From assembly GCF_006716905.1 (NCBI RefSeq), contig NZ_VFPV01000001.1, positions 735,501 to 799,500 of the forward strand: a stretch of DNA of 64,000 bases, given 5' to 3'. The number at the start of each line of letters is the position of its first letter. The stretch's first letter is position 1. This document shows positions 1 through 64,000 of the stretch, one piece after another. The notes beneath the pieces were generated by a model, which did no database searches, was not told the origin of the DNA, and worked only from the letters and a program-made list of their open reading frames with translations. A program made the translations under genes and the position numbers. This stretch comes from Acidovorax temperans (GTDB lineage: Bacteria > Pseudomonadota > Gammaproteobacteria > Burkholderiales > Burkholderiaceae_C).

Positions 1-1290
1 CTGCGCAACGGCCGGGGCCACAGATACCACTGGGGCTGCAGCAGCAGAGGGAGCTGGCGCCAGGGCAGGCGCCGGTGGCAGCGCCACTGGCGAAGGGGTC
101 GCTGCAGGCTGCGCCGCAGCCACCGGAGCAGGTGCGGGCGCCGCCTCAGGCCGCGTCAGAGTTTTTTTTTCAGCCGGGTCTGCAGGGGCTTTGAAGGCCA
201 GCAGGCGCAGCAGCACCATGGTGAGCGCCGCGTACTCGTCGGGCGCCAGGCCCAGCTCGGCCCGGCCGTGCAGGCACAGGCTGTAAAGCAGCTGAGTTTC
301 GTCCGCGGGCATCTGGCTGGCCAGGCGGGCGGTTTCCATGGCTTCAGGGTCGTTCGCATCCACCGCCTGGGCCATCTGCGGCACGGCCTGGTACACGGCC
401 ATGCGTTGCAGCACGGCGCTCATTTCTTCCAGCGTCGATGCGGCCGACAGACCGTTCATGCGCAAGGCATCGGCGGTTTCCACCACCGTTTTGCCGTCGC
501 CCTGGGCCAGCGCATCGATGAGGCGGAACACGTAAGAGCGATCCACCGCGCCCAGCATCTGGCGCACTCCCGCTTCCTGCAGCTGGCCGCTGCCAAAGGC
601 AATGGCCTGGTCGGTGAGCGAGAGCGCATCGCGCATGGAGCCCCGCGCGGCGCGCGAGAGCAGGCGCAGCGCCTGTGGCTCGGCAGGCACGTTTTCGTTG
701 CCCAGCACGCGGGTCAGGTGGTCCAGCACCGTCTCGGGGGCCATGGGGCGCAGGTTGAACTGCAGGCAACGGCTCAGCACCGTGACCGGCACCTTTTGCG
801 GGTCCGTCGTGGCCAGTACAAACTTGAGGTATTCGGGCGGCTCTTCCAGCGTCTTGAGCATGGCGTTGAACGCCGTGTTCGTGAGCATGTGCACCTCGTC
901 GATCATGAAGACCTTGAAGCGCCCTTGCACCGGCTTGTACACGGCCTGCTCCAGCAGGCTTTGCACCTCATCCACGCCGCGGTTGGAGGCCGCGTCCAGC
1001 TCGGTGTAGTCCACAAAGCGGCCGCTATCGATGTCGGTGCACGCCTGGCACACACCACAGGGCGTGGCGGTGATGCCGCCGTTGCCATCAGGCCCCTGGC
1101 AGTTCAGCGACTTGGCCAGAATGCGCGACACCGTGGTCTTGCCCACGCCGCGCGTACCCGTGAACAGGTAGGCGTGGTGCAGGCGCTGCTGGGTCAGCGC
1201 ATTGGACAGGGCCTGAACCACATGCTCCTGCCCCACCATTTCGGTGAAATTGCGGGGGCGGTACTTGCGGGCGAGCACGAGATAGGACAT
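1..1290 (-). CDS. dnaX: DNA polymerase III subunit tau/gamma, 3' end beyond window
   Basis: Clamp-loader ATPase of DNA polymerase III. 430 codons are present from the ATG at 1290 to the left edge, where the frame is still open. The N-terminus MSYLVLARKYRPRNF is typical. Walker A GTRGVGKT is at about residues 45-52, a four-cysteine zinc-binding stretch (ending CGVCQAC) follows near residues 64-85, and the Walker B region reads MIDEVHML. After the AAA+ and oligomerisation domains comes a Pro/Ala-rich linker towards the tau C-terminus. Codons 374-377 hold nine consecutive A residues (162-170 on the opposite strand), and both other frames stop within six codons, so a shorter gamma form is likely. 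The plus-strand ffs gene lies about 100 bp upstream and is divergent. Confidence 0.97.
   Translation of the reverse strand, partial: MSYLVLARKYRPRNFTEMVGQEHVVQALSNALTQQRLHHAYLFTGTRGVGKTTVSRILAKSLNCQGPDGNGGITATPCGVCQACTDIDSGRFVDYTELDAASNRGVDEVQSLLEQAVYKPVQGRFKVFMIDEVHMLTNTAFNAMLKTLEEPPEYLKFVLATTDPQKVPVTVLSRCLQFNLRPMAPETVLDHLTRVLGNENVPAEPQALRLLSRAARGSMRDALSLTDQAIAFGSGQLQEAGVRQMLGAVDRSYVFRLIDALAQGDGKTVVETADALRMNGLSAASTLEEMSAVLQRMAVYQAVPQMAQAVDANDPEAMETARLASQMPADETQLLYSLCLHGRAELGLAPDEYAALTMVLLRLLAFKAPADPAEKKTLTRPEAAPAPAPVAAAQPAATPSPVALPPAPALAPAPSAAAAPVVSVAPAVAQ
162..170 (-). promoter_or_regulatory. A9 slippery run in dnaX, predicted tau/gamma switch
   Basis: In frame the run reads GAA AAA AAA ACT. 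Adding one A or a -1 shift gives E-K-K-N-S-D-A-A-stop. Losing one A gives E-K-K-L-stop. The two stops are TGA codons just after the run. This arrangement resembles the A-run of Thermus thermophilus dnaX, where transcriptional slippage makes gamma, more than the E. coli A AAA AAG site with its stem-loop. I see no obvious Shine-Dalgarno stimulator upstream. Confidence 0.7.
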
Positions 1291-1379
1291 GGGGCCGGAT
1301 TCTACGGGCTGGGCAGGGGTCGCCCTTTTGACGGCAGCGATAAATCCCCGCGCTGGTCGATGGGGCCCGGCAACCGCAG

Positions 1380-1385
1380 TACAAT
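1380..1385 (+). promoter_or_regulatory. -10 element of ffs
   Basis: TACAAT lies 5 nt before the first base of the ffs end stem, the right place for a -10 box. The -35 region (about 1357-1362, TCGATG) is a poor match, so the promoter call rests on the -10 and its position. Confidence 0.5.
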
Positions 1386-1390
1386 GCGCA

Positions 1391-1488
1391 GTGACGGGCC
1401 TCCCCGCATGGCAAAGCAGCCAACCGGGTCAGGTGGGGAACCAAGCAGCCCTAACTGTAGAGTCAGTGCCGGGGGTAAGGCTCGTCAC
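1391..1488 (+). ncRNA. ffs: Signal recognition particle 4.5S RNA
   Basis: RNA scaffold of the signal recognition particle; binds Ffh. The conserved tip GGTCAGGTGGGGAACCAAGC (around 1427-1446) has the GGTCAG side, the GGAA-type loop region and the AGCAG side of the bacterial small SRP RNA. The ends GTGACGGGCC and GGCTCGTCAC form a ten-pair stem with one G-U pair, which sets 98 nt as the likely length. The 310-bp gap between the dnaX start and the next gene holds only this gene; no clear terminator is visible after it. Confidence 0.92.
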
Positions 1489-1600
1489 CTCATTGATCGG
1501 ATGCCACTGCATCCACGCCAGAAGGCACCGACAGGTGTCGAATTTCTCCCCCCACTTCCTGATATCGCGGATACCGCACCTGGCTTCAGGTGCGCTGGGC

Positions 1601-1789
1601 TCAGCCGCGCCGCACGCCGGATTCGCGCATGAACTTCTCCATCTCCTGCAGCGTGGAGACGATGGTCTTTAGCTCGGTTTCCTTTTCACGCAACTCGGCG
1701 ATGGCGACTTCGTGGGTGCGGATTTGCTCCTGCAACTGCGCAATCTGCGCCTGCATCTCGGCAATGGCGGGGCCGTTGGACGTGGTCAT
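1601..1789 (-). CDS. Small predicted coiled-coil protein, function unknown
   Basis: A 62-residue protein that I do not recognise. Almost all of it (residues about 7-50) is Q/E/L/I-rich with heptad spacing (AEMQAQIAQLQEQIRTHEVA), so a single coiled coil is likely. There is no signal peptide or membrane segment. I chose the ATG at 1789 because GGAAAGAGA lies 8 nt upstream. An in-frame ATG at 1822 would add eleven residues but has no ribosome-binding site. It resembles SlyX only in being a short coiled coil; I see no SlyX signature. Confidence 0.6.
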   Translation of the reverse strand: MTTSNGPAIAEMQAQIAQLQEQIRTHEVAIAELREKETELKTIVSTLQEMEKFMRESGVRRG

Positions 1790-1855
1790 GCGAAAAATCT
1801 CTTTCCGTTGGGCCAGGGACATCGTACCCGGCCATTCTGCTCGTTTGGCTCACAC

Positions 1856-1917
1856 GCTATCAAATCGATAGCTTCTAGCGCGCGCCCATCAAGCGCTGCG
1901 CCCCAAAAACGCTAAAA
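1856..1917. repeat. Dispersed palindromic repeat, copy 1 (end of the flavoprotein gene)
   Basis: Carries GCTATCAAATCGATAGC, then CTAGCGC, AAGCGCT and an A/C-rich tail, matching the arrangement of the copies at 4792, 14781, 40092, 48009 and 62691. It overlaps the last codons and the stop of the flavoprotein gene. Confidence 0.7.
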
Positions 1918-3310
1918 CCCCCTGCCCCGCACGCACGCCGCTGGCCAAGCACGCCGTCAGCAGGTAGCCGCCGGTCGGGGCCTCCCAGTCCAGCATTTCG
2001 CCCGCACAGAACAGACCGGGTAAGGCCTGCGCCATGAGGTGCGCGTCCAGCGCCTCAAAGGTCACGCCCCCGGCGGTGCTGATGGCCTCGTCGATGGGCC
2101 GGGGGGCCACCACGGTGATGGGCAGCGCCTTGATGGCGTGGGCCAGGGCCACGGGGTTGTTCATGCCATCTTTGCCCAGGTGCTCGTACAGCACGCCCGC
2201 CTTGATGCCATCAAGCCCCAGGCGGCTTTTGAGGTGGCTGGAGAGTGAACGCGAGCCACGCGGGTGGCGCACCTCGACCAGCACGCGCTCGGGGCTGTGG
2301 TCAGGCAGCAAGTCGAGATGAAAGGTGGCGTGGCCGTGGGCCTCGATCTCATCGCGCAACAGATGTGACACGGCGTACACCAGGCTGCCCTCCACGCCCG
2401 TGGCCGTGGCCACAAACTCGCCCCGGCGTTGAAAGTGCTGGCCGGTGCTGCTGATAAAACTCAGCGCCACAGACTTGAACGGCTGGCCCGCAAAGCGTTC
2501 TGCGAAATGCGGCGTCCAGCCCACCGGCACGGCGGGCGTGCGGCCCAGCAGCTCTTGCAAAAAGGCGCGCCGCGTTTCGCCCGCAGGGGCGTTCATGCCC
2601 GCCACATCAAAGCCGCAGTTCGATGGGCGCAGCGGGGCCACGGCCACGCCTCGCTCGGCCAGCAGGGGCACCCAGGCCCCATCGGAACCGAGCCGCGCCC
2701 AGCTGCCACCACCCAGGGCCAGCACCACGGCGCGGCAGGTCACCTGGCACTCGCCCGCAGGGGTGGCAAAGCGCAGGACATGGGCTGACGATGGCGTGAA
2801 ATCAAGCGCTTGCTGCGCAGGCTGCGCGGCTTGCGCGGCATCGTGGTCGTTGGCCCAGCCCAGCCAGCGGTGGCGCATGTGCAGCTGCACGCCCTGCCCG
2901 CGCAGGCGGTGCAGCCAGGCGCGCAGCAAGGGGGCGGCCTTCATGTCGGTGGGGAAGACGCGGCCCGACGTGCCCACAAACGTCTCCACCCCCAGGCCCT
3001 GCGCCCAGGCGCGCACCTCGGGGCTGCCAAAGGCGCGGATCAGCGGCTCAATCTGCGGCTGGCGCGCGGCATAGCGGCTGGCAAAAGGCTCGTGCGGCTC
3101 AGAGTGCGTGAGGTTGAGCCCGCCCTTTCCCGCCAGCAGAAACTTGCGGCCCACCGAGGGCATGGCATCAAACAGATGCGCGGCCACGCCGCTTTGGGCC
3201 AGCACTTCTGCCGCCATGAGCCCGGCCGGGCCACCGCCAATGATGGCCACATCGCAAGAGATTGCGGAAACGGCAGAAGTGGCGGGGGCGGAGGATGGGG
3301 CTTGGGACAC
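1889..3310 (-). CDS. NAD(P)/FAD-dependent oxidoreductase, HI0933/BaiN family
   Basis: Flavoprotein of the HI0933-like family (TIGR03862/BaiN type), about 473 residues; substrate not predictable. The Rossmann FAD motif VAIIGGGPAGLMAAE is near residue 20, followed by KFLLAGKGGLNLTHSE, a family hallmark, and the C-terminal GGVTFEAL and GLFCAGEMLDWEAPTGGY motifs. The frame stays open upstream to 3670, but that part overlaps addA and has no family similarity. I chose GTG at 3310, with AAAGG six bases before it; TTG at 3328 is an alternative. The C-terminal codons and stop fall inside the dispersed repeat at 1856-1917. It lies about 50 bp after addA on the same strand. Confidence 0.85.
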   Translation of the reverse strand: MSQAPSSAPATSAVSAISCDVAIIGGGPAGLMAAEVLAQSGVAAHLFDAMPSVGRKFLLAGKGGLNLTHSEPHEPFASRYAARQPQIEPLIRAFGSPEVRAWAQGLGVETFVGTSGRVFPTDMKAAPLLRAWLHRLRGQGVQLHMRHRWLGWANDHDAAQAAQPAQQALDFTPSSAHVLRFATPAGECQVTCRAVVLALGGGSWARLGSDGAWVPLLAERGVAVAPLRPSNCGFDVAGMNAPAGETRRAFLQELLGRTPAVPVGWTPHFAERFAGQPFKSVALSFISSTGQHFQRRGEFVATATGVEGSLVYAVSHLLRDEIEAHGHATFHLDLLPDHSPERVLVEVRHPRGSRSLSSHLKSRLGLDGIKAGVLYEHLGKDGMNNPVALAHAIKALPITVVAPRPIDEAISTAGGVTFEALDAHLMAQALPGLFCAGEMLDWEAPTGGYLLTACLASGVRAGQGVLAFLGRSA

Positions 3311-3360
3311 GGGAGGCCTTTGGGTCAACGTCGAGAAGATGGCGAGAGCGGATGCGCGGA

Positions 3361-6300
3361 TCAGAACAGGGAACCCTGCCTGGAATCGGGCACCGTTGGT
3401 GCAGCTTTGGCGGCACCAGGACGAGCGGCAGGCGCTGCGGGCAGCGCGGGCACATCCGTCGCCGCAGCGCCGGGGGCGGGAGTATGCCCCATAGCGGCGG
3501 AGGCGTCGGCCCCACCCACCATCACCATGCGCCCATCGCCCGTGAGGAACGCGGCATGCACCACCTCGCCGGGCATCAACACAGACACGGCCTCGCGGTA
3601 GCGCTGCAGCTGCGCCACCAAAGCCTGCTGGCGCTGGGGCTGCGTGGCGCTTTTGTAGTCCAGCACCCACCAGCCCGCCAGGGCGTCATCGGCCTGGACG
3701 GCGCGGCGCTGCACCAGCCGGTCAATGCGCAGGCTCTGGCCCTGGTAGTGCAGCGGGGCTTCGTTGATGGCGGTCTGGATCAGTGCCGCATCCCACGCCC
3801 AGGCGCCCTCGCCCGCCAGAATGGCCTGCGCCATGCGGGCGGCCTGCTCGGCGGCGGCGGGGGTGATGTCGTGGTCTGCAGCCAGGCGGGCCAAGCGCGC
3901 GGCGGGCCAGCCATGGGCACGCACATCGGCCAGCGGGGCACCGGCCACACCGGCCTGCTCCAGCAGCTGGTGCATGGCATCGCCCTGGCGCGACAGCGGG
4001 GTCGATTCCGCATCGCCCGGCATGGCCACGGGGGCATCGCCCTCCAGCCCGGCGGCGGTGTGCACGCGGGCGGTCTGCAGCGCCTCAGGCAGCGCGGGCA
4101 GGCTGGGGATGGTGAAGGTTTCCGGTGCATCAGTGGGGGCAGCGGCTTCTGCGCCATGCGCCGCCGGGGCCTGGGCTTGCAGATCGACTTCCGTGACCAG
4201 CGGAGCCAGCCGGTTCCACCAGCTGCCGGGGGCCGAGTTGCTGGGCTGCACCGACGACAGCGCCAGGCAGTGCTTGGCGCGCGTCATGGCCACGTAGAGC
4301 ATGTTCAGCTCCTCGCGGCTGCGGGCCTGCTGCTCGGCGGCCAGCGTGGCCTCGGCACTGGGGGGCGGGTTGGACTCGCTGGCCAAAAAGATGAACGCTG
4401 AGGGCGCAGGCTGCTCGCCCGGCCAGTCCACCAGCACGCCCATGGTTTCGGCCTTTTGCGGGCGGGTGTCGGTGTCCAGCAGCAGCACGCAATCGGCCTC
4501 CAGCCCCTTGGCACCGTGCACCGTCAGCAGACGAATGGCCTGCGCATCGGCCCGGCCGGGGGCGCGCACGCCGCCCTTCTTCATGGCGCGCACAAACGCA
4601 TAGGGCGTGAGGTAGCGCCCCCCGTCGTGCTGCAGCGATGCCGCCAGCAGCGCCCGCAGGTTGGCCTGCACGGCCTGGCGCTGGGTGGCGGGCGCAGCGG
4701 CGGCAAAGCGGGCCAGCACGTCGCCGTGCTCGTAGATGGCGTGCAGCGCATCGTGCGGCGGCAGGCGCTGCACCCAACCCTGGTATTGCATCAAAATAGG
4801 CCCCAGCGCTTGTAAATCGGGCGCAAGCAGCTCACTTTTCAATAGCAAATCAAACCAGCTGCAGCCCGCATGCTCGGGCTGGCGGCGCAGCACGGCCAGG
4901 GCCACCAGGGCATCGTCGCCCAGACCGAACAGCGGCGACTTGAGCGCACGGGCGAGCGACAGGTCGTGCGTGGGCGAGACCAGCACATCGAGCAGCGCCA
5001 CCATGTCCTGCACCTCGGGTGCGTCGAACAGATCGGCCTTTTCCGGTTGCACGCAGGGCAGGTGCAGGGCGCGCAGGGCGTCTTGCATGCTGGCCAGGCG
5101 GTCGCGCTTGCGGGCCAGCACCAGCACCTCTTTGGGCGGTGTGCCGCTGGCGATTTGGGCGGCCACCCAGGCAGCGGCCTGTGTGCATTCGCGCATGCGC
5201 TGGGTTTCTTCGGCCTCGTGGCGGGGTTCGGTCAGGCTGTCGCGCCAGGCCAGCGGGTCGCGGGCGGTGCTGCTTCCATCGCTCGCATCGTCGTCATCGG
5301 TGATGGCGGGCAGGCGCAGCAACTGGCCTGGGTGTTTCGATTCGGTGGTGTGGTCGCGGAAGCCTGTGGTCTCGTGCTGCGCCTGGGCCTGCCCCATGAC
5401 GGCGTTGACGGCGGCAATCACGCCCTGCGCGTTGCGGCGCGTGTGGTCGCAGCTGAGCAGGTCGCCGCCCAGCCCATCGCGCACAAAGGCCTGCGCGGCG
5501 ATGAACACCTGCGGCTCGGCCCGGCGAAAGCGGTAGATGCTCTGCTTGGGGTCACCCACGATGAACACGCTGGGCGCGGCAGACCCGCCGCCCGATCCCG
5601 CGTAGCCCGCCAGCCACGCGTGCAGCGCCTGCCACTGCAGCGGGTTGGTGTCCTGAAACTCATCGACCAGCAGGTGGCGAATGCGCGCATCCAGCCGCTC
5701 TTGCACCCAGCCAGAAAGGACGGGGTCGGCCAGCATGACCAGGGCCGTGCGCTCCACGTCGTTCATGTCCACCCAGCCATGCTGCTGCTTGACGGCCACA
5801 AACTGCGCAATCAGGCAGCGCGCCAGCCGGGCCATGCGCTGCTGGTGCTGCCAGGCCTCGTGCTGGCGGCGGGCGGTGAGCAGGCGCTGCAGCTCGGGCT
5901 CGGCCTCTTGCGCGGCGGGGAACTTCTCCAGGTTCTTGGAGAGGCGGTCTTCCTTGGCGACGAACATGGCTTTGCGCAGCATGTCCAGGCGCTGGTTCAG
6001 GTCGGTGCAGGCCAGCGCGTCGATGATGGCATCTGCGGCCTTTTGCGGGGTCTTGTTGGACTCGGCCCCCAAAGCGCTGGCACGGCTGCGCCAACGCTGC
6101 TGGCAGGCTGCATCCTGCAAGGCCTCGGCAGGCTCGGCCCACGCGGCCAGTTCAGGGTAGGCCTGCTGGAACGGTGGCACCGAGGCATCGACTACGCCCG
6201 CGTCGTCGGCCAGATCAAACTCCACCCGCTTGGCCAGTGCCGCCGCCAGCGCCTTGTGCGTTTGCGATCGGCCATGGCGGGCCACCACGGCTTCGTAGTC

Positions 6301-6879
6301 GGCGCGCAGGCTGGCGCTCTCGGCCACGGCCTGCAAAAACGGGGGCCACACCTCACGCACGGCCTCGGCATCGTCCTCCAGCAACTCAAAGTGCGCGGGC
6401 AGCCCTTGCTGCTGCAACAGCGCCAGCGGGGCCGTGCCCAGCAGCGCGGCAAACCAGCTGTGGAAGGTGCGGATCTGCACCGGGCGGCCCGCCTCCAGCA
6501 ACTGGCGGTATAAATTTTGTAGCGCCTCGCGCTTTTCCAGTGCGCCTTGGGGGCTGATTCCGCGTGCAATCAGCTCGGCAGTGAGTTCATCGAGCGGCTT
6601 GTGGCTGAACTGCTCCAGCCACTCTTGCAGGCGCTGGCGCATCTCGCCCGCGGCCTTTTTCGTGAAGGTGATGGCCAGGATTTCGTGCGGCGCGCAGCCA
6701 TCGAGCAGCGCCCGCAGCATGCGCGAGACCAGCATCCAGGTCTTGCCCGCGCCCGCGCAGGCCTCCACCGCCACGCTACGGGCAGGGTCGCAGGCAATGG
6801 CGTAGAAGGCCTCGCGCGAGACGGGGCGGCCGTTGTGTTCGTAGGCGGCCTGGGTGGGCGATGAAATGCTCTCGGTCAT
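3361..6879 (-). CDS. addA: AddA-like helicase-nuclease (UvrD superfamily)
   Basis: Double-strand-break repair helicase/nuclease, 1172 residues, partner of AddB. Walker A ACAGAGKT is at residues about 40-47. Other helicase motifs visible are ITFTKKAA, LVDEFQDTNP, VGDPKQSIYRFR, LTVHGAKGLEAD and LYVAMTRAK. A C-terminal RecB-type nuclease motif reads WVLDYKSA. The start at 6879 overlaps the addB stop as ATGA, so the two are translationally coupled; the longer frame from 6936 would run into addB. One copy of the dispersed repeat (4792-4846) is read through as LLLKSELLAPDLQALGPIL. Comamonadaceae use AddAB in place of RecBCD. Confidence 0.93.
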   Translation of the reverse strand: MTESISSPTQAAYEHNGRPVSREAFYAIACDPARSVAVEACAGAGKTWMLVSRMLRALLDGCAPHEILAITFTKKAAGEMRQRLQEWLEQFSHKPLDELTAELIARGISPQGALEKREALQNLYRQLLEAGRPVQIRTFHSWFAALLGTAPLALLQQQGLPAHFELLEDDAEAVREVWPPFLQAVAESASLRADYEAVVARHGRSQTHKALAAALAKRVEFDLADDAGVVDASVPPFQQAYPELAAWAEPAEALQDAACQQRWRSRASALGAESNKTPQKAADAIIDALACTDLNQRLDMLRKAMFVAKEDRLSKNLEKFPAAQEAEPELQRLLTARRQHEAWQHQQRMARLARCLIAQFVAVKQQHGWVDMNDVERTALVMLADPVLSGWVQERLDARIRHLLVDEFQDTNPLQWQALHAWLAGYAGSGGGSAAPSVFIVGDPKQSIYRFRRAEPQVFIAAQAFVRDGLGGDLLSCDHTRRNAQGVIAAVNAVMGQAQAQHETTGFRDHTTESKHPGQLLRLPAITDDDDASDGSSTARDPLAWRDSLTEPRHEAEETQRMRECTQAAAWVAAQIASGTPPKEVLVLARKRDRLASMQDALRALHLPCVQPEKADLFDAPEVQDMVALLDVLVSPTHDLSLARALKSPLFGLGDDALVALAVLRRQPEHAGCSWFDLLLKSELLAPDLQALGPILMQYQGWVQRLPPHDALHAIYEHGDVLARFAAAAPATQRQAVQANLRALLAASLQHDGGRYLTPYAFVRAMKKGGVRAPGRADAQAIRLLTVHGAKGLEADCVLLLDTDTRPQKAETMGVLVDWPGEQPAPSAFIFLASESNPPPSAEATLAAEQQARSREELNMLYVAMTRAKHCLALSSVQPSNSAPGSWWNRLAPLVTEVDLQAQAPAAHGAEAAAPTDAPETFTIPSLPALPEALQTARVHTAAGLEGDAPVAMPGDAESTPLSRQGDAMHQLLEQAGVAGAPLADVRAHGWPAARLARLAADHDITPAAAEQAARMAQAILAGEGAWAWDAALIQTAINEAPLHYQGQSLRIDRLVQRRAVQADDALAGWWVLDYKSATQPQRQQALVAQLQRYREAVSVLMPGEVVHAAFLTGDGRMVMVGGADASAAMGHTPAPGAAATDVPALPAAPAARPGAAKAAPTVPDSRQGSLF
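4792..4846. repeat. Dispersed palindromic repeat, copy 2 (inside addA)
   Basis: Reads on the minus strand as GCTATTGAAAAG, then AGCTGCTTGCGC, a short spacer, and CAAGCGCTGGGGCC. It is in frame in addA and is visibly more AT-rich than its surroundings. Same architecture as the copies at 14781 and 62691. Confidence 0.75.
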
Positions 6880-9476
6880 GGCGTCTCTGGCGCGGGCAGT
6901 GCCTGTTCGGCATCTGCCCAATAGTCTTTGCGGCACAGGCCGCGCACGGCGCAGAACTCGCAGACCGAGCCCTCGCCCAGCGCGGGCAGGGGCGCTCCGG
7001 CGGCAATGCGGGCCATGTCGTGCTGTATGCCTTCAATCAGCACATCGCGCAGGTGCACCACTTCGTCCTGTTCGTGCAGTTGCGTCTCGCCGCGCTCGCC
7101 CACGTTGACGTAGGCGGCGCGTAGCGTGTCGTGGTGCAGCAGCGCAGCGTAGAACGGCAATTGCGTGTCCTCCGCACCACTCTTGATGCGCTGGCGGGTG
7201 ACGCTGTCACTTTCGGTCTTGTAGTCAATCACCAGCACCGTGGGCTCGCCGGTGCTGGACACGCCGTCGATGCGGTCGATGGTGCCGATCAGCTCCAGGT
7301 CGCCCAGCGGTTGGCGGGTCTTGACCTCGGCCTCGCGGAACATTGCGCCCTGCTGCTCGTGCCCGGCCAGCCAGTGCAGGTAGCCATCGCGCAGTTGCGT
7401 CCAGCCTGCGGCAAAGGGCAAAAAGTCACCTTCTTGCAGGCGCTGCTGGCGCGTGACGGCTTCGGCGGCGGCATCCATACGGGCGCTGCGTTCGCCCGCG
7501 TCGTCAGTGGGCTGATCGCGCAGGTCTTCATGAAAGCGCTGCAGCACGGCATGCAGCCAGTTGCCAAAGTCGCGCTTATCTACTTCGGCGTCCAGCTCGT
7601 CGGCTTCACGCAGGCCGAGCTGGCGCTGGGCAAAGAAGCGATAGGGGCAGTGGCGCAGGTCAGAGTACGCGGTGGACGAAAGCTGCTGCACGGGCAAGGC
7701 CTGGCCCACGGGCAAGGGGCGCAGCGTGGGGGCGGCCTGCACGGTGCGGGGCGGGCGGGCGTCAGCACCCTGGTCTGCGTCGCCTTGCAGTTGCAGGGCC
7801 AGCACCAGGGCGCTGGCCAGCAATGGCTCCCCGCCCTCATCGCTGGTGCGCCACAGCACATCGATCACGGGTGTGCGCAGGGCGTTGGCCCAGGCGGCGC
7901 GCTGGGCAGCCTCCAGCGTCTGGCGTGTGGGCAGGCCCCAGGCCTCGCGCTGGGCCTGGGACCAGTCGCCCGAGGGTTCGGGCGCGGGTTGCAGGCGCTT
8001 TTCATCGCTGCCGGGCAGCACAGCGGCGGCAAACGGGCGGCCCAGCAGCTGGGGCATGGGCAAGACCACCACGGGCGCCTCAGCCGACTGCGCTGCCACG
8101 TAGCGCCCGGCCTCCAGCACATCCTTCACCCAGCGGGTGAACTCCGCGAGCGTCATGCGGCGGCCCGCACTGTCACCCCAGCTTTGCAGCTCCGCTTGCT
8201 GGCCGTCTTGCAGGCGCAGCGCCGCCAACACACGCATGCCTGCAGGGTCGGCCTGCAGGCCCTGCCATTGCCCCGCTTGCTCCAGCACCGAGCGCAACGC
8301 CAACAGCCACTGCGGCAGGGGCCGTGCGGTGCGCAGGGCATCCCGCCAGCCTTCCACCGTGGCCACGGTGCGGGCCAGGGCGGGCTGGGCGCTGAAATCA
8401 CGCGCTGCGGCGGCGCTCCACTGCGGCACCACGTTGCGGCGCAGCCATTGCTCCAGACGGTTGACATCGGCAGGTGGCAGCGCGGGCGTGTGCTTGAGCC
8501 AGTCGAGCACGGCGTTGGACGATGCGTTCCACGCAGCCGCCTCCAGCGCGGCCATCAGCCTTGCGGCCGAACGGGTGGTGGAGAGAATCCAGCCGCTTTC
8601 ATCGCGCACCAGCACGCCCTGGCTGTCCAGATGGGCCAGCACGCGACGGATCAGGGCCCGGTCGGTGGCGGCCAGCGCCACGGGGATGCGGCCCTGCTCG
8701 ATGTGGCGCAGTACGCAGGCGGCTGCACGGTGGGCTTCGTCTTCGGCGTCTGCCGCCGCGTGCAGGGCCATCTGCGATGGGGGTTGTGCAGAGGCAGACT
8801 CCGCATCCCACAGCCCTACGCAGCAGGCGCTGGCACCCCAGTGCTGCACCAGGGCGAGGTTGAGGGCGTCGGACTGAAACCCCTCCAGCACCACCAGCGC
8901 ATCCACTGCGGCGCGCACACCGGGCTCAAACAGCACATCAGTGGCGTGGCGCGATGCCAGCACCCATTCCAGTGCCAGGCGGGCTACCAGGGCTTCATAG
9001 TGCAGGGCACTGCCTTCGTCGGTGGTGGCCAGCAGGGCACGGGCCTCATCGCCCCAAGCGGCGCGGCGCTCGGGCGGCACAGCAGCCACCACCGGGGCCA
9101 GCTGGGCTGCAGCCTCTTGCAAAGGGGTGGCCAGCACATCACGCAAAGCGCCCTGCCCCACACGCTCGAGCAACGCCCGTGCCGTCAGGGTGTCACGCGC
9201 CACGTCGCCCGCAAAGTCATCACCCGTGGGCTCAGAGCCTTGCAGCTGCCCGGCCCAGTTGCGCGTGGTTTCAAAACGCGGGGCAAACCCCTGCGGAAAC
9301 TGCTGCGCCCAGAAACGCTGGGCCCAAGGCATCAACTGGGCGTAGGGCACCAGCACCACGGTGCGCGCCAGATGCGCGCCCTGGGCCTGCGCATGGGCCG
9401 CCACCTGGGCCAGAGCGCGGTGCCATACAGCAGCGCACGGAGCGGTGTACCGATCACTTTTCGCTATGACAGTCAT
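6876..9476 (-). CDS. addB: AddB-like PD-(D/E)XK nuclease
   Basis: Second subunit of the AddAB recombination complex, about 866 residues. The N-terminal two thirds is a degenerate helicase fold. The C-terminal part has the RecB-family nuclease motif VLVIDYKTES and a set of four cysteines (HCPYRF, then CEFCAVRGLC) that in AddB hold an iron-sulphur cluster. It overlaps addA by ATGA. The start is uncertain: ATG at 9476 is used; a GTG at 9527 gives 17 more residues, but neither has a good Shine-Dalgarno. It is divergent from trxA. Confidence 0.85.
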   Translation of the reverse strand: MTVIAKSDRYTAPCAAVWHRALAQVAAHAQAQGAHLARTVVLVPYAQLMPWAQRFWAQQFPQGFAPRFETTRNWAGQLQGSEPTGDDFAGDVARDTLTARALLERVGQGALRDVLATPLQEAAAQLAPVVAAVPPERRAAWGDEARALLATTDEGSALHYEALVARLALEWVLASRHATDVLFEPGVRAAVDALVVLEGFQSDALNLALVQHWGASACCVGLWDAESASAQPPSQMALHAAADAEDEAHRAAACVLRHIEQGRIPVALAATDRALIRRVLAHLDSQGVLVRDESGWILSTTRSAARLMAALEAAAWNASSNAVLDWLKHTPALPPADVNRLEQWLRRNVVPQWSAAAARDFSAQPALARTVATVEGWRDALRTARPLPQWLLALRSVLEQAGQWQGLQADPAGMRVLAALRLQDGQQAELQSWGDSAGRRMTLAEFTRWVKDVLEAGRYVAAQSAEAPVVVLPMPQLLGRPFAAAVLPGSDEKRLQPAPEPSGDWSQAQREAWGLPTRQTLEAAQRAAWANALRTPVIDVLWRTSDEGGEPLLASALVLALQLQGDADQGADARPPRTVQAAPTLRPLPVGQALPVQQLSSTAYSDLRHCPYRFFAQRQLGLREADELDAEVDKRDFGNWLHAVLQRFHEDLRDQPTDDAGERSARMDAAAEAVTRQQRLQEGDFLPFAAGWTQLRDGYLHWLAGHEQQGAMFREAEVKTRQPLGDLELIGTIDRIDGVSSTGEPTVLVIDYKTESDSVTRQRIKSGAEDTQLPFYAALLHHDTLRAAYVNVGERGETQLHEQDEVVHLRDVLIEGIQHDMARIAAGAPLPALGEGSVCEFCAVRGLCRKDYWADAEQALPAPETP

Positions 9477-9479
9477 AGC
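9463..9479. repeat. 17-bp perfect palindrome at the addB start
   Basis: GCTATGAC-A-GTCATAGC, with eight-base arms around one base. It covers the chosen addB start codon (9474-9476). It could be an operator or simply coincidence; it is not a Pho box. Confidence 0.4.
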
Positions 9480-9586
9480 ATCGCGAGACCCGGCCACACC
9501 GGTGAACGTGGAATTGGTTTCTGTCACAATGCCTGAACTTTAAACGTACACCGGTCCCAACCCGCTGAAAAACAAGGAATCCCGCC

Positions 9587-9919
9587 ATGGCCAGCGAACT
9601 CATCAAACATGTCTCCGACGCCAGCTTTGAAGCCGACGTGCTGCAACCCGGCACCCCGGTGCTGGTGGACTACTGGGCCGAATGGTGCGGCCCCTGCAAG
9701 ATGATTGCCCCCATCCTGGACGAAGTCGCAGGCGCCTACCAGGGCAAGCTGCAAATCGCAAAGATGAACGTGGACGAAAACCGCGAAATCCCCGCCAAGT
9801 ACGGCATCCGCGGCATTCCCACGCTGATGCTGTTCAAGAACGGCCAGCTGGCAGCCACCAAGGTGGGCGCCATGAGCAAGGCCCAGCTGACAGCCTTCAT
9901 CGACCAACAATTGGCTTGA
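9587..9919 (+). CDS. trxA: Thioredoxin 1
   Basis: Cytoplasmic disulfide reductase, 110 residues, the usual length for thioredoxin 1. The active site WCGPCK is near residues 33-38, preceded by VLVDYWAEW. The cis-proline motif [14 protein letters not shown] is near residues 73-86. AAGGAA lies nine bases before the ATG. A candidate promoter (TTGGTT near 9514, CTTTAA near 9538) lies in the gap to divergent addB. A hairpin terminator follows at 9926. The gene sits directly before rho, as in many proteobacteria. Confidence 0.97.
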
Positions 9920-9925
9920 TGCGCA

Positions 9926-9963
9926 GACGCCGCCCGAAGGCTCGGTCGGCGTCCGCTCTTTTT
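9926..9963 (+). terminator. Rho-independent terminator after trxA
   Basis: GACGCCG (9926-9932) pairs with CGGCGTC (9947-9953), followed by CGCTCTTTTT. Confidence 0.75.
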
Positions 9964-9969
9964 GTGCGA

Positions 9970-9995
9970 GCGCAATGCCATGGCAGGCATTGCGC
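9970..9995. repeat. Perfect 10-bp inverted repeat between trxA and rho
   Basis: GCGCAATGCC and GGCATTGCGC flank a six-base loop. It lies about 35 bp upstream of the candidate rho -10 box and just after the trxA terminator. There is no U-run on either side, so it is not an ordinary terminator. Confidence 0.6.
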
Positions 9996-10027
9996 AACAG
10001 CCCAGGATCCCCGCATTTTTTTCCTGT

Positions 10028-10170
10028 CATAATTTCGCCAGATCACCGGCTTGCACGCATTGGCAACCGGCCCGAGATCTCCCAGGCGCGCCCGGACTGC
10101 AAACAGCAGCTCCCGTGGCACCAGCCCCACTCCCCCAAGATACCTACTTACTCCGCCAAGGAGTCTTTCC
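10028..10170 (+). promoter_or_regulatory. rho promoter and C-rich leader
   Basis: A -10 like CATAAT is at 10028-10033, giving a leader of about 130 nt before the rho ATG. The leader has long C-rich, G-poor stretches (for example CCAGCCCCACTCCCCCAAG), the composition of Rho-utilisation sites. Rho is known to attenuate its own leader in E. coli; the same is inferred here. The leader ends with a perfect AAGGAG. Confidence 0.55.
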
Positions 10171-11433
10171 ATGCACTTAAACGAACTCAAGGCACTGCAC
10201 GTGTCTGAAGTCCTGAAGCAGGCCGAAGAACTCGAAATCGAAAACACAGGCCGGATGCGCAAACAGGAGTTGATGTTTGCCATCATCAAGAAGCGCGCCA
10301 AGGCGGGCGAACAGGTGTTTGCGGATGGCGTGCTGGAAATCCTGCCCGATGGCTTCGGCTTTCTGCGCAGCCCTGACACCAGCTTCACCGCGAGCACGGA
10401 CGACATCTACATCAGCCCCAGCCAGGTGCGCCGCTTCAACCTGCACACCGGCGACATGATTGAAGGGGAAGTGCGCACGCCCAAGGACGGCGAGCGTTAC
10501 TTTGCCCTGACCAAGCTGGACAAGGTCAACGGCGGCCCACCCGAGCAGAACAAGCACAAGGTGATGTTCGAAAACCTGACGCCCCTGTTCCCCAAGGAAC
10601 AGATGCGCCTGGAACGCGACATCAAGGGCGACGAGAACATCACCGGCCGCATCATCGACATCATCGCCCCCATCGGTCGTGGCCAGCGCGCGCTGATCGT
10701 TGCGCCGCCCAAGAGCGGCAAGACGGTGATGATGCAGCACATCGCCCACGCCATCACGGCCAACAACCCCGACGTGCACCTGATGGTGCTGCTGGTGGAC
10801 GAGCGCCCTGAAGAAGTGACCGAAATGCAGCGCACGGTGAAGGGCGAAATCATTGCTTCGACCTTCGACGAGCCCGCCGCCCGCCACGTGCATGTGGCCG
10901 AAATGGTGATCGAGCGCGCCAAGCGCCTGGTCGAATTGAAGAAGGACGTGGTGATCCTGCTGGACTCGATCACCCGCCTGGCCCGCGCCTACAACAACGT
11001 GGTGCCGTCTTCCGGCAAGGTGCTGTCGGGTGGTGTGGACGCCGCTGCGCTGCAGCGCCCCAAGCGCTTCTTCGGCGCGGCCCGCAAGGTGGAAGAAGGC
11101 GGCTCGCTCACCATCATTGCAACGGCGCTGGTCGATACCGGCAGCCGCATGGACGAAGTGATCTTTGAAGAATTCAAGGGCACCGGCAACTGCGAAATCC
11201 ACCTGAACCGCCGCCTGTACGAAAAGCGCGTGTTCCCCGCTATCGAGCTCAACAAGAGCGGTACACGCCGCGAAGAGTTGCTGCTGGCGCCCGAGATCTT
11301 GCAGAAGACCCGCATCCTGCGCCAGTTCATGTACAACATGGACGAAATCGAGTCGATGGAGCTGATGATCAAGAACATGAAGGCCACGAAAACGAATGTG
11401 GACTTCTTCGACATGATGCGTCGCGGCGGCTGA
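10171..11433 (+). CDS. rho: Transcription termination factor Rho
   Basis: Hexameric RNA-dependent ATPase, 420 residues, standard length. The N-terminal helical and cold-shock RNA-binding domain includes [13 protein letters not shown]. Walker A reads APPKSGKT near residue 180, and Walker B is [16 protein letters not shown]. The Q and R loop region [23 protein letters not shown] is split across residues 288-310. The ATG at 10171 is preceded by AAGGAG; the frame upstream of it (to 10051) is not family sequence. Confidence 0.98.
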
Positions 11434-11592
11434 TTTTTGGCTCCCCGCCTTGCCCCTAACTGGCTTCAAAGCGATGAACGGGGCATCTGAAAACAAGGCA
11501 AACAACAGTCTGTGCAATAATGGCGGGCTTTTTCTTGCGGAAAGTACATCGGACTGGCCGATGCGGCTCCCGCAGCTGACTCAAGGAAGATC

Positions 11593-11847
11593 ATGAAAGA
11601 AGGCATTCACCCCAATTACCGCGAAGTGCTGTTCGTGGACCTGTCCAACGGCTTCAAGTTCGTGACCCGTTCCTGCGTGAACACCAAGGAAACCGAAACC
11701 TTCGAAGGCAAGGAATATCCTCTGTTCAAGCTGGATACCTCCTCTGAATCGCACCCCTTCTACACTGGCACACAAAAGTCGGTGGACAACATGGGTGGCC
11801 GCGTGGAGCGCTTCCGCAACCGTTTCGGCAAGACCGCAGCGAAGTAA
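11593..11847 (+). CDS. rpmE2: 50S ribosomal protein L31, type B
   Basis: 84-residue ribosomal protein starting [20 protein letters not shown]. This is the longer C-minus (type B, zinc-free) form: the CxxC pairs of zinc-binding L31 are absent, with a single Cys near residue 28. AAGGAAG precedes the ATG. It follows rho, a common order. The 159-bp gap from rho contains an AATAAT box near 11515 that could be its own -10. A strong terminator follows at 11864. Confidence 0.95.
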
Positions 11848-11863
11848 TTCGCCGCAATCCGCC

Positions 11864-11897
11864 AAAAAGGCAGCCCGGGCGACCGCGCTGCCTTTTT
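11864..11897 (+). terminator. Rho-independent terminator after rpmE2
   Basis: AAAAAGGCAGC (11864-11874) pairs with GCTGCCTTTTT (11887-11897). The flanking A and T runs make it potentially bidirectional. Confidence 0.85.
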
Positions 11898-11952
11898 CTT
11901 TGGTTTTCCCTATATTCTTGGCAACCGCTCTGCCCGTTGCCCCGCACTCCCC

Positions 11953-13656
11953 GTGACTCCACCCAACCCCGCCATCGTCAGCCAAAAAGCAGTACAGGCA
12001 TTGCCCCGCTGGGCGCTGTTGCTGCTGTGCCTGGCGTATGTGGTACCCGGTTTTGTGGGTCGTGACCCGTGGAAAAGCGCGGACGTCACCGCGTTCGGCT
12101 ACATGCTGGAACTGGCCCAGGGCACAACCTCTTGGTGGAACCCTCTGCTGGGCGGCATGGCTCCAGAAACGGACGGGCTGCTGCCCTATTGGCTGGGAGC
12201 ACTGGCAATCCAATGGGCGCCTGCAGGGCTCACCCCGGACATGGCAGCACGGCTGCCCTTCGCAGGGATGCTCGCCCTCACGCTCATAGCCACCTGGTAC
12301 GGGGTGTATTACCTGGCCCGAAGCCCTGCGGCGCAGCCCGTGGCGTTTGCTTTTGGCGGCGAGGCCCAGCCTACCGACTATGCCCGCGCCATGGCCGACG
12401 GGGGGCTGCTGGCCCTGCTGGCCTGCCTGGGGCTGGCCCAGCTGTCGCACGAAGCCACCAGCTACCTGGTGCAACTGTGCGGCACCACGCTGGTGTTCTT
12501 CGGATTTGCCGCGCTGGGCTTCCATACCGTAGCCCCCGCCCTGGCGCTGGCCGCCGGGCTGGCCGGGCTGACCCTGGCGGGTGCCCCTGCCCTGGCGGCC
12601 ATGCTGGGCCTGGGCGGCGCCTGGCTGGTATGGCGCAGTGCCAGTGTGGACATTGCCCACCAGCGCAGATGGGTTGCGGCAACTTTGATTCTGGTGGCAG
12701 CTGCGGCGCTGATGGCGTGGCAGCTCGACCTGTGGCGCTGGCGACTGGTGGGCTCGGATGCCGGCGGCAAAGAGTGGGCCAGCCTGGCCCGGCTGCTGCT
12801 GTGGTTTGGCTGGCCTGCGTGGCCCCTGGCCATCTGGACACTGTGGCGCTGGCGCAAACAAATTGCCAGCACCCAGTGGCACCGCCACCTGTGGTTGCCA
12901 CTGTGGTTCTCGCTGGTATCGGTGGGCGCCACCATCAGCACAGCACCGGCAGACCGGGCTTTGCTGCTGGGCCTGCCCGCCATGGCCACGCTGGCAGCTT
13001 TTGCACTGCCTACACTGAGCCGGGCGGTGGCTGCGCTGATTGACTGGTTCACCCTGCTGTTTTTCAGCATCTCCACCTTGGCCATCTGGGTCATCTGGAT
13101 CGCCATGCAGACCGGTGTACCGGCCAAACCAGCGGCCAACGTGGCCAAGCTGGCGCCTGGGTTCAGCCCATCGTTCTCGCTGTTCGCACTGCTGGTGGCG
13201 CTGGCAGCCTCGGTAGCGTGGTGCAGTTTGGTGTGGTGGCGTGCATCGCGCGACCGTGCCCCCATCTGGAAGAGCCTGGTGCTGCCCGCCAGCGGCGCTA
13301 CCCTGGGTTGGCTGCTGCTGCTGACGTTGTGGCTACCCCTGCTCAATTACGCGCGCAGCTACGCACCGCAGGTGCAAAACGTGGTGCGCTTGATGAACAA
13401 CGCGCCCCAAGGCTGCGTACAAACCTACGGCCTGAGCCGTGCACAGATCGCGGCCTTCCAGTACCACGGCGGCATGAACCTGCAAGTGGCAGACCCCCAG
13501 GCCCACTGCGACTGGCTTCTGGTGGATTTGAACGCCTGGCCCGCGCCCCCAGGCATTGCGAAGACCAGCGACTGGGCAGAAGTGGCGATCGTGCCGCGCC
13601 CCACGGACAAGAACGACCAGCTTGTGCTGCTGCGCCGCGCGCAGGCCCCGCAATAA
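11953..13656 (+). CDS. ArnT/GT39-like polytopic membrane glycosyltransferase
   Basis: 567-residue integral membrane protein with roughly a dozen hydrophobic segments. The first loop has GRDPWKSADVTAFGYML, the place of the catalytic acidic residue in ArnT and related GT-C enzymes; the usual DE pair appears here as a lone D. A soluble C-terminal part from about residue 455 contains QTYGLSRAQIAAFQYHGG. Such proteins move sugars from polyprenyl-phosphate donors onto lipid A or other acceptors; the substrate cannot be read from sequence. The start is GTG at 11953. It lies downstream of the rpmE2 terminator with the MATE gene following. Confidence 0.7.
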   Translation: MTPPNPAIVSQKAVQALPRWALLLLCLAYVVPGFVGRDPWKSADVTAFGYMLELAQGTTSWWNPLLGGMAPETDGLLPYWLGALAIQWAPAGLTPDMAARLPFAGMLALTLIATWYGVYYLARSPAAQPVAFAFGGEAQPTDYARAMADGGLLALLACLGLAQLSHEATSYLVQLCGTTLVFFGFAALGFHTVAPALALAAGLAGLTLAGAPALAAMLGLGGAWLVWRSASVDIAHQRRWVAATLILVAAAALMAWQLDLWRWRLVGSDAGGKEWASLARLLLWFGWPAWPLAIWTLWRWRKQIASTQWHRHLWLPLWFSLVSVGATISTAPADRALLLGLPAMATLAAFALPTLSRAVAALIDWFTLLFFSISTLAIWVIWIAMQTGVPAKPAANVAKLAPGFSPSFSLFALLVALAASVAWCSLVWWRASRDRAPIWKSLVLPASGATLGWLLLLTLWLPLLNYARSYAPQVQNVVRLMNNAPQGCVQTYGLSRAQIAAFQYHGGMNLQVADPQAHCDWLLVDLNAWPAPPGIAKTSDWAEVAIVPRPTDKNDQLVLLRRAQAPQ

Positions 13657-13815
13657 GCCGGGGCAGCTGCCGATCAGTAATTGCGGTAGCCCCATGGGCG
13701 AGCCTGCACCGACATTGCGCTGAAAATCAGCCGCTGCCATTCGCCATTGAGAACACAACCAACGCGCGCCCTTCCGCAGACCAAGGGGCTGCCAGCGCAG
13801 CCATTGAACCAACGC

Positions 13816-15204
13816 ATGACAACGCCCCATCCGCACCTCACCGACCAGTCTGCCGATCTGCCCAGCATTGCGCGCCATGCGGCCACCGTGCTGGCAGGCC
13901 AGTTGGCGGTGATGGCCTTTGGCGTGACGGACACCTTGGTGGCAGGCCGCGATGGAGAAGCCTCGCTGGCGGCGCTTTCGGTGGGATCGGCCATCTTCAT
14001 CAGCATCTATGTCGGGCTGATGGGTGTCTTGCAGGCGCTGATGCCCGTGTGGGCCCAACAACGGGGTGCAGGGGATCTGCAGGGCATGGGTTTTTCGGTG
14101 CGGCAGTCGCTCTACCTGTGCATGGGGGCGTCGGCACTGGGCATGGCGGTACTGCTGTTTCCCGCACCGCTGCTGCGCTGGACAGAAATCCCCCCTGCCC
14201 TGCGTGCCGAGGTGGAGCAATACCTGGCCGTACTGGCCTTTGCGCTGCCCGCAGCACTGCTGTTTCGGGTCTACAGCACGCTCAACCAGGCGCTGGGCAA
14301 ACCCCAGCTGGTGACCTGGCTGCAGGTCGCATCGCTGTTCATCAAGGTCCCTTTGTCCATCTGGTTCACGCTGGGCGGCGCAGGCTTGCCCGCACAGGGC
14401 GTAGTGGGCTGCGCCTGGGCCACGCTGTTGGTCAACTACACCATGCTGGCGTTGGCGGTATGGCTGCTGCGCACCCAAAGCATCTACCCCCCCTTGCAGC
14501 TCTGGCGCCCGCTGGAGCGGCCCCATGCCCCAACCCTGTCCGGCTTTTTGCAACTGGGCGTGCCTGCGGGGCTGGCCATCATGGTGGAAGTCACTTCCTT
14601 CACGCTGATGGCCTTGTTCATTGCACGCCAGGGCACCACGGCCGCCGCAGCACACCAGATCGCCGCCAACATGGCCGCATTGCTGTACATGGTGCCGCTG
14701 TCGCTGGCCATCGCCACCAGCACCCGCGTGAGTTACTGGCTGGGCGCTGGCCAGGCTCTGCGTGCGCAGCGCGTGGTTTATATAGGTTTTAGGCTTGCAG
14801 CGCTTACTGGAATTGCGCTAGCAGCTATATTATTTATAGCAAACCAGGAAGTTGCGTCTGTTTATTCCGACAGCCCCGCCGTGGTCGGTGTGGCGTCAGG
14901 GCTGCTGCTGTGGGTGGCGGCCTATCACCTGGCAGATGCGTCGCAAACGCTGTGCGTCTTCGTGCTGCGAAGCTATCGCATCACCGTCGCCCCCTTGGTG
15001 GTGTATTGCGTATTGCTGTGGGGGCTGGGGCTAGGCGGCGGCTACCTGGTGGCCTACAGCGACACGGGGGTGTGGAGCAGCATGGCAGCATCACCCGCTG
15101 CGTTTTGGGCGTGCAGTGCCTTGGCACTGCTCGTCACCGCAGCGGCGTTTATGGTGATGCTGGCCAAAGCAGCAGCGCGTTCAACGCACCACGCATCAGC
15201 GTAG
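13816..15204 (+). CDS. MATE family efflux transporter
   Basis: 462-residue multidrug and toxin extrusion transporter, about twelve membrane segments in two related halves. Family sequence begins IARHAATVLAGQLAVMAFGVTDTLVAGR and the second half begins FLQLGVPAGLAIMVEVTSFTLMALF. I chose ATG 13816; the frame extends to a TTG at 13747 but that adds non-family residues. No strong Shine-Dalgarno is visible. A dispersed repeat copy lies in frame at 14781-14840 and encodes part of a membrane helix (AALTGIALAAILFIA). The 3' end overlaps the convergent phoR gene by 9 bp. Confidence 0.88.
   Translation: MTTPHPHLTDQSADLPSIARHAATVLAGQLAVMAFGVTDTLVAGRDGEASLAALSVGSAIFISIYVGLMGVLQALMPVWAQQRGAGDLQGMGFSVRQSLYLCMGASALGMAVLLFPAPLLRWTEIPPALRAEVEQYLAVLAFALPAALLFRVYSTLNQALGKPQLVTWLQVASLFIKVPLSIWFTLGGAGLPAQGVVGCAWATLLVNYTMLALAVWLLRTQSIYPPLQLWRPLERPHAPTLSGFLQLGVPAGLAIMVEVTSFTLMALFIARQGTTAAAAHQIAANMAALLYMVPLSLAIATSTRVSYWLGAGQALRAQRVVYIGFRLAALTGIALAAILFIANQEVASVYSDSPAVVGVASGLLLWVAAYHLADASQTLCVFVLRSYRITVAPLVVYCVLLWGLGLGGGYLVAYSDTGVWSSMAASPAAFWACSALALLVTAAAFMVMLAKAAARSTHHASA
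14781..14840. repeat. Dispersed palindromic repeat, copy 3 (inside MATE gene)
   Basis: TATAGGTTTTAGGCTTGCAG, then CGCTTACTGG, TGCGCTAGCAGCTATAT and ATTTATAGC. It is one of the longest copies and strikingly AT-rich compared with the surrounding gene. Confidence 0.8.
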
Positions 15205-16521
15205 GCGGTTGGCGGGGAAGGTGACCGTAAAGGTGGAGCCTTTGCCCAGCTCGCTGGTGATATCGAGCGATGCGCCATGGCGTTGCAGTACATGCTTCAC
15301 GATGGCCAGCCCCAGGCCCGTGCCACCCGTTTCGCGGGAGCGGCTGCGGTCCACGCGATAGAAGCGCTCCGTCAAACGCGGAATGTGCTCAGGCGCGATG
15401 CCCGGGCCCGTGTCGCGCACGGAAAACCGCGCCGCTCCATCATGGGCCCGCTCCCAGACCACGGTGATGGTGCCACCCGCAGGTGTGTAGCGAAGGGCGT
15501 TGCTGATGAGATTGGACAGCGCACTTTGCAGCTCTGTTGGAACGCCAGCGATCTCTCCCAGCGCACGCAACTGTTCGGCTGGCGGAAATTCCAGCACATG
15601 CGGGCGCGCCTGGCTCTGTGTGAGCAATGCGGAAAGCCCACGCGCCTCGTCCTCGCAGCGCTGCATCAGCGCCAGCACGGGCGTCCATTCAGTCATGCCC
15701 GGCAACGGGCTACCTTCCAGCCGGGATAGCGTGAGCAAGTCCTGCACCACGCTTTGCATGCGCGAGGCTTGCTGCGACATCATGCCCAGGTAGCGGGCCC
15801 GCTCCTGCGGAGAGAGCGGCAGCGTCTGCAGGGTTTCGATGAAGCCGATGAGCACCGTCAAAGGGGTGCGAATCTCGTGCGACACGTTGGCCACGAAATC
15901 GCGGCGCATGGCGTCAGCCTGCTCCAGCGCAGTGACGTCGCGTGAGAGCAGCAGCTTGCGCCCGTCGCCATACGGATGCAGGTGCACCGAAATGCGCACG
16001 GGCCTGGAAGGCTTGCTGTCGCGCCCCTGCAGCACCACGTCATGAGAAAAATCATGCGCCGCGTAGTAGGCGCTGAAGTCAGGATCGCGCACCAGATTGC
16101 CAATGGACTGCATCACATCGCGCTGCGCGTCGATGCCAAACTGGCTGGCAGCAATCTGGTTGCACCACTCGATGTGGCCTTCACTGTCGAGCAGCACCAC
16201 CCCGTTGGGCGTGGCCTGCAGGGCCGCCAGAATCTCCTGCAAGCGGCTGTGGCTGTCTTGCTCCTTGGCCTCGCTCTGGCGCAGCAAGCGGCGAGCGCGG
16301 TCTGCAGCCTCACCCCACATGCCGCGCATGGAGGGCGCCGTAGCCAAGTCACCCGTCCGCAGCCACCGCAGCACCCGGGCGCCGCGCGACAAGTCCCACA
16401 AAAACCAGGCCCATGCGGCCACGGCAGCCCCCAGGGCCGCACCCCAAGGCCCCGCGCGCCACCAGCCCAAAGCACCACCTGCCAGCTGCCAAGTCAGAAA
16501 AAATACGAAACGCCAGAACAT
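15196..16521 (-). CDS. phoR: Phosphate regulon sensor histidine kinase PhoR
   Basis: 441-residue inner-membrane kinase for PhoB. Two hydrophobic segments (residues about 3-42) are followed by a cytoplasmic linker, a PAS domain (LQATPNGVVLLDSEGHIEWCN, about 97-118), a HisKA domain with phosphorylated His in NVSHEIRTPL near residue 205, and an ATPase domain with NLISNALRYTP, DTGPGIAPEHIPRLTERFYR and GGTGLGLAIVKH. It follows phoB on the same strand after 165 bp and ends 9 bp inside the convergent MATE gene. Confidence 0.95.
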   Translation of the reverse strand: MFWRFVFFLTWQLAGGALGWWRAGPWGAALGAAVAAWAWFLWDLSRGARVLRWLRTGDLATAPSMRGMWGEAADRARRLLRQSEAKEQDSHSRLQEILAALQATPNGVVLLDSEGHIEWCNQIAASQFGIDAQRDVMQSIGNLVRDPDFSAYYAAHDFSHDVVLQGRDSKPSRPVRISVHLHPYGDGRKLLLSRDVTALEQADAMRRDFVANVSHEIRTPLTVLIGFIETLQTLPLSPQERARYLGMMSQQASRMQSVVQDLLTLSRLEGSPLPGMTEWTPVLALMQRCEDEARGLSALLTQSQARPHVLEFPPAEQLRALGEIAGVPTELQSALSNLISNALRYTPAGGTITVVWERAHDGAARFSVRDTGPGIAPEHIPRLTERFYRVDRSRSRETGGTGLGLAIVKHVLQRHGASLDITSELGKGSTFTVTFPANRLR

Positions 16522-16686
16522 GGGGGACGCACAGCTTTCTCAAAAATACGCACAACCTCTACAGGGGCGCTTCCACCGTCCAATACTCAGGCCCGCAAGC
16601 ACCACCGCGCCGAGAGGCCATGCCCCTGGCAAGCCATGCGCCCAACCGTGGTGATGAAGCACCCCAACAAAGGCCGCTGGGCCTGC

Positions 16687-17394
16687 TCAGGCGCGCAATA
16701 ACGCCTGGGGTTGGGCGGTCAGGCGGTAACCCGCGCCCCGCACCGTCTCCACCATGGCCCCTGCGGCACCCAGGGCCTCGCGCAGACGCTTGACGTGAAC
16801 GTCCACCGTGCGCTCTTCAATGAAGACGTGGTCGCCCCACACCTTGTCGAGCAACTGTGAACGGCTGTGCACACGCTCGGAGTGCTTCATCAGAAAGTGC
16901 AGCAGTTTGAACTCCGTGGGGCCCACCTTGAGGGGCTGTCCCTGGTAAGTCACGCGGTAGGTGGCCGCGTCCAGCACCAGCTCACCAATCGTCACACTGT
17001 CGTTGACCTGCTCAGGCGCACGGCGGCGCAGCACGGCGCGAATGCGGGCAAGCAGTTCCTGCGTAGAGAACGGCTTGGTGATGTAGTCGTCCGCACCCGC
17101 ATCGAGCCCAGCCACTTTGTCGGGTTCATCGCCGCGCGCGGTGAGCATCAGGATGGGAATGGGCTTGAGACGGCTGTCAGCACGCCACTTGCGGGCCAGT
17201 TGCAACCCGCTTTGGCCGGGCAGCATCCAGTCCAGCAGGATGACGTCGGGCAGCACGGCGTCCAGCTCGCGCTGGGCCGATTCGCCATCTTCCGACCAGA
17301 TGGGCTGGAACCCGTTGTGCCGCAGGTTCACGGCAATCAGCTCGGCAATGGCGGGTTCATCCTCAACGATCAAGACCCGGGGCATTTTCTTCAT
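16687..17394 (-). CDS. phoB: Phosphate regulon response regulator PhoB
   Basis: 235-residue OmpR-type transcription factor. The receiver domain has the acidic pair in VEDEP, the phosphorylated Asp in ILLDWMLPGQSGLQ near residue 55, and the Lys of DDYITKPFS near residue 107. The C-terminal winged helix has VGPTEFKLLHFLMKH and ERTVDVHVKRLREAL. It lies 15 bp after phoU. Pho boxes at pstS and ppk in this window are its expected targets. Confidence 0.97.
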   Translation of the reverse strand: MKKMPRVLIVEDEPAIAELIAVNLRHNGFQPIWSEDGESAQRELDAVLPDVILLDWMLPGQSGLQLARKWRADSRLKPIPILMLTARGDEPDKVAGLDAGADDYITKPFSTQELLARIRAVLRRRAPEQVNDSVTIGELVLDAATYRVTYQGQPLKVGPTEFKLLHFLMKHSERVHSRSQLLDKVWGDHVFIEERTVDVHVKRLREALGAAGAMVETVRGAGYRLTAQPQALLRA

Positions 17395-17409
17395 GGCGAC
17401 GCCCTTCCC

Positions 17410-18114
17410 TTACTGCAGCACAGCCGATTCAATATCGTTCATCGCGGCGTGGCGCACGTCCTTGCCCTTGACCAGATAAATGATGAGTTCGGCCACATTT
17501 TTCGAGTGATCGCCAATGCGCTCAATGGCCTTGGCCAAAAAGAGCAGGTCCAGGCTGGCCGAGATGGTGCGGGGGTCTTCCATCATGTAGGTGACCAGCT
17601 TGCGCACAAACCCGTCGAACTCCTTGTCGATGAGGTCGTCTTCTTTCAGGATGTCCAGCGCCGCCTTGGTATCGAGGCGAGCAAAGGCATCGAGCGCCTT
17701 GCGCAACAGGCCGGAGGCAAGATCAGCTGCCATGCGCAGGTCGCTGGAGGGCAACGAACGGGCGGCACCGCTTTCGATGATGGACTTGACCATGCGGGCC
17801 ATCTTGTGCGCTTCGTCGCCCATGCGCTCCAGGTTGGCCGTGGCCTTGGAGAAGGCGATCAGCAAACGCAGATCGCGCGCTGTGGGCTGGCGGCGGGCGA
17901 TGATGGAGGAGAGTTCGTGGTCGATCTCCACTTCCATCGCGTTCACACGCTGCTCCATGGTGGCCACTTGTTCCACGGCTTCCATGCTGAATTGGGACAA
18001 GGCGTAAATCGCCTGGCGAATTTGCGACTCCACCAGGCCGCCCAGCTCCATCACGCGGGAAGAAACGCTGTTGAGTTCGCTGTCAAACTGGGTGGAGAGA
18101 TGTTTTTCTGGCAT
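17410..18114 (-). CDS. phoU: Phosphate signalling protein PhoU
   Basis: 234 residues, two PhoU three-helix repeats. Metal-binding type motifs are seen in EVEIDHELSSIIARRQP near residue 82 and ERIGDHSKNVAE near residue 204; NLERMGDEAHKMA is the repeat-one counterpart. It links the PstSCAB transporter to PhoR and keeps the regulon off in phosphate excess. It lies 9 bp after pstB, in the same operon. Confidence 0.97.
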   Translation of the reverse strand: MPEKHLSTQFDSELNSVSSRVMELGGLVESQIRQAIYALSQFSMEAVEQVATMEQRVNAMEVEIDHELSSIIARRQPTARDLRLLIAFSKATANLERMGDEAHKMARMVKSIIESGAARSLPSSDLRMAADLASGLLRKALDAFARLDTKAALDILKEDDLIDKEFDGFVRKLVTYMMEDPRTISASLDLLFLAKAIERIGDHSKNVAELIIYLVKGKDVRHAAMNDIESAVLQ

Positions 18115-18123
18115 GGTGTCTCC

Positions 18124-18909
18124 TCAGCCGAAACGGCCGGTGATGTAGTCTTCGGTTTCCTTGCGCTGGGGCTTGAAGAACATCTGCTCTGTTTCTCCAA
18201 ACTCCACCAGATCGCCCAGGTACATGTAAGCGGTGTAGTCGCTGCAACGCGCAGCTTGCTGCATGTTGTGCGTCACGATGACCACGGTGTAGTCGTTCTT
18301 CAGCTCGGCAATCAGCTCTTCCACCTTGGCGGTAGAGATCGGGTCCAGCGCCGAGCAAGGCTCGTCGAGCAGCAACACTTCGGGCTTGATGGCAATGCCG
18401 CGCGCGATGCACAGGCGCTGCTGTTGGCCGCCCGAGAGGCTGGAGCCGCTCTGGTTGAGCTTGTCCTTCACTTCATTCCACAGTGCCGCCTTGCGCAGGG
18501 CCCACTCCACGCGGTCATCCATGTCGGTGGCGTTGAGGCTTTCGAACAGCTTCACACCAAACGCAATGTTGTCGTAGATGGACATGGGGAACGGGGTGGG
18601 CTTCTGAAACACCATGCCCACCTTGGCCCGCACCAGAGCTACGTCTTGCTTGCTGGTGAGCAGGTTTTCGCCGTCCAGTACGATCTGGCCTTCAGCGCGC
18701 TGCTCGGGGTACAGCTCGAACATGCGGTTGAACGTACGCAGCAAGGTGGACTTGCCGCAGCCCGATGGGCCAATGAAAGCCGTGACCTTGTTTTCGGGGA
18801 TGTCCAGGTTGATGCCCTTGAGGGCGTGGAACTTGCCGTAATAGAAATTCAGATCACGTACCGTGATCTTGGCGTTGGCGGGAGCGGATGCTTGGATGGT
18901 GGAGGGCAT
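18124..18909 (-). CDS. pstB: Phosphate ABC transporter ATP-binding protein PstB
   Basis: 261-residue ATPase. Walker [10 protein letters not shown] is near residues 48-56, the signature [17 protein letters not shown] near residue 160, Walker [14 protein letters not shown] near 182, and the switch His in [12 protein letters not shown]. The start at 18909 is 15 bp after pstA. The protein drives high-affinity phosphate uptake with PstCA. Confidence 0.98.
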
Positions 18910-18924
18910 GAATGTCTTCCTTGT

Positions 18925-19806
18925 TTATTTCTGGCGGGTCAAGACGCGCGCCAGGATGTTGAGACCGAGAACCGCAACCGTGATCAGGAACACGCCGGCC
19001 CATGCCAGTTCCTGCCAGTTCTCATACGGGCTCATCGCAAATTTAAAAATCGTGACCGGCAAGCTGGCCATGGGCTTGGACAGGTCAGCATTCCAGAACT
19101 GGTTGTTGAGGGCCGTAAACAGCAAAGGCGCTGTTTCACCCGCAATGCGTGCCACAGCCAGCAACACCCCGGTGATCACGCCAGCGCGAGCGGCACGCAA
19201 GGTAACCATGGTGATGACGCGCCACTTGGGTGTGCCCAGGGCGTAAGCCGCTTCGCGCAGGCTGGCAGGCACCAGCAACAGCATGTTCTCGGTGGTGCGG
19301 ATGACCACCGGAATCACGATCAGCGCCAAGGCGAGAACGCCTGCGTAGCCTGAGAAGCTCTTGAAACGGGCCACCACCACGGCGTAGACGAACAGACCGA
19401 TCACGATGCTGGGAGCAGACAGCAGAATGTCGTTCACAAACCGGGTCGTGGCCGCCAGCCAGCTGCGCGACTCGTACTCGGCCAAGTAGATGCCGGCCAT
19501 GATGCCGATGGGCGTGCCCACGAATGTGGCCAGCAACACCATGACCACGGAGCCGAAGATCGCATTGGAGATACCGCCGACCTCATTGGGGGGCGGCGTC
19601 ATCTGCGTGAACAGCGCCACGCTCAGACCACCCAGACCCAGGCGAATCGTCTCCCACAAAATCCACACCAGCCAGAACACGCCGAACAGCATGGCGGCCA
19701 GCGACAAGGTCAAGGCGATCTGGTTGACACGCTTGCGGCTGTTATAGCGAGCCAAGCGCGTTTGCGACAGCTCTGCCGCAGAAATCAGGCGTTGAGAAGT
19801 ACTCAT
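18925..19806 (-). CDS. pstA: Phosphate ABC transporter permease PstA
   Basis: 293-residue inner-membrane permease with six predicted segments. The EAA-type coupling loop is [20 protein letters not shown] near residue 192. The start ATG overlaps the pstC stop as ATGA, so the permease pair is translationally coupled. Confidence 0.97.
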
Positions 19807-20828
19807 GAGCGCGCCCCTTCACCCTTCTTGAGCTGCGAGAGCAACAACTTTGACAAAGACAACACCACGAAGGTGATGAAGAAAAGAACCAGACCCAGGT
19901 AAATGAGCGAGGCCTGGTGGAGGCCCTCGCCAGCTTCTGCAAACTCATTGGCCAGCGCCGACGTGATGCTGTTGGCGGCTTCAAACACCGACAAGGAATC
20001 GAGCTGGTTCATATTGCCGATGACGAACGTCACGGCCATGGTCTCACCCAATGCGCGCCCCAACCCCAGCATGATGCCGCCGAGCACGCCAGTCTTGGTG
20101 AAGGGAAGCACCACCTTCCACACCACTTCCCAGGTAGTAGCACCCAGACCGTAGGCAGATTCTTTGAGAAGCGCAGGCGTGACCTCGAACACATCACGCA
20201 TCACTGACGCAATGAAGGGGATGATCATGATGGCCAGAATGATGCCGGCCGACAAAATGCCGATGCCCACCGGTGGGCCAGACACAAAAGCACCCAAATA
20301 CGGAATGCCGCTGAAAGCGGCTTGCAATGGCTGCTGCACAAAACGCGCCAGAATCGGGCCAAACACCATGAGCCCCCACATGCCATACACGATGGAGGGC
20401 ACCGCCGCCAACAATTCAATGGCTGTACCCAAGGGGCGCTTGAGCCAGGCGGGCGAAAGTTCTGTCAAGAAAAGCGCGATGCCGAAACTCACCGGCACCG
20501 CAATCAGCAAGGCAATGGCCGAGGTGGCCAGGGTGCCGTAAATCATCACCAGGCCGCCGTACTCATTTTGTACGGGGTCCCAGACGCTTCGGGTCAAAAA
20601 GCTCAGACCATATTTTTCAATCGATGGCCAGGCCCCAAGCACCAACGAGACAAGAATGCCAATCAGCAACAACAGGGTCAGCACGGCAGCGCCACGGGCC
20701 AACCAGCCAAAAATGCGGTCGGCCAGCATGCCGGAAATCAGGGGGCGTGGGCGGGGTGGAGTGGTCCGTTGAGCACCACGTTCCGCCTGAGACGGGGGGG
20801 TTTGCGGGACCGGCAAGATAGTGGACAC
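19803..20828 (-). CDS. pstC: Phosphate ABC transporter permease PstC
   Basis: 341-residue permease with a cytoplasmic Pro/Arg-rich N-terminus and six or more membrane segments. The coupling loop is [20 protein letters not shown] near residue 222. The start is GTG at 20828 with GAAGG upstream. A 67-bp gap with a hairpin separates it from pstS. Confidence 0.96.
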
Positions 20829-20862
20829 GTTGAGAGCCTTCTATGAACGCAATCAAGGGACT

Positions 20863-20883
20863 GGCCGGGCTCAATGCCCAGCC
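20863..20883 (-). promoter_or_regulatory. Hairpin in the pstS-pstC gap
   Basis: On the transcript GGCTGGG pairs with CCCGGCC (one G-U) around CATTGAG. There is no U-run. Such hairpins after a binding-protein gene commonly stabilise the upstream message and let pstS be expressed above pstCAB; that role is inferred. Confidence 0.5.
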
Positions 20884-20895
20884 AGCCCGCACAGA

Positions 20896-21936
20896 TCACT
20901 TGTAAGCGATAGCCTTGCCAGAAGTATCCTGGATGGCCGTCCAGGACTTCAGGATGGCTTCCTTCACGCTGTCAGGCATGGGCACATAGTCCAGATCAGA
21001 AGCTGTCTTGTCACCTGTCTTGTAAGCCCATTCAAAGAACTTCAACGATGTAGCAGCTTGCACAGGCTTTTCTTGTGACTTCTGCATCAGAATGAACGTA
21101 GCACCAGTGATGGGCCACGATTCCTTGCCAGGCTGATTGGTCAGGATCTGATAGAAGCTCTTGGCCCAATCAGCGCCCGCAGCGGCAGCCTTGAATGCGG
21201 AGTCATCAGGCGAAACAAACTGGCCTTCAGCATTTTGCATCTGCACGTAAGTCATCTTGTTTTGCTTGACGTATGCGTACTCCACATAGCCAATGGAGTT
21301 GGGCAGACGGCCCACAAATGCAGCCACGCCTTCGTTGCCCTTGCCACCCGCGCCGGTAGGCCAGTTCACAGCCGTGCCCTCACCCACTTTGGACTTCCAC
21401 TCAGCGTTTACCTTGCTCAGGTAGTTCGTGAAGATGAAGCTGGTGCCGGAACCGTCAGCGCGGCGAACCGGAGCGATCGAAGCGTCTGGCAGAGCCACGC
21501 CAGGGTTAAGCGCCTTGATCGCTGGATCGCTCCAGTTGCTGATCTTGCCCAGGTAAATGTCACCCAGCACTTGGCCGCTGAGCTTGATCTGACCAGGAGC
21601 AATGCCCTTGATGTTGACCACAGGCACAACACCACCGATCACCGTAGGGAACTGAACCAGGCCCTTCTTGTTCAGGTCTTCGTCCGTCAGAGGAGCGTCA
21701 GAGGCGCCAAAGTCCACTGTCTTCGCCTCGATTTGACGCAGACCAGCACCAGAGCCCACCGATTGGTAGTTGATCTTCACACCGGTGGCCTTGTTGTAAT
21801 CAGAGGCCCACTTGGAATACAGAGGGGCAGGAAAGCTGGCTCCCGCGCCTGTTGCCTCTTGTTGCGCGAATGCGCTGGAAAAAGCTCCTGCAGCAACCAC
21901 ACCGGCAACCAGAACTCGAATCGCGGACAGTTTCAT
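20896..21936 (-). CDS. pstS: Periplasmic phosphate-binding protein PstS
   Basis: 346 residues with a cleavable signal peptide ([20 protein letters not shown], cleavage after AFAQ). Binding motifs are [36 protein letters not shown] and [16 protein letters not shown], all standard for PstS. First gene of the pst-pho operon, 53 bp downstream of a Pho box. Confidence 0.98.
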
Positions 21937-21973
21937 GGATAAACCTCTTGAGTAGGTAAGTTGGGATATCCGT

Positions 21974-22006
21974 ACTCTAGGAGCGCTCTATGACAGTGTT
22001 GTGACA
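21974..22006 (-). promoter_or_regulatory. Pho box and -10 of the pst-pho operon
   Basis: On the minus strand TGTCACA-ACAC-TGTCATA (21989-22006) gives two seven-base repeats at 11-bp spacing, the PhoB-binding layout. Ten bases further is TAGAGT (21974-21979) as -10, so the Pho box occupies the -35 position, as expected for PhoB activation. The 300-bp gap to the divergent gene holds this site, a GTGACAT half-site near 22020, and a C-rich stretch near 22165-22240 without a clear feature. Confidence 0.85.
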
Positions 22007-22236
22007 CAAAAAATGGATGTCACAAACTTTCGCTGCCGCATATTGCCCTGCAGCCCCCTCCTTCGAAAGCTTGCATCCTATCCAACCGAGCACCGTCAGC
22101 CCTCTTCCACAGCCGGCAGGCGTCACGCTACTGACACAAAGCCTCACTAACCTGCCGCCTATAGCCAAGCCCTCCCGCAGCGGAAGGCGTTGTGCCCCCC
22201 CAACCCTCCTTCGGCTCTTCCAAAGCACGCCACCCC

Positions 22237-23463
22237 ATGCCCCACGTTGAGCACCCTCTTCCTCGCGCCGTCGCGCAGAACACTGCATCGCAAAAAACCT
22301 TGAACAACCGGAACACCCCCGCACCCAAGGGAAAAGACGCAGGCACCCGCGCACCCCTTTGGGGACGACGAGACTGGCTGCGCAGCACTTTGGCGATAGG
22401 AACCACCACTTTTGGCAGCAGTGCCTGGAGCCAAAGCGATAGCACCCGCAGTATTACCGTGGCGCAGGTGGTGGATATGTCGGCCACCCAGCAGGACATC
22501 AGTCGTGACTTTCTGACGGGTTCGCGTGCCGCGTGGGTGGACCTCAATGCCCGAGGCGGGGTACAGGGCAAGCCCGTGCAGCATCTGGTGCTAGAAACCG
22601 ACGGCACCACAGCCCAACTGCAATCGGCATGGAAAACGGCACACCAGCAAGCCTCATGCGTTGCCTTGTCGGGCTGCGTGGGTAACGCAGCGGCGCAGAC
22701 GTTGGCACGCCATCAACTCGCGAGCGAAACCGCCTCCCCGCTGCCCTTGGTTGCCCCCTGGCTGCACCAGGCCGTGGAGGAAAAATCGACAGACACTGTT
22801 TTCGATGTCTTTGCCGACCTGAGGGCCCAAATCACCCATGCATTGAAGTCTCTGGCCTCCATGGGCGTACCAGAACTGGGCGTGGCCTATGCGACAGGCC
22901 AGGACACAGCCCTGGCGCAGGCAGCCGTTCGGCAGGCGGCGCAGGAGCAGTCTGTCAAGGTCCAGCGCGTCCACAGCGCAGCTCAACTGACGCAGCCCAT
23001 CGTGCTCTTTGTCGGGGGAACCCCAGAACTGCATGCTTTTGTGGGGCAACTGAAATTGCCAGCAGGGCGGCAGTGTTACGTGATTGCGCTGGCCGACGTC
23101 AATCTGCAGGTGCTGGCACAGATGGGCAACCTGCCAAAGCGGGTGTCAATCATCGCCACGCAAGCCGTTCCTCTGGTCTCGGCCAGCCTGCCCGTGGTAC
23201 GCGCCTACCGCGAAGCGCTGGCCAAGTTGTACGACGAACCCCCCTCGCCCCAAGGCTTGGCAGGCTTTATTGCAGCGCGGTACACGGCGGAGGTGCTGCA
23301 ACAAATGACAGCACCTCTTACCAGGGCGAATGTTCTGGCTGCCTTGCAGCAGCGTAAAGCACTCAATGTGGGCGGGTGGATACCCCCTTACCAAGACAAA
23401 AAACGCTCGGCAGCATTTGTCACCCAAAGCATGCTGTCGTCTGACGGCCGCATCGTGGGCTGA
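22237..23463 (+). CDS. Periplasmic binding-protein-like receptor (ABC substrate-binding, type 1 fold)
   Basis: About 408 residues with the look of branched-chain-amino-acid-type binding proteins: ITVAQVVDMSATQQDISRD, an AWVDLNARGGVQGKPV segment and a C-terminal LTRANVLAALQQ. A twin-arginine-like export signal GRRDWLRSTLAIGTTTFG begins about 45 residues after the chosen ATG; the N-terminal extension before it is odd and no ribosome-binding site precedes the ATG, so the true start is uncertain. There is no transporter permease next to it. It is divergent from pstS and followed by ppx after 78 bp. Ligand unknown. Confidence 0.65.
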   Translation: MPHVEHPLPRAVAQNTASQKTLNNRNTPAPKGKDAGTRAPLWGRRDWLRSTLAIGTTTFGSSAWSQSDSTRSITVAQVVDMSATQQDISRDFLTGSRAAWVDLNARGGVQGKPVQHLVLETDGTTAQLQSAWKTAHQQASCVALSGCVGNAAAQTLARHQLASETASPLPLVAPWLHQAVEEKSTDTVFDVFADLRAQITHALKSLASMGVPELGVAYATGQDTALAQAAVRQAAQEQSVKVQRVHSAAQLTQPIVLFVGGTPELHAFVGQLKLPAGRQCYVIALADVNLQVLAQMGNLPKRVSIIATQAVPLVSASLPVVRAYREALAKLYDEPPSPQGLAGFIAARYTAEVLQQMTAPLTRANVLAALQQRKALNVGGWIPPYQDKKRSAAFVTQSMLSSDGRIVG

Positions 23464-23541
23464 GCCGGGGAAGCTCGTATAGCCCAGGTGCTATGCTGGC
23501 TGACATCAACGCCAGAGAGACTTCGCGCACTGCGCCACCCC

Positions 23542-25020
23542 ATGCAAAACGGAACACTGCTCGCCGCTGTGGATCTTGGATCCAACAGCTTTCGCCTGGA
23601 AATTGGCCGCTTCGAGCACGGTCACATACAACGTGTGGAATACCTCAAGGAAACCGTTCGCCAGGGCAACGGACTGGATGAAAACCGCAACCTGACGCAA
23701 GAAGCCATGGAGCGTGGATGGGCATGCCTCGCAAGGTTCGCGGAGCGACTGGCAGGCTTTCCCCGGGAGCATGTCCGGGCCGTGGCCACGCAAACCCTGC
23801 GCGAAGCACGCAATCGCGAGGAATTTTTGACACGCGGCAGCGCCCTTCTGGGCTACCCGATTGATGTGGTTTCGGGTGTGGAGGAAGCACGCCTGATCTA
23901 CCAAGGGGTGGCCCACATGCTGCCCCAGTCTGACGAACGCCGTCTGGTGGTGGACATCGGGGGACGCTCCACGGAGTTCATTCTGGGACAGCAGTTCTCA
24001 GCCAATGCCGTTGCATCCTACCGAGTGGGTAGCGTGGCATGGTCTTCGCGGTATTTTCCTGACGGAGCATTCACCCCGCAGGCCTTCCTGGCTGCAGAAA
24101 TTGCTGCCAAGGCGGTAATGGACGAAGCACTTTCCGTTTTCCAAAGAGATGCCTGGGAGGTTGCTTATGGATCTTCGGGCACAGCAGGTGCGGTTGGGGA
24201 CATCCTGACGGCCATGGGTGGCCCCAAAGGACTGATCACCCGAGCGGGGTTGAATGCTCTGCAAGAAAAGCTCCTGCGCGCCCAAAGTGCCGACCGCGTG
24301 CGCTTGGAAGGGCTAAAAGACGATCGACGCGCGGTGATTGGCGGGGGTATCAGTGTGCTCCGCGCCGTGTTTGATTTGCTCGAAATCGAAGAAATGCAAG
24401 TGGCTCAAGGAGCATTGCGCCAAGGCGCACTCTACGACTTGCTGGATCGCGAGCAACCGGAAACAGACCTGCGCACCGCCACCGTGAATGCGCTCATGCA
24501 GAGATTCGCAGTAGACACCGCCCATGCTGAGCGCGTGGCAGCCACGGCCTGCGCGCTGTTCAGGCAAGCCGCCGCCCCAGGCAGCGAAAGGGCCGAAAGA
24601 AAACTGGAGTGGGCAGCCAAGCTCCACGAAGTGGGGTGTCGTATTTCGCACAGCGACTACCACCGGCATGGCGCTTACATCCTGGACAACACCGATGCGG
24701 CAGGCTTTGCCTTGCCGGAACTGCACCGTTTGGGCATCCTGGTGCTGGGGCAGCGCGGCAAGGTGCGCAAGCTGGAAGCAGATCTTTCGGACGCCTCCTT
24801 TGCTTTGCAATTGATCTGCCTGCGACTGGCAGTAGCGCTGTGCCACGCCAGGCGCGCGCCCGACATCACAGAGATGCAGTTGCTCATGGAGCCAGGGACC
24901 TTCACCCTGAAGATACCTTCGCGATGGCCCCAGGCATTCCCGCAATCAGCGCATTTGTTGCAGGAAGAAATGGTGGCCTGGCAAAAAACGCCGTGGGAGC
25001 TGCGCGTGCAGGCTGATTGA
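23542..25020 (+). CDS. ppx: Exopolyphosphatase
   Basis: 492 residues, Ppx/GppA family, cleaving terminal phosphate from polyphosphate. The actin-like ATPase motif DLGSNSFRLEI is at residue 11, with ATQTLREARN and VDIGGRSTEF as the second and third phosphate loops. A C-terminal HD-like helical domain carries LHEVGCRISHSDYHRHGAYI. Start ATG 23542; the frame upstream (from 23488) is not family sequence. Its partner ppk1 lies 1.1 kb downstream on the other strand. Confidence 0.95.
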   Translation: MQNGTLLAAVDLGSNSFRLEIGRFEHGHIQRVEYLKETVRQGNGLDENRNLTQEAMERGWACLARFAERLAGFPREHVRAVATQTLREARNREEFLTRGSALLGYPIDVVSGVEEARLIYQGVAHMLPQSDERRLVVDIGGRSTEFILGQQFSANAVASYRVGSVAWSSRYFPDGAFTPQAFLAAEIAAKAVMDEALSVFQRDAWEVAYGSSGTAGAVGDILTAMGGPKGLITRAGLNALQEKLLRAQSADRVRLEGLKDDRRAVIGGGISVLRAVFDLLEIEEMQVAQGALRQGALYDLLDREQPETDLRTATVNALMQRFAVDTAHAERVAATACALFRQAAAPGSERAERKLEWAAKLHEVGCRISHSDYHRHGAYILDNTDAAGFALPELHRLGILVLGQRGKVRKLEADLSDASFALQLICLRLAVALCHARRAPDITEMQLLMEPGTFTLKIPSRWPQAFPQSAHLLQEEMVAWQKTPWELRVQAD

Positions 25021-25029
25021 TGCGAAGCT

Positions 25030-25060
25030 TTAAACGGTATAAACTGTTTATACCGTTTAA
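25030..25060 (+). promoter_or_regulatory. 31-bp perfect palindrome before the basic RHH-like gene
   Basis: Fifteen-base arms (TTAAACGGTATAAAC and its exact complement) flank a single central T. It starts 10 bp after the ppx stop and ends against the GGAG ribosome-binding site of the next gene. It contains TATAAAC, which could be a -10 box, so an operator over the promoter is plausible. The one-base centre favours protein binding to DNA over an RNA hairpin. Confidence 0.75.
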
Positions 25061-25070
25061 GGAGAATAAG

Positions 25071-25571
25071 ATGACTACTACGCCTGCGACAGCACCCGCA
25101 ATTGCTGACAAGGAGCCCGTCAAGGTGGCGAAGCCCGTCGCTGCGGCCAAGCCAAAGCACATTTCACCGGTCACCACGCAGCCCAAAGTTACCAAAGCAG
25201 CAAGCAGCAAGGTGACTACCGCCAAGAAGCCGTCGGTAGAAGCCAAGGAAAGTCCTGCCAAGGATGTGAAAGCCAAGAAGCCCAAGCTAGTGCGGGACAG
25301 CTTCACCATTCCCAAAGACGAATACGCGGTCATCGATGCTTTGAAAGAGCGCGCAGTGCGTCTTTCCCGCCCCGTCAAAAAAAGCGAACTGCTTCGCGCT
25401 GGACTGAAGCTGCTGGCAGGCCTTTCAGACACAGCGCTGTTTACCGCACTGGAGTCTGTGCCATCCATCAAGACCGGTCGCCCTACCAAAGAGCCAGAGG
25501 CCACAGCGCAAGTCAAGCCTGGCAAGGCAGCCGCCAAAGCCAAGGCTACATCCAAAGCGCGCTCGAAGTAA
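25071..25571 (+). CDS. Lys/Ala-rich protein with ribbon-helix-helix-like core, function unknown
   Basis: 166 residues; I do not recognise a named family. Residues 1-75 are Lys/Ala/Pro/Thr-rich and probably disordered. Residues about 78-130 look like a ribbon-helix-helix fold: a short strand (RDSFTIP), helix KDEYAVIDALKERAVRLS, then helix KKSELLRAGLKLLAGL. A second basic tail ends the protein (GKAAAKAKATSKARSK). This layout recalls histone H1-like proteins such as AlgP, which in Pseudomonas is linked to polyphosphate granules. It starts at ATG 25071 with AAGGAG and sits between ppx and sixA-ppk, directly behind a 31-bp palindrome. DNA binding and autoregulation are inferred. Confidence 0.75.
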   Translation: MTTTPATAPAIADKEPVKVAKPVAAAKPKHISPVTTQPKVTKAASSKVTTAKKPSVEAKESPAKDVKAKKPKLVRDSFTIPKDEYAVIDALKERAVRLSRPVKKSELLRAGLKLLAGLSDTALFTALESVPSIKTGRPTKEPEATAQVKPGKAAAKAKATSKARSK

Positions 25572-25574
25572 CAA

Positions 25575-25620
25575 GGGCTGGACTGGGCCAGTTAAAAAGC
25601 TGGCCCGGCACTCCAGTCCT
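25575..25620 (+). terminator. Long hairpin after the basic protein gene
   Basis: GGACTGG..CCAGTCC encloses GGCCAG..CTGGCC with a loop TTAAAAAG. There is no U-run, so termination is uncertain. It lies between convergent genes. Confidence 0.45.
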
Positions 25621-25693
25621 GTTCACGCACTGACGGGCGTTGGGCGAAAAAGAGGACTCACCGGCCTTTGAGGTCTTTCCGGGCCCTTTGCAC

Positions 25694-26155
25694 TCAAAGA
25701 TACTCCGGCGACTGCACTGTCATCAGCACGGTCTGGCTCTGCTCAAGGCGCTGCCGCTGGCGCAGCCACCACACCGCCCCCTTTCGCACAGCGCATTCTG
25801 GCGCTTGCATGCCCAGCAACTGCGCAATCACCTGCCCGAGCATAGGCTGATGGCCCACGATGAGAATCGAGCCCCGGGCGTTGGGCCACTGGGCCAAGTC
25901 GAGCAGGTCTTGCGCGGTGCCACCTGGCAACAGTTCTGCACGCATTTTGAATTTACGGCCTAGTGCGGCCGCGGTTTGCTCCGTACGGCGTGCAGGGCTT
26001 GCAATGACCCTCAGGCCTTCTGGCAACTGCCGATCCAGCCAAGCCGCCACCTTCGCCGCCTGCTTTTCACCGCGAGGGGTCAACGCACGGGTCAGGTCAT
26101 CCATGCCCTCACCCAGTTCTTCCGCTTCGGCATGGCGCCACAAAATCAGGTCCAT
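25694..26155 (-). CDS. sixA: SixA-type phosphohistidine phosphatase
   Basis: 153 residues of the histidine phosphatase superfamily. The catalytic motif reads LWRHAEAEE at residue 5 (RHA instead of RHG, as in SixA). The second catalytic region VGHQPMLGQVIAQLLG is near residue 105. The start at 26155 is 10 bp after ppk1; the longer frame to 26194 overlaps ppk. SixA removes phosphate from histidine on phosphotransfer proteins in E. coli; here its linkage to ppk is typical of Burkholderiales. Confidence 0.88.
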   Translation of the reverse strand: MDLILWRHAEAEELGEGMDDLTRALTPRGEKQAAKVAAWLDRQLPEGLRVIASPARRTEQTAAALGRKFKMRAELLPGGTAQDLLDLAQWPNARGSILIVGHQPMLGQVIAQLLGMQAPECAVRKGAVWWLRQRQRLEQSQTVLMTVQSPEYL

Positions 26156-26165
26156 TCGCGCTCCT

Positions 26166-28331
26166 TCATGCTGCAGCAGACGCTGCAGGGCCATAGCGCC
26201 CCATCAGCGCGTTCTGCGCCCCGCGCCCTGTCGTGGGATGTGGCGCCCGTTGGTACACACCATTGGCCGCCTGTGTCCAGGCATCGCGGTCATCGTGCAA
26301 ATAGGCCACCAAACACTCGTCAATGATCTGCTGGCGCAAGGCTGGATCGTTGACAGGCCACGCCAGCTCCACCCGCCGCATCATGTTGCGGTTCATCCAG
26401 TCAGCACTGGAAAGGTACAGGTCTTCTTGCTGAGCCACCCTGAAATAGAACACCCGGGTATGCTCAAGAAAGCGGCCAATCACGGATCGCACGCGGATGT
26501 TTTCGGTCAGGCCCGGAACCTGGGCGGCCAGCATGCAGGCGCCCCGCACAATGAGATCAATGCGGACGCCGCATTGCCCTGCCCTCACCAAAGCACGGAT
26601 CAAGGCCTCGTCCGTCAAGGCGTTCATCTTGACGACTATGCGCGCATCCTCGCCACGGCTGGCTGCCTGGGCCACTTGATCAATTTTTTCCAGCATGCGC
26701 CGCTGCAGATGAAAAGGCGCCAAGATCAGCTGGCGCAACTTGGGCGGACGATTCTGACTGGCCAGATGGCTGAAGACGCCATCCATGTCCGCAGTGATTT
26801 CCTCATCGGCCGTCAAGTAGCTCAGATCCGTATACAGACGCGCCGTGCGCACGTTGTAGTTGCCGGTAGATAGGTGCCCATACCTGCGTAAACGGTTGCC
26901 CTCGCGGCGGGTCACCAGCAGCATCTTGGCGTGCGTCTTCAACCCGACGACACCGTAGACCACCTGGGCGCCAACCGACTCCAACGCCTCCGCCCAGTTG
27001 ATGTTGGCTTCCTCGTCAAAACGCGCCTTGAGCTCCACCACCGCCATGACTTCCTTGCCCCTGCGCACCGCTTCCGCCAGCAACTCCATCAGTTCGGAAT
27101 CAGCACCCGTTCTGTAGATCGTCTGCTTGATCACCAGCACATGGGGGTCGTTCACCGCCTCGCGAAGGAACGCCAGCACCCCGTCAAAGCTCTCGAAGGG
27201 CTGGTGGATAAGCACATCCCGCTGACGCAATTGCTCCAGAATAGACACGCCCGATTGCAATTGGCGAGGCCATGAAGCGCTCCAGGGCGGGAACAGCAAT
27301 GCTGGATCGTTGACCAAATCCACCAACTGACTCAGCCGCACCAGATTGACAGGCCCAGGGACGCGAAACAGAGTAGCTGGTGGCAGCGCAAATTGCTCTA
27401 GCAAAAAGTCTGACAAAAAGGCGGAGCAGCCTGCCGACACTTCCAGGCGCACGGCCTGACCGTAGTGCCGTTGCTGCAGCCCTTGCCGCAAGGCGGTTCG
27501 CAGGTTGCGCACGTCTTCTTCGTCCAGCGCCATGTCTGAATGACGGGTCACACGGAACTGTGAAAACTCGGTCACTTCACGGCCAGGGAACAAATCATCC
27601 AGATGGGCGCGCACGATGCTGGACAGACTGACAAAGCACATGCCAGTCGGTGTCACCTTGTCAGGCAGACGGACCAGCCGCGGCAGGGAGCGAGGCACCT
27701 TCACAATGGCGACCTCGTTCTCGCGCCCAAAAGCATCAGGGCCTCGCAGGCGCACAATGAAATTCAAGGACTTGTTGGCAACCTGCGGGAAAGGATGGGC
27801 GGGATCCAGCCCCACTGGAATCAGGAGAGGACGTACCTCTTTTTGAAAGTACTCCTGCACCCACCGCCGCTGCACTGCGCTGCGCTCCCCGTGGGGAACG
27901 ATGCGAATTCCGTGGGCCGCAAACGACGGGCTCAATACGTCGTTGTACAGCGCATATTGACGCATGACCAGTTGGTGAACAGCTGCCGAAAGCGACTCCA
28001 GAGAAGCCGGGCTGTAGATGCCTTTGGTGTCACCGGTCTTGGCCGCCGTGACATGCGGGGCCACCCGCACCTCAAAAAACTCATCCAAGTTGGATGAAAC
28101 TATGCACAGATAACGCAGCCGCTCCAAAAGCGGCACGTCGGCACGCGCTGCCCAATCGAAGACACGTTCATTGAACGCCAGAATGCTCTGATCCCGATCC
28201 AAAAGCACAGGCAAAAGATCGGAAGCTTTACGGCTGGCCGCCGGCATACCTCCATCGCTCGACCCCCCTGCTTCCACCTCACCTTTGTCTCTGGGTTTAT
28301 TCAAGGGCTTGTCCAAGGGCAGAGGAAGCAT
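26166..28331 (-). CDS. ppk1: Polyphosphate kinase 1
   Basis: 721 residues; polymerises ATP gamma-phosphate into polyphosphate. The N-domain start reads LLDRDQSILAFNERVFDWA near residue 43. The phospholipase-D-like active site has YGHLSTGNYNVRTARLYTDL with the phosphorylated His, and SSADWMNRNMMRRVELAWP near the C-terminus. The ATG at 28331 has no clear Shine-Dalgarno, and the first 40 residues are not conserved, so a later start is possible. A Pho box lies about 50 bp upstream, inside the end of the preceding gene. Confidence 0.96.
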   Translation of the reverse strand: MLPLPLDKPLNKPRDKGEVEAGGSSDGGMPAASRKASDLLPVLLDRDQSILAFNERVFDWAARADVPLLERLRYLCIVSSNLDEFFEVRVAPHVTAAKTGDTKGIYSPASLESLSAAVHQLVMRQYALYNDVLSPSFAAHGIRIVPHGERSAVQRRWVQEYFQKEVRPLLIPVGLDPAHPFPQVANKSLNFIVRLRGPDAFGRENEVAIVKVPRSLPRLVRLPDKVTPTGMCFVSLSSIVRAHLDDLFPGREVTEFSQFRVTRHSDMALDEEDVRNLRTALRQGLQQRHYGQAVRLEVSAGCSAFLSDFLLEQFALPPATLFRVPGPVNLVRLSQLVDLVNDPALLFPPWSASWPRQLQSGVSILEQLRQRDVLIHQPFESFDGVLAFLREAVNDPHVLVIKQTIYRTGADSELMELLAEAVRRGKEVMAVVELKARFDEEANINWAEALESVGAQVVYGVVGLKTHAKMLLVTRREGNRLRRYGHLSTGNYNVRTARLYTDLSYLTADEEITADMDGVFSHLASQNRPPKLRQLILAPFHLQRRMLEKIDQVAQAASRGEDARIVVKMNALTDEALIRALVRAGQCGVRIDLIVRGACMLAAQVPGLTENIRVRSVIGRFLEHTRVFYFRVAQQEDLYLSSADWMNRNMMRRVELAWPVNDPALRQQIIDECLVAYLHDDRDAWTQAANGVYQRAPHPTTGRGAQNALMGRYGPAASAAA

Positions 28332-28369
28332 GGCGAAGGTAATCGAAAGCAGTCAATCCAGTGCAGTAT

Positions 28370-28409
28370 TGGCTATTCAGATGACAAGGGTGTGACAGGT
28401 TTTGTGACG
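28370..28409 (-). promoter_or_regulatory. Pho box and -10 for ppk1, inside the upstream gene
   Basis: Minus strand CTGTCACACCCTTGTCATC gives two repeats (TGTCACA, TGTCATC) at 11-bp spacing; a third CGTCACA lies one unit upstream and an inverted TGTCACA at 28421. A -10-like AATACT (28370-28375) lies about ten bases downstream. The repeats encode the last residues (VTKPVTPLSS) of the glycosyltransferase. Confidence 0.75.
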
Positions 28410-29458
28410 AATTTTTTAGATGTCACAAAACCATTTGCTGGCACGAGATGATCCAAAAACTGCTCTGCCGCAGTCTCCCAGGTGAAATGCATGGCACGCT
28501 GACGGGCTTCATGGCGCGGTACTCGCAGCGCTTGTTGACATGCTTGAAGCAGGTCTTCGTCTAACACCCCACCCTGAGGCTTGGTGCCTTCGTGAGCACC
28601 AAGGACTTCCCTGGGCCCTTCTACGGGAAAAGCTGCCACGGGCGTTCCGCAGGCCATGGCCTCCAGCATCACCAAGCCAAAGGTTTCAGACCGACTCGGA
28701 AAGACGAAGACATCGGCGCTCGCGTACACCTCAGCCAGCGCTGTCCGATCAAGAATTCCCAGCCACCGGACGTGCGGGTATCGGGCACGCAACCCTGCTT
28801 CGAGCGGCCCCACACCACACACCACCTTCGTACCGGGCATCTCCATTTGCAAAAAAGCTTCAATGTTCTTTTCGTACGAAACCCGCCCGACATACAAACA
28901 CACTGGATGTGCGAGCGGCCCAGTCAACGTAGACACCTTAGGGGCTGGCTCAAAAGGAAACAACTGGGTATCTACCCCATGCGTCCATGAACGCAAGTGG
29001 CGAAAGCCGCGCCGCGCCAACATGCTCATTACCTCCCGTGTGGGAACCATAACCCCTGCAGACGGGCGGTGAAAGTGTCGAAATAACGCATAGCCCCAGG
29101 CAAGCGGAATCCGCAAAGCAGCGTGCAAAATTTCGGGGAATCGGGTGTGAAAAGCCGTGGTGAACGAAAGCCCGTTGCGTATGCAGTACTTGCGCCCGGC
29201 CCACCCCAAGGGTCCTTCTGTGGCCAGGTGGATGGCATCAGGGCGCCATTCCTTCAATTGGATTGCCAATTTTTTGAACGGTCGCACGGCAAGATCAATT
29301 CCCGCGTAGCCTGGGCATGGGCGCGTACGAAAGAGACCCGGATGAATGACCAGCACCTCATGCTCACGCTGCTGTAGCTGTCGCACCAACTCCACCAGCG
29401 TGGTCACCACGCCGTTGACCTGGGGCATCCATGCGTCTGTGACCAGAGCGATTTTCAT
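28373..29458 (-). CDS. GT4 glycosyltransferase, Agt-like
   Basis: 361-residue GT-B enzyme, no signal peptide. The N-domain begins MKIALVTDAWMPQVNGVVTT. The C-domain has LYVGRVSYEKNIEAFL and the donor-binding E-x7-E motif in SRSETFGLVMLEAMACGTPVA. Start ATG overlaps the metallophosphoesterase stop as ATGA, so they are coupled. With a PlcP-like partner, the best analogy is Agt, which glycosylates the diacylglycerol made by PlcP during phosphate starvation; a PimB or mannosyl/glucosyl-lipid role is the alternative. Its 3' end carries the ppk1 Pho box. Confidence 0.75.
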   Translation of the reverse strand: MKIALVTDAWMPQVNGVVTTLVELVRQLQQREHEVLVIHPGLFRTRPCPGYAGIDLAVRPFKKLAIQLKEWRPDAIHLATEGPLGWAGRKYCIRNGLSFTTAFHTRFPEILHAALRIPLAWGYALFRHFHRPSAGVMVPTREVMSMLARRGFRHLRSWTHGVDTQLFPFEPAPKVSTLTGPLAHPVCLYVGRVSYEKNIEAFLQMEMPGTKVVCGVGPLEAGLRARYPHVRWLGILDRTALAEVYASADVFVFPSRSETFGLVMLEAMACGTPVAAFPVEGPREVLGAHEGTKPQGGVLDEDLLQACQQALRVPRHEARQRAMHFTWETAAEQFLDHLVPANGFVTSKKFVTKPVTPLSSE

Positions 29459-30330
29459 ACCGACACCCCTTGCCCCACAGGGGCTGTGAATCCGCCCGCC
29501 AGGTGCTGATGCCAATGCACCAACTCCAGGCGTCCATCACGGTGCTCTACCAAAGCCGTACAGCTCTCGACCCAGTCACCATCATTGCAATAGAGCACAC
29601 CGCCAATTTCGCGCATCTCCGCGCGGTGAATATGGCCGCAAACGACACCCTGGTGCCCTCGGCGAAGCGCCTCGGCAGCCACGGCTTCCTCAAAATCGGT
29701 CACGTAGTTCAACGCCTTCTTTACCTTGCCTTTGAGGTACGCAGACAAGGACCAATAAGGTAAGCCCGCCCTTGCTCGCAAGCTATTGAAATAACGGTTC
29801 AGCTTGAGAGAAAACTCGTACAGGTTGTCACCGAGATAGGCCAGCCACTTCGCACACTGGATTACCCCATCAAAATAATCGCCATGGATGACCCACAGGC
29901 TGCGCCCATCGGCAGTGGTGTGTACGGCTTCGTTGACCACCTGGATGCCGCCAAAGGAGTGCCCCTCGAACGCACGCGCAAACTCGTCGTGGTTTCCGGG
30001 CACAAACACGATGCGACAGCCTTTTCTAGCTTGCCTGAGCAACTTTTGTACGACGTCGTTATGCAACTGCGGCCAAAACCAGCGACGGCGCAACTGCCAA
30101 CCATCCACGATATCTCCCACCAAGTACAGAGAATCACAAGTGTGGTGGCGCAAAAACTCAAGCAATGCTGCCGCCTGACAGCCAGGCGTTCCCAGGTGCA
30201 AGTCTGAGATGAACACGGCCCGATATCGGGGATTTGATTCGCACTCTTTGCTTGACTCTTCCGGGAGCTGGTGCTGCCGAAATGCCATGCCCGAATCCCA
30301 GCCACCCTGCAAATCCCAGGGCGCACGCAT
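29455..30330 (-). CDS. PlcP-like metallophosphoesterase (LpxH-like annotation common)
   Basis: 291-residue calcineurin-type phosphoesterase. All metal motifs are visible: SDLHLGTPGCQ, GDIVDGW, PGNHDEF, VIHGDYFD and GHIHRAEM. Automated annotation usually calls this family UDP-2,3-diacylglucosamine diphosphatase. However, the sequence around VGDIVDGWQLRRRWFWPQ and HNDVVQKLL matches my memory of Sinorhizobium PlcP, a phospholipase C that removes phosphate headgroups from membrane lipids under phosphate stress. The start overlaps the upstream stop as TGATG, and the stop overlaps the glycosyltransferase start. Which activity it has needs a test. Confidence 0.75.
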   Translation of the reverse strand: MRAPWDLQGGWDSGMAFRQHQLPEESSKECESNPRYRAVFISDLHLGTPGCQAAALLEFLRHHTCDSLYLVGDIVDGWQLRRRWFWPQLHNDVVQKLLRQARKGCRIVFVPGNHDEFARAFEGHSFGGIQVVNEAVHTTADGRSLWVIHGDYFDGVIQCAKWLAYLGDNLYEFSLKLNRYFNSLRARAGLPYWSLSAYLKGKVKKALNYVTDFEEAVAAEALRRGHQGVVCGHIHRAEMREIGGVLYCNDGDWVESCTALVEHRDGRLELVHWHQHLAGGFTAPVGQGVSV

Positions 30331-31169
30331 CAAGCACCCAGAAAGTGCTTGCGATACCGGGGATGCAGATCGCCCAAGCGCATTAGCATGGGCAAATCGG
30401 CGGTGTTGAAATCGGGGTCCCAGGCAGGAGCCCCCAGCACACGAGCGCCCAGACGCAGGTAGCCTTTGATCAATGCGGGGGGTTCTGTGGCGATGGAGCT
30501 GTCAAGCCGCTCCACCGGCAGAGGCAGGCGAGGCCGAACGTGGTATTCGATGGGGGCCAGATGCGTTTGGCGTAATTGGTGCCAGATGCTAGCGGCCACA
30601 TCCCCACTGACCACACCGTTGTGCAGCATGGGAATGCTGGCGCACCCAATCATGGTGTCCAGTTGGTTGCGAACCATGAAGTCAGCCAGCGCACCCCACA
30701 AAGCCATGATGACACCCCCATGGCGATGGTCTGGATGCACACAGCTACGCCCGAGCTCTACCATCCGGGAACGTAGACTGCGCAAGCGTGTCAGATCAAA
30801 CTCGGTGTCGCTGTAAGTGCTGCCTACCCGCTGAGCCTGCGCTGGAGTCAAGACGCGGTAGGTTCCAATCACCGCCTGGCTGGCTTCATCAAGCACCAGC
30901 AGATGCTCACAAAAGTCATCAAACAAATCAATGTCATGCCCCGGGACGGTGGTGGACAGCCGAGCCCCCATTTCCAAACCGAAGACCTCAAAACGCAGCT
31001 TTTGAGCCTGCCTCACCTCATCAAGGTGACGGGCCCACCGGACCTGGATGCCCGCAGACGCAGGCTTTGCGATACCCCATGTGGCACTACTGGATCCAGA
31101 GGAAGAAACGGAGCCACTGGTGGCAGTATCTGAAATAGACAATAAGCCTTTGAGTGAGGGCTCTTGCAT
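30330..31169 (-). CDS. OlsB-like GNAT N-acyltransferase
   Basis: 279-residue acyltransferase of the hemolysin/OlsB family (PF13444 type). The family core is visible: LRFEVFGLEMGA, DLFDDFCEHLLVLDE, GTYRVLTPAQA, EFDLTRL, MVELGRSCVHPDHRHGGVIMALW. OlsB acylates ornithine with a hydroxy fatty acid in making phosphate-free ornithine lipids. I chose ATG 31169, with GAAGGAG seven bases upstream; the frame is open to 31274. The first 35 residues are Ser-rich and variable. It is the first gene of the three-gene operon. No olsA-like gene is adjacent. Confidence 0.75.
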   Translation of the reverse strand: MQEPSLKGLLSISDTATSGSVSSSGSSSATWGIAKPASAGIQVRWARHLDEVRQAQKLRFEVFGLEMGARLSTTVPGHDIDLFDDFCEHLLVLDEASQAVIGTYRVLTPAQAQRVGSTYSDTEFDLTRLRSLRSRMVELGRSCVHPDHRHGGVIMALWGALADFMVRNQLDTMIGCASIPMLHNGVVSGDVAASIWHQLRQTHLAPIEYHVRPRLPLPVERLDSSIATEPPALIKGYLRLGARVLGAPAWDPDFNTADLPMLMRLGDLHPRYRKHFLGA

Positions 31170-31288
31170 GAGTAGGCTCCTTCGTTCGACCCAAGAATCT
31201 GAAGCCAGGCTGGAGCACCAACCTGACATGTCTGAACTTGAGTGTGAAAGAGCCTCGTGACATCGCTGTTGCAATATCGAGGCGGAAT

Positions 31289-31296
31289 GATGACAG
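31289..31296 (-). promoter_or_regulatory. Possible Pho half-site before the OlsB-like gene
   Basis: CTGTCATC with GATATT ten bases downstream resembles half a Pho box and a -10. The upstream partner repeat is poor. It lies about 30 bp from the IS5-family insertion. Confidence 0.3.
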
Positions 31297-31330
31297 ACTG
31301 AACCGTGAGCAGGAGGGAAACTGCCGACTA

Positions 31331-32153
31331 GGGCGTGTTGAGAATCAACGGGAGTTGATAACCCCAGCTGCGAGATAGATCATCGCTGCGAAGCTGCTAT
31401 CCGTCTTGTCGCTGCGCATTGCGATACGTTTGAACTCCTTGAGCTTGCAAAAGAAGTTCTCGATCAAGTGGCGCCATTTGTAGACCTCCAGGTCAATCTC
31501 CAGTGGCGCTCTCCTGCGGGGCATCTGTGAGATCACCACCTGCGCCCCGCGCTTACCCAACTCCTGGATCAGCCAATTCACATCGAAGGCCTTGTCGGCA
31601 AGCAAGGCATCAAAGCGCACATCGGCAATCAGCTCTCTGACCCCTTTGGTGTCGTGGCGCTGCCCTGGCATCAAGACGAACTTCACCAGATTGCCCAATG
31701 CATCCGTCAGCGCCAGTATCTTCGTGGTCATGCCGCCCCTCGAGTGGCCTATGGCCTGGCCCGAAGTCCCCCTTTTGCCCCCTGGCCGTGCCGATGCACT
31801 TTCACAATCGTGGCATCCACCATCGCATATTCCATGTCCGGCTGCTCGCTCACTGCATCGAACAGACGTTGGAACACATCGGCCTTAACCCAGTCTCTAA
31901 AGCGTTTGAACACCGTGTTCCACTTGCCGAACTCTGGCGGCAGGTCTCGCCAGGGGCTGCCTGTGCGGGCAATCCACAGCACTGCCTCAACGAAGCGGCG
32001 GTTGTCTGTGCCGCTGCGTCCAGGATCACTTGGCTTGCCAAGGCATTGAGGCTCCATCTTGGCCCATTGCTCGTCTGTCAGTACCCATCGAATGCTCATG
32101 CGCCTATTGCATCACATCCTTTCACACCTCTCAGAATGATTCTCAACAGGCCC
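31331..32153 (-). mobile_element. IS5-family insertion sequence, 823 bp
   Basis: Ends are near-perfect inverted repeats: GGGCGTGTTGAGAATCA at the left and GGGCCTGTTGAGAATCA (reverse complement) at the right, 16 of 17 matching. A TA duplication flanks it (31329-31330 and 32154-32155). It carries one transposase split in two frames, oriented towards the OlsB-like operon. Confidence 0.92.
31345..32099 (-). CDS. IS5-family transposase, two frames joined by frameshift
   Basis: DDE transposase of the IS427-like group. The first frame starts MSIRWVLTDEQWAKMEP at 32099 and stops at 31749. The second frame covers the rest, with MTTKILALTDALGNLV, MPGQRHD and the conserved YKWRHLIENFFCKLKEFKRIA motif, ending at 31345. 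The slip is expected at A4G5 (opposite 31768-31776), where a -1 shift continues AKGG into TSGQAIGHSRGG. That is normal for this group, so the element need not be broken. Confidence 0.9.
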
Positions 32154-32309
32154 TACAGCAAGACGAGAATTTTCACGCGGTCGGTGGTCATCCCTGAAGC
32201 ATTGCAATACTGCTTTAGCGGTAGATGGTCACCACGTGCTATGCGAGCGCGGCCGCGAAGTCCAACCGTCCAGCAGCGCATACCCAGTGCGTATCCCAGT
32301 CCAGCTCAC

Positions 32310-33644
32310 TCACCCGGCCTTCGCCGCATCGGCGAGTTTCTGAGCGCAGCGGTTGGCCTGCTCCGCATCACGCGCCTCAACCATTACGCGCAGCAGGGGC
32401 TCGGTTCCACTGGCACGAATCAGAACCCGCCCTGACTCGCCCAATTCGTTTTCCACTTCTCGAATGGCAGCAGATAGCAATGGGTTGTTCTTCCAGTCCT
32501 GACCAGGCAAGAGTCGAACGTTGAGAAGCACTTGCGGAAAGAGGACAACCTCCCGCAAAAGCTGGGGCAGGCTGCTGCCGCTACGAACGCAGGCCTGCAG
32601 TACCTGCAAGGCACTCACCAAGCCGTCTCCGGTGGTGTGCTTGTCCAGAGCCAGCAAGTGGCCCGAGCCTTCACCGCCCAGAATCCAACGGTGTTTGGCC
32701 AACTCTTCCAAAACGTAGCGGTCACCCACCTTGGCTCGTTCCAAACGGACGCCACGTTGCTTTAACGCGACCTCAACCGCCATGTTCGTCATCAATGTAC
32801 CGACAACCCCTGGCACGTGCTCGTCACGCCCCATACGGTCAGCAGCCATCAAGTAGAGCAGTTCGTCACCGTTGTAAAGCCGCCCCGTGGCGTCCACCAT
32901 CTGCAGTCGGTCGGCATCTCCGTCCAGTGCCACACCGTAATCGGCATGGTTCGCGCGCACAGAGCGTACGAGTGCATCAGGGTGGGTGGCGCCGACTTCG
33001 TGGTTGATGTTCAAGCCATCGGGTGCACAGCCGATGGAGATCACCTCGGCACCCAACTCGTGGAACACCTTGGGTGCCACTTGGTACGCAGCGCCATGCG
33101 CGGCATCCACCACAATTTTGAGACCCTTCAGGGTGAGGTCTTGAGGAAACGTGCTTTTGCAGAACTCGATATATCGCCCTGCTGCATCGTCCAGTCGGCG
33201 CGCCTTGCCCAGGCTGGAAGAATCTGCCCAAACAGGCGCCTCATCCAGCGCAGCCTCTACATCCAGCTCCCAAGCGTCGGGTAACTTGGTGCCCTGGGCA
33301 CTGAAGAACTTGATACCGTTGTCTGGATAGGCGTTGTGGCTGGCACTGATGACCACACCCAGGCTTGCACGCTGCGCACGCGTCAAGTAGGCAACTCCTG
33401 GGGTCGGCAACGGCCCCAGCAACACGACGTCCACGCCAGCGGAGTTGAATCCAGACTCCAAAGCACTTTCCAGCATGTAGCCAGAAATACGGGTGTCTTT
33501 TCCGATCAGCACCGTTGGGCGCTCTTCCGTACGGCGCAGTACACGGCCCACAGCGTGGGCGAGCCGCAATACAAAATCTGGGGTGATGGGGTACTGGCCC
33601 ACTGTTCCACGAATACCGTCAGTGCCGAAATACTTGCGTGTCAT
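32310..33644 (-). CDS. glmM: Phosphoglucosamine mutase
   Basis: 444 residues, standard length. Converts glucosamine-6-phosphate to glucosamine-1-phosphate for peptidoglycan and lipopolysaccharide. Begins [17 protein letters not shown]. The phosphoserine loop is [18 protein letters not shown] near residue 100, the metal loop DGDADR near 240, the sugar loop GGEGSGH near 325, and the phosphate-binding [15 protein letters not shown] near the C-terminus. It lies 45 bp after folP. The 154 bp between its stop and the IS5 element show no clear feature. Confidence 0.97.
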
Positions 33645-33689
33645 TTTTTGCTTTCCTTGTGCTTGAAGGCATTGTGCAATGCCGTCCCC

Positions 33690-34532
33690 TCACCTCGCCA
33701 AACTCGCTGACGGACGCGCGGCCGAACATACAGACAGGGCAGCGACAGTCTCCCGAACATCATGCACGCGAACAATGTGCGCGCCACGCTCTACCGCCAG
33801 CAGGGCTGCGGCAACGCTGGGCACCATTCTCTGATCGACCTCCATGCCAGTCACGGCACCCAACGAAGATTTGCGCGACCACCCTGCCAGCAAGGGGTAA
33901 CCGTCAGCCAAAAACTCCGCCTGGTGTGCCAGCAGCGAGAAATTTTGCTCTACTGTTTTACCGAAACCCACTCCAGGGTCCAGCACGATGCGATCTGGCT
34001 GTACGCCCATCGCGCACAGTGACTCCGCAGACTCCTGCAGGAAGCGCCGCACCTGAAGAACAATGTCGCCATCCATGGGCGAGGCTTGCATGGTCTGCGG
34101 ATCGCGGTGCATGTGCATCAGGCAGACACCGCAAGCAGGGTGCGAAGCCACGACCGCCTGTGCACCCGGCTGACGCAGCGCCCAGATGTCGTTGATGATG
34201 TCGGCGCCCAGGTCAAGCACAGCCCGCATCACCTCAGGCTTGTAGGTATCAACGGAAACGGGAACGCCCATCGAGACCGCACCGCGCACCACAGGCAATA
34301 CCCGCGACAACTCTTCTTCCAAACCCACTGCTGGACTGCCGGGGCGTGTGGACTCGCCTCCGATATCCAAGATATCAGCGCCGTCCTTGATCAATTGCTC
34401 GCAATGCTGCAACGCCCGAGCGGACTGCGCGTAACGCCCCCCGTCCGAAAAAGAGTCAGGCGTCGCGTTGACGATACCCATGACCAAGGGGCGATTCAGA
34501 GCAATGGAGAAGCGGGAAGTTTGCCAGTTCAT
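33690..34532 (-). CDS. folP: Dihydropteroate synthase
   Basis: 280 residues; joins pterin pyrophosphate to p-aminobenzoate in folate synthesis. Motifs: MGIVNATPDSFSDGG (residue about 18), DIGGESTRPGS (about 57) and DPGVGFGKTVEQN. Follows ftsH after a terminator hairpin and precedes glmM, the common proteobacterial order. A small hairpin (GACTGT..ACAGTC, 34541-34558) lies just before the start. Confidence 0.97.
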   Translation of the reverse strand: MNWQTSRFSIALNRPLVMGIVNATPDSFSDGGRYAQSARALQHCEQLIKDGADILDIGGESTRPGSPAVGLEEELSRVLPVVRGAVSMGVPVSVDTYKPEVMRAVLDLGADIINDIWALRQPGAQAVVASHPACGVCLMHMHRDPQTMQASPMDGDIVLQVRRFLQESAESLCAMGVQPDRIVLDPGVGFGKTVEQNFSLLAHQAEFLADGYPLLAGWSRKSSLGAVTGMEVDQRMVPSVAAALLAVERGAHIVRVHDVRETVAALSVCSAARPSASLAR

Positions 34533-34558
34533 GCGTTCACGACTGTAATGAAACAGTC

Positions 34559-34585
34559 AAAAAGAAACGGGGCAAAAGCCCCGTT
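34559..34585 (-). terminator. Rho-independent terminator between ftsH and folP
   Basis: AACGGGGC-TTTT-GCCCCGTT is followed by TCTTTTT on the minus strand. It would limit read-through from ftsH into folP-glmM. Confidence 0.8.
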
Positions 34586-34603
34586 CTTGGTTTCAGTAGC
34601 CTA

Positions 34604-36523
34604 TCAGGCTACGGTGGGTGCCGTGTCTGCCGCTACGGCGGGAGTTCCGCCTCCAGATCCATCACCACCCGAGGAGGGAGTGCGGGGCGTCCAGTCCTTC
34701 GGAGGACGCGGTTCTTTGCCAGCCATGATGTCATCCAGTTGCTCGCTGTCGATGGTTTCCCAATCCAACAGGGCCTTGGCCATGGCATGCATCTTGTCGC
34801 TGTGCTCTTCAATGAGGCGGCGGGCAAGGTTGTATTGCTCGTCAATGATGCGACGCACCTCGCTATCAACCTTTTCCATGGTCTGCTCACTCATGCTGGT
34901 GGTCTTGGTTACCGAGCGACCCAGAAACACTTCGCCTTCGTTCTCGGCATAGACCATGGGGCCCAGCGCTTCCGTCATACCGTAACGGGTCACCATGTCA
35001 CGCGCGATGTGGGTGGCTCGCTCGAAGTCGTTACTGGCACCAGTGGTCATCTGGTTCATGAACACTTCTTCGGCGATACGACCACCAAACAGCATGCTGA
35101 TCTGGTTGAGCATGTACTCGCGGTCATAGCTGTAGCGGTCCTGAGCCGGCAAGCTCATCGTCACACCCAGGGCTCGACCACGGGGAATGATGGTGACCTT
35201 GTGCACGGGGTCGCACTTGGGCAGCAACTTGCCGATCAGCGCGTGGCCCGCCTCGTGGTAAGCCGTGTTGCGACGCTCTTCCTCTGGCATGACCATGCTC
35301 TTGCGCTCTGGCCCCATGAGGATCTTGTCCTTGGCCTTTTCAAAGTCCTGCATTTCCACCGTGCGCGCATTGCGACGCGCAGCCATGAGGGCAGCTTCGT
35401 TGCAGAGATTGGCCAAATCGGCTCCGCTCATACCGGGCGTGCCACGGGCGATGATGGCAGGAGCCACATCTTGGCCCAGTGGAATCTTGCGCATGTGCAC
35501 GTTCAAGATCTGCTCACGACCCCGAATGTCAGGCAGCGTGACATAGACCTGGCGGTCAAAACGGCCTGGGCGCAGCAATGCAGCATCGAGAATGTCGGGG
35601 CGGTTGGTCGCAGCCACGACGATCACGCCGAGGTTGGTTTCGAAACCGTCCATCTCGACCAGCATCTGGTTCAGAGTCTGCTCACGCTCATCATTACCGC
35701 CACCCAGGCCTGCACCACGCTGGCGACCTACGGCATCGATTTCATCGATGAAGATGATGCAGGGCGCATTCTTCTTGGCGTTTTCAAACATGTCGCGTAC
35801 GCGGGCAGCCCCCACACCGACGAACATTTCCACGAAATCAGAGCCCGAGATACTGAAGAACGGCACTTTGGCTTCACCGGCGATGGACTTGGCGAGCAAA
35901 GTCTTACCGGTGCCCGGAGGGCCCACCAGCAGCAAACCGCGTGGAATACGACCACCCAACTTTTGGAATTTTTGCGGGTCTTTCAAGAAGTCCACAACTT
36001 CTTTGACCTCTTCCTTCGCCTCGTCGCAGCCAGCCACATCCGCGAAGGTGACCTGGTTGGTGTTTTCGTCGAGCATGCGGGCTTTGCTTTTGCCAAAACT
36101 GAACGCACCACCCTTGCCACCGCCCTGCATCTGGCGCATGAAGTAGATCCATACGCCGATCAACAACAGCATTGGCCCCCAGCTGACCAGCAACGTCATC
36201 AAGAGGGAACCCTCTTCGCGAGGCTTCACATCGAACTTGACCTTGTGCTCAATGAGATCACCCACCAGTCCGCGATCCAGCACGGAAGCATTGGTGCGGA
36301 TCTTTCGATCATCGGTGGTGGTGGCGATGATTTCGCCGCCGCTCAGCCCCTCGGGGATCACGGCACTCTTGATACGGTTATTGCGAACTTCATCCAGAAA
36401 TTCGGAATAGCCCACCGTCGTCGCACCGGCGCTGCCTCGGGTATCAAACTGTTTGAATACCGTGAACAACACCATGGCGATGACCAGCCACACGGCAAAT
36501 TTCGAAAACCACTGATTGTTCAA
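34604..36523 (-). CDS. ftsH: ATP-dependent zinc metalloprotease FtsH
   Basis: 639-residue membrane-anchored AAA+ protease. Two membrane segments (residues about 8-22 and 100-118) flank a periplasmic domain. Walker A is VGPPGTGKT near 197, Walker [16 protein letters not shown], the second region of homology ends RPGRFDRQV, and the zinc site is HEAGH near residue 420. In E. coli it follows rlmE directly; here an IS630 copy separates them. A possible heat-shock promoter lies 70 bp upstream. Confidence 0.98.
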
Positions 36524-36576
36524 GCGGAACTCCAGTTACAAGGGAGAAGAATGGCCAGTTGCCAGTACGGCAGTAG

Positions 36577-36602
36577 CTTTGGGTGATTTTAGGTCTTTCA
36601 AG
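36577..36602 (-). promoter_or_regulatory. Candidate heat-shock (sigma32) promoter of ftsH
   Basis: CTTGAAA (36596-36602) is a perfect -35 for sigma32. About 12 bases later CCCAAA partly matches the CCCCAT -10. The spacing is one or two bases short. It lies downstream of the IS630 insertion, so ftsH would keep it. Confidence 0.4.
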
Positions 36603-36750
36603 GCGCGGCCACCTGTTTATCCCCCCCTGGACCCATGGGCGCCGTGTGGAAATTGGGTGAAGTCTGCGCCCTGAATTGACCTGAGGCAAGTTGGAGCTCG
36701 ATTTTGTTCCCAAGCCCCATGCCCCATGCCCCAAGACTGGAAACCCACTA

Positions 36751-37863
36751 TTGATCCGGCCCTGTGAAGTATTAAGCCGCGTAGCGAACGTAACGATCTT
36801 GGAAGTAGCCAATAACGCGCTCAGGGTTTTGCTCCAGCATCGCCATGTGATCATTGGCAGCCTCGCGTAACTTGGCCTTGGTTCTTACCGGCACTCGCTT
36901 GCCTATCTCTTGCTTGAGATCCGCATTCAGACGCTCCTCTGGATTGAGCTGGGGGCTGTAGCTGGGTAAGTAAAACAGCTCAATCTGGTCTTGATGTTCG
37001 GCCACCCAAGCCTTCACAAGTTTGCTGTGATGCACGCGCAAATTGTCCAGAATCAAAAAGACTTTTTTCCCAGCATCCTTGATCAAGGCTTGCAGGAATT
37101 CAATGAGCTTGTCGGCGTCAAATGCTTCATCAATGATCATCCAGCGTGTCTTGCCCTGGTTGGTCACTGTTGCAATCATCGATAGCTTCTGACGCGTGCC
37201 ACCGATAGCCATGGTCACCGGAGTTTTGCCTGTCGGCGCATAGCTTCTGCCGCGCACGTCGGTGTTAACCAACGCCGTCTCATCGCCCCAGTGAATTTCC
37301 GCCCCTTCAGCTCTGGCGCGCTGCTCGATACCGGGATACTCGCCCTCCAACCAAGCTTGTACTGCGGCAGGGCTTTGCTCATAAGCTCGCTTGATGGGCT
37401 TTTGCGGCGTGAAGCCCCAGCGGGTGAGGTACTTTCCGGTACTTCGAGTCTGTAGCTTTACGCCAAATTCTTGCTCGATCAATTGGCTCACGGCAGCTCG
37501 GCTCCACAGATGAAAGTCCATCTTGAGTTGCTCGGGCCGCTTGTCAATAATCATCCGCTGAATCGTCTCTTCTTGCGCTGGGCTGAGCACACGGCCATCC
37601 CCTGGGCTGCGCCCTCGCAAGGCTGGTCGGATGGCGCCCCAGCCACCAGCTTCAAACAGATCAATCGTGGCGCGCACTGGCGGGTAGCTCAGCCCTGTCA
37701 TCTCCACGATTTGCATGATCTTGATGCCCTTCTTGTGCAGCCGAACGACTTGCTTGCGGCGCTCGTGAAGTTGCTCCAGCGTTTGCTTTCTTGCGTTTTC
37801 TTTTTCCATCAATCTCTGACCAGAAAACGCAGAGAAAATTCATACTTTATTGGGCCTTATCTA
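36751..37863 (-). mobile_element. IS630-family insertion sequence, about 1113 bp
   Basis: Flanked by TA on both sides (36749-36750 and 37864-37865), the duplication expected of IS630/Tc1 elements. The ends align as TTGATCCGGCCC and TAGATAAGGCCC, followed by a shared AAGTAT. It carries one intact transposase gene. The right end is 6 bp from the rlmE stop. Confidence 0.85.
36772..37809 (-). CDS. IS630-family transposase
   Basis: 345 residues, intact. N-terminal helix-turn-helix (KGIKIMQIVEMTGLSYPPVRATIDLF) followed by a winged-helix part LSPAQEETIQRMI and the DDE domain: Asp in EIHWGDETAL, Asp in VFLILDNLRVHHSK, and Glu in PSYSPQLNPEERLNADLK. Codon use is less GC-rich than the flanking genes. 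Transcribed in the same direction as rlmE and ftsH. Confidence 0.93.
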   Translation of the reverse strand: MEKENARKQTLEQLHERRKQVVRLHKKGIKIMQIVEMTGLSYPPVRATIDLFEAGGWGAIRPALRGRSPGDGRVLSPAQEETIQRMIIDKRPEQLKMDFHLWSRAAVSQLIEQEFGVKLQTRSTGKYLTRWGFTPQKPIKRAYEQSPAAVQAWLEGEYPGIEQRARAEGAEIHWGDETALVNTDVRGRSYAPTGKTPVTMAIGGTRQKLSMIATVTNQGKTRWMIIDEAFDADKLIEFLQALIKDAGKKVFLILDNLRVHHSKLVKAWVAEHQDQIELFYLPSYSPQLNPEERLNADLKQEIGKRVPVRTKAKLREAANDHMAMLEQNPERVIGYFQDRYVRYAA

Positions 37864-37869
37864 TAAGTG

Positions 37870-38532
37870 CTATGACTTGGCTTTGAGCCCCATGCCCACC
37901 AAGAAAGTTTCGGAGGATTTATCCCGCGATGCTTTCGGCTTCAAGGGCTTCACCGCCTTGAAGGTCTGCTTGAACAAGTTCACCAGATCGCTGTACCCAC
38001 TGCCATGAAACAGCTTCACCACCAATGCGCCATCGGGCTTGAGGTGGGCACAGGCAAATTCCACCGCCAGCTCCACCAGATGCGCAATGCGCGCCGCGTC
38101 TGCCGACTCGATGCCGGACAGATTGGGAGCCATGTCAGACACCACCACATCCACCACGCGCCCAGCCAGCGCCTGCTCCAGCCTTTCCAGGACTTCAGGC
38201 TCACGAAAATCGCCGTTCAGAAACGTGACGCCTTCAATGGGCTCCATGGGCAAGATGTCCAGCGAAATGATGCACCCATTGAGTTGCCCCGCTGCCGCAC
38301 CTGACGGGGACAAGCGGCGGCGCACATATTGACTCCAGGCCCCGGGGGTAGAGCCCAGATCGACCACGGTGTACCCGGGTTTGATCAGGCCAAGTTGCTC
38401 GTCAATTTCCTTGAGTTTGTAGGCTGCGCGGGCACGGTAACCTTCTTTCTGGGCCAATTTGACATAGGTGTCGTTGACGTGGTCGTTGAGCCATGCCTTG
38501 TTGACCTTCTTGCTTTGGGTTTTTACTTTCAT
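37870..38532 (-). CDS. rlmE: 23S rRNA 2'-O-ribose methyltransferase RlmE
   Basis: 220 residues; methylates U2552 of 23S rRNA (FtsJ). SAM-binding motif [15 protein letters not shown] near residue 55. The K-D-K-E residues are in [11 protein letters not shown]-type sequence ([12 protein letters not shown]), [15 protein letters not shown] and [11 protein letters not shown]. The stop is 6 bp from the IS630 end. It is divergent from yhbY with only 32 bp between the starts. Confidence 0.96.
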
Positions 38533-38552
38533 TGCATTTTTCTTCCTGCCTC

Positions 38553-38558
38553 GATAAT
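38553..38558 (+). promoter_or_regulatory. -10 box of yhbY, possible leaderless start
   Basis: GATAAT ends six bases before the yhbY ATG, which places the transcription start at or very near the start codon. TTGCAT (38532-38537) is a possible -35 at 15-bp spacing. Confidence 0.45.
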
Positions 38559-38564
38559 ACGGCC

Positions 38565-39038
38565 ATGCCCCAAATTCAATTGACTCCCGCAGAGCGCCGG
38601 GAACACCGCGCCAATGCCCACCATCTGGACCCTGTGGTCCTTGTCGGTGGAGATGGCCTGACCCCTGCGGTCAAAAAAGAAATCGATGCAGCCCTGAATG
38701 CCCATGGTTTGATCAAGGTTCGCGTGTTTGGTGACGACCGCGCCGCCCGCGAACTGATGTACCAGGAACTGGCCGCTGAACTCAATGCCGCCCCCATCCA
38801 GCACATCGGCAAACTACTGGTGTTTTGGCGCCCCATTCCTCCCAAGGAACGCAGCGTGGACGAAGACCGCATGCCCGGCCCCCGCGATGTGAAGGTGCTC
38901 AAATTCAGCAAACGTGGCGGCCAGCGCCCTGAAATCAAACAGCTGCGCGTGCTGGGCAACCAACGCCTGACGTCTGGCGGCCAGATCAAGCGCGCAAAGC
39001 CCAAGCAAAAGTCCATCAAAAAGCGCCAAGCCGACTGA
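38565..39038 (+). CDS. yhbY: YhbY-like CRM-domain RNA-binding protein
   Basis: 157 residues. The N-terminal 95 residues are a CRM domain: [24 protein letters not shown], then LIKVRV and [10 protein letters not shown]. YhbY binds pre-50S ribosomal particles. The C-terminal 60 residues are a basic tail (KQKSIKKRQ) longer than in E. coli YhbY (97 residues). Divergent from rlmE, the conserved arrangement. ATG 38565 has no Shine-Dalgarno, which fits a leaderless message. Confidence 0.92.
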
Positions 39039-39042
39039 CCCC

Positions 39043-39792
39043 ATGCCAGGACACGGACAAGCGGGTCACGAGCGCCACATCATCTGCATGAAGTGGGGCA
39101 AGAAGTACGGCCCCGAATACGTCAACCGGCTGTACGCCATGGTTCGCCGCCACCTGAGCGGCGACTTCCGGTTTGTATGCCTGACCGATGATGCCAGCGG
39201 CATTCGCAGCGAAGTGGAATGCAAGCCCATTCCTCCTCTGGATTTGCCCCCCGGCATTCCAGAGCGTGGCTGGACCAAACTCGTCACCTTCAGCGCAGAC
39301 CTTTACGGCCTGCGAGGCACCGCCCTGTTCCTGGACGTAGACGTGGTCGTCACCGGAAGCCTGGATGACTTTTTTACCCAGCCGGGCGAGTTCCTGATCA
39401 TTCACGATTACAAGCGCCCATGGCGCATTACCGGCAATTCGTCGGTGTACCGTTTTGAATTGGGCGCGCACCCCGACGTTCTTGAATACTTTCGCGGCCA
39501 CTTTGCCGAAATTCGCCAGAAGTTCCGTAATGAACAGGCCTACCTGTCGGACTTTTTGCACAAGCAAGGCAAGTTGCAGTACTGGCCTGCAAGCTGGTGT
39601 CCCAGCTTCAAATACCACGGCATTCCTGCCTGGCCCACCAATTATTGGAAGGCGCCGTTTGTGCCACCGGATGCGCGCATCGTGATTTTTCACGGTGAAT
39701 GCAACCCGCCTGACGCACTGGCAGGGCGACGCAACCGCAGGTTCCGTTACATCAAGCCTGCCACCTGGGTTGCAGAGCACTGGAAAGAATGA
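39043..39792 (+). CDS. Putative small GT-A glycosyltransferase
   Basis: 249 residues starting four bases after yhbY, so probably co-transcribed. Not a family I can name. FLDVDVVVTGSLDDFF contains the D-x-D metal motif near residue 97 and resembles the GT8-like core; HDYKRPWRITGNSSVYRF and HGECNPPDAL are other conserved-looking stretches. No signal peptide or membrane segment. It could modify surface glycans; acceptor unknown. A strong bidirectional terminator follows. Confidence 0.7.
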   Translation: MPGHGQAGHERHIICMKWGKKYGPEYVNRLYAMVRRHLSGDFRFVCLTDDASGIRSEVECKPIPPLDLPPGIPERGWTKLVTFSADLYGLRGTALFLDVDVVVTGSLDDFFTQPGEFLIIHDYKRPWRITGNSSVYRFELGAHPDVLEYFRGHFAEIRQKFRNEQAYLSDFLHKQGKLQYWPASWCPSFKYHGIPAWPTNYWKAPFVPPDARIVIFHGECNPPDALAGRRNRRFRYIKPATWVAEHWKE

Positions 39793-39808
39793 GTTGATGA
39801 AACTCACC

Positions 39809-39839
39809 AAAAAAAACCGCCTGAACGGCGGTTTTTTTA
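39809..39839. terminator. Bidirectional terminator between convergent genes
   Basis: CCGCC-TGAA-CGGCGG stem flanked by A8 on one side and T7 on the other. It can serve the glycosyltransferase gene and the convergent DUF4149 gene. Confidence 0.9.
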
Positions 39840-39870
39840 TGGTGCCAAGCCTACTTGGCCAAAGGTGTCT

Positions 39871-40341
39871 TCAAGCGCCTGCCGGTTCATCGGGGCTGCC
39901 CGATGGCAGCGCTGCACTGTCATGCGATACCGCACCCAGCAGTCGCATCTTCAGTAGCACCACCAAAGCACACATCCACTGCAAGCCATACAGCACCGAA
40001 CCCACGGTGTGCCAAAGCCGTAAATCCTGCCTCGCCACGATGCGGGGGGCTACGCCGTATTGCGACACCAAGGCGAGCAGCATACCACCCACTATGAAAA
40101 GCATAGCTGCTTGCGCCCATGGATAGAGCGCTACAACCCCTTTTGGTCTTGAAAGCAGTAACAGGAGCAAAGCGCAGCAGACAGACACCCAAGTCTGCGC
40201 CGCAAACAGCTTGGCAGCCATGGTTCCCGCCGTGGCAGGCGTTGGCAGGTGTGCAAACAACATGGGCACCACCAGCAGCCCCACCGTGGTGAGGCTGCCC
40301 CACCACAAGGCGGCGGCAAGGAATGAAAGGCGCCCTGTCAC
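39871..40341 (-). CDS. DUF4149-type small membrane protein
   Basis: 156 residues with four predicted membrane segments: FLAAALWWGSLTTVGLLVVP, VSVCCALLLLL, AAMLFIVGGMLLALV and VGSVLYGLQWMCALVVLL. The small four-helix layout and the position next to greA match DUF4149 proteins of Burkholderiales; role unknown. I chose GTG 40341, ten bases after the greA stop, with AGGG upstream. A dispersed repeat copy lies inside at 40092-40154. Confidence 0.75.
   Translation of the reverse strand: MTGRLSFLAAALWWGSLTTVGLLVVPMLFAHLPTPATAGTMAAKLFAAQTWVSVCCALLLLLLSRPKGVVALYPWAQAAMLFIVGGMLLALVSQYGVAPRIVARQDLRLWHTVGSVLYGLQWMCALVVLLKMRLLGAVSHDSAALPSGSPDEPAGA
40092..40154. repeat. Dispersed palindromic repeat, copy 4 (inside DUF4149 gene)
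   Basis: ATGAAAAGCATAGCTGCTTG, then CGCCCATGGATAGAGCGCT and a pyrimidine-rich CCCCTTTTGGTCTTGAAA tail. It is read through in frame on the minus strand. Confidence 0.75.
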
Positions 40342-40351
40342 AGCCCTAGCC

Positions 40352-40828
40352 TCACACGTAGCTGACCGCCACAACCTCGTAGCGGCGGATACCGCCGGGC
40401 GCCTGCACTTCAGCGGTGTCGCCCTCTTCCTTGCCGATCAACGCGCGGGCGATGGGGCTTGAAATGTTGATCAGACCCTGCTTCAGATCGGCCTCGTCTT
40501 CCCCCACGATCTGGTACTTCACCAGGTCGCCCGTGTCTTCATCTTCCAGCTCCACCGTGGCACCAAACACCACCTTGCCGCCGCCATCCACGGCACTGGG
40601 GTCGATCACCTGGGCGACCGAGAGCTTGCCTTCAATCTCCTGGATGCGGCCTTCAATGAAGCCTTGGCGATCCTTGGCGGCATCGTAATCGGCGTTTTCG
40701 CTCAAGTCGCCTTGCGCACGGGCTTCGGCAATGGCGGTGATCACGGCAGGACGCTCGATGGTTTTGAGGCGGTGCAGCTCTTCCTTGAGCTTTTCAGCGC
40801 CGCGCTTGGTAATTGGAATGGTGGCCAT
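40352..40828 (-). CDS. greA: Transcription elongation factor GreA
   Basis: 158 residues; rescues backtracked RNA polymerase by transcript cleavage. The acidic tip [19 protein letters not shown] near residues 35-53 carries the catalytic D/E pair. The C-terminal globular part has [17 protein letters not shown] 40828, with GGAGAG upstream. A hairpin (GCAGCCC..GGGCTGC, 40854-40875) is in its 5' leader. Confidence 0.97.
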
Positions 40829-40926
40829 TCTTGTCACTCTCCATAAATCGAATGCAGCCCAATTCAAAGGGCTGCAGCAATAGGTTCCGCCCGCAAGGCC
40901 CAACAGCCTGTAGACATGGACGACCC

Positions 40927-40962
40927 TAAAAAGGAAACCGCCGCACGTTGCCGCGCGGCGGT
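40927..40962 (-). terminator. Rho-independent terminator after carB
   Basis: ACCGCCGC pairs with GCGGCGGT on the minus strand, followed by TTCCTTTTT. It closes the carA-carB unit before greA. Confidence 0.8.
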
Positions 40963-41021
40963 GTTTGTTCAGCGGCGATTATGCCGTGTTTGCGGCGGCA
41001 AAAGCCACCGCGAAAACCCGG

Positions 41022-44288
<3,267 letters not shown>

Positions 44289-44298
44289 GGTGCGGCGT

Positions 44299-44712
44299 TC
44301 ATTGGCCCTGGGAGGCAGGGACCTCCGGGCTGGTGGTGGAGGCGGCGGCAATCGCGTCGCGCCGCAGTGTCAGCTTGTCGAGAAGGGCCTGCACGCGCTC
44401 GGGCGGCAGATTCTTTTGCATCAGCTGCAAAAGACCGTCGCCCTGGATCAGCGGGCGCAGCACCTCGGCTTCGGCCTCATAAAAGGTGACGTCCCAGTCC
44501 TGCATGGCTTCGGCAAACGTGGCGTCGTCCCAGGTTTTGCCTTTGGCCACCAGGGTCACAAGCGTCATGGCCTTGTTTTCCACAAACGCCTTTTTGTAGG
44601 GCTTTTGCGCCCAGCGTTCGGTGAACCACTCCTTGTGAGGAGAGGGCAAGGTCAGAATGCGCTTGTGGATCGCTTTTTCAAGCGACGCCGCCGGAAAACT
44701 GAACAACTTCAT
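44299..44712 (-). CDS. Uncharacterised protein encoded between carA and carB
   Basis: 137 residues, not a family I recognise. It begins [20 protein letters not shown] and is rich in charged helices; there is no signal peptide or membrane segment. [20 protein letters not shown] and [22 protein letters not shown] stand out. It lies 28 bp after carA and 10 bp before carB on the same strand, so it must be co-transcribed. Whether it touches carbamoyl-phosphate synthase or is just an inserted gene cannot be told. Confidence 0.7.
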
Positions 44713-44740
44713 AGGACAGGACCTTCTCGGAGCGATCCGC

Positions 44741-45913
44741 TTACGCGGCTTTTGCAGCCTGCATCGCGCGGGTGAAGCGGTCAAACAGGTAGGCGATATC
44801 GTGCGGGCCGGGCGATGCTTCGGGGTGACCCTGGAAGCAGAAAGCGGGCTTGTCGGTGCGCTCCAGGCCTTGCAGCGTGCCGTCAAACAGGCTGATGTGG
44901 GTGGGGCGCAGCGTGGCAGGCAGCGAATCCATGTCCACCGCAAAACCGTGGTTCTGGCTGGTGATGCTGACGCGGCCGGTGTCCAGATCCTTCACAGGGT
45001 GGTTGGCACCATGGTGGCTATTGGCCATCTTGAAAGTCTTGGCGCCGGAGGCCAGCGCCATGATCTGGTGGCCCAGGCAGATGCCGAAGGTGGGCACGCC
45101 GCTGTCCATCAGCGTGCGAGCAGCTTCAATGGCGTAGTCGCAAGGCGCTGGGTCGCCAGGGCCGTTGGAGAGAAACACGCCATCGGGGTTGAGCGCCAAC
45201 ACATCGGCAGCGGGCGTCTTGGCAGGCACCACAGTGACCTTGCAGCCACGTTCGGCCAGCATGCGCAAGATGTTCTTCTTCACGCCAAAGTCGTAAGCGA
45301 CCACGTGGAACTGGGGGGCTGTCAACTCACCGTAACCCGAGCCGAGCTTCCACTCGGTCTGCGTCCACTCGTAACGCTGGGCAGTAGTGACCACCTTGGC
45401 CAAGTCCAGGCCCGCCATGTTGGGAGCAGCCTTGGCTTTGGCAACCGCTTCGTCGATCAGCGCCTGCGTGACCGCCTGACCGGCAGCCAGGCCAACAATG
45501 GCGCCGTTTTGCGCGCCTTTGCTGCGCAGCAAGCGGGTGAGCTTGCGGGTGTCGATGTTGGCGATGGCGACGGTGTTCTCGCGCACCAGGTACTGCGACA
45601 ACGTTTCCGACTGGCGGAAGTTGCTGGCCAGCAATGGCAGATCTTTGATGATGAGGCCTGCGGCGTGGACCTTGTCGGCTTCGACGTCCTCTGCGTTGAC
45701 CCCGTAATTGCCGATGTGCGGGTACGTCAGGGTGACGATCTGCTGGCAGTAGCTGGGGTCAGTGAGGATTTCCTGGTAGCCGGTGATAGCGGTGTTGAAC
45801 ACCACTTCGCCGACGGTGGTGCCGGTGGCACCGATCGAATTGCCGATAAAGACCGTGCCGTCTGCGAGCGCCAGGATGGCGGGCGGGAAGGTTCCCTGGA
45901 TAGACAAAAGCAC
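44741..45913 (-). CDS. carA: Carbamoyl-phosphate synthase small subunit
   Basis: 390 residues; glutaminase subunit. N-domain motif [17 protein letters not shown]. The class I amidotransferase domain has the catalytic Cys in [15 protein letters not shown] near residue 275 and the His-Glu of [11 protein letters not shown] near residue 360. The start is GTG at 45913, with GGAG seven bases before it. A structured leader of about 125 nt precedes it. Confidence 0.98.
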
Positions 45914-45934
45914 TGGGTTCTCCGGATGGTTACG

Positions 45935-46047
45935 GTCGCCCGGCGCCTGCTAGCCACTCGCAGGGCGAGTGCCAATGGCTGCTCTCAGATGGGTTATTGC
46001 TTTGGGTGCGGTCGGGCGACGCTGTTGCGAGAAAAGCCCCCGATTAT
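45935..46047 (-). promoter_or_regulatory. carA promoter and structured leader
   Basis: A perfect TATAAT (46042-46047) is followed by a leader of about 125 nt. GTCGCCCG (46013-46020) can pair with CGGGCGAC (45935-45942) and encloses a perfect seven-pair hairpin CACTCGC-CCT-GCGAGTG (45955-45971). No U-run follows, so it is not a simple attenuator. The region upstream to 46110 is AT-rich but shows no operator I can name. Confidence 0.6.
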
Positions 46048-46153
46048 ACCCGCACACCTCTAAACCACGATGCAAAATGATGCGCCGCAACATGGATTTC
46101 CGGTAACAAAACGGTGATTTGCCCCAGGGGCTGCCTGGGCAAGGGCCGTCACC

Positions 46154-46927
46154 TCAACGCGCAGCCCCGCTGGCGTGCAGGCAGATGGCCGCCGCCGCCG
46201 CCACGTTCAAAGACTCTTCACCGCCAGGTTGCGCGATGCGGATGCGCAAGGATGAGCGGGCCTCCAGCGACGGGGCCACGCCCTGCCCTTCGTGCCCCAT
46301 GACCCAGGCACAGGGCCAGGGCAGATCGGCCTGGTGCAGGTAGCTGCCGCCGTGGGAGCTGGTCACCACCAGGGGCACCTGCAGCGCAGCCAGGTCTTCC
46401 TCGTCCACGCCTTCGACCAGGTTCAGTGCAAAGTGGGCCCCCATGCCGGCGCGCAACACCTTGGGCGACCACAGGGCCGCACTGCCTTTGACGGCCAGCA
46501 CCTGCCGAAAGCCAAACGCAGAGGCGCTGCGCAAGATGGAGCCCACATTGCCCGCGTCCTGCACCCGATCCAGCACGACCGTGGCGGCCATCGCGTCCAG
46601 CGGCTGCGCAGCGGGCAGATCCCAAAGAAAGCCCATGCCCGCCGGCGATTCCAGCCCGCTGATGTCCTTGAAAAGCGCATCTGGCATCACTACGATTTTG
46701 ATAGCTGCCAGCGCTTTCTCGTGCTGCCATTGCGGCCAATAAGACTCTGAAAATACGGCCATGGCCGGGCGCACGGAACGCTCCAGCGCGGCGCGGCAGA
46801 GGTGGTCACCCTCCAGCCAGACCCGGCCTTGCTTGCGGTAAGCCGTGGTGTCTTGCGCCAGGCGGCGCAGGTCTTTGACAAACGCGTTGTCGCGCGACTG
46901 GATCAGGGTGACGGCGGGGGATGTCAT
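46154..46927 (-). CDS. SpoU/TrmH-family RNA methyltransferase
   Basis: 257 residues. An N-terminal substrate-binding domain ([20 protein letters not shown]) precedes a SPOUT domain with motif 1 [21 protein letters not shown], motif 2 [14 protein letters not shown] and motif 3 [14 protein letters not shown]. The knot binds SAM and methylates ribose 2'-OH in rRNA or tRNA; target not predicted. The start overlaps the rnhB stop as ATGA. A partial copy of the dispersed repeat is at 46689-46718. Confidence 0.88.
46689..46718. repeat. Dispersed repeat, half copy (inside methyltransferase gene)
   Basis: ACTACGATTTTGATAGCTGC followed by CAGCGCTTTC, the left half of the repeat only. Read in frame. Confidence 0.55.
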
Positions 46928-47565
46928 GCGGGCGTTCTTTCTGCGGCCGAAGCCAGTACCTTGGCCACCGGGGCAAACGAGCGACGGTGATAGATCGAAG
47001 CCCCATGGGCTTGCAGCGCCGCCATGTGGGCCGCGGTGCCGTAACCTTTGTGTCCGGCAAAACCATATTGCGGGTATTGCTCGTGCACCTGGCGGCACCA
47101 GCGGTCACGGTGCACTTTGGCCAAGATGGACGCCGCAGAAATGGACTGCACCAACGCATCGCCTTTGACGATGGCCTCGGCCGGAATATCGAGGGTGGGA
47201 ATGCGGTTGCCATCGACCAGCACCATCACGGGCTTCAGGCGCAGGCCCTGCACCGCACGGCGCATGGCCAGCATGGTGGCTTGAAGGATGTTGAGCTGGT
47301 CGATTTCTTCCACGCTGGCCTCGGCAATGCTGCAGCACAAGGCCTTGGCACGGATTTCATCAAACAGCTTTTCTCGCCGGGCTTCGGTGAGCTTTTTCGA
47401 ATCCGCCAAGCCGGCAATCGGACGCAGATCGTCCAGGATGACGGCCGCCGCGACCACGGGGCCCACCAGCGGACCACGCCCAGCCTCGTCCACACCCGCA
47501 ACCAAGCCGGGCGGGTGCCAGGGCAAACTGACCTGCTCAGGCAGCGAGGACTTTTTCGATCGCAT
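46924..47565 (-). CDS. rnhB: Ribonuclease HII
   Basis: 213 residues; removes ribonucleotides from DNA-RNA hybrids. The motif [19 protein letters not shown] near residue 22 gives the first acidic pair, with VLVDGNRIP and [14 protein letters not shown] the others. The start at 47565 overlaps the end of lpxB by 29 bp, and the stop overlaps the methyltransferase start. Confidence 0.96.
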
Positions 47566-48694
47566 GGGCGGCTAGTTGGGAGGTGTTGCGTTGCAGGCTT
47601 TCGTGCAGGGCATCAAAGCGCTGCTCCAGGGCCAGGATTTTTTCGGGCTGTTGTTCACGGGCCTGCAGCCATTGCAGGGTGGCCGCGCACAGGGCCTCGG
47701 GGGTAGCAGCGTCCTGGATCAGCTCGGGCACCACGAATTCACCGCACAGGATGTTGGGCAAGCCCACCCAAGGCTGCAGTTGCTTGCGGCGCATGAGCCA
47801 CCAGCTCAACGGGTGCATGTGGTAGCCAATCACCATGGGGCGCTTGAACAGCGCGGCCTCCAGCGTGGCCGTGCCGCTGGCAATCAGGGTCGCATCGCAT
47901 GCCGCCAGCACCGTGTGGGACTGCCCGGTGACTACGCGCACGGCCCCCTCCAGCCCGGCAGAGCGCACCAATTCCTCGATACGCGCCTGCAACAACGGAA
48001 CGGCAGGTACTATGAATTTTGTAGCTGGCCGCGCTTGATGGATAAGCGCTGCAGCCGAAAAGAAGGGTGGAGCAATGTACTGCACCTCGGCCGAGCGGCT
48101 GCCCGGCAAAATGGCCAGCACCTCGTCATCAGGGGCAAAGCCCAGCGCGGCGCGCGCACCAGCGCGGTCTGGCACCCGGGGGATGACGTTGGCCAGCGGA
48201 TGCCCCACGTAAGTCGCCGCAATACCGTGCCTGGCCAACAATTCAGGCTCGAACGGGAAGATGCACAACACGTGGTCGGCGCTGCGCCGGATTTTCTCCA
48301 CGCGCTCGGCGCGCCAGGCCCAGATCGAGGGGCACACAAAGTGCACCGTTTTGATGCCCGCAGCGCGCAGGTCTGCCTCCAGCCCCAGGTTGAAATCCGG
48401 GGCGTCTACGCCAATGAACACTCCAGGGCGTTCACGCAGCAATCGCTCGCGCAGTTGTTTGCGAATGCCCAGCAACTCGCGCAGGCGGCGCAGCACTTCC
48501 ATGCTGTAGCCATGCACGGCCAGTTTTTCGCTGGGCCACAGGCATTCAAAGCCCCGGCGGGCCATCTGAGGGCCACCAATACCTTTGGCTTGTAGTTCAG
48601 GCCAGCGGGCCTGTAGGCCATCGAGCAGCAGGCCTGCCAGCAAATCGCCAGAGGCCTCGCCCGCCACCATTGCGATGCGAGGATGGGATGCCAT
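47537..48694 (-). CDS. lpxB: Lipid-A-disaccharide synthase
   Basis: 385 residues, GT19 enzyme forming the lipid A disaccharide. Begins [19 protein letters not shown]; later [41 protein letters not shown] and [22 protein letters not shown] 48694, with a G-rich ribosome-binding site, 10 bp after lpxA. A dispersed repeat copy lies at 48009-48060, and the protein length there still matches other LpxB proteins. Confidence 0.96.
48009..48060. repeat. Dispersed palindromic repeat, copy 5 (inside lpxB)
   Basis: ACTATGAATTTTGTAGCTGG, then CCGCGCTTGATGGATAAGCG and CTGCAGCC. On the coding strand it gives [17 protein letters not shown]. Confidence 0.7.
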
Positions 48695-48704
48695 CAACAC
48701 CCCC

Positions 48705-49493
48705 TCAGCGGGCAATGCCTGCGCTGGAGCCTGCGATGAAGGCGTCCATCAACGCCACATCGTCCCGCGCCTGCGGCATCTTCTCGGGCAGCGCCATGAT
48801 GGCGGCGCGCGCCTGCTCCAGCGTCAGCCCCTGGCGGTACAGCAGCTTGTGCATTTCGCGGATGGCCGCAATGCGCTCATCGGAGAAAGCGCGGCGGCGC
48901 AAACCCACCAAGTTGACACCGCGCACAGCCAGCGGGTTGCCGTCCACCACCATGAAGGGCGGCACATCTTTGCCCACGTGGCTTGCAAAGCCAATCATGG
49001 TGTGGGCGCCAATGCGCATGCGTTGCAGCACGCCCGTGAGGCCGCCCACCGTGGCCCAGTCGCCCACGTCCACATGGCCTGCCAAGGTCGTGTTGTTGGC
49101 CAAGGTGGTCTGGTTCCCCACCTGGCAATCGTGCGCAATGTGCACGTAGGCCATGATCCAGTTGTCGTCTCCCACCCGCGTGACCGCACGGTCTTGCACA
49201 GTGCCGGTATTGAACGTGCAGAACTCGCGAATGGTGTTGCGGTGGCCGATGACCAGTTCGGTCGGCTCACCTGCATATTTCTTGTCTTGAGGTTGAGCGC
49301 CCAGCGAAGCGAACTGGAAGATCCGGTTGTCCTCGCCGATGGTGGTGCGCCCCTCGATCACACAGTGGGCGCCCACCGTAGTGCGCGCACCAATGGAAAC
49401 CTCAGGGCCGATCACCGCATAGGGCCCAATCGTCGCCGTCGGGTCAATGCGGGCGGCAGGGTCAACGATGGCGGTTGCGTGGATATTGCTCAC
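48705..49493 (-). CDS. lpxA: UDP-N-acetylglucosamine acyltransferase
   Basis: 262 residues, first step of lipid A synthesis. Left-handed beta-helix of hexapeptide repeats ([20 protein letters not shown] onward), with the catalytic His in the [14 protein letters not shown] region and C-terminal helices ([20 protein letters not shown]). The start is GTG at 49493, 12 bp after fabZ. Confidence 0.97.
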
Positions 49494-49505
49494 GGTCGGT
49501 CAACA

Positions 49506-49946
49506 TCAACCCACGGCACGCATGGTGCACATCAGCTCGGCTTCGCAAGCCACTTCGTCGCCCACGCGGGCCACGCCCTTGAACTTCCAGATACCGGCGC
49601 GCACGCGATCGATCGTGATCTCCAGGTGCAGTTGATCACCGGGCTCCACGGGCCGCTTGAAGCGCGCACCATCAATGCCAACGAAGTAGTAGATGTTGTT
49701 CTCATCCGGCACCTGGCCCATGGCATCAAACGCCAGCAGGCCCGCAGCCTGGGCCAGGGCTTCCAGAATCAGCACCCCGGGCATCACAGGGCGGCCTGGG
49801 AAATGGCCCATGAAATATGGCTCGTTGAAGGTCACATTCTTGATGGCCAGAATGCGCTCATTGCGCTGGAGCTCAAGCACACGGTCCACCAGCAAAAACG
49901 GGTAGCGGTGGGGCAGTTGCTTGAGAATTGCGTGAATATCCATCAT
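49506..49946 (-). CDS. fabZ: 3-hydroxyacyl-ACP dehydratase FabZ
   Basis: 146 residues, hot-dog fold. Starts [20 protein letters not shown]; catalytic His and Glu are in [23 protein letters not shown] (two adjacent motifs). Either of two adjacent ATG codons (49946, 49943) could be used; GGAAG is upstream. Sits between lpxD and lpxA, the usual order. Confidence 0.97.
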
Positions 49947-49962
49947 CGAGTTGTTCTTCCGT

Positions 49963-50943
49963 TCATGCTGCTTTAAGAGCCTGCTCAAGCGCCTTGATGC
50001 GCTCGCGCAGACTGTGCAGTTGTTTCAGTGTTGCAGCGTTCTTTTCCCACTTCGCATTGTCGTCGATGGGGAACATGCCCGTGTACTGGCCTGCCCGCGT
50101 GAGCGAGCGGGTCACCACCGTTGCCGCCGACACGTGCACGTTGTCCGCCAGCTCCAGGTGACCCAGCACGATGGCGCCCCCACCCACGGTGCAGTGGGCG
50201 CCAATCGTTGCACTGCCCGCCACCCCCACGCACCCGGCCATGGCCGAGTGGCGACCGATGCGCACGTTGTGCCCGATCTGAATGAGGTTGTCGAGCTTCA
50301 CACCATCTTCAATCACCGTGTCCTGCAGGGCTCCACGATCAATGCAAGTGTTGGCGCCAATTTCCACATCGTCACCAATGCGCACGGCCCCCAGCTGTTC
50401 GATCTTGACCCAAGCGCCCTGGTGGGGAGCAAAGCCAAAACCGTCTGCGCCGATGACCACCCCCGGATGCAGCAGGCAACGCGCACCGACCTGGCAGTTT
50501 TCGCCCAGCGTGACCCGGGACGTGAGCACCGAGCCTTCACCTACCACAGCGCCGCGTTCGACCACGCACAGAGGCCCGACAGTCGCCGTAGGGTGAATCT
50601 GCGCCGAGGGATCTACCACAGCACTGGGGTGGACCCCCGCGCTACGCGCAGGCATGTGCCGCTGCTTCCAAAGCTGCGTGACCCGTGCGAAATACACGTA
50701 GGGGTTGTCCACCACGATGCATGCGCCACGCGCCAAGGCGGCATCGCGCATGGCGGGCGCCACAATGACACAGGCCGCCTGTGAGGCGGCCAGTTGTTGT
50801 TGGTAGCGCGGGTGACTCAGAAAACTGATGTCACCCGGCCCCGCAAACTCCAGTGGCGCTATGCGGTGGATGGGGGTGTCATTTGCACCGCCCTCCAGCG
50901 AGCCCCCCAGCACATCAACGATGTGCCCCAGTAGCAAGCTCAC
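49963..50943 (-). CDS. lpxD: UDP-3-O-acylglucosamine N-acyltransferase
   Basis: 326 residues, third step of lipid A synthesis. An N-terminal uridine-binding domain ([15 protein letters not shown]) precedes hexapeptide repeats ([18 protein letters not shown]) with the catalytic His in [14 protein letters not shown], and a C-terminal helix. I use GTG 50943; a TTG at 50967 directly after the skp stop would add eight residues. Confidence 0.95.
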
Positions 50944-50967
50944 GCCACCACCCGCAGCTGCATCCAA

Positions 50968-51480
50968 TTATTTGGACGCATTCAAAGCCTTGATCACCTT
51001 GTCGGTGATGTCGTGCTTGGGGTTGATGTAGACGGCTTCCTGCAGGATGACGTCGTACTTCTCAGCCTCGGCCACTTGCTTGACAACCCGGTTGGCGCGT
51101 TCCAGCACCTGTGCCAGCTCTTCATTCTTGCGGGCGCTCAGGTCTTCCTGGAACTCACGGCGCTTGCGCTGAAAGTCGCGGTCTTGGTCCACCAGCTGGC
51201 GCTGGCGTGTCGTGCGCTGGCTCTCAGCCATCGTGGGGGCTTCGCGCTCGAACTTCTCGGTGGCGGACTTCAGGGAATTGCCGATGTCCACCAGTTCTTT
51301 CTCGCGGCGGGCGAATTCCTGCTCCAGCTTGGCTTGCGCTGTCTTGGCTGTGTTGGCTTCACGGAAGATGCGATCCGTATTGACAAAACCTGCCTTGAAC
51401 TCTTGCGCCTGAACCGAGGTGGCCAACGCAGCAGTACCGATCAACAGGGCCAAAGATGTCTGACGGAAAAGGGATTTCAT
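50968..51480 (-). CDS. skp: Periplasmic chaperone Skp/OmpH
   Basis: 170 residues with a signal peptide (cleavage after SVQAQ near residue 26) and long charged coiled-coil arms (ARREKELVDIGNSLKSATEK). Holds unfolded outer-membrane proteins for BamA. The ATG overlaps the bamA stop as TAATG. Confidence 0.94.
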   Translation of the reverse strand: MKSLFRQTSLALLIGTAALATSVQAQEFKAGFVNTDRIFREANTAKTAQAKLEQEFARREKELVDIGNSLKSATEKFEREAPTMAESQRTTRQRQLVDQDRDFQRKRREFQEDLSARKNEELAQVLERANRVVKQVAEAEKYDVILQEAVYINPKHDITDKVIKALNASK

Positions 51481-53777
51481 TAGAAAGACGTTCCAATCTG
51501 GAATTGCAGTTTCTGGATTTTATCGCCAGCGAACTTACGCACTGGCTGGGCAAAGGCAAGGCGCAGCGGCCCCAAGGGCGAGATCCAGCTCAAACCGAGC
51601 CCTGCAGAGGCCCGCATGTCGCTGAAAGTCACCTTCTGGTTTTCACCGTACACATTGCCCACGTCCACGAAAGTGAACACACGCAGCGTACGGTCATTGC
51701 CAGCGCCTGGGAATGGTGCGATCACCTCGGCATTGAGGGTCACCTTCTTCGGGCCACCCAAGGAAGCGCCGGTCACGTCACGCGGACCCAGGGTACCCTG
51801 GTCGAAGCCGCGCACCGAGCCCAAGCCGCCCGAATAGAAGTTCTTGAACACCGGGAACGGACGGCCATTCAGCCCCTTGCCGTAGCCCAGTTCCCCGTTG
51901 AACGCCACGGTGAAGCGCTTGTTCAGCGGGATGTACTGCTGGTACTGGTAGTTGCCCCGCACATAGCGCGCATCACCCGCCACGGACCACTCCGAGTTCA
52001 GACGTTGGTAACGCCCGGAGTTGGGAGCCAAGGCACTGTCACGGTCGTCGCGCGACCAGCCAACGGTCAGGGGAATGGAGTTGCTGGTAGCGCCATACGT
52101 ATTGGCATAGGCCAGATAGGTGGCTGGGATATTGGTACCTGCCTTGATCTGGGTCTGCTCAAAGCCACCACCAAAGAAGACCGTGTCTGTCTCACTGAAC
52201 GGGATACCAAAGCGCATCGACGCACCCGTGGTCACCAGCTCGTAGTTACCGCCCTGGTTTACATAAGGCTTGTCGGTGCGGTAGTACAAATCCACCGTGC
52301 GCGAAATGCCGTCCTGGGTGAAATAGGGGTTGGTGGTGCTGAACACCAGGGTACGGCGGTACTTGCTGGTGTTGACGTCGATACCCAGGTAGTTGCCCGA
52401 GCCAAAGAAATTTTCCTGCTTGATACCGAACGACAACGCAACCTTTTCGGCACTGGAGAAACCTGCGCCCAATTGCAGCGAACCGGTGGGCTTCTCGGTC
52501 ACATTGACCACGAGATCCACCTGGTCGGGAGCGCCTGGTACATCCTGGGTCTCCACATTCACTTCGGTGAAAAAGCCCAAGCGGTCCACGCGGTCGCGGG
52601 ACAAGCGAATGCGCTCACCGTCATACCAGGCTGCTTCATATTGGCGGAATTCACGGCGAATCACTTCATCACGCGTGCGGTTGTTGCCGCTCACGTTGAT
52701 CTTGCGCACATAGGCGCGGCGTGAAGGCTCGGCCTGCAACACCAGCGTCACGCGGTTGTTTTCACGGTCAATTTCTGGCACCGCCTCGACACGGGAAAAC
52801 GCAAACCCGAAGCGGCCGAAGTACTCCGAAAACGCCTTGGTGGTTTCTGCCACCTGGTCAGCGTTGTAAGGCTCGCCCGCACGGATGGAAACCAGCGACT
52901 TGAACTCGTCTTCACGCTCCAGGTAATTGCCTTCGAGCTTGACGCCAGCCACCACAAACCGCTCACCTTCCGTGACGTTGACGGTGATGGTAATGTCCTG
53001 CTTGTCGGGAGAAATCGCCACCTGTGTGGAATCCACGCGGAACTCAAGATAGCCGCGCTGCAGGTAGTAGGAGCGCAGCGTTTCCAGGTCAGCATTGAGC
53101 TTGGTGCGCGAGTAGCGGTCAGACTTGGTGTACCAGCTGAGCCAGCCGCCCGTATCCTGGTCAAACAAACCCTTCAGGGTGGACTCACTGAAGGCCTTGT
53201 TGCCGTTGACGCGAACTTCCTTGATGCGTGCGGGCTCGCCTTCCACCACCGTGAATGTCAGGTTCACCCGATTGCGCTCAATGGGCGTGACGGTGGTGAC
53301 GACTTCAGCGCCGTACAGGCTGCGGTTGATGTACTGGCGCTTGAGCTCCTGCTCCGCTCGGTCGGCCAGCGCCTTGTCGAATGGACGACCTTCGGTCAGA
53401 CCCACATCCCGCATGGCTTTCTTGAGGACTTCCTTGTCGAATTCACGCGTGCCCGCAAACTCTACGTCGGCAATGGTAGGACGCTCTTCCACCACCACCA
53501 CAAGAACGTTGCCGGACGCCTCAAGGCGCACGTCCTTGAAAAGCCCCAGGGCAAACAGCGCGCGGATGGCCGCAGCGCCCTTGTCATCGTTGTAATCGTC
53601 GCCCACGCGCAGCGGCATGGAAGCGAAGATGGTTCCCGGTTCCACGCGCTGCAGGCCTTCCACGCGGATGTCCTGAACCTTGAAAGGCTCCAGGGCCCAC
53701 GCAGCGTTGGCAACAAATACCATGGCTGCAACGGCAGAGGCGGTGCGCACGCCAAGGCGAGTGATGTGTTTTTTCAT
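51480..53777 (-). CDS. bamA: Outer membrane protein assembly factor BamA
   Basis: 765 residues: signal peptide (cleavage after AAWA), five POTRA domains (first: FKVQDIRVEGLQRVEPGTIF), then a sixteen-strand barrel. The conserved lid-lock motif appears as GGLGSVRGFDQGTLGPRD near residue 645, and the protein ends with the aromatic F of QIGTSF. Follows rseP by 23 bp. Confidence 0.98.
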   Translation of the reverse strand: MKKHITRLGVRTASAVAAMVFVANAAWALEPFKVQDIRVEGLQRVEPGTIFASMPLRVGDDYNDDKGAAAIRALFALGLFKDVRLEASGNVLVVVVEERPTIADVEFAGTREFDKEVLKKAMRDVGLTEGRPFDKALADRAEQELKRQYINRSLYGAEVVTTVTPIERNRVNLTFTVVEGEPARIKEVRVNGNKAFSESTLKGLFDQDTGGWLSWYTKSDRYSRTKLNADLETLRSYYLQRGYLEFRVDSTQVAISPDKQDITITVNVTEGERFVVAGVKLEGNYLEREDEFKSLVSIRAGEPYNADQVAETTKAFSEYFGRFGFAFSRVEAVPEIDRENNRVTLVLQAEPSRRAYVRKINVSGNNRTRDEVIRREFRQYEAAWYDGERIRLSRDRVDRLGFFTEVNVETQDVPGAPDQVDLVVNVTEKPTGSLQLGAGFSSAEKVALSFGIKQENFFGSGNYLGIDVNTSKYRRTLVFSTTNPYFTQDGISRTVDLYYRTDKPYVNQGGNYELVTTGASMRFGIPFSETDTVFFGGGFEQTQIKAGTNIPATYLAYANTYGATSNSIPLTVGWSRDDRDSALAPNSGRYQRLNSEWSVAGDARYVRGNYQYQQYIPLNKRFTVAFNGELGYGKGLNGRPFPVFKNFYSGGLGSVRGFDQGTLGPRDVTGASLGGPKKVTLNAEVIAPFPGAGNDRTLRVFTFVDVGNVYGENQKVTFSDMRASAGLGLSWISPLGPLRLAFAQPVRKFAGDKIQKLQFQIGTSF

Positions 53778-53800
53778 GAATGGAACTGAAGCCGATATGG

Positions 53801-55183
53801 CTAGGCAAATACGGCCAGAAGTTTGGCGAGGTATCGGGAGATATCGTTAAAAAGAGCGATAGACATAATCAAGGCAAGCACTGCCACGCCGCCACGCTGG
53901 AGGTATTCCATCCAGGTGTCGGAGACACTTTTGCCAGTGACTCCCTCCCAAAGATAATACATCAGGTGCCCTCCATCGAGCACTGGCAGAGGTAACAGGT
54001 TCAGCACGCCCAGGCTCACGCTGATGAGCGCGAGGTAGGCAAGGTACTGCATCAATCCCATCTCGGCGGAGCGACCTGCATAGTCAGCAATGGTCAAAGG
54101 GCCGCTGAGGTTCTTGAGGGATGCCTCGCCAGTCAGCATGCGCCCCATCATGCGCAAGGTGAGAGTTGACACATCCCACGTACGCTCAAAGCCCCGGGCC
54201 AGCCCCTCCCACAGCCCGTAGTCCACCTCGACCATCTCGGGGCTATCCCCCACATAGGCATTGATCCGCCCCACGGAGACGCTGCCGTCCGTGACGTTAT
54301 CGGGCACCACCTCCAACTCCAGCATCTGCCCACTGCGCTCCACCATCCAGATCTGTGGAGCCACTTTGCCCTCTTGCACCGACGAGCGAATCAGCTCGCG
54401 CAGCTGCATTCCGTCCACCACATTGGTATTGCCTACCCGGCGCACCACGTCGCCGTTGCGCAGCCCTGCACGCTCAGCAGCTCCCCCTGGCATGACTTCA
54501 CCAATGGATGGGCGCGTCCATGGGGCCATCACGCCAATTTTTCTAAAGAGCTGGGCATCGGCATCGCGCACATCCAGCACAGACAGATCCATCACCACTT
54601 CGCGCGGGGAAGCGCTGGGCGTGTTTTGCAGCTCCAGGCGCACACGCTCGCCGTCCAGGGCGCCCTGGGTCAATACCCAGCGCAGCTCTTCAAACGAACG
54701 CATCGGTACCAGCTCGTCGTCGCCCGTCGCAGCCCGGCGCACCAGCTCACCACCCACCAAACCAGCCTTGTCCGCCACCGAACCGGCAACAGGGCTCGAT
54801 AACACGGCTTTGGGCTCCTGCACTCCACCCCAATTGACGATGGAATACAGCAACACAGCCAGCAGCAGGTTGGCCAGAGGACCCGCAGCAACAATCGCAG
54901 CGCGGGAGCGCAACGGCTGGGTATTGAACGCCAGGTGGCGCTCGTGAGGATCCACAGGGGCCTCACGCTCGTCCAGCATGCGGACATACCCCCCCAATGG
55001 GAACAGGCCAATGACAAACTCCGTATCGGAGCCCTTGCCCTTCCAGGTGAACAGCGGTTTGCCAAACCCCACCGAAAAGCGCAACACCTTGACACCGCAT
55101 GCCACCGCCACCCGGTAATGCCCATATTCATGGATGGCGATGAGTAGCCCCAGAGCCACGAAAAAAGCAATAACGGTCAGCAT
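53801..55183 (-). CDS. rseP: RIP metalloprotease RseP
   Basis: 460-residue site-2 intramembrane protease of the sigma-E envelope stress pathway. Zinc motif HEYGH at residue about 18 and the third ligand in LPVLDGGHLMYY near residue 395. Two PDZ domains lie between, with VMPGGAAERAGLRNGDVVRRV and GSVADKAGLVGGE. Confidence 0.97.
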   Translation of the reverse strand: MLTVIAFFVALGLLIAIHEYGHYRVAVACGVKVLRFSVGFGKPLFTWKGKGSDTEFVIGLFPLGGYVRMLDEREAPVDPHERHLAFNTQPLRSRAAIVAAGPLANLLLAVLLYSIVNWGGVQEPKAVLSSPVAGSVADKAGLVGGELVRRAATGDDELVPMRSFEELRWVLTQGALDGERVRLELQNTPSASPREVVMDLSVLDVRDADAQLFRKIGVMAPWTRPSIGEVMPGGAAERAGLRNGDVVRRVGNTNVVDGMQLRELIRSSVQEGKVAPQIWMVERSGQMLELEVVPDNVTDGSVSVGRINAYVGDSPEMVEVDYGLWEGLARGFERTWDVSTLTLRMMGRMLTGEASLKNLSGPLTIADYAGRSAEMGLMQYLAYLALISVSLGVLNLLPLPVLDGGHLMYYLWEGVTGKSVSDTWMEYLQRGGVAVLALIMSIALFNDISRYLAKLLAVFA

Positions 55184-55208
55184 GGGACGCTCCTGAAGAA
55201 ACAGTCAG

Positions 55209-56387
55209 TCAAAGCGCCAGAGCCGCAGCCGCACGTTGCGCAGCCACACGAGCGGTGGCATCCAGCGCCAGCAAGGACTCCAACGAATCCGGCTTGGAGG
55301 GCTGCACCGCGTCCAAAGTTGCAAGGTTGACCGCATGGATATGGTCAAAACGCAGTTTGCCCGTCAGGAAGGCGTCCACAGCCACCTCATTCGCGGCGTT
55401 CAGCACTGCCGTGGTGCCTTCTGGGGCGTTCAACGCCTGCCACGACAGATGCAGTCCAGGAAAGCGCCGGACATCCGCTTCTTCAAACGTGAGGGCCGCC
55501 AGCGCTGCAAAGTCCAGTCGGCTGGCACCACTCTCGATGCGTTCGGGCCAGGCCAGACCGCAAGCGATGGGCACACGCATGTCGGGCGTGCCCAGTTGCG
55601 CCAGGATGGACGCATCTTTGAACTGCACCATGGAATGGATGATCTGCTGCGGATGGATCACCACCTTGATCTGCTCAGGCGCCAAATCAAAAAGCCAGCG
55701 GGCCTCGATGACTTCCAAAGCCTTGTTCATCATCGTGGCGGAGTCCACCGAGATTTTTCTTCCCATGGAGAAATTGGGATGCGCACAGGCCTGTTCGGGG
55801 GTGATCTGCGCCAAGGTCTCTGGCGCACGGGTACGGAACGGGCCGCCAGAAGCGGTGAGCAAAATGCTGTCCACCCGCTCGGCCCAACACGCAGGATCTT
55901 CAGGCAGGCACTGAAAAATGGCTGAATGCTCGCTGTCGATGGGCAGGAGGGTGGCGCCGCCCTCGCGCACAGCGCGCATGAACACATTACCACCCACCAC
56001 CAGCGCCTCTTTGTTGGCCAGCAACAGGCGTTTGCCCGCGCGGGCAGCAGCAAGGCAGGGCGACAAGCCAGCAGCCCCCACGATGGCAGCCATGACGGCA
56101 TCCACCTCTTCGTGCGACGCTATGATTTCAAGAGCGCCTTGCGCTTGCAGGACGGACGTTTGAAGCCCATTTTGCTTGATTTTTTCTGCCAGCAACTGCG
56201 CATGGGGAGCGCTCGCCATGACAGCGAAGCGGGGCTTGAATTGGGCGCACTGCTCCAGCATCAAATCGACCTGGGTCGCCGCGCTGAGCGCAAAGACTTC
56301 GTAGCGATCCGGGTGCCTCGCCACCACGTCGAGCGTGTTTTTTCCGATGGACCCCGTGGAGCCCAAAATCGTGATTTTTTGCTTCAT
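55209..56387 (-). CDS. dxr: 1-deoxy-D-xylulose 5-phosphate reductoisomerase
   Basis: 392 residues, second step of the MEP isoprenoid pathway. NADPH motif ILGSTGSIGKNTLDVV at residue 6; metal and substrate motifs LPIDSEHSAIFQCL, TASGGPFR and HPNFSMGRKISVDSATMMNK. The start overlaps the cdsA stop as ATGA. The stretch near 56110-56142 looks a little like the dispersed repeat, but weakly. Confidence 0.98.
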   Translation of the reverse strand: MKQKITILGSTGSIGKNTLDVVARHPDRYEVFALSAATQVDLMLEQCAQFKPRFAVMASAPHAQLLAEKIKQNGLQTSVLQAQGALEIIASHEEVDAVMAAIVGAAGLSPCLAAARAGKRLLLANKEALVVGGNVFMRAVREGGATLLPIDSEHSAIFQCLPEDPACWAERVDSILLTASGGPFRTRAPETLAQITPEQACAHPNFSMGRKISVDSATMMNKALEVIEARWLFDLAPEQIKVVIHPQQIIHSMVQFKDASILAQLGTPDMRVPIACGLAWPERIESGASRLDFAALAALTFEEADVRRFPGLHLSWQALNAPEGTTAVLNAANEVAVDAFLTGKLRFDHIHAVNLATLDAVQPSKPDSLESLLALDATARVAAQRAAAALAL

Positions 56388-57238
56388 ACAGAAATAAGTC
56401 GGGTGAGCATCAGCGCCAGCGGAAGCGTTGGCAGCAACGCGTCAACCCGGTCAAGCACGCCCCCATGGCCGGGCAGCAGCCCACTGCTGTCCTTCACGCC
56501 CGCGCTGCGCTTGATCAGCGATTCGACCAGATCACCCGCCACACTCATGGCCACCATGAACACCACGGCGATGGCCAGGAACCACCAGCCCGCGGAATAC
56601 AGGCGGGTATAAAAACTGGCGACGCCCGCCTGGAAATAACGGTCAGCTACAACCCAGGCCACGGCTAGGCACAACACCCCCGCCAAACCGCCCCAAACCC
56701 CTTCCCAGCTTTTACCTGGACTGATGGAGGGTGCCAGCTTGTTGCGGGTGAAGCGCAGGCCAAAAGCCCGGCCGGCAAAATACGCAAAGATGTCCGCCAC
56801 CCACACCAGGGTGAGCACCGACAACAAGAAATTGATACCGAGAATGCGCGCCTGCACCACGGCAAGCCACGCCAGCCACAGCGCCAGCACACCCAAAACG
56901 ATGCGCACAGGCGCGGGAATGAGCGGCCAGCCGGGTACACCGGCGCGCAACAACCAAGCAGTGCATGCCACCCACAGCCCGCAGCCCAGCGTCCACAACA
57001 GCGGCAACGGGCGATCCAGCCACCCAGCCCACCAACTGCCAGCACACAGGGCCAAGCACACAGCCGACAAGCCCAAGGCGGCTGCATTGCCACGCCCATT
57101 CAAGCGCCCCCACTCCCAGGCACCAGCCGCCATGAAGACCAGAACCACCAGGGCAAAGGGGGTGATGGAGGGATAGAACAACGCTGGCAGCAGGATGGCC
57201 AGCAGGACCAGGGCAGTGATGACGCGCTGTAGCAGCAT
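56384..57238 (-). CDS. cdsA: Phosphatidate cytidylyltransferase
   Basis: 284-residue inner-membrane enzyme with about eight membrane segments; makes CDP-diacylglycerol. The signature is the C-terminal DLVESLIKRSAGVKDSSGLL and PGHGGVLDRVDALL. Eight bases after uppS, ATGA overlap with dxr. Confidence 0.97.
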   Translation of the reverse strand: MLLQRVITALVLLAILLPALFYPSITPFALVVLVFMAAGAWEWGRLNGRGNAAALGLSAVCLALCAGSWWAGWLDRPLPLLWTLGCGLWVACTAWLLRAGVPGWPLIPAPVRIVLGVLALWLAWLAVVQARILGINFLLSVLTLVWVADIFAYFAGRAFGLRFTRNKLAPSISPGKSWEGVWGGLAGVLCLAVAWVVADRYFQAGVASFYTRLYSAGWWFLAIAVVFMVAMSVAGDLVESLIKRSAGVKDSSGLLPGHGGVLDRVDALLPTLPLALMLTRLISV

Positions 57239-57246
57239 GGGGCCTT

Positions 57247-57978
57247 TCAGCCCGGCATCGGATCACGATGCGCGGACGCTATTTGTTCAGAGGTTTTGCC
57301 AAAACGGCGCTCACGCGATTGGAAGGAGTCCAATGCCTCGTCGAGAGCCGCTTCGTCGAAGTCGGGCCACAGACGGTCACTGAAAAACAGCTCGGAGTAT
57401 GCGGCCTGCCACAGCAGAAAATTGCTGATGCGCATCTCGCCGCCGGTGCGGATGATCAGGTCAGGGTCAGGCACATGGGACATGCCCATGGCGGCGTGCA
57501 GGCTTGCTTCGGTAATCGGCATACCCTTCGCGGCCAAGCCAGCTGCTGCTTGCGCGATGTCCCAGCGGCCACCGTAGTTGAAGCACACGTTCAGGATGAG
57601 GCGGTGGTTGTCAGCCGTGGCCGCCTCCGCCTGGGCCAGGCCCTCACTCACTTTGGCAGACAGACCTTCGCGGCTGCCGACAAAGTGCAACTGCACGCCA
57701 TCCTTCTTGAGCTGGGGAACCTCACGGCCCAGGGCCATCGCGAGAAGCTCCATGAGGCCCGAGACCTCATCGGCCGGGCGGTTCCAGTTTTCAGAAGAGA
57801 AAGCAAAAACGGTCAGGACGGAAACGCCCCGCTGCACGCACGCACGTACGCAGCGACGAAGCGAATCCACCCCTTGCTTGTGCCCCGCCAAACGCGGCAG
57901 AAAACGACGTTTGGCCCAGCGGCCGTTGCCATCCATGACGATGGCAATGTGGTGTGGCACCACCGGGGAATCAGACAT
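57247..57978 (-). CDS. uppS: Undecaprenyl diphosphate synthase
   Basis: 243 residues, cis-prenyltransferase giving the lipid carrier for cell-wall precursors. Catalytic Asp in HIAIVMDGNGRWAKRR; others are SVLTVFAFSSENWNRP and DLIIRTGGEMRISNFLLWQAAY, with the C-terminal SELFFSDRLWPDF. Confidence 0.98.
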   Translation of the reverse strand: MSDSPVVPHHIAIVMDGNGRWAKRRFLPRLAGHKQGVDSLRRCVRACVQRGVSVLTVFAFSSENWNRPADEVSGLMELLAMALGREVPQLKKDGVQLHFVGSREGLSAKVSEGLAQAEAATADNHRLILNVCFNYGGRWDIAQAAAGLAAKGMPITEASLHAAMGMSHVPDPDLIIRTGGEMRISNFLLWQAAYSELFFSDRLWPDFDEAALDEALDSFQSRERRFGKTSEQIASAHRDPMPG

Positions 57979-58010
57979 GTCAACGATCAGCCAGCTCCAG
58001 CGGTGGGAGC

Positions 58011-58571
58011 TCAGACCGCCATGATTTCTTGTTCTTTGGCCGCGACCAAAGTATCGATCTCGGCAATATGCTTGTCTGTGAACTTCTGAACGTCGGCTTC
58101 TGCGCGCTTTTGGTCGTCTTCAGAAGCGAGTTTGTCCTTGACCAGCTTCTTGACCCCTTCATTGGCGTCGCGGCGCAGGTTGCGCACGGCGATCTTGGCG
58201 CTTTCACCCTCATTGCGGGCCAGCTTGGTCATTTCCTTGCGGCGCTCTTCGCTCATGGGTGGCATGGGGACGCGGATCAACTCGCCCATGGAGGCAGGGT
58301 TCAAACCCAGATCGCTTTCACGGATGGCCTTTTCAATCTTGGCGCCCATGCCCTTTTCCCAAGGCTGGACGCTGATGGTACGCGAGTCGAGCAAGGTCAC
58401 GTTGGCCACTTGACTCAGGGGCACCATGGAGCCGTAGTACTCGACTTGAATGCTGTCCAGCAAAGCAGGGTTGGCACGGCCCGTGCGGATTTTTTGCAGG
58501 TTGTTCTTGAACGCTGCGATGGACTGGTCCATCTTGGTTTCAGCGGTTTTCTTGATATCGGCAATCGTCAT
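58011..58571 (-). CDS. frr: Ribosome recycling factor
   Basis: 186 residues, standard length. Motifs [20 protein letters not shown] and [17 protein letters not shown]. Between pyrH and uppS as in most bacteria. Confidence 0.98.
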
Positions 58572-58614
58572 GATGGGTTCCTTGGGGCGAGACTGCTGGG
58601 GTTCTTGGGGAAGG

Positions 58615-59337
58615 TCAGGCGTACACCAACGTACCTTCGTCCTCGCCCATCACCACGCGCCGCAGGGCGCCATGCTTGATGATGGAGAACACTCGCACTG
58701 GCAGTTTTTGATCACGGCACAAGGCAAATGCGGTAGCGTCCATGATGCCCAGATTGCGGGACATGGCCTCATCAAAGCTGAGCTTCGTGTAACGCGTGGC
58801 AGTGGGATCCTTGTGAGGGTCGGCAGTATAAACGCCGTCCACCTTCGTTGCCTTGAGTACCACTTCAGCGCCGATCTCGGCACCACGCAGAGCGGCAGCC
58901 GTGTCCGTGGTGAAGAAGGGGTTGCCCGTGCCTGCCGCAAACACCACCACCTTGCCCTCTTCGAGGTACTGGAGTGCCTTGGGGCGGACATAGGGTTCCA
59001 CCACCTGTTCAATCGCAATGGCAGACATCACGCGAGCGGTGAGGCCCTGCTTGTCCATGGCATCTGCCAGGGCCAGCGCGTTCATCACGGTGGCCAGCAT
59101 GCCCATGTAGTCAGCGGTTGCTCGGTCCATACCGACTGAGCCACCCGCCACACCACGAAAAATATTACCCCCCCCAATCACCACCGCGACCTGGACACCC
59201 AGGCGGGTCACATCAGCAATTTCCTCCACCATGCGGACGATGGTGGCGCGGTTGATACCAAAGGAGTCATCGCCCATCAGCGCCTCACCGGACAGCTTGA
59301 GCAAGATACGCTTGTGGGCTGGCGCGGCGATGGTCAT
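58615..59337 (-). CDS. pyrH: UMP kinase
   Basis: 240 residues, amino-acid-kinase fold. [14 protein letters not shown] at residue 9, [11 protein letters not shown] near 57, and [15 protein letters not shown] near 145. ATG 59337 is preceded by TTGGAGAAA; the frame to 59352 adds five residues and lacks a site. Confidence 0.98.
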
Positions 59338-59390
59338 GGGCAATTTCTCCAATGGTTGATGGTGTTTGGGGGTTGAGCGGGGACGAAAAA

Positions 59391-60317
59391 TTAGGCAGCA
59401 GCCTTGGCAGCGGCCACTTGTGCAGCCACTTCAGCTGCAAAGTCGTCCACCTTCTTTTCAATGCCTTCACCCACCACGTACAGCGTGAAGCTCTTCACGG
59501 TGGTGTTGGCGGCCTTGAGCATTTGGGCCACAGTTTGCTTGCCGTCAGCAGCCTTCACAAAGACCTGGTCAGCCAGCGAGACTTCCTTCAGGTACTTCTG
59601 CACTGCGCCGTCGATGCGCTTGGCGGTGATTTCAGCGCTTTGGGCAGGCTTGCCAGCAGCGATCAGTTCCTTGTTGGCTTCGTCAGCCTTGCCTTCGGCC
59701 ACCGAGCGCTCCTTGGCGATCAGGTCAGCAGGCACGTCAGCGCTAGTCAGGGCCACGGGCTTCATGGCAGCGATGTGCATGGCCACGTCCTTGGCAGCCA
59801 CTTCGTCGCCTTCGAACTCGACGACCACACCAATGCGCGAGCCGTGCAGGTAAGAAGCCAGCTTGGAGCCAGAGAAGTACTGGAAGCGGCGGAACGACAT
59901 GTTTTCGCCGATCTTGCCGATCAGGCCCTTGCGCACGTCTTCCAGGGTGGGGCCGAAGCTGTCTTGCTCGTAGGCCAGAGCGCCCAGGGCTTCAATGCTG
60001 GCAGGCTTGTGCTTGGCGACCAGCTCCGCTGCGGCCTTGGCCATGGCGATGAAGCTGTCGTTCTTGGACACGAAGTCAGTTTCGCTGTTCACTTCCACCA
60101 GGGCACCCGTGGTGCCGTCGATGAAGCTGGCGACCACGCCTTCAGCGGTGATGCGGGAAGCGGCCTTGCCTGCCTTGGTGCCGAGCTTGACGCGCAGCAG
60201 CTCTTCAGCCTTGGCCATGTCGCCATCAGCTTCCGTCAGAGCCTTCTTGCATTCCATCATGGGGGCGTCGGTCTTGCCACGCAGTTCAGCAACCATGCTT
60301 GCGGTAATTGCAGCCAT
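59391..60317 (-). CDS. tsf: Elongation factor Ts
   Basis: 308 residues; nucleotide exchange factor for EF-Tu. Signatures [21 protein letters not shown] and the conserved [10 protein letters not shown]. Lies after rpsB with a hairpin terminator in the 108-bp gap. Confidence 0.98.
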
Positions 60318-60362
60318 CTGTGTTCCTTCCGTATTCAGTTCAAAGTATTTAAAACTCGGGAT

Positions 60363-60389
60363 AAAAAAAGGGGGCTAACCAGGAGCCCC
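60363..60389 (-). terminator. Attenuating terminator between rpsB and tsf
   Basis: GGGGCT pairs with AGCCCC over a seven-base loop, followed by a run of T on the minus strand. Because tsf and the genes after it need to be expressed, it is probably partial. Confidence 0.8.
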
Positions 60390-60425
60390 GCTTTCCTTCG
60401 CGACCGCAGTCGCGCAGTCGGGTGC

Positions 60426-61178
60426 TTAGGCAGCCGACTCTTGCACTTCCACGAATTCGTCGGTGCTTTCCGAAGCAGCAGCCTTCACGACTTCGTTCAC
60501 AGCGTTGGCGCGGCCTTCGATGATCGCGTCAGCAATGCCGCGGGCGTACAGCGTCACAGCCTTGGCCGAGTCGTCGTTACCGGGGATCACGTAGTCGATG
60601 CCTTCTGGGGAGTGGTTCGTATCGACCACACCGATCAGAGGAATGCCCAGCTTCTTGGCTTCGGCCACAGCAATCTTGTGGAAACCCACGTCGATGATGA
60701 AGATGGCGTCAGGCAAAGCAGCCATATCCTGGATGCCGCCGATGTCCTTTTCCAGCTTGGCGATTTCGCGGCTGAAAGTCAGTTGTTCTTTCTTGCTCAG
60801 GTTGTCCAGGCCGGTTTCCAGCTGGGCCTTCATGTCCTTCAGGCGCTTGATGGAAGTCTTCACCGTCTTGAAGTTGGTGAGCATGCCGCCCAGCCAGCGC
60901 TGGTCCACGAAAGGCACGCCAGCGCGTTGCGCTTCAGTAGCCAGAATTTCACGGGCTTGGCGCTTTGTGCCGACCATCAGGATCGTGCCGCGGTTGGCAG
61001 CCAGTTGCTTGGCGAACTTTTGGGCTTCCTGGAACAGTGGCAGCGACTTTTCCAGGTTGATGATGTGAATCTTGTTGCGATGGCCGAAGATGTAGGGGGC
61101 CATCTTGGGGTTCCAGAAGCGGGTTTGGTGACCGAAGTGGACACCGGCTTCCAGCATTTCGCGCATGGTAACGGACAT
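60426..61178 (-). CDS. rpsB: 30S ribosomal protein S2
   Basis: 250 residues. Starts [39 protein letters not shown] and [19 protein letters not shown] are typical. ATG 61178, with TTGGAG upstream. First gene of the long minus-strand run that reaches to 46154. Confidence 0.98.
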
Positions 61179-61206
61179 AAAATACTCCAAAGGTTGGGTC
61201 TAAAAT

Positions 61207-61260
61207 CCAGCCCCATAATTTGTTACTTCTGCTGAAGTGACAACACCTTGACGGGGCTGG
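61207..61260 (-). promoter_or_regulatory. Structured leader upstream of rpsB
   Basis: On the transcript CCAGCCCC pairs with GGGGCTGG (eight pairs). It encloses an inner hairpin, TTGT and ACTTC pairing with GAAGT and ACAA around a four-base loop. It lies 29 bp before the rpsB start. In E. coli S2 represses its own message through the rpsB leader; the same is inferred here from position. Confidence 0.65.
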
Positions 61261-61351
61261 TTTGCGATTGGCTTTGCCGCAACTGCTGCGCTCAGGCCGA
61301 AAGGACCACGCGCCACTGCATACAGCAAAACCCAAAGATTCTAGCACACCC

Positions 61352-62698
61352 ATGCAAGCCGACCTGATCGCAACCCGGGCCTTGGTACAGGCGGGCGCCC
61401 TGACTGCCGCCCAGGCGATGGACGAATCCATGCGCCTAGCGCAAGCCCCCGCCGCCGCCCATGCCTTTGTATCCGAGCGCTTTGAAGCAGAGCGCGAGCG
61501 CCTTCAACACACAGAAACAGCACACCTGCCGCTGGCTGGGCTGGCTATTTCTGTCAAAGATCTTTTTGACGTGGCGGGGCAAGTCACTACGGCAGGCTCC
61601 CTCGCCTTGCAAGACGCACCCGCCGCAACCAGCGATGCGCCCGCCGTGGCGCGTTTGCGGGCCGCTGGCGGCAGCATCGTCGGGCGCACGCACATGGTGG
61701 AATTCGCTTTCTCCGGCATCGGCACCAACCCACATTTCCCAACGCCCGCCGCGTTCGACTACCGCTTTGGCCCCCTGCCCGGGGCAGCGCGGGCGCCCGG
61801 CGGGTCTTCTTCCGGCGCCGCAGTGTCGGTCGCCAGTGGTGCGTGCTACGCAGCGCTGGGCTCAGACACCGGGGGGTCGATTCGCATTCCTGCCGCGTTC
61901 AACGGCATCGTGGGTTTCAAAAGCACAGCCCGCCTGGTGCCCACCACTGGCGCCGTGCCACTGTCCACCACCCTCGACACCACCTGCGCCATGACCCGCA
62001 GCGTGCGCGATGCCATCGTGGTGCATGAGGTTTTGGCCGCGCGCCGCGTCACCCGCAGCTCGGCCCCCTTGTCTGCCTGGCGCCTGGCCGTGCCAACCCA
62101 TACATTTCTCGATGGACTGGATGGCACCGTGAGCACAGCCTTCCAGCGCACGCTGGACCTGCTGCGCCAGGCTGGTGCACAGATCGAGTCGATTGATTTG
62201 CCAGAAACGGGCGAGCTGGGCCCCATGCAGGCGCAGGGCACCCTGGCTGCCGCCGAAAGCTACGCCTGGCATCGCCCGGTGCTGGCCCGGCATGCCGAGC
62301 AATACGACCCGCGCGTGCGCAGCCGGATCGAGCGCGGCGCAGCGATGAGCGCGGCCGACTACATCCACCTGCAGCACGCGAGGCAAGCGTGGATATCGCG
62401 AATGGAAGCGCGGGTTGCAGGCTTTGATGCCCTGCTCTCCCCCACCGTCGCCATCGTGCCGCCCCTGCTGTCTGACGTAGCCCCAGGGGAAGCGCGTGAC
62501 GCAGCCTTCTTCCAGGCCAACGCCTTGGTTCTGCGCAATACCAGCGTGGTCAACATGCTGGATGGGTGCGCCTTGTCACTGCCCTGCCATGTGCGGGGCG
62601 AGTTGCCCGTGGGCTTGATGGTCTGGCAGGCCGCAGGGCGTGACGATGCCGTCTTGAACGTTGGCCAACGCATCGAAGAATTACTACAAAAACAATAG
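61352..62698 (+). CDS. Amidase signature family hydrolase
   Basis: 448 residues. The Ser-cisSer-Lys triad is visible: Lys in ISVKDLFDVAG near residue 73, then the Gly/Ser-rich PGGSSSGAAVSVASG near 150 and SDTGGSIRIPAAFNG near 175. Family includes GatA and many amide hydrolases; no gatC or gatB is adjacent, so a substrate is not predicted. Its last codons and stop lie in a copy of the dispersed repeat. ATG 61352; the open frame to 61262 is not family sequence. Confidence 0.85.
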   Translation: MQADLIATRALVQAGALTAAQAMDESMRLAQAPAAAHAFVSERFEAERERLQHTETAHLPLAGLAISVKDLFDVAGQVTTAGSLALQDAPAATSDAPAVARLRAAGGSIVGRTHMVEFAFSGIGTNPHFPTPAAFDYRFGPLPGAARAPGGSSSGAAVSVASGACYAALGSDTGGSIRIPAAFNGIVGFKSTARLVPTTGAVPLSTTLDTTCAMTRSVRDAIVVHEVLAARRVTRSSAPLSAWRLAVPTHTFLDGLDGTVSTAFQRTLDLLRQAGAQIESIDLPETGELGPMQAQGTLAAAESYAWHRPVLARHAEQYDPRVRSRIERGAAMSAADYIHLQHARQAWISRMEARVAGFDALLSPTVAIVPPLLSDVAPGEARDAAFFQANALVLRNTSVVNMLDGCALSLPCHVRGELPVGLMVWQAAGRDDAVLNVGQRIEELLQKQ

Positions 62699-62745
62699 CT
62701 GCTGGCGCTTATCTACAAAGCGCTAGAGCCCCATTTCGCTATCAA
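62691..62745. repeat. Dispersed palindromic repeat, copy 6 (amidase/DadA gap)
   Basis: AACAATAGCTGCTGGCGCTT, then ATCTACAAAGCGCTAGAGCC and CCATTTCGCTATCAA. It provides the amidase stop (TAG within ATAGCTG) and ends just before the next start codon. Confidence 0.8.
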
Positions 62746-62748
62746 TCC

Positions 62749-63975
62749 ATGAAGATCGCCATCGTGGGCGCCGGAATCATCGGCGTCACCACTGCATACG
62801 AGTTTGCGCACGACGGCCATGAAGTCACCGTGCTGGAACAACGCAGCGCAGCAGCGGAAGAAGCCAGTTTTGCCAACGCCGGCCTGTTATCGCCCTATCT
62901 GACCACCCCTTGCACCATCGCGGGCAAACCGAGCCCCACAGCGCAGCGCCCTTGGCACACGCACACCGGCATTCGGCTGGCCCAGGGGGCTGGGCTGCAC
63001 GAACTGGCCTGGCTGTGGCGCTGGCGCCGCAGCCACACGCCCCTGTCCACCCTGGAGAGCCTGGCCCGATACAGCCGTGAACGCACGCAAGCGATTGCTG
63101 CGCGCCACGAGCTGGACTTTGAAGCCAGCACGGGCCGACTGCTGTTTTTCCGCACCACCAAGCAACGCGCGCAGTACCAGCCGCTGCTGGACTGGATGCG
63201 CGAGGCGGGCACGGCAGTGCAAGACATGGACGCAGATGCAGCGCGCCAAGTAGAACCCGGTCTCTCGCCCGAGGCCCCGCTGCACAGCGCAGTGTTGCTG
63301 CCCCATGCCGTGTCAGGCAACTGCCGGCTGTTCGCGCAAATGCTGCGCCAGGGCATGCAGGGGGCCGGGGTGCAATTTGTTTTCAATGCCCAGGTGACCA
63401 GCTTGTCGAGCCAGCCCACGGGAATCTGGGTGAATGGCGAGCCCGACATGCGCCGTTTTGATGCAGTGGTGGTGTGCGCGGGCGCAGCCTCGCACACACT
63501 GCTGCGCCCGCGCGGCATTCGGCTGCCCATGGCCCCGGTGTTTGGCTACTCGGTAAGCGCCCCTTTGCGCGAAGCCACCCATGCGCCGCTGACCAGCGCA
63601 CTGGACGTACAAGAGCAAATCACCATCACCCGCCAGGGCCAACGCGTGCGCATCACCGGCGGCGCCGAGCTGGGCTCGCCCCAGGCTGCCCACCACCACG
63701 CCACGCTCCAAAAGCTGTACCGCACCGTCAACGACTGGTTTCCGGGAGGGGCGCAGTTGTCGGGCCCGCTGCAAATCTGGCGCGGCGCCCGCCCCACCCT
63801 GACCGATGGCGCCCCAGCCCTGGGCAGCACCGCCCTGCCCGGCATCTGGCTGAACACCGGTCATGGAGCGGGTGGCTGGGCACTGGCCTGCGGTTGCGCT
63901 CGTGCTTTGGCAGACATGCTGAGCCAACGCGCACCAGAGATCAGCGTGCAGGGGCTGGAAGCGCAGCGCTTCTGA
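62749..63975 (+). CDS. DadA-like D-amino-acid dehydrogenase
   Basis: 408-residue FAD flavoprotein of the DAO family. The N-terminal dinucleotide motif is IAIVGAGIIGVTTAYEFAHDG with LEQRS following; the C-terminal end has IWRGARPTLTDGAPALG and LNTGHGAGGWALACGCARALADML, typical of DadA. It deaminates D-amino acids to keto acids with the respiratory chain. No strong ribosome-binding site precedes ATG 62749, which follows the dispersed repeat by 3 bp. Confidence 0.88.
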   Translation: MKIAIVGAGIIGVTTAYEFAHDGHEVTVLEQRSAAAEEASFANAGLLSPYLTTPCTIAGKPSPTAQRPWHTHTGIRLAQGAGLHELAWLWRWRRSHTPLSTLESLARYSRERTQAIAARHELDFEASTGRLLFFRTTKQRAQYQPLLDWMREAGTAVQDMDADAARQVEPGLSPEAPLHSAVLLPHAVSGNCRLFAQMLRQGMQGAGVQFVFNAQVTSLSSQPTGIWVNGEPDMRRFDAVVVCAGAASHTLLRPRGIRLPMAPVFGYSVSAPLREATHAPLTSALDVQEQITITRQGQRVRITGGAELGSPQAAHHHATLQKLYRTVNDWFPGGAQLSGPLQIWRGARPTLTDGAPALGSTALPGIWLNTGHGAGGWALACGCARALADMLSQRAPEISVQGLEAQRF

Positions 63976-64000
63976 ACCCACGCTGCGCCCACCCCATGGG

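Follow-up and report, generated by a model that had tools for sequence, protein, structure and literature searches.

Repressor sites commonly cover the −10 element and the start site of a promoter. The met boxes are tandem 8-bp palindromes, ParG is a ribbon-helix-helix (RHH) protein, and proteins of the ParG/omega type combine a flexible basic tail with tandem sites. The metJ gene is described as being among the genes repressed by MetJ (PMC3274233), and AmrZ is described as an RHH protein that represses its own gene and acts as a dimer of dimers (PMC3325190). Other proteins are connected with intracellular bodies. PhaM is presented as a tether between PHB granules and the nucleoid (PMC3556143), and in granule tethering of the PhaM/PhaF/PhaH type, as it is described, a basic or DNA-binding segment ties the storage granule to the nucleoid (PMC3556143, PMC13052382). 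PhaR is described as a repressor sequestered on PHB granules (PMC12542648), and McdA and McdB as spacing carboxysomes on the nucleoid (PMC13052382). For polyphosphate, AlgP of Pseudomonas is one positioning factor named in PMC13052382; the H1-like AlgP of Pseudomonas aeruginosa, linked to polyphosphate granules, is described with a 154-aa C-terminal KPAA domain (PMC9239181).

Taken singly, RHH proteins that repress their own genes, operators made of tandem boxes, granule proteins with basic tails, repressors titrated by granules, and pairings of ParA with an RHH protein all have precedents; these five features combined in one polyphosphate-tied family were not found in the open-licence literature that we searched. 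In the titles and abstract openings of those open-licence papers, no RHH protein tied to polyphosphate was found, and the papers naming both RHH and polyphosphate dealt, among the matches listed, mostly with toxin-antitoxin systems. Here, we analyze a protein encoded in a 64,000-nucleotide stretch of Acidovorax temperans DNA, the whole of which is called the window. The protein is probably self-regulating and may hold phosphate granules to the chromosome, and it bears on the question of how polyphosphate granules are sensed and positioned in bacteria.

Organization of the locus

From left to right, the window carries a phoU-pst-like cluster, ppx on the plus strand, a palindrome, a gene for a 166-aa protein on the plus strand, and sixA-like and ppk1 genes on the minus strand, with which the 166-aa gene is convergent. 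The earlier note on this DNA, made from the sequence alone, had placed between ppx and sixA-ppk a 166-residue protein with an RHH-like core between basic tails, and the ORF together with the Pfam and NCBIfam assignments of its neighbors bore this out; the 31-bp perfect palindrome that it had noticed after the ppx stop was confirmed by the full complementarity of the arms.

23542-25020, plus strand: ppx, exopolyphosphatase/Ppx-GppA (Pfam PF02541, E 3.5e-74; PF21447, E 1.2e-34); alternative start, GTG 23488; stop, TGA 25018-25020
25017-25022, plus strand: TTGATG, a candidate −35 hexamer that overlaps the stop codon of ppx; spacing to the candidate −10, 17 bp
25030-25060, no strand: 31-bp palindrome; arms 25030-25044 and 25046-25060, 15 nt, 100% complementary, 1-nt center
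25032-25040, no strand: putative operator box 1, AAACGGTAT (9-bp period test)
25040-25045, plus strand: candidate −10 hexamer TAAACT, at the box 1/box 2 junction
25041-25049, no strand: putative operator box 2, AAACTGTTT (9-bp period test)
25050-25058, no strand: putative operator box 3, ATACCGTTT (9-bp period test)
25071-25571, plus strand: gene for the 166-aa basic-tailed RHH-like protein (ORF from ATG)
25694-26194, minus strand: SixA-like histidine phosphatase (His_Phos_1, PF00300, E 6.1e-12)
26166-28331, minus strand: polyphosphate kinase 1, ppk1 (four PP_kinase domains in Pfam; TIGR03705, 867 bits)

Nine base pairs lie between the ppx stop and the palindrome, and an SD-like AGGAG precedes the 166-aa gene. 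On the SixA-like protein, TIGR00249 scored 68.8 bits, under its cut-off of 74.5. Upstream of ppx, minus-strand ORFs at 17410-21936 read from the ORF list as PhoU-, PstB-, PstA-, PstC-, and PstS-like, which makes the window a phosphate-uptake and polyphosphate neighborhood. The same list holds, at 31345-31731 and 31749-32099 (minus strand), two adjacent ORFs that resemble the halves of an IS5-type transposase, with a glmM-like gene on one side and an unnamed ORF on the other. In the window's own genome, CHAD was not found and PPK2 was found in three places.

An RHH-like core between basic tails

The core of the protein (VRDSFTIPKDEYAVIDALKERAVRLSRPVKKSELLRAGLKLL and on) spans ∼75 residues, residues 66 to 142, between an N-terminal tail of 68 aa (66% K/A/P/T) and a C-terminal tail of 28 aa after GRP, and the pI is 10.3. 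Tails are basic across the family, with a mean net charge of about +11 over up to 62 residues in the 85 of 101 loci that could be parsed (16 were dropped, and the tails of short proteins may overrun the true start). An AT-hook-like KTGRP stands at residues 134 to 138, and KxGRP, which we take to approximate an AT-hook core, follows the third helix in 73 of the 85 parsed loci. An AlgP-type C-terminal KPAA-repeat domain (∼150 aa) is not present, the window protein having just the 28 aa after GRP.

In an alignment of 12 of the 39 distinct cores, from which the most divergent (L040, lacking RDS, KKSE, and GRP) was left out, the invariant columns include the strand residues R, D, S, and T, the KKSE of helix 2, and KxGRP. 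The invariant R, S, and T alternate with V/F/I-type residues ahead of helix 1, an arrangement that we take to be an RHH strand with outward polar residues, and KKSELLR presumably corresponds to RHH helix 2. The full-length AlphaFold model has helices at 82-97, 104-116, and 120-129 and low-confidence tails, and a model of the core (mean pLDDT, 86.3) has helices at 17-32, 39-51, and 55-63; the two helices that follow the strand region in RHH proteins are thus present in the core model, with the third helix, 55-63, in addition. DSSP assigned no strand to the monomer core model, as would be the case for a strand that forms only on dimerization.

The window protein matched no Pfam or NCBIfam family up to E 10, the RHH models of Pfam included; both collections presumably include models of MetJ and PhaR. 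The core rows had no match in PHROGs, and their sole Pfam match, DnaB_bind (3 of 12 rows; best E, 0.0013), was not taken as meaningful. A PDB profile search returned ParD-1 weakly, at E 1.5. When Foldseek was run with the core model, RHH proteins, which we take to be ParD1, Rv0300, Reg576, and ParD2 (twice), occupied 5 of 12 rows (ranks 1, 2, 4, 7, and 9), with an insignificant best E of 2.7; with the full-length model there were four matches, all insignificant and none to an RHH protein. Of the six matches with Z ≥ 2, five were RHH proteins, all weak (best Z, 4.2). The structure alignments drew on 42 of the 75 parsed full-length proteins and on 39 core segments, in addition to the window protein. 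The protein is thus RHH-like and basic-tailed, its family is not catalogued, and it is likely a member of the RHH superfamily.

Tandem 9-bp boxes over a promoter-like element

In distant homologs, the palindrome is broken and a 9-bp period is kept, with a unit AWACNGTWT of which each copy is self-complementary and varies independently of the others. The palindrome is therefore more aptly treated as a tandem row of three self-complementary boxes of 9 bp each, at 25032-25058. We scored the stretches upstream of 101 order-wide homologs for three AWACNGTWT boxes, with a threshold of at least 19 matches out of 24. At a period of 9, the threshold was reached upstream of 58 of the 101 homologs, a test that is not fully independent because the consensus derives from the genus plus a first look at other loci. 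Other periods (6, 7, 8, 10, 11, and 12) reached the threshold in 0 to 3 upstream stretches, and the controls did so in 2/99 downstream stretches, 1/2,020 first-order shuffles, and 0/1,000 random genomic windows. Outside the window's own family, boxes were found in 50 of 92 loci, and 19 of the 23 families have at least one locus with boxes upstream of the gene. The remaining 43 homologs fall under the threshold, which counts against the explanation that we favor below. One locus (L262), which gave no tblastn core, was excluded from the box, tail, and looser linkage counts, leaving 101 instead of 102.

Boxes occur at 39 of 57 loci linked to polyphosphate genes and at 19 of 44 unlinked loci; their presence at loci with no polyphosphate neighbor indicates that they belong to the RHH-like gene and not to ppx. 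At five f38 loci (L234, L235, L239, L240, and L247), the boxes are followed, ahead of the Shine-Dalgarno sequence, by a short inverted repeat rich in GC (similar to GCCGC..GCGG), which is possibly a leader hairpin.

The candidate −35 and −10 hexamers of the window form a promoter-like element that is visible only across many box-aligned loci: a generic promoter scan of the window found none, the candidate −35 being under its threshold. A TTG stands 16 to 17 bp before the TAWACT of the box 1/box 2 junction at 22 of the 58 box-bearing loci, the next commonest spacing being seen at 5 loci. In the named-contig set, taken from the best 80 of 388 relatives, the TTG peak lies at 17 to 18 bp (27/73), and two more peaks (14 loci at 27 bp, 8 at 41 bp) are attributed to the conserved ppx end. 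The view that the boxes over this element constitute a MetJ-like operator for self-repression is well supported by the comparison, and we regard self-repression through the boxes as very probable. The proposal of the earlier note that the protein is an autoregulated DNA binder has accordingly gained good comparative support, from boxes recurring in most families and lying over a promoter-like element.

Distribution of the gene and its boxes

We surveyed 60 genomes, the window's own included (36 of the genus and 24 of other genera), and found a homolog in 39 of them, i.e., 34 of the 36 genus genomes and 5 of the 24 others. All 30 loci that were fetched, again with our own, have ppx, sixA, and ppk matches around the gene. 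Searched genome-wide with up to 3 mismatches, the box pattern is present in 34 of the 36 genus genomes and absent from the two (G002 and G017) that lack the homolog, in which ppx and sixA are kept and a short junction holds neither gene nor boxes. The palindrome is not due to chance, since 34 of 36 genus genomes carry it and the other two are precisely those without the gene; the pairing of gene and palindrome in other genomes, which the earlier note had named as a possible refutation, thus held within the genus.

A single site was found in 33 of the 34 site-bearing genus genomes, our own among them, and two were found in G033. In G025, gene and site are on separate contigs, with the gene at a contig edge. 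The second box array of G033 (L279, 3237-3263) has 3 mismatches and lies near a transposase-like ORF with no obvious target gene; it is perhaps a remnant. A regulon reading was rejected on the strength of the single site in our own genome and in 33/34 site-bearing genus genomes.

Order-wide, the family (E ≤ 1e-5) was found in 96 of 399 sampled genomes and 49 of 165 genera, and class-wide in 9 of 369 genomes, two of which belong to the window's own family. Eleven plasmid records have a match and phage records have none, an absence by which a phage origin was rejected.

Polyphosphate genes in the neighborhood

For linkage, we examined 102 loci over up to ∼6 kb on each side (∼3.5 kb for two loci, and less on some short contigs). 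At least one of ppx, ppk1, sixA, and CHAD, the last described as a polyphosphate-binding domain (PMC6537752), was found within ∼6 kb of 57 of the 102 homologs, representing 13 of 23 families and 55 of 95 genomes, and at none of 40 recA control loci, which were hand-chosen from 60 genomes and not random. This is the stricter of two counts, the looser one being 58/101. The gene orders vary: ppx>RHH>sixA<ppk< (f1, f26), sixA<RHH>ppk< (f25), RHH>phoU>ppx> (f15), RHH>..sixA<ppk< (f8), ppx>..sixA<CHAD<RHH> (f38), CHAD ∼1.5 kb off (f21, f32), and others. Among chosen representatives, Pfam identified CHAD in four, Ppx and a SixA-like phosphatase in one each, and, adjoining one copy, an OmpR/PhoB-type regulator. 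Linkage at 57 of 102 loci in several gene orders, against 0/40 for recA, makes the polyphosphate link look real, and we consider a role of the protein in polyphosphate biology likely. This estimate rests on linkage and is weakened by the 45 homologs with no ppx, ppk, sixA, or CHAD detected within ∼6 kb, all eight f5 copies among them, which count against it. The link suggested by the earlier note consequently stands for the neighborhood, seen in several arrangements, and does not extend to these 45 copies.

Several further surroundings were noted. On Comamonas aquatica plasmid p1_SCLZS63 (L320, 3860-4309), a homolog annotated as a hypothetical protein directly follows arsA, arsB, arsC, and arsH, arsenate being a phosphate analogue. 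On Aquabacterium olei plasmid pTB101 (L321, 3683-4210), a homolog adjoins a gene annotated as a phosphate transport regulator, beside which lies a gene for a PEP/pyruvate-binding protein. Two 4.1-kb contigs of one genome (L197 and L203 of G364) share a like layout, each with an RHH gene and a CYTH-CHAD gene, and represent either a duplication or an assembly artifact. Other recurrent neighbor clusters include proteins that read as GGDEF/EAL-type, hybrid-kinase-type, and ABC-ATPase-type.

ParA-type ATPase genes

A ParA-type ATPase gene was found at 14 of the 102 loci, within ∼1.1 kb at 13 and at 6 kb at the 14th. None was found at the 40 recA loci, the 34 genus-search loci, or the 80 named-contig loci (the best 80 of 388 relatives), and ten ParA-type queries gave 0 tblastn matches in the window at E 1e-6. 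Four of five ParA-type proteins scanned matched Pfam CbiA/AAA_31, the fifth being a fragment with no match. The gene is divergent and 0.3 to 1.1 kb upstream of the RHH core at seven loci in six genomes (L178 and L193 of f26; L196, L197, and L203 of f21; L199 and L228 of f5). In f26, the ParA-type and RHH genes are both inside the ppx-sixA-ppk locus, and the three f21 loci also have CHAD. At six loci the neighbor is codirectional; most of the RHH proteins there match the family weakly (E 1e-7 to 1e-22; L248, 2e-26) and may be true partition proteins. At the 14th locus (L267, f15), the ParA-type gene is directly ahead of a CYTH-CHAD gene, 6 kb from the RHH gene.

In the window's own genome, a single close ATPase is encoded at G000:C2:1085604-1086209 (identity to the query, 42%), in surroundings that look unrelated by reading (kefB-, RhtB-, and MaoC-like genes), and a second, weak match lies on C6 (E 6.8e-12). 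A close ATPase is present in 34 of the 36 genus genomes. In 80 genomes that were hand-chosen and not random, it occurs in 44 of the 60 with the RHH gene and in 11 of the 20 lacking it; G017 has the ATPase without the RHH gene, G031 the RHH gene with no ATPase match, and G002 neither. These counts, with G017 and G031, show that the ATPase is no strict partner of the RHH gene, and we consider it unlikely that it is a partner of the RHH-like protein at all. The ParA-type neighbor at 14/102 loci nevertheless suggests granule positioning, though it is not beside the window gene.

Discussion

Comparison between genomes supports the existence of the family, the boxes over a promoter-like element, the near-universal single site in the genus, and the polyphosphate neighborhood. 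From these we infer dimerization, repression, polyphosphate binding, granule tethering, and titration, in the following way. The protein would be a dimeric DNA-binding protein of the RHH type with disordered basic tails. A row of dimers on the three tandem 9-bp boxes, over the −10 and the start site, would repress the gene's own promoter, as MetJ does on met boxes. The lysine-rich tails would bind polyphosphate and, nonspecifically, DNA, and protein seated on granules would tie them to the nucleoid in the manner of AlgP or PhaM. Accumulating polyphosphate would then pull the protein off its operator, so that synthesis would track the amount of polymer, much as for PhaR on PHB. Judged part by part, direct binding of polyphosphate and DNA by the tails, argued from charge and from AlgP and PhaM, is evenly balanced between likely and unlikely, and competition of polyphosphate with the operator, for which PhaR is the precedent, is a tentative suggestion. 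The joint proposal of self-repressor, tether, and titration is nearly balanced, tipping slightly toward doubt. That the protein links polyphosphate and nucleoid, as the earlier note proposed, is a reading by analogy with the AlgP tail composition, to which the ParA-type neighbors at 14/102 loci are added; the same neighbors count against the joint proposal insofar as a positioning or partition role lies outside its statement.

An autorepressed tether of the AlgP or PhaM kind, whose operator holds the level constant with no titration by polyphosphate, would explain the same conserved boxes and polyphosphate linkage, and the basic tails with their AlgP and PhaM precedents fit it equally. Nothing speaks against it directly, and it differs from the joint proposal solely in the competition between polymer and operator; we consider it unlikely. 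A wider scheme would make the protein a cargo adaptor and level sensor, with tails that hold the polymer, a polymer that competes with the operator, and an orphan ParA-type ATPase (the one at G000:C2:1085604-1086209, gene-adjacent in other families) that spaces granules on the nucleoid as McdAB does carboxysomes. This we find distinctly unlikely.

An RHH protein of the ParG/omega or McdB kind might mark a cargo, polyphosphate granules or DNA, that a ParA-type ATPase spaces along the nucleoid. ParG represses its own gene and offers a precedent for autorepression. The 14 loci with a ParA-type gene, against 0/40 for recA, the divergent placement within ∼1.1 kb at seven of them and the codirectional one at six, the f26 copies inside the ppx-sixA-ppk locus, the f21 copies with a CHAD gene, and the close ATPase elsewhere in our own genome (G000:C2:1085604) all favor such a pairing. 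Yet none lies near the window gene or at the 34 genus-search loci or the 80 named-contig loci (the best 80 of 388), many genomes that lack the RHH gene carry the ATPase (11/20, with 44/60 when the RHH gene is present), G017 and G031 are mismatched, and weak family members make up most of the codirectional cases. We judge this reading improbable.

A role confined to transcriptional control of nearby phosphate genes (ppx, sixA-ppk, pst), with no part in granules, would suit a core of DNA-binding type among phosphate and polyphosphate genes. The window site, however, is 3′ of ppx and far from the ppk start, 33 of 34 site-bearing genus genomes have a single site, and the boxes follow the RHH gene where no polyphosphate gene is near, which makes this reading very improbable. 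An orphan RHH autorepressor, antitoxin-like or of plasmid type and beside polyphosphate genes by historical accident, finds some favor in the nearest folds, weak as they are (antitoxins of the ParD and VapB types and Reg576, a plasmid regulator), and in the 11 matching plasmid records. Linkage in 13 of 23 families with differing gene orders and a control of 0/40 argues against accident, and no phage record matches; we rate this reading as highly improbable. No toxin gene lies beside the window gene, whose neighbors are ppx and sixA-ppk1. The reading of the palindrome as a terminator or unrelated repeat, and of the protein as devoid of a DNA-binding role, would fit a site directly after ppx but is scarcely credible with no T-run or terminator match there and with boxes that track the gene away from ppx and are single copy in 33/34 genomes; the terminator reading was rejected.

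A conserved, operator-bearing, basic-tailed protein in the polyphosphate locus of many Burkholderiales would be a second positioning candidate beside AlgP. It offers a putative 27-bp operator for in vitro testing, G002 and G017 represent natural absences of gene plus operator, and the ParA-type neighbor in some families makes the positioning hypothesis testable.

Among described systems, AmrZ resembles the window protein in its RHH fold, autorepression, and joining of dimers, all predicted or proposed here; it differs in its two half sites with a 5-bp linker and its several targets and is not known to have comparable basic tails. Partition proteins of the ParG/omega type have in common with the family an RHH-like core, a basic tail, and tandem sites, with a ParA-type neighbor at 14/102 loci, and McdAB offers the parallel of spacing along the nucleoid; unlike these systems, the window gene and the genus loci have no ParA-type gene and lie in a polyphosphate neighborhood instead. 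PhaM, PhaF, and PhaH share the granule-nucleoid tethering that we propose, with PHB in place of polyphosphate and with other folded domains. PhaR represses phasin genes, whereas the only conserved site here is that of the gene itself; the proposed logic, in which a storage polymer takes a repressor off DNA, is the same. AlgP, which we compared by description only, shares a Lys/Ala/Pro-rich basic tail and a polyphosphate context, but the main basic tail of the window protein is N-terminal, its folded part is RHH-like, and it has its own putative operator. Finally, MetJ differs in that the boxes here are 9 bp (AWACNGTWT), with one site and no regulon in nearly all genus genomes, and in the long basic tails of our protein; the predicted RHH-type core, the tandem self-complementary boxes over a promoter-like element, and the proposed repression of the protein's own gene are what the two have in common.
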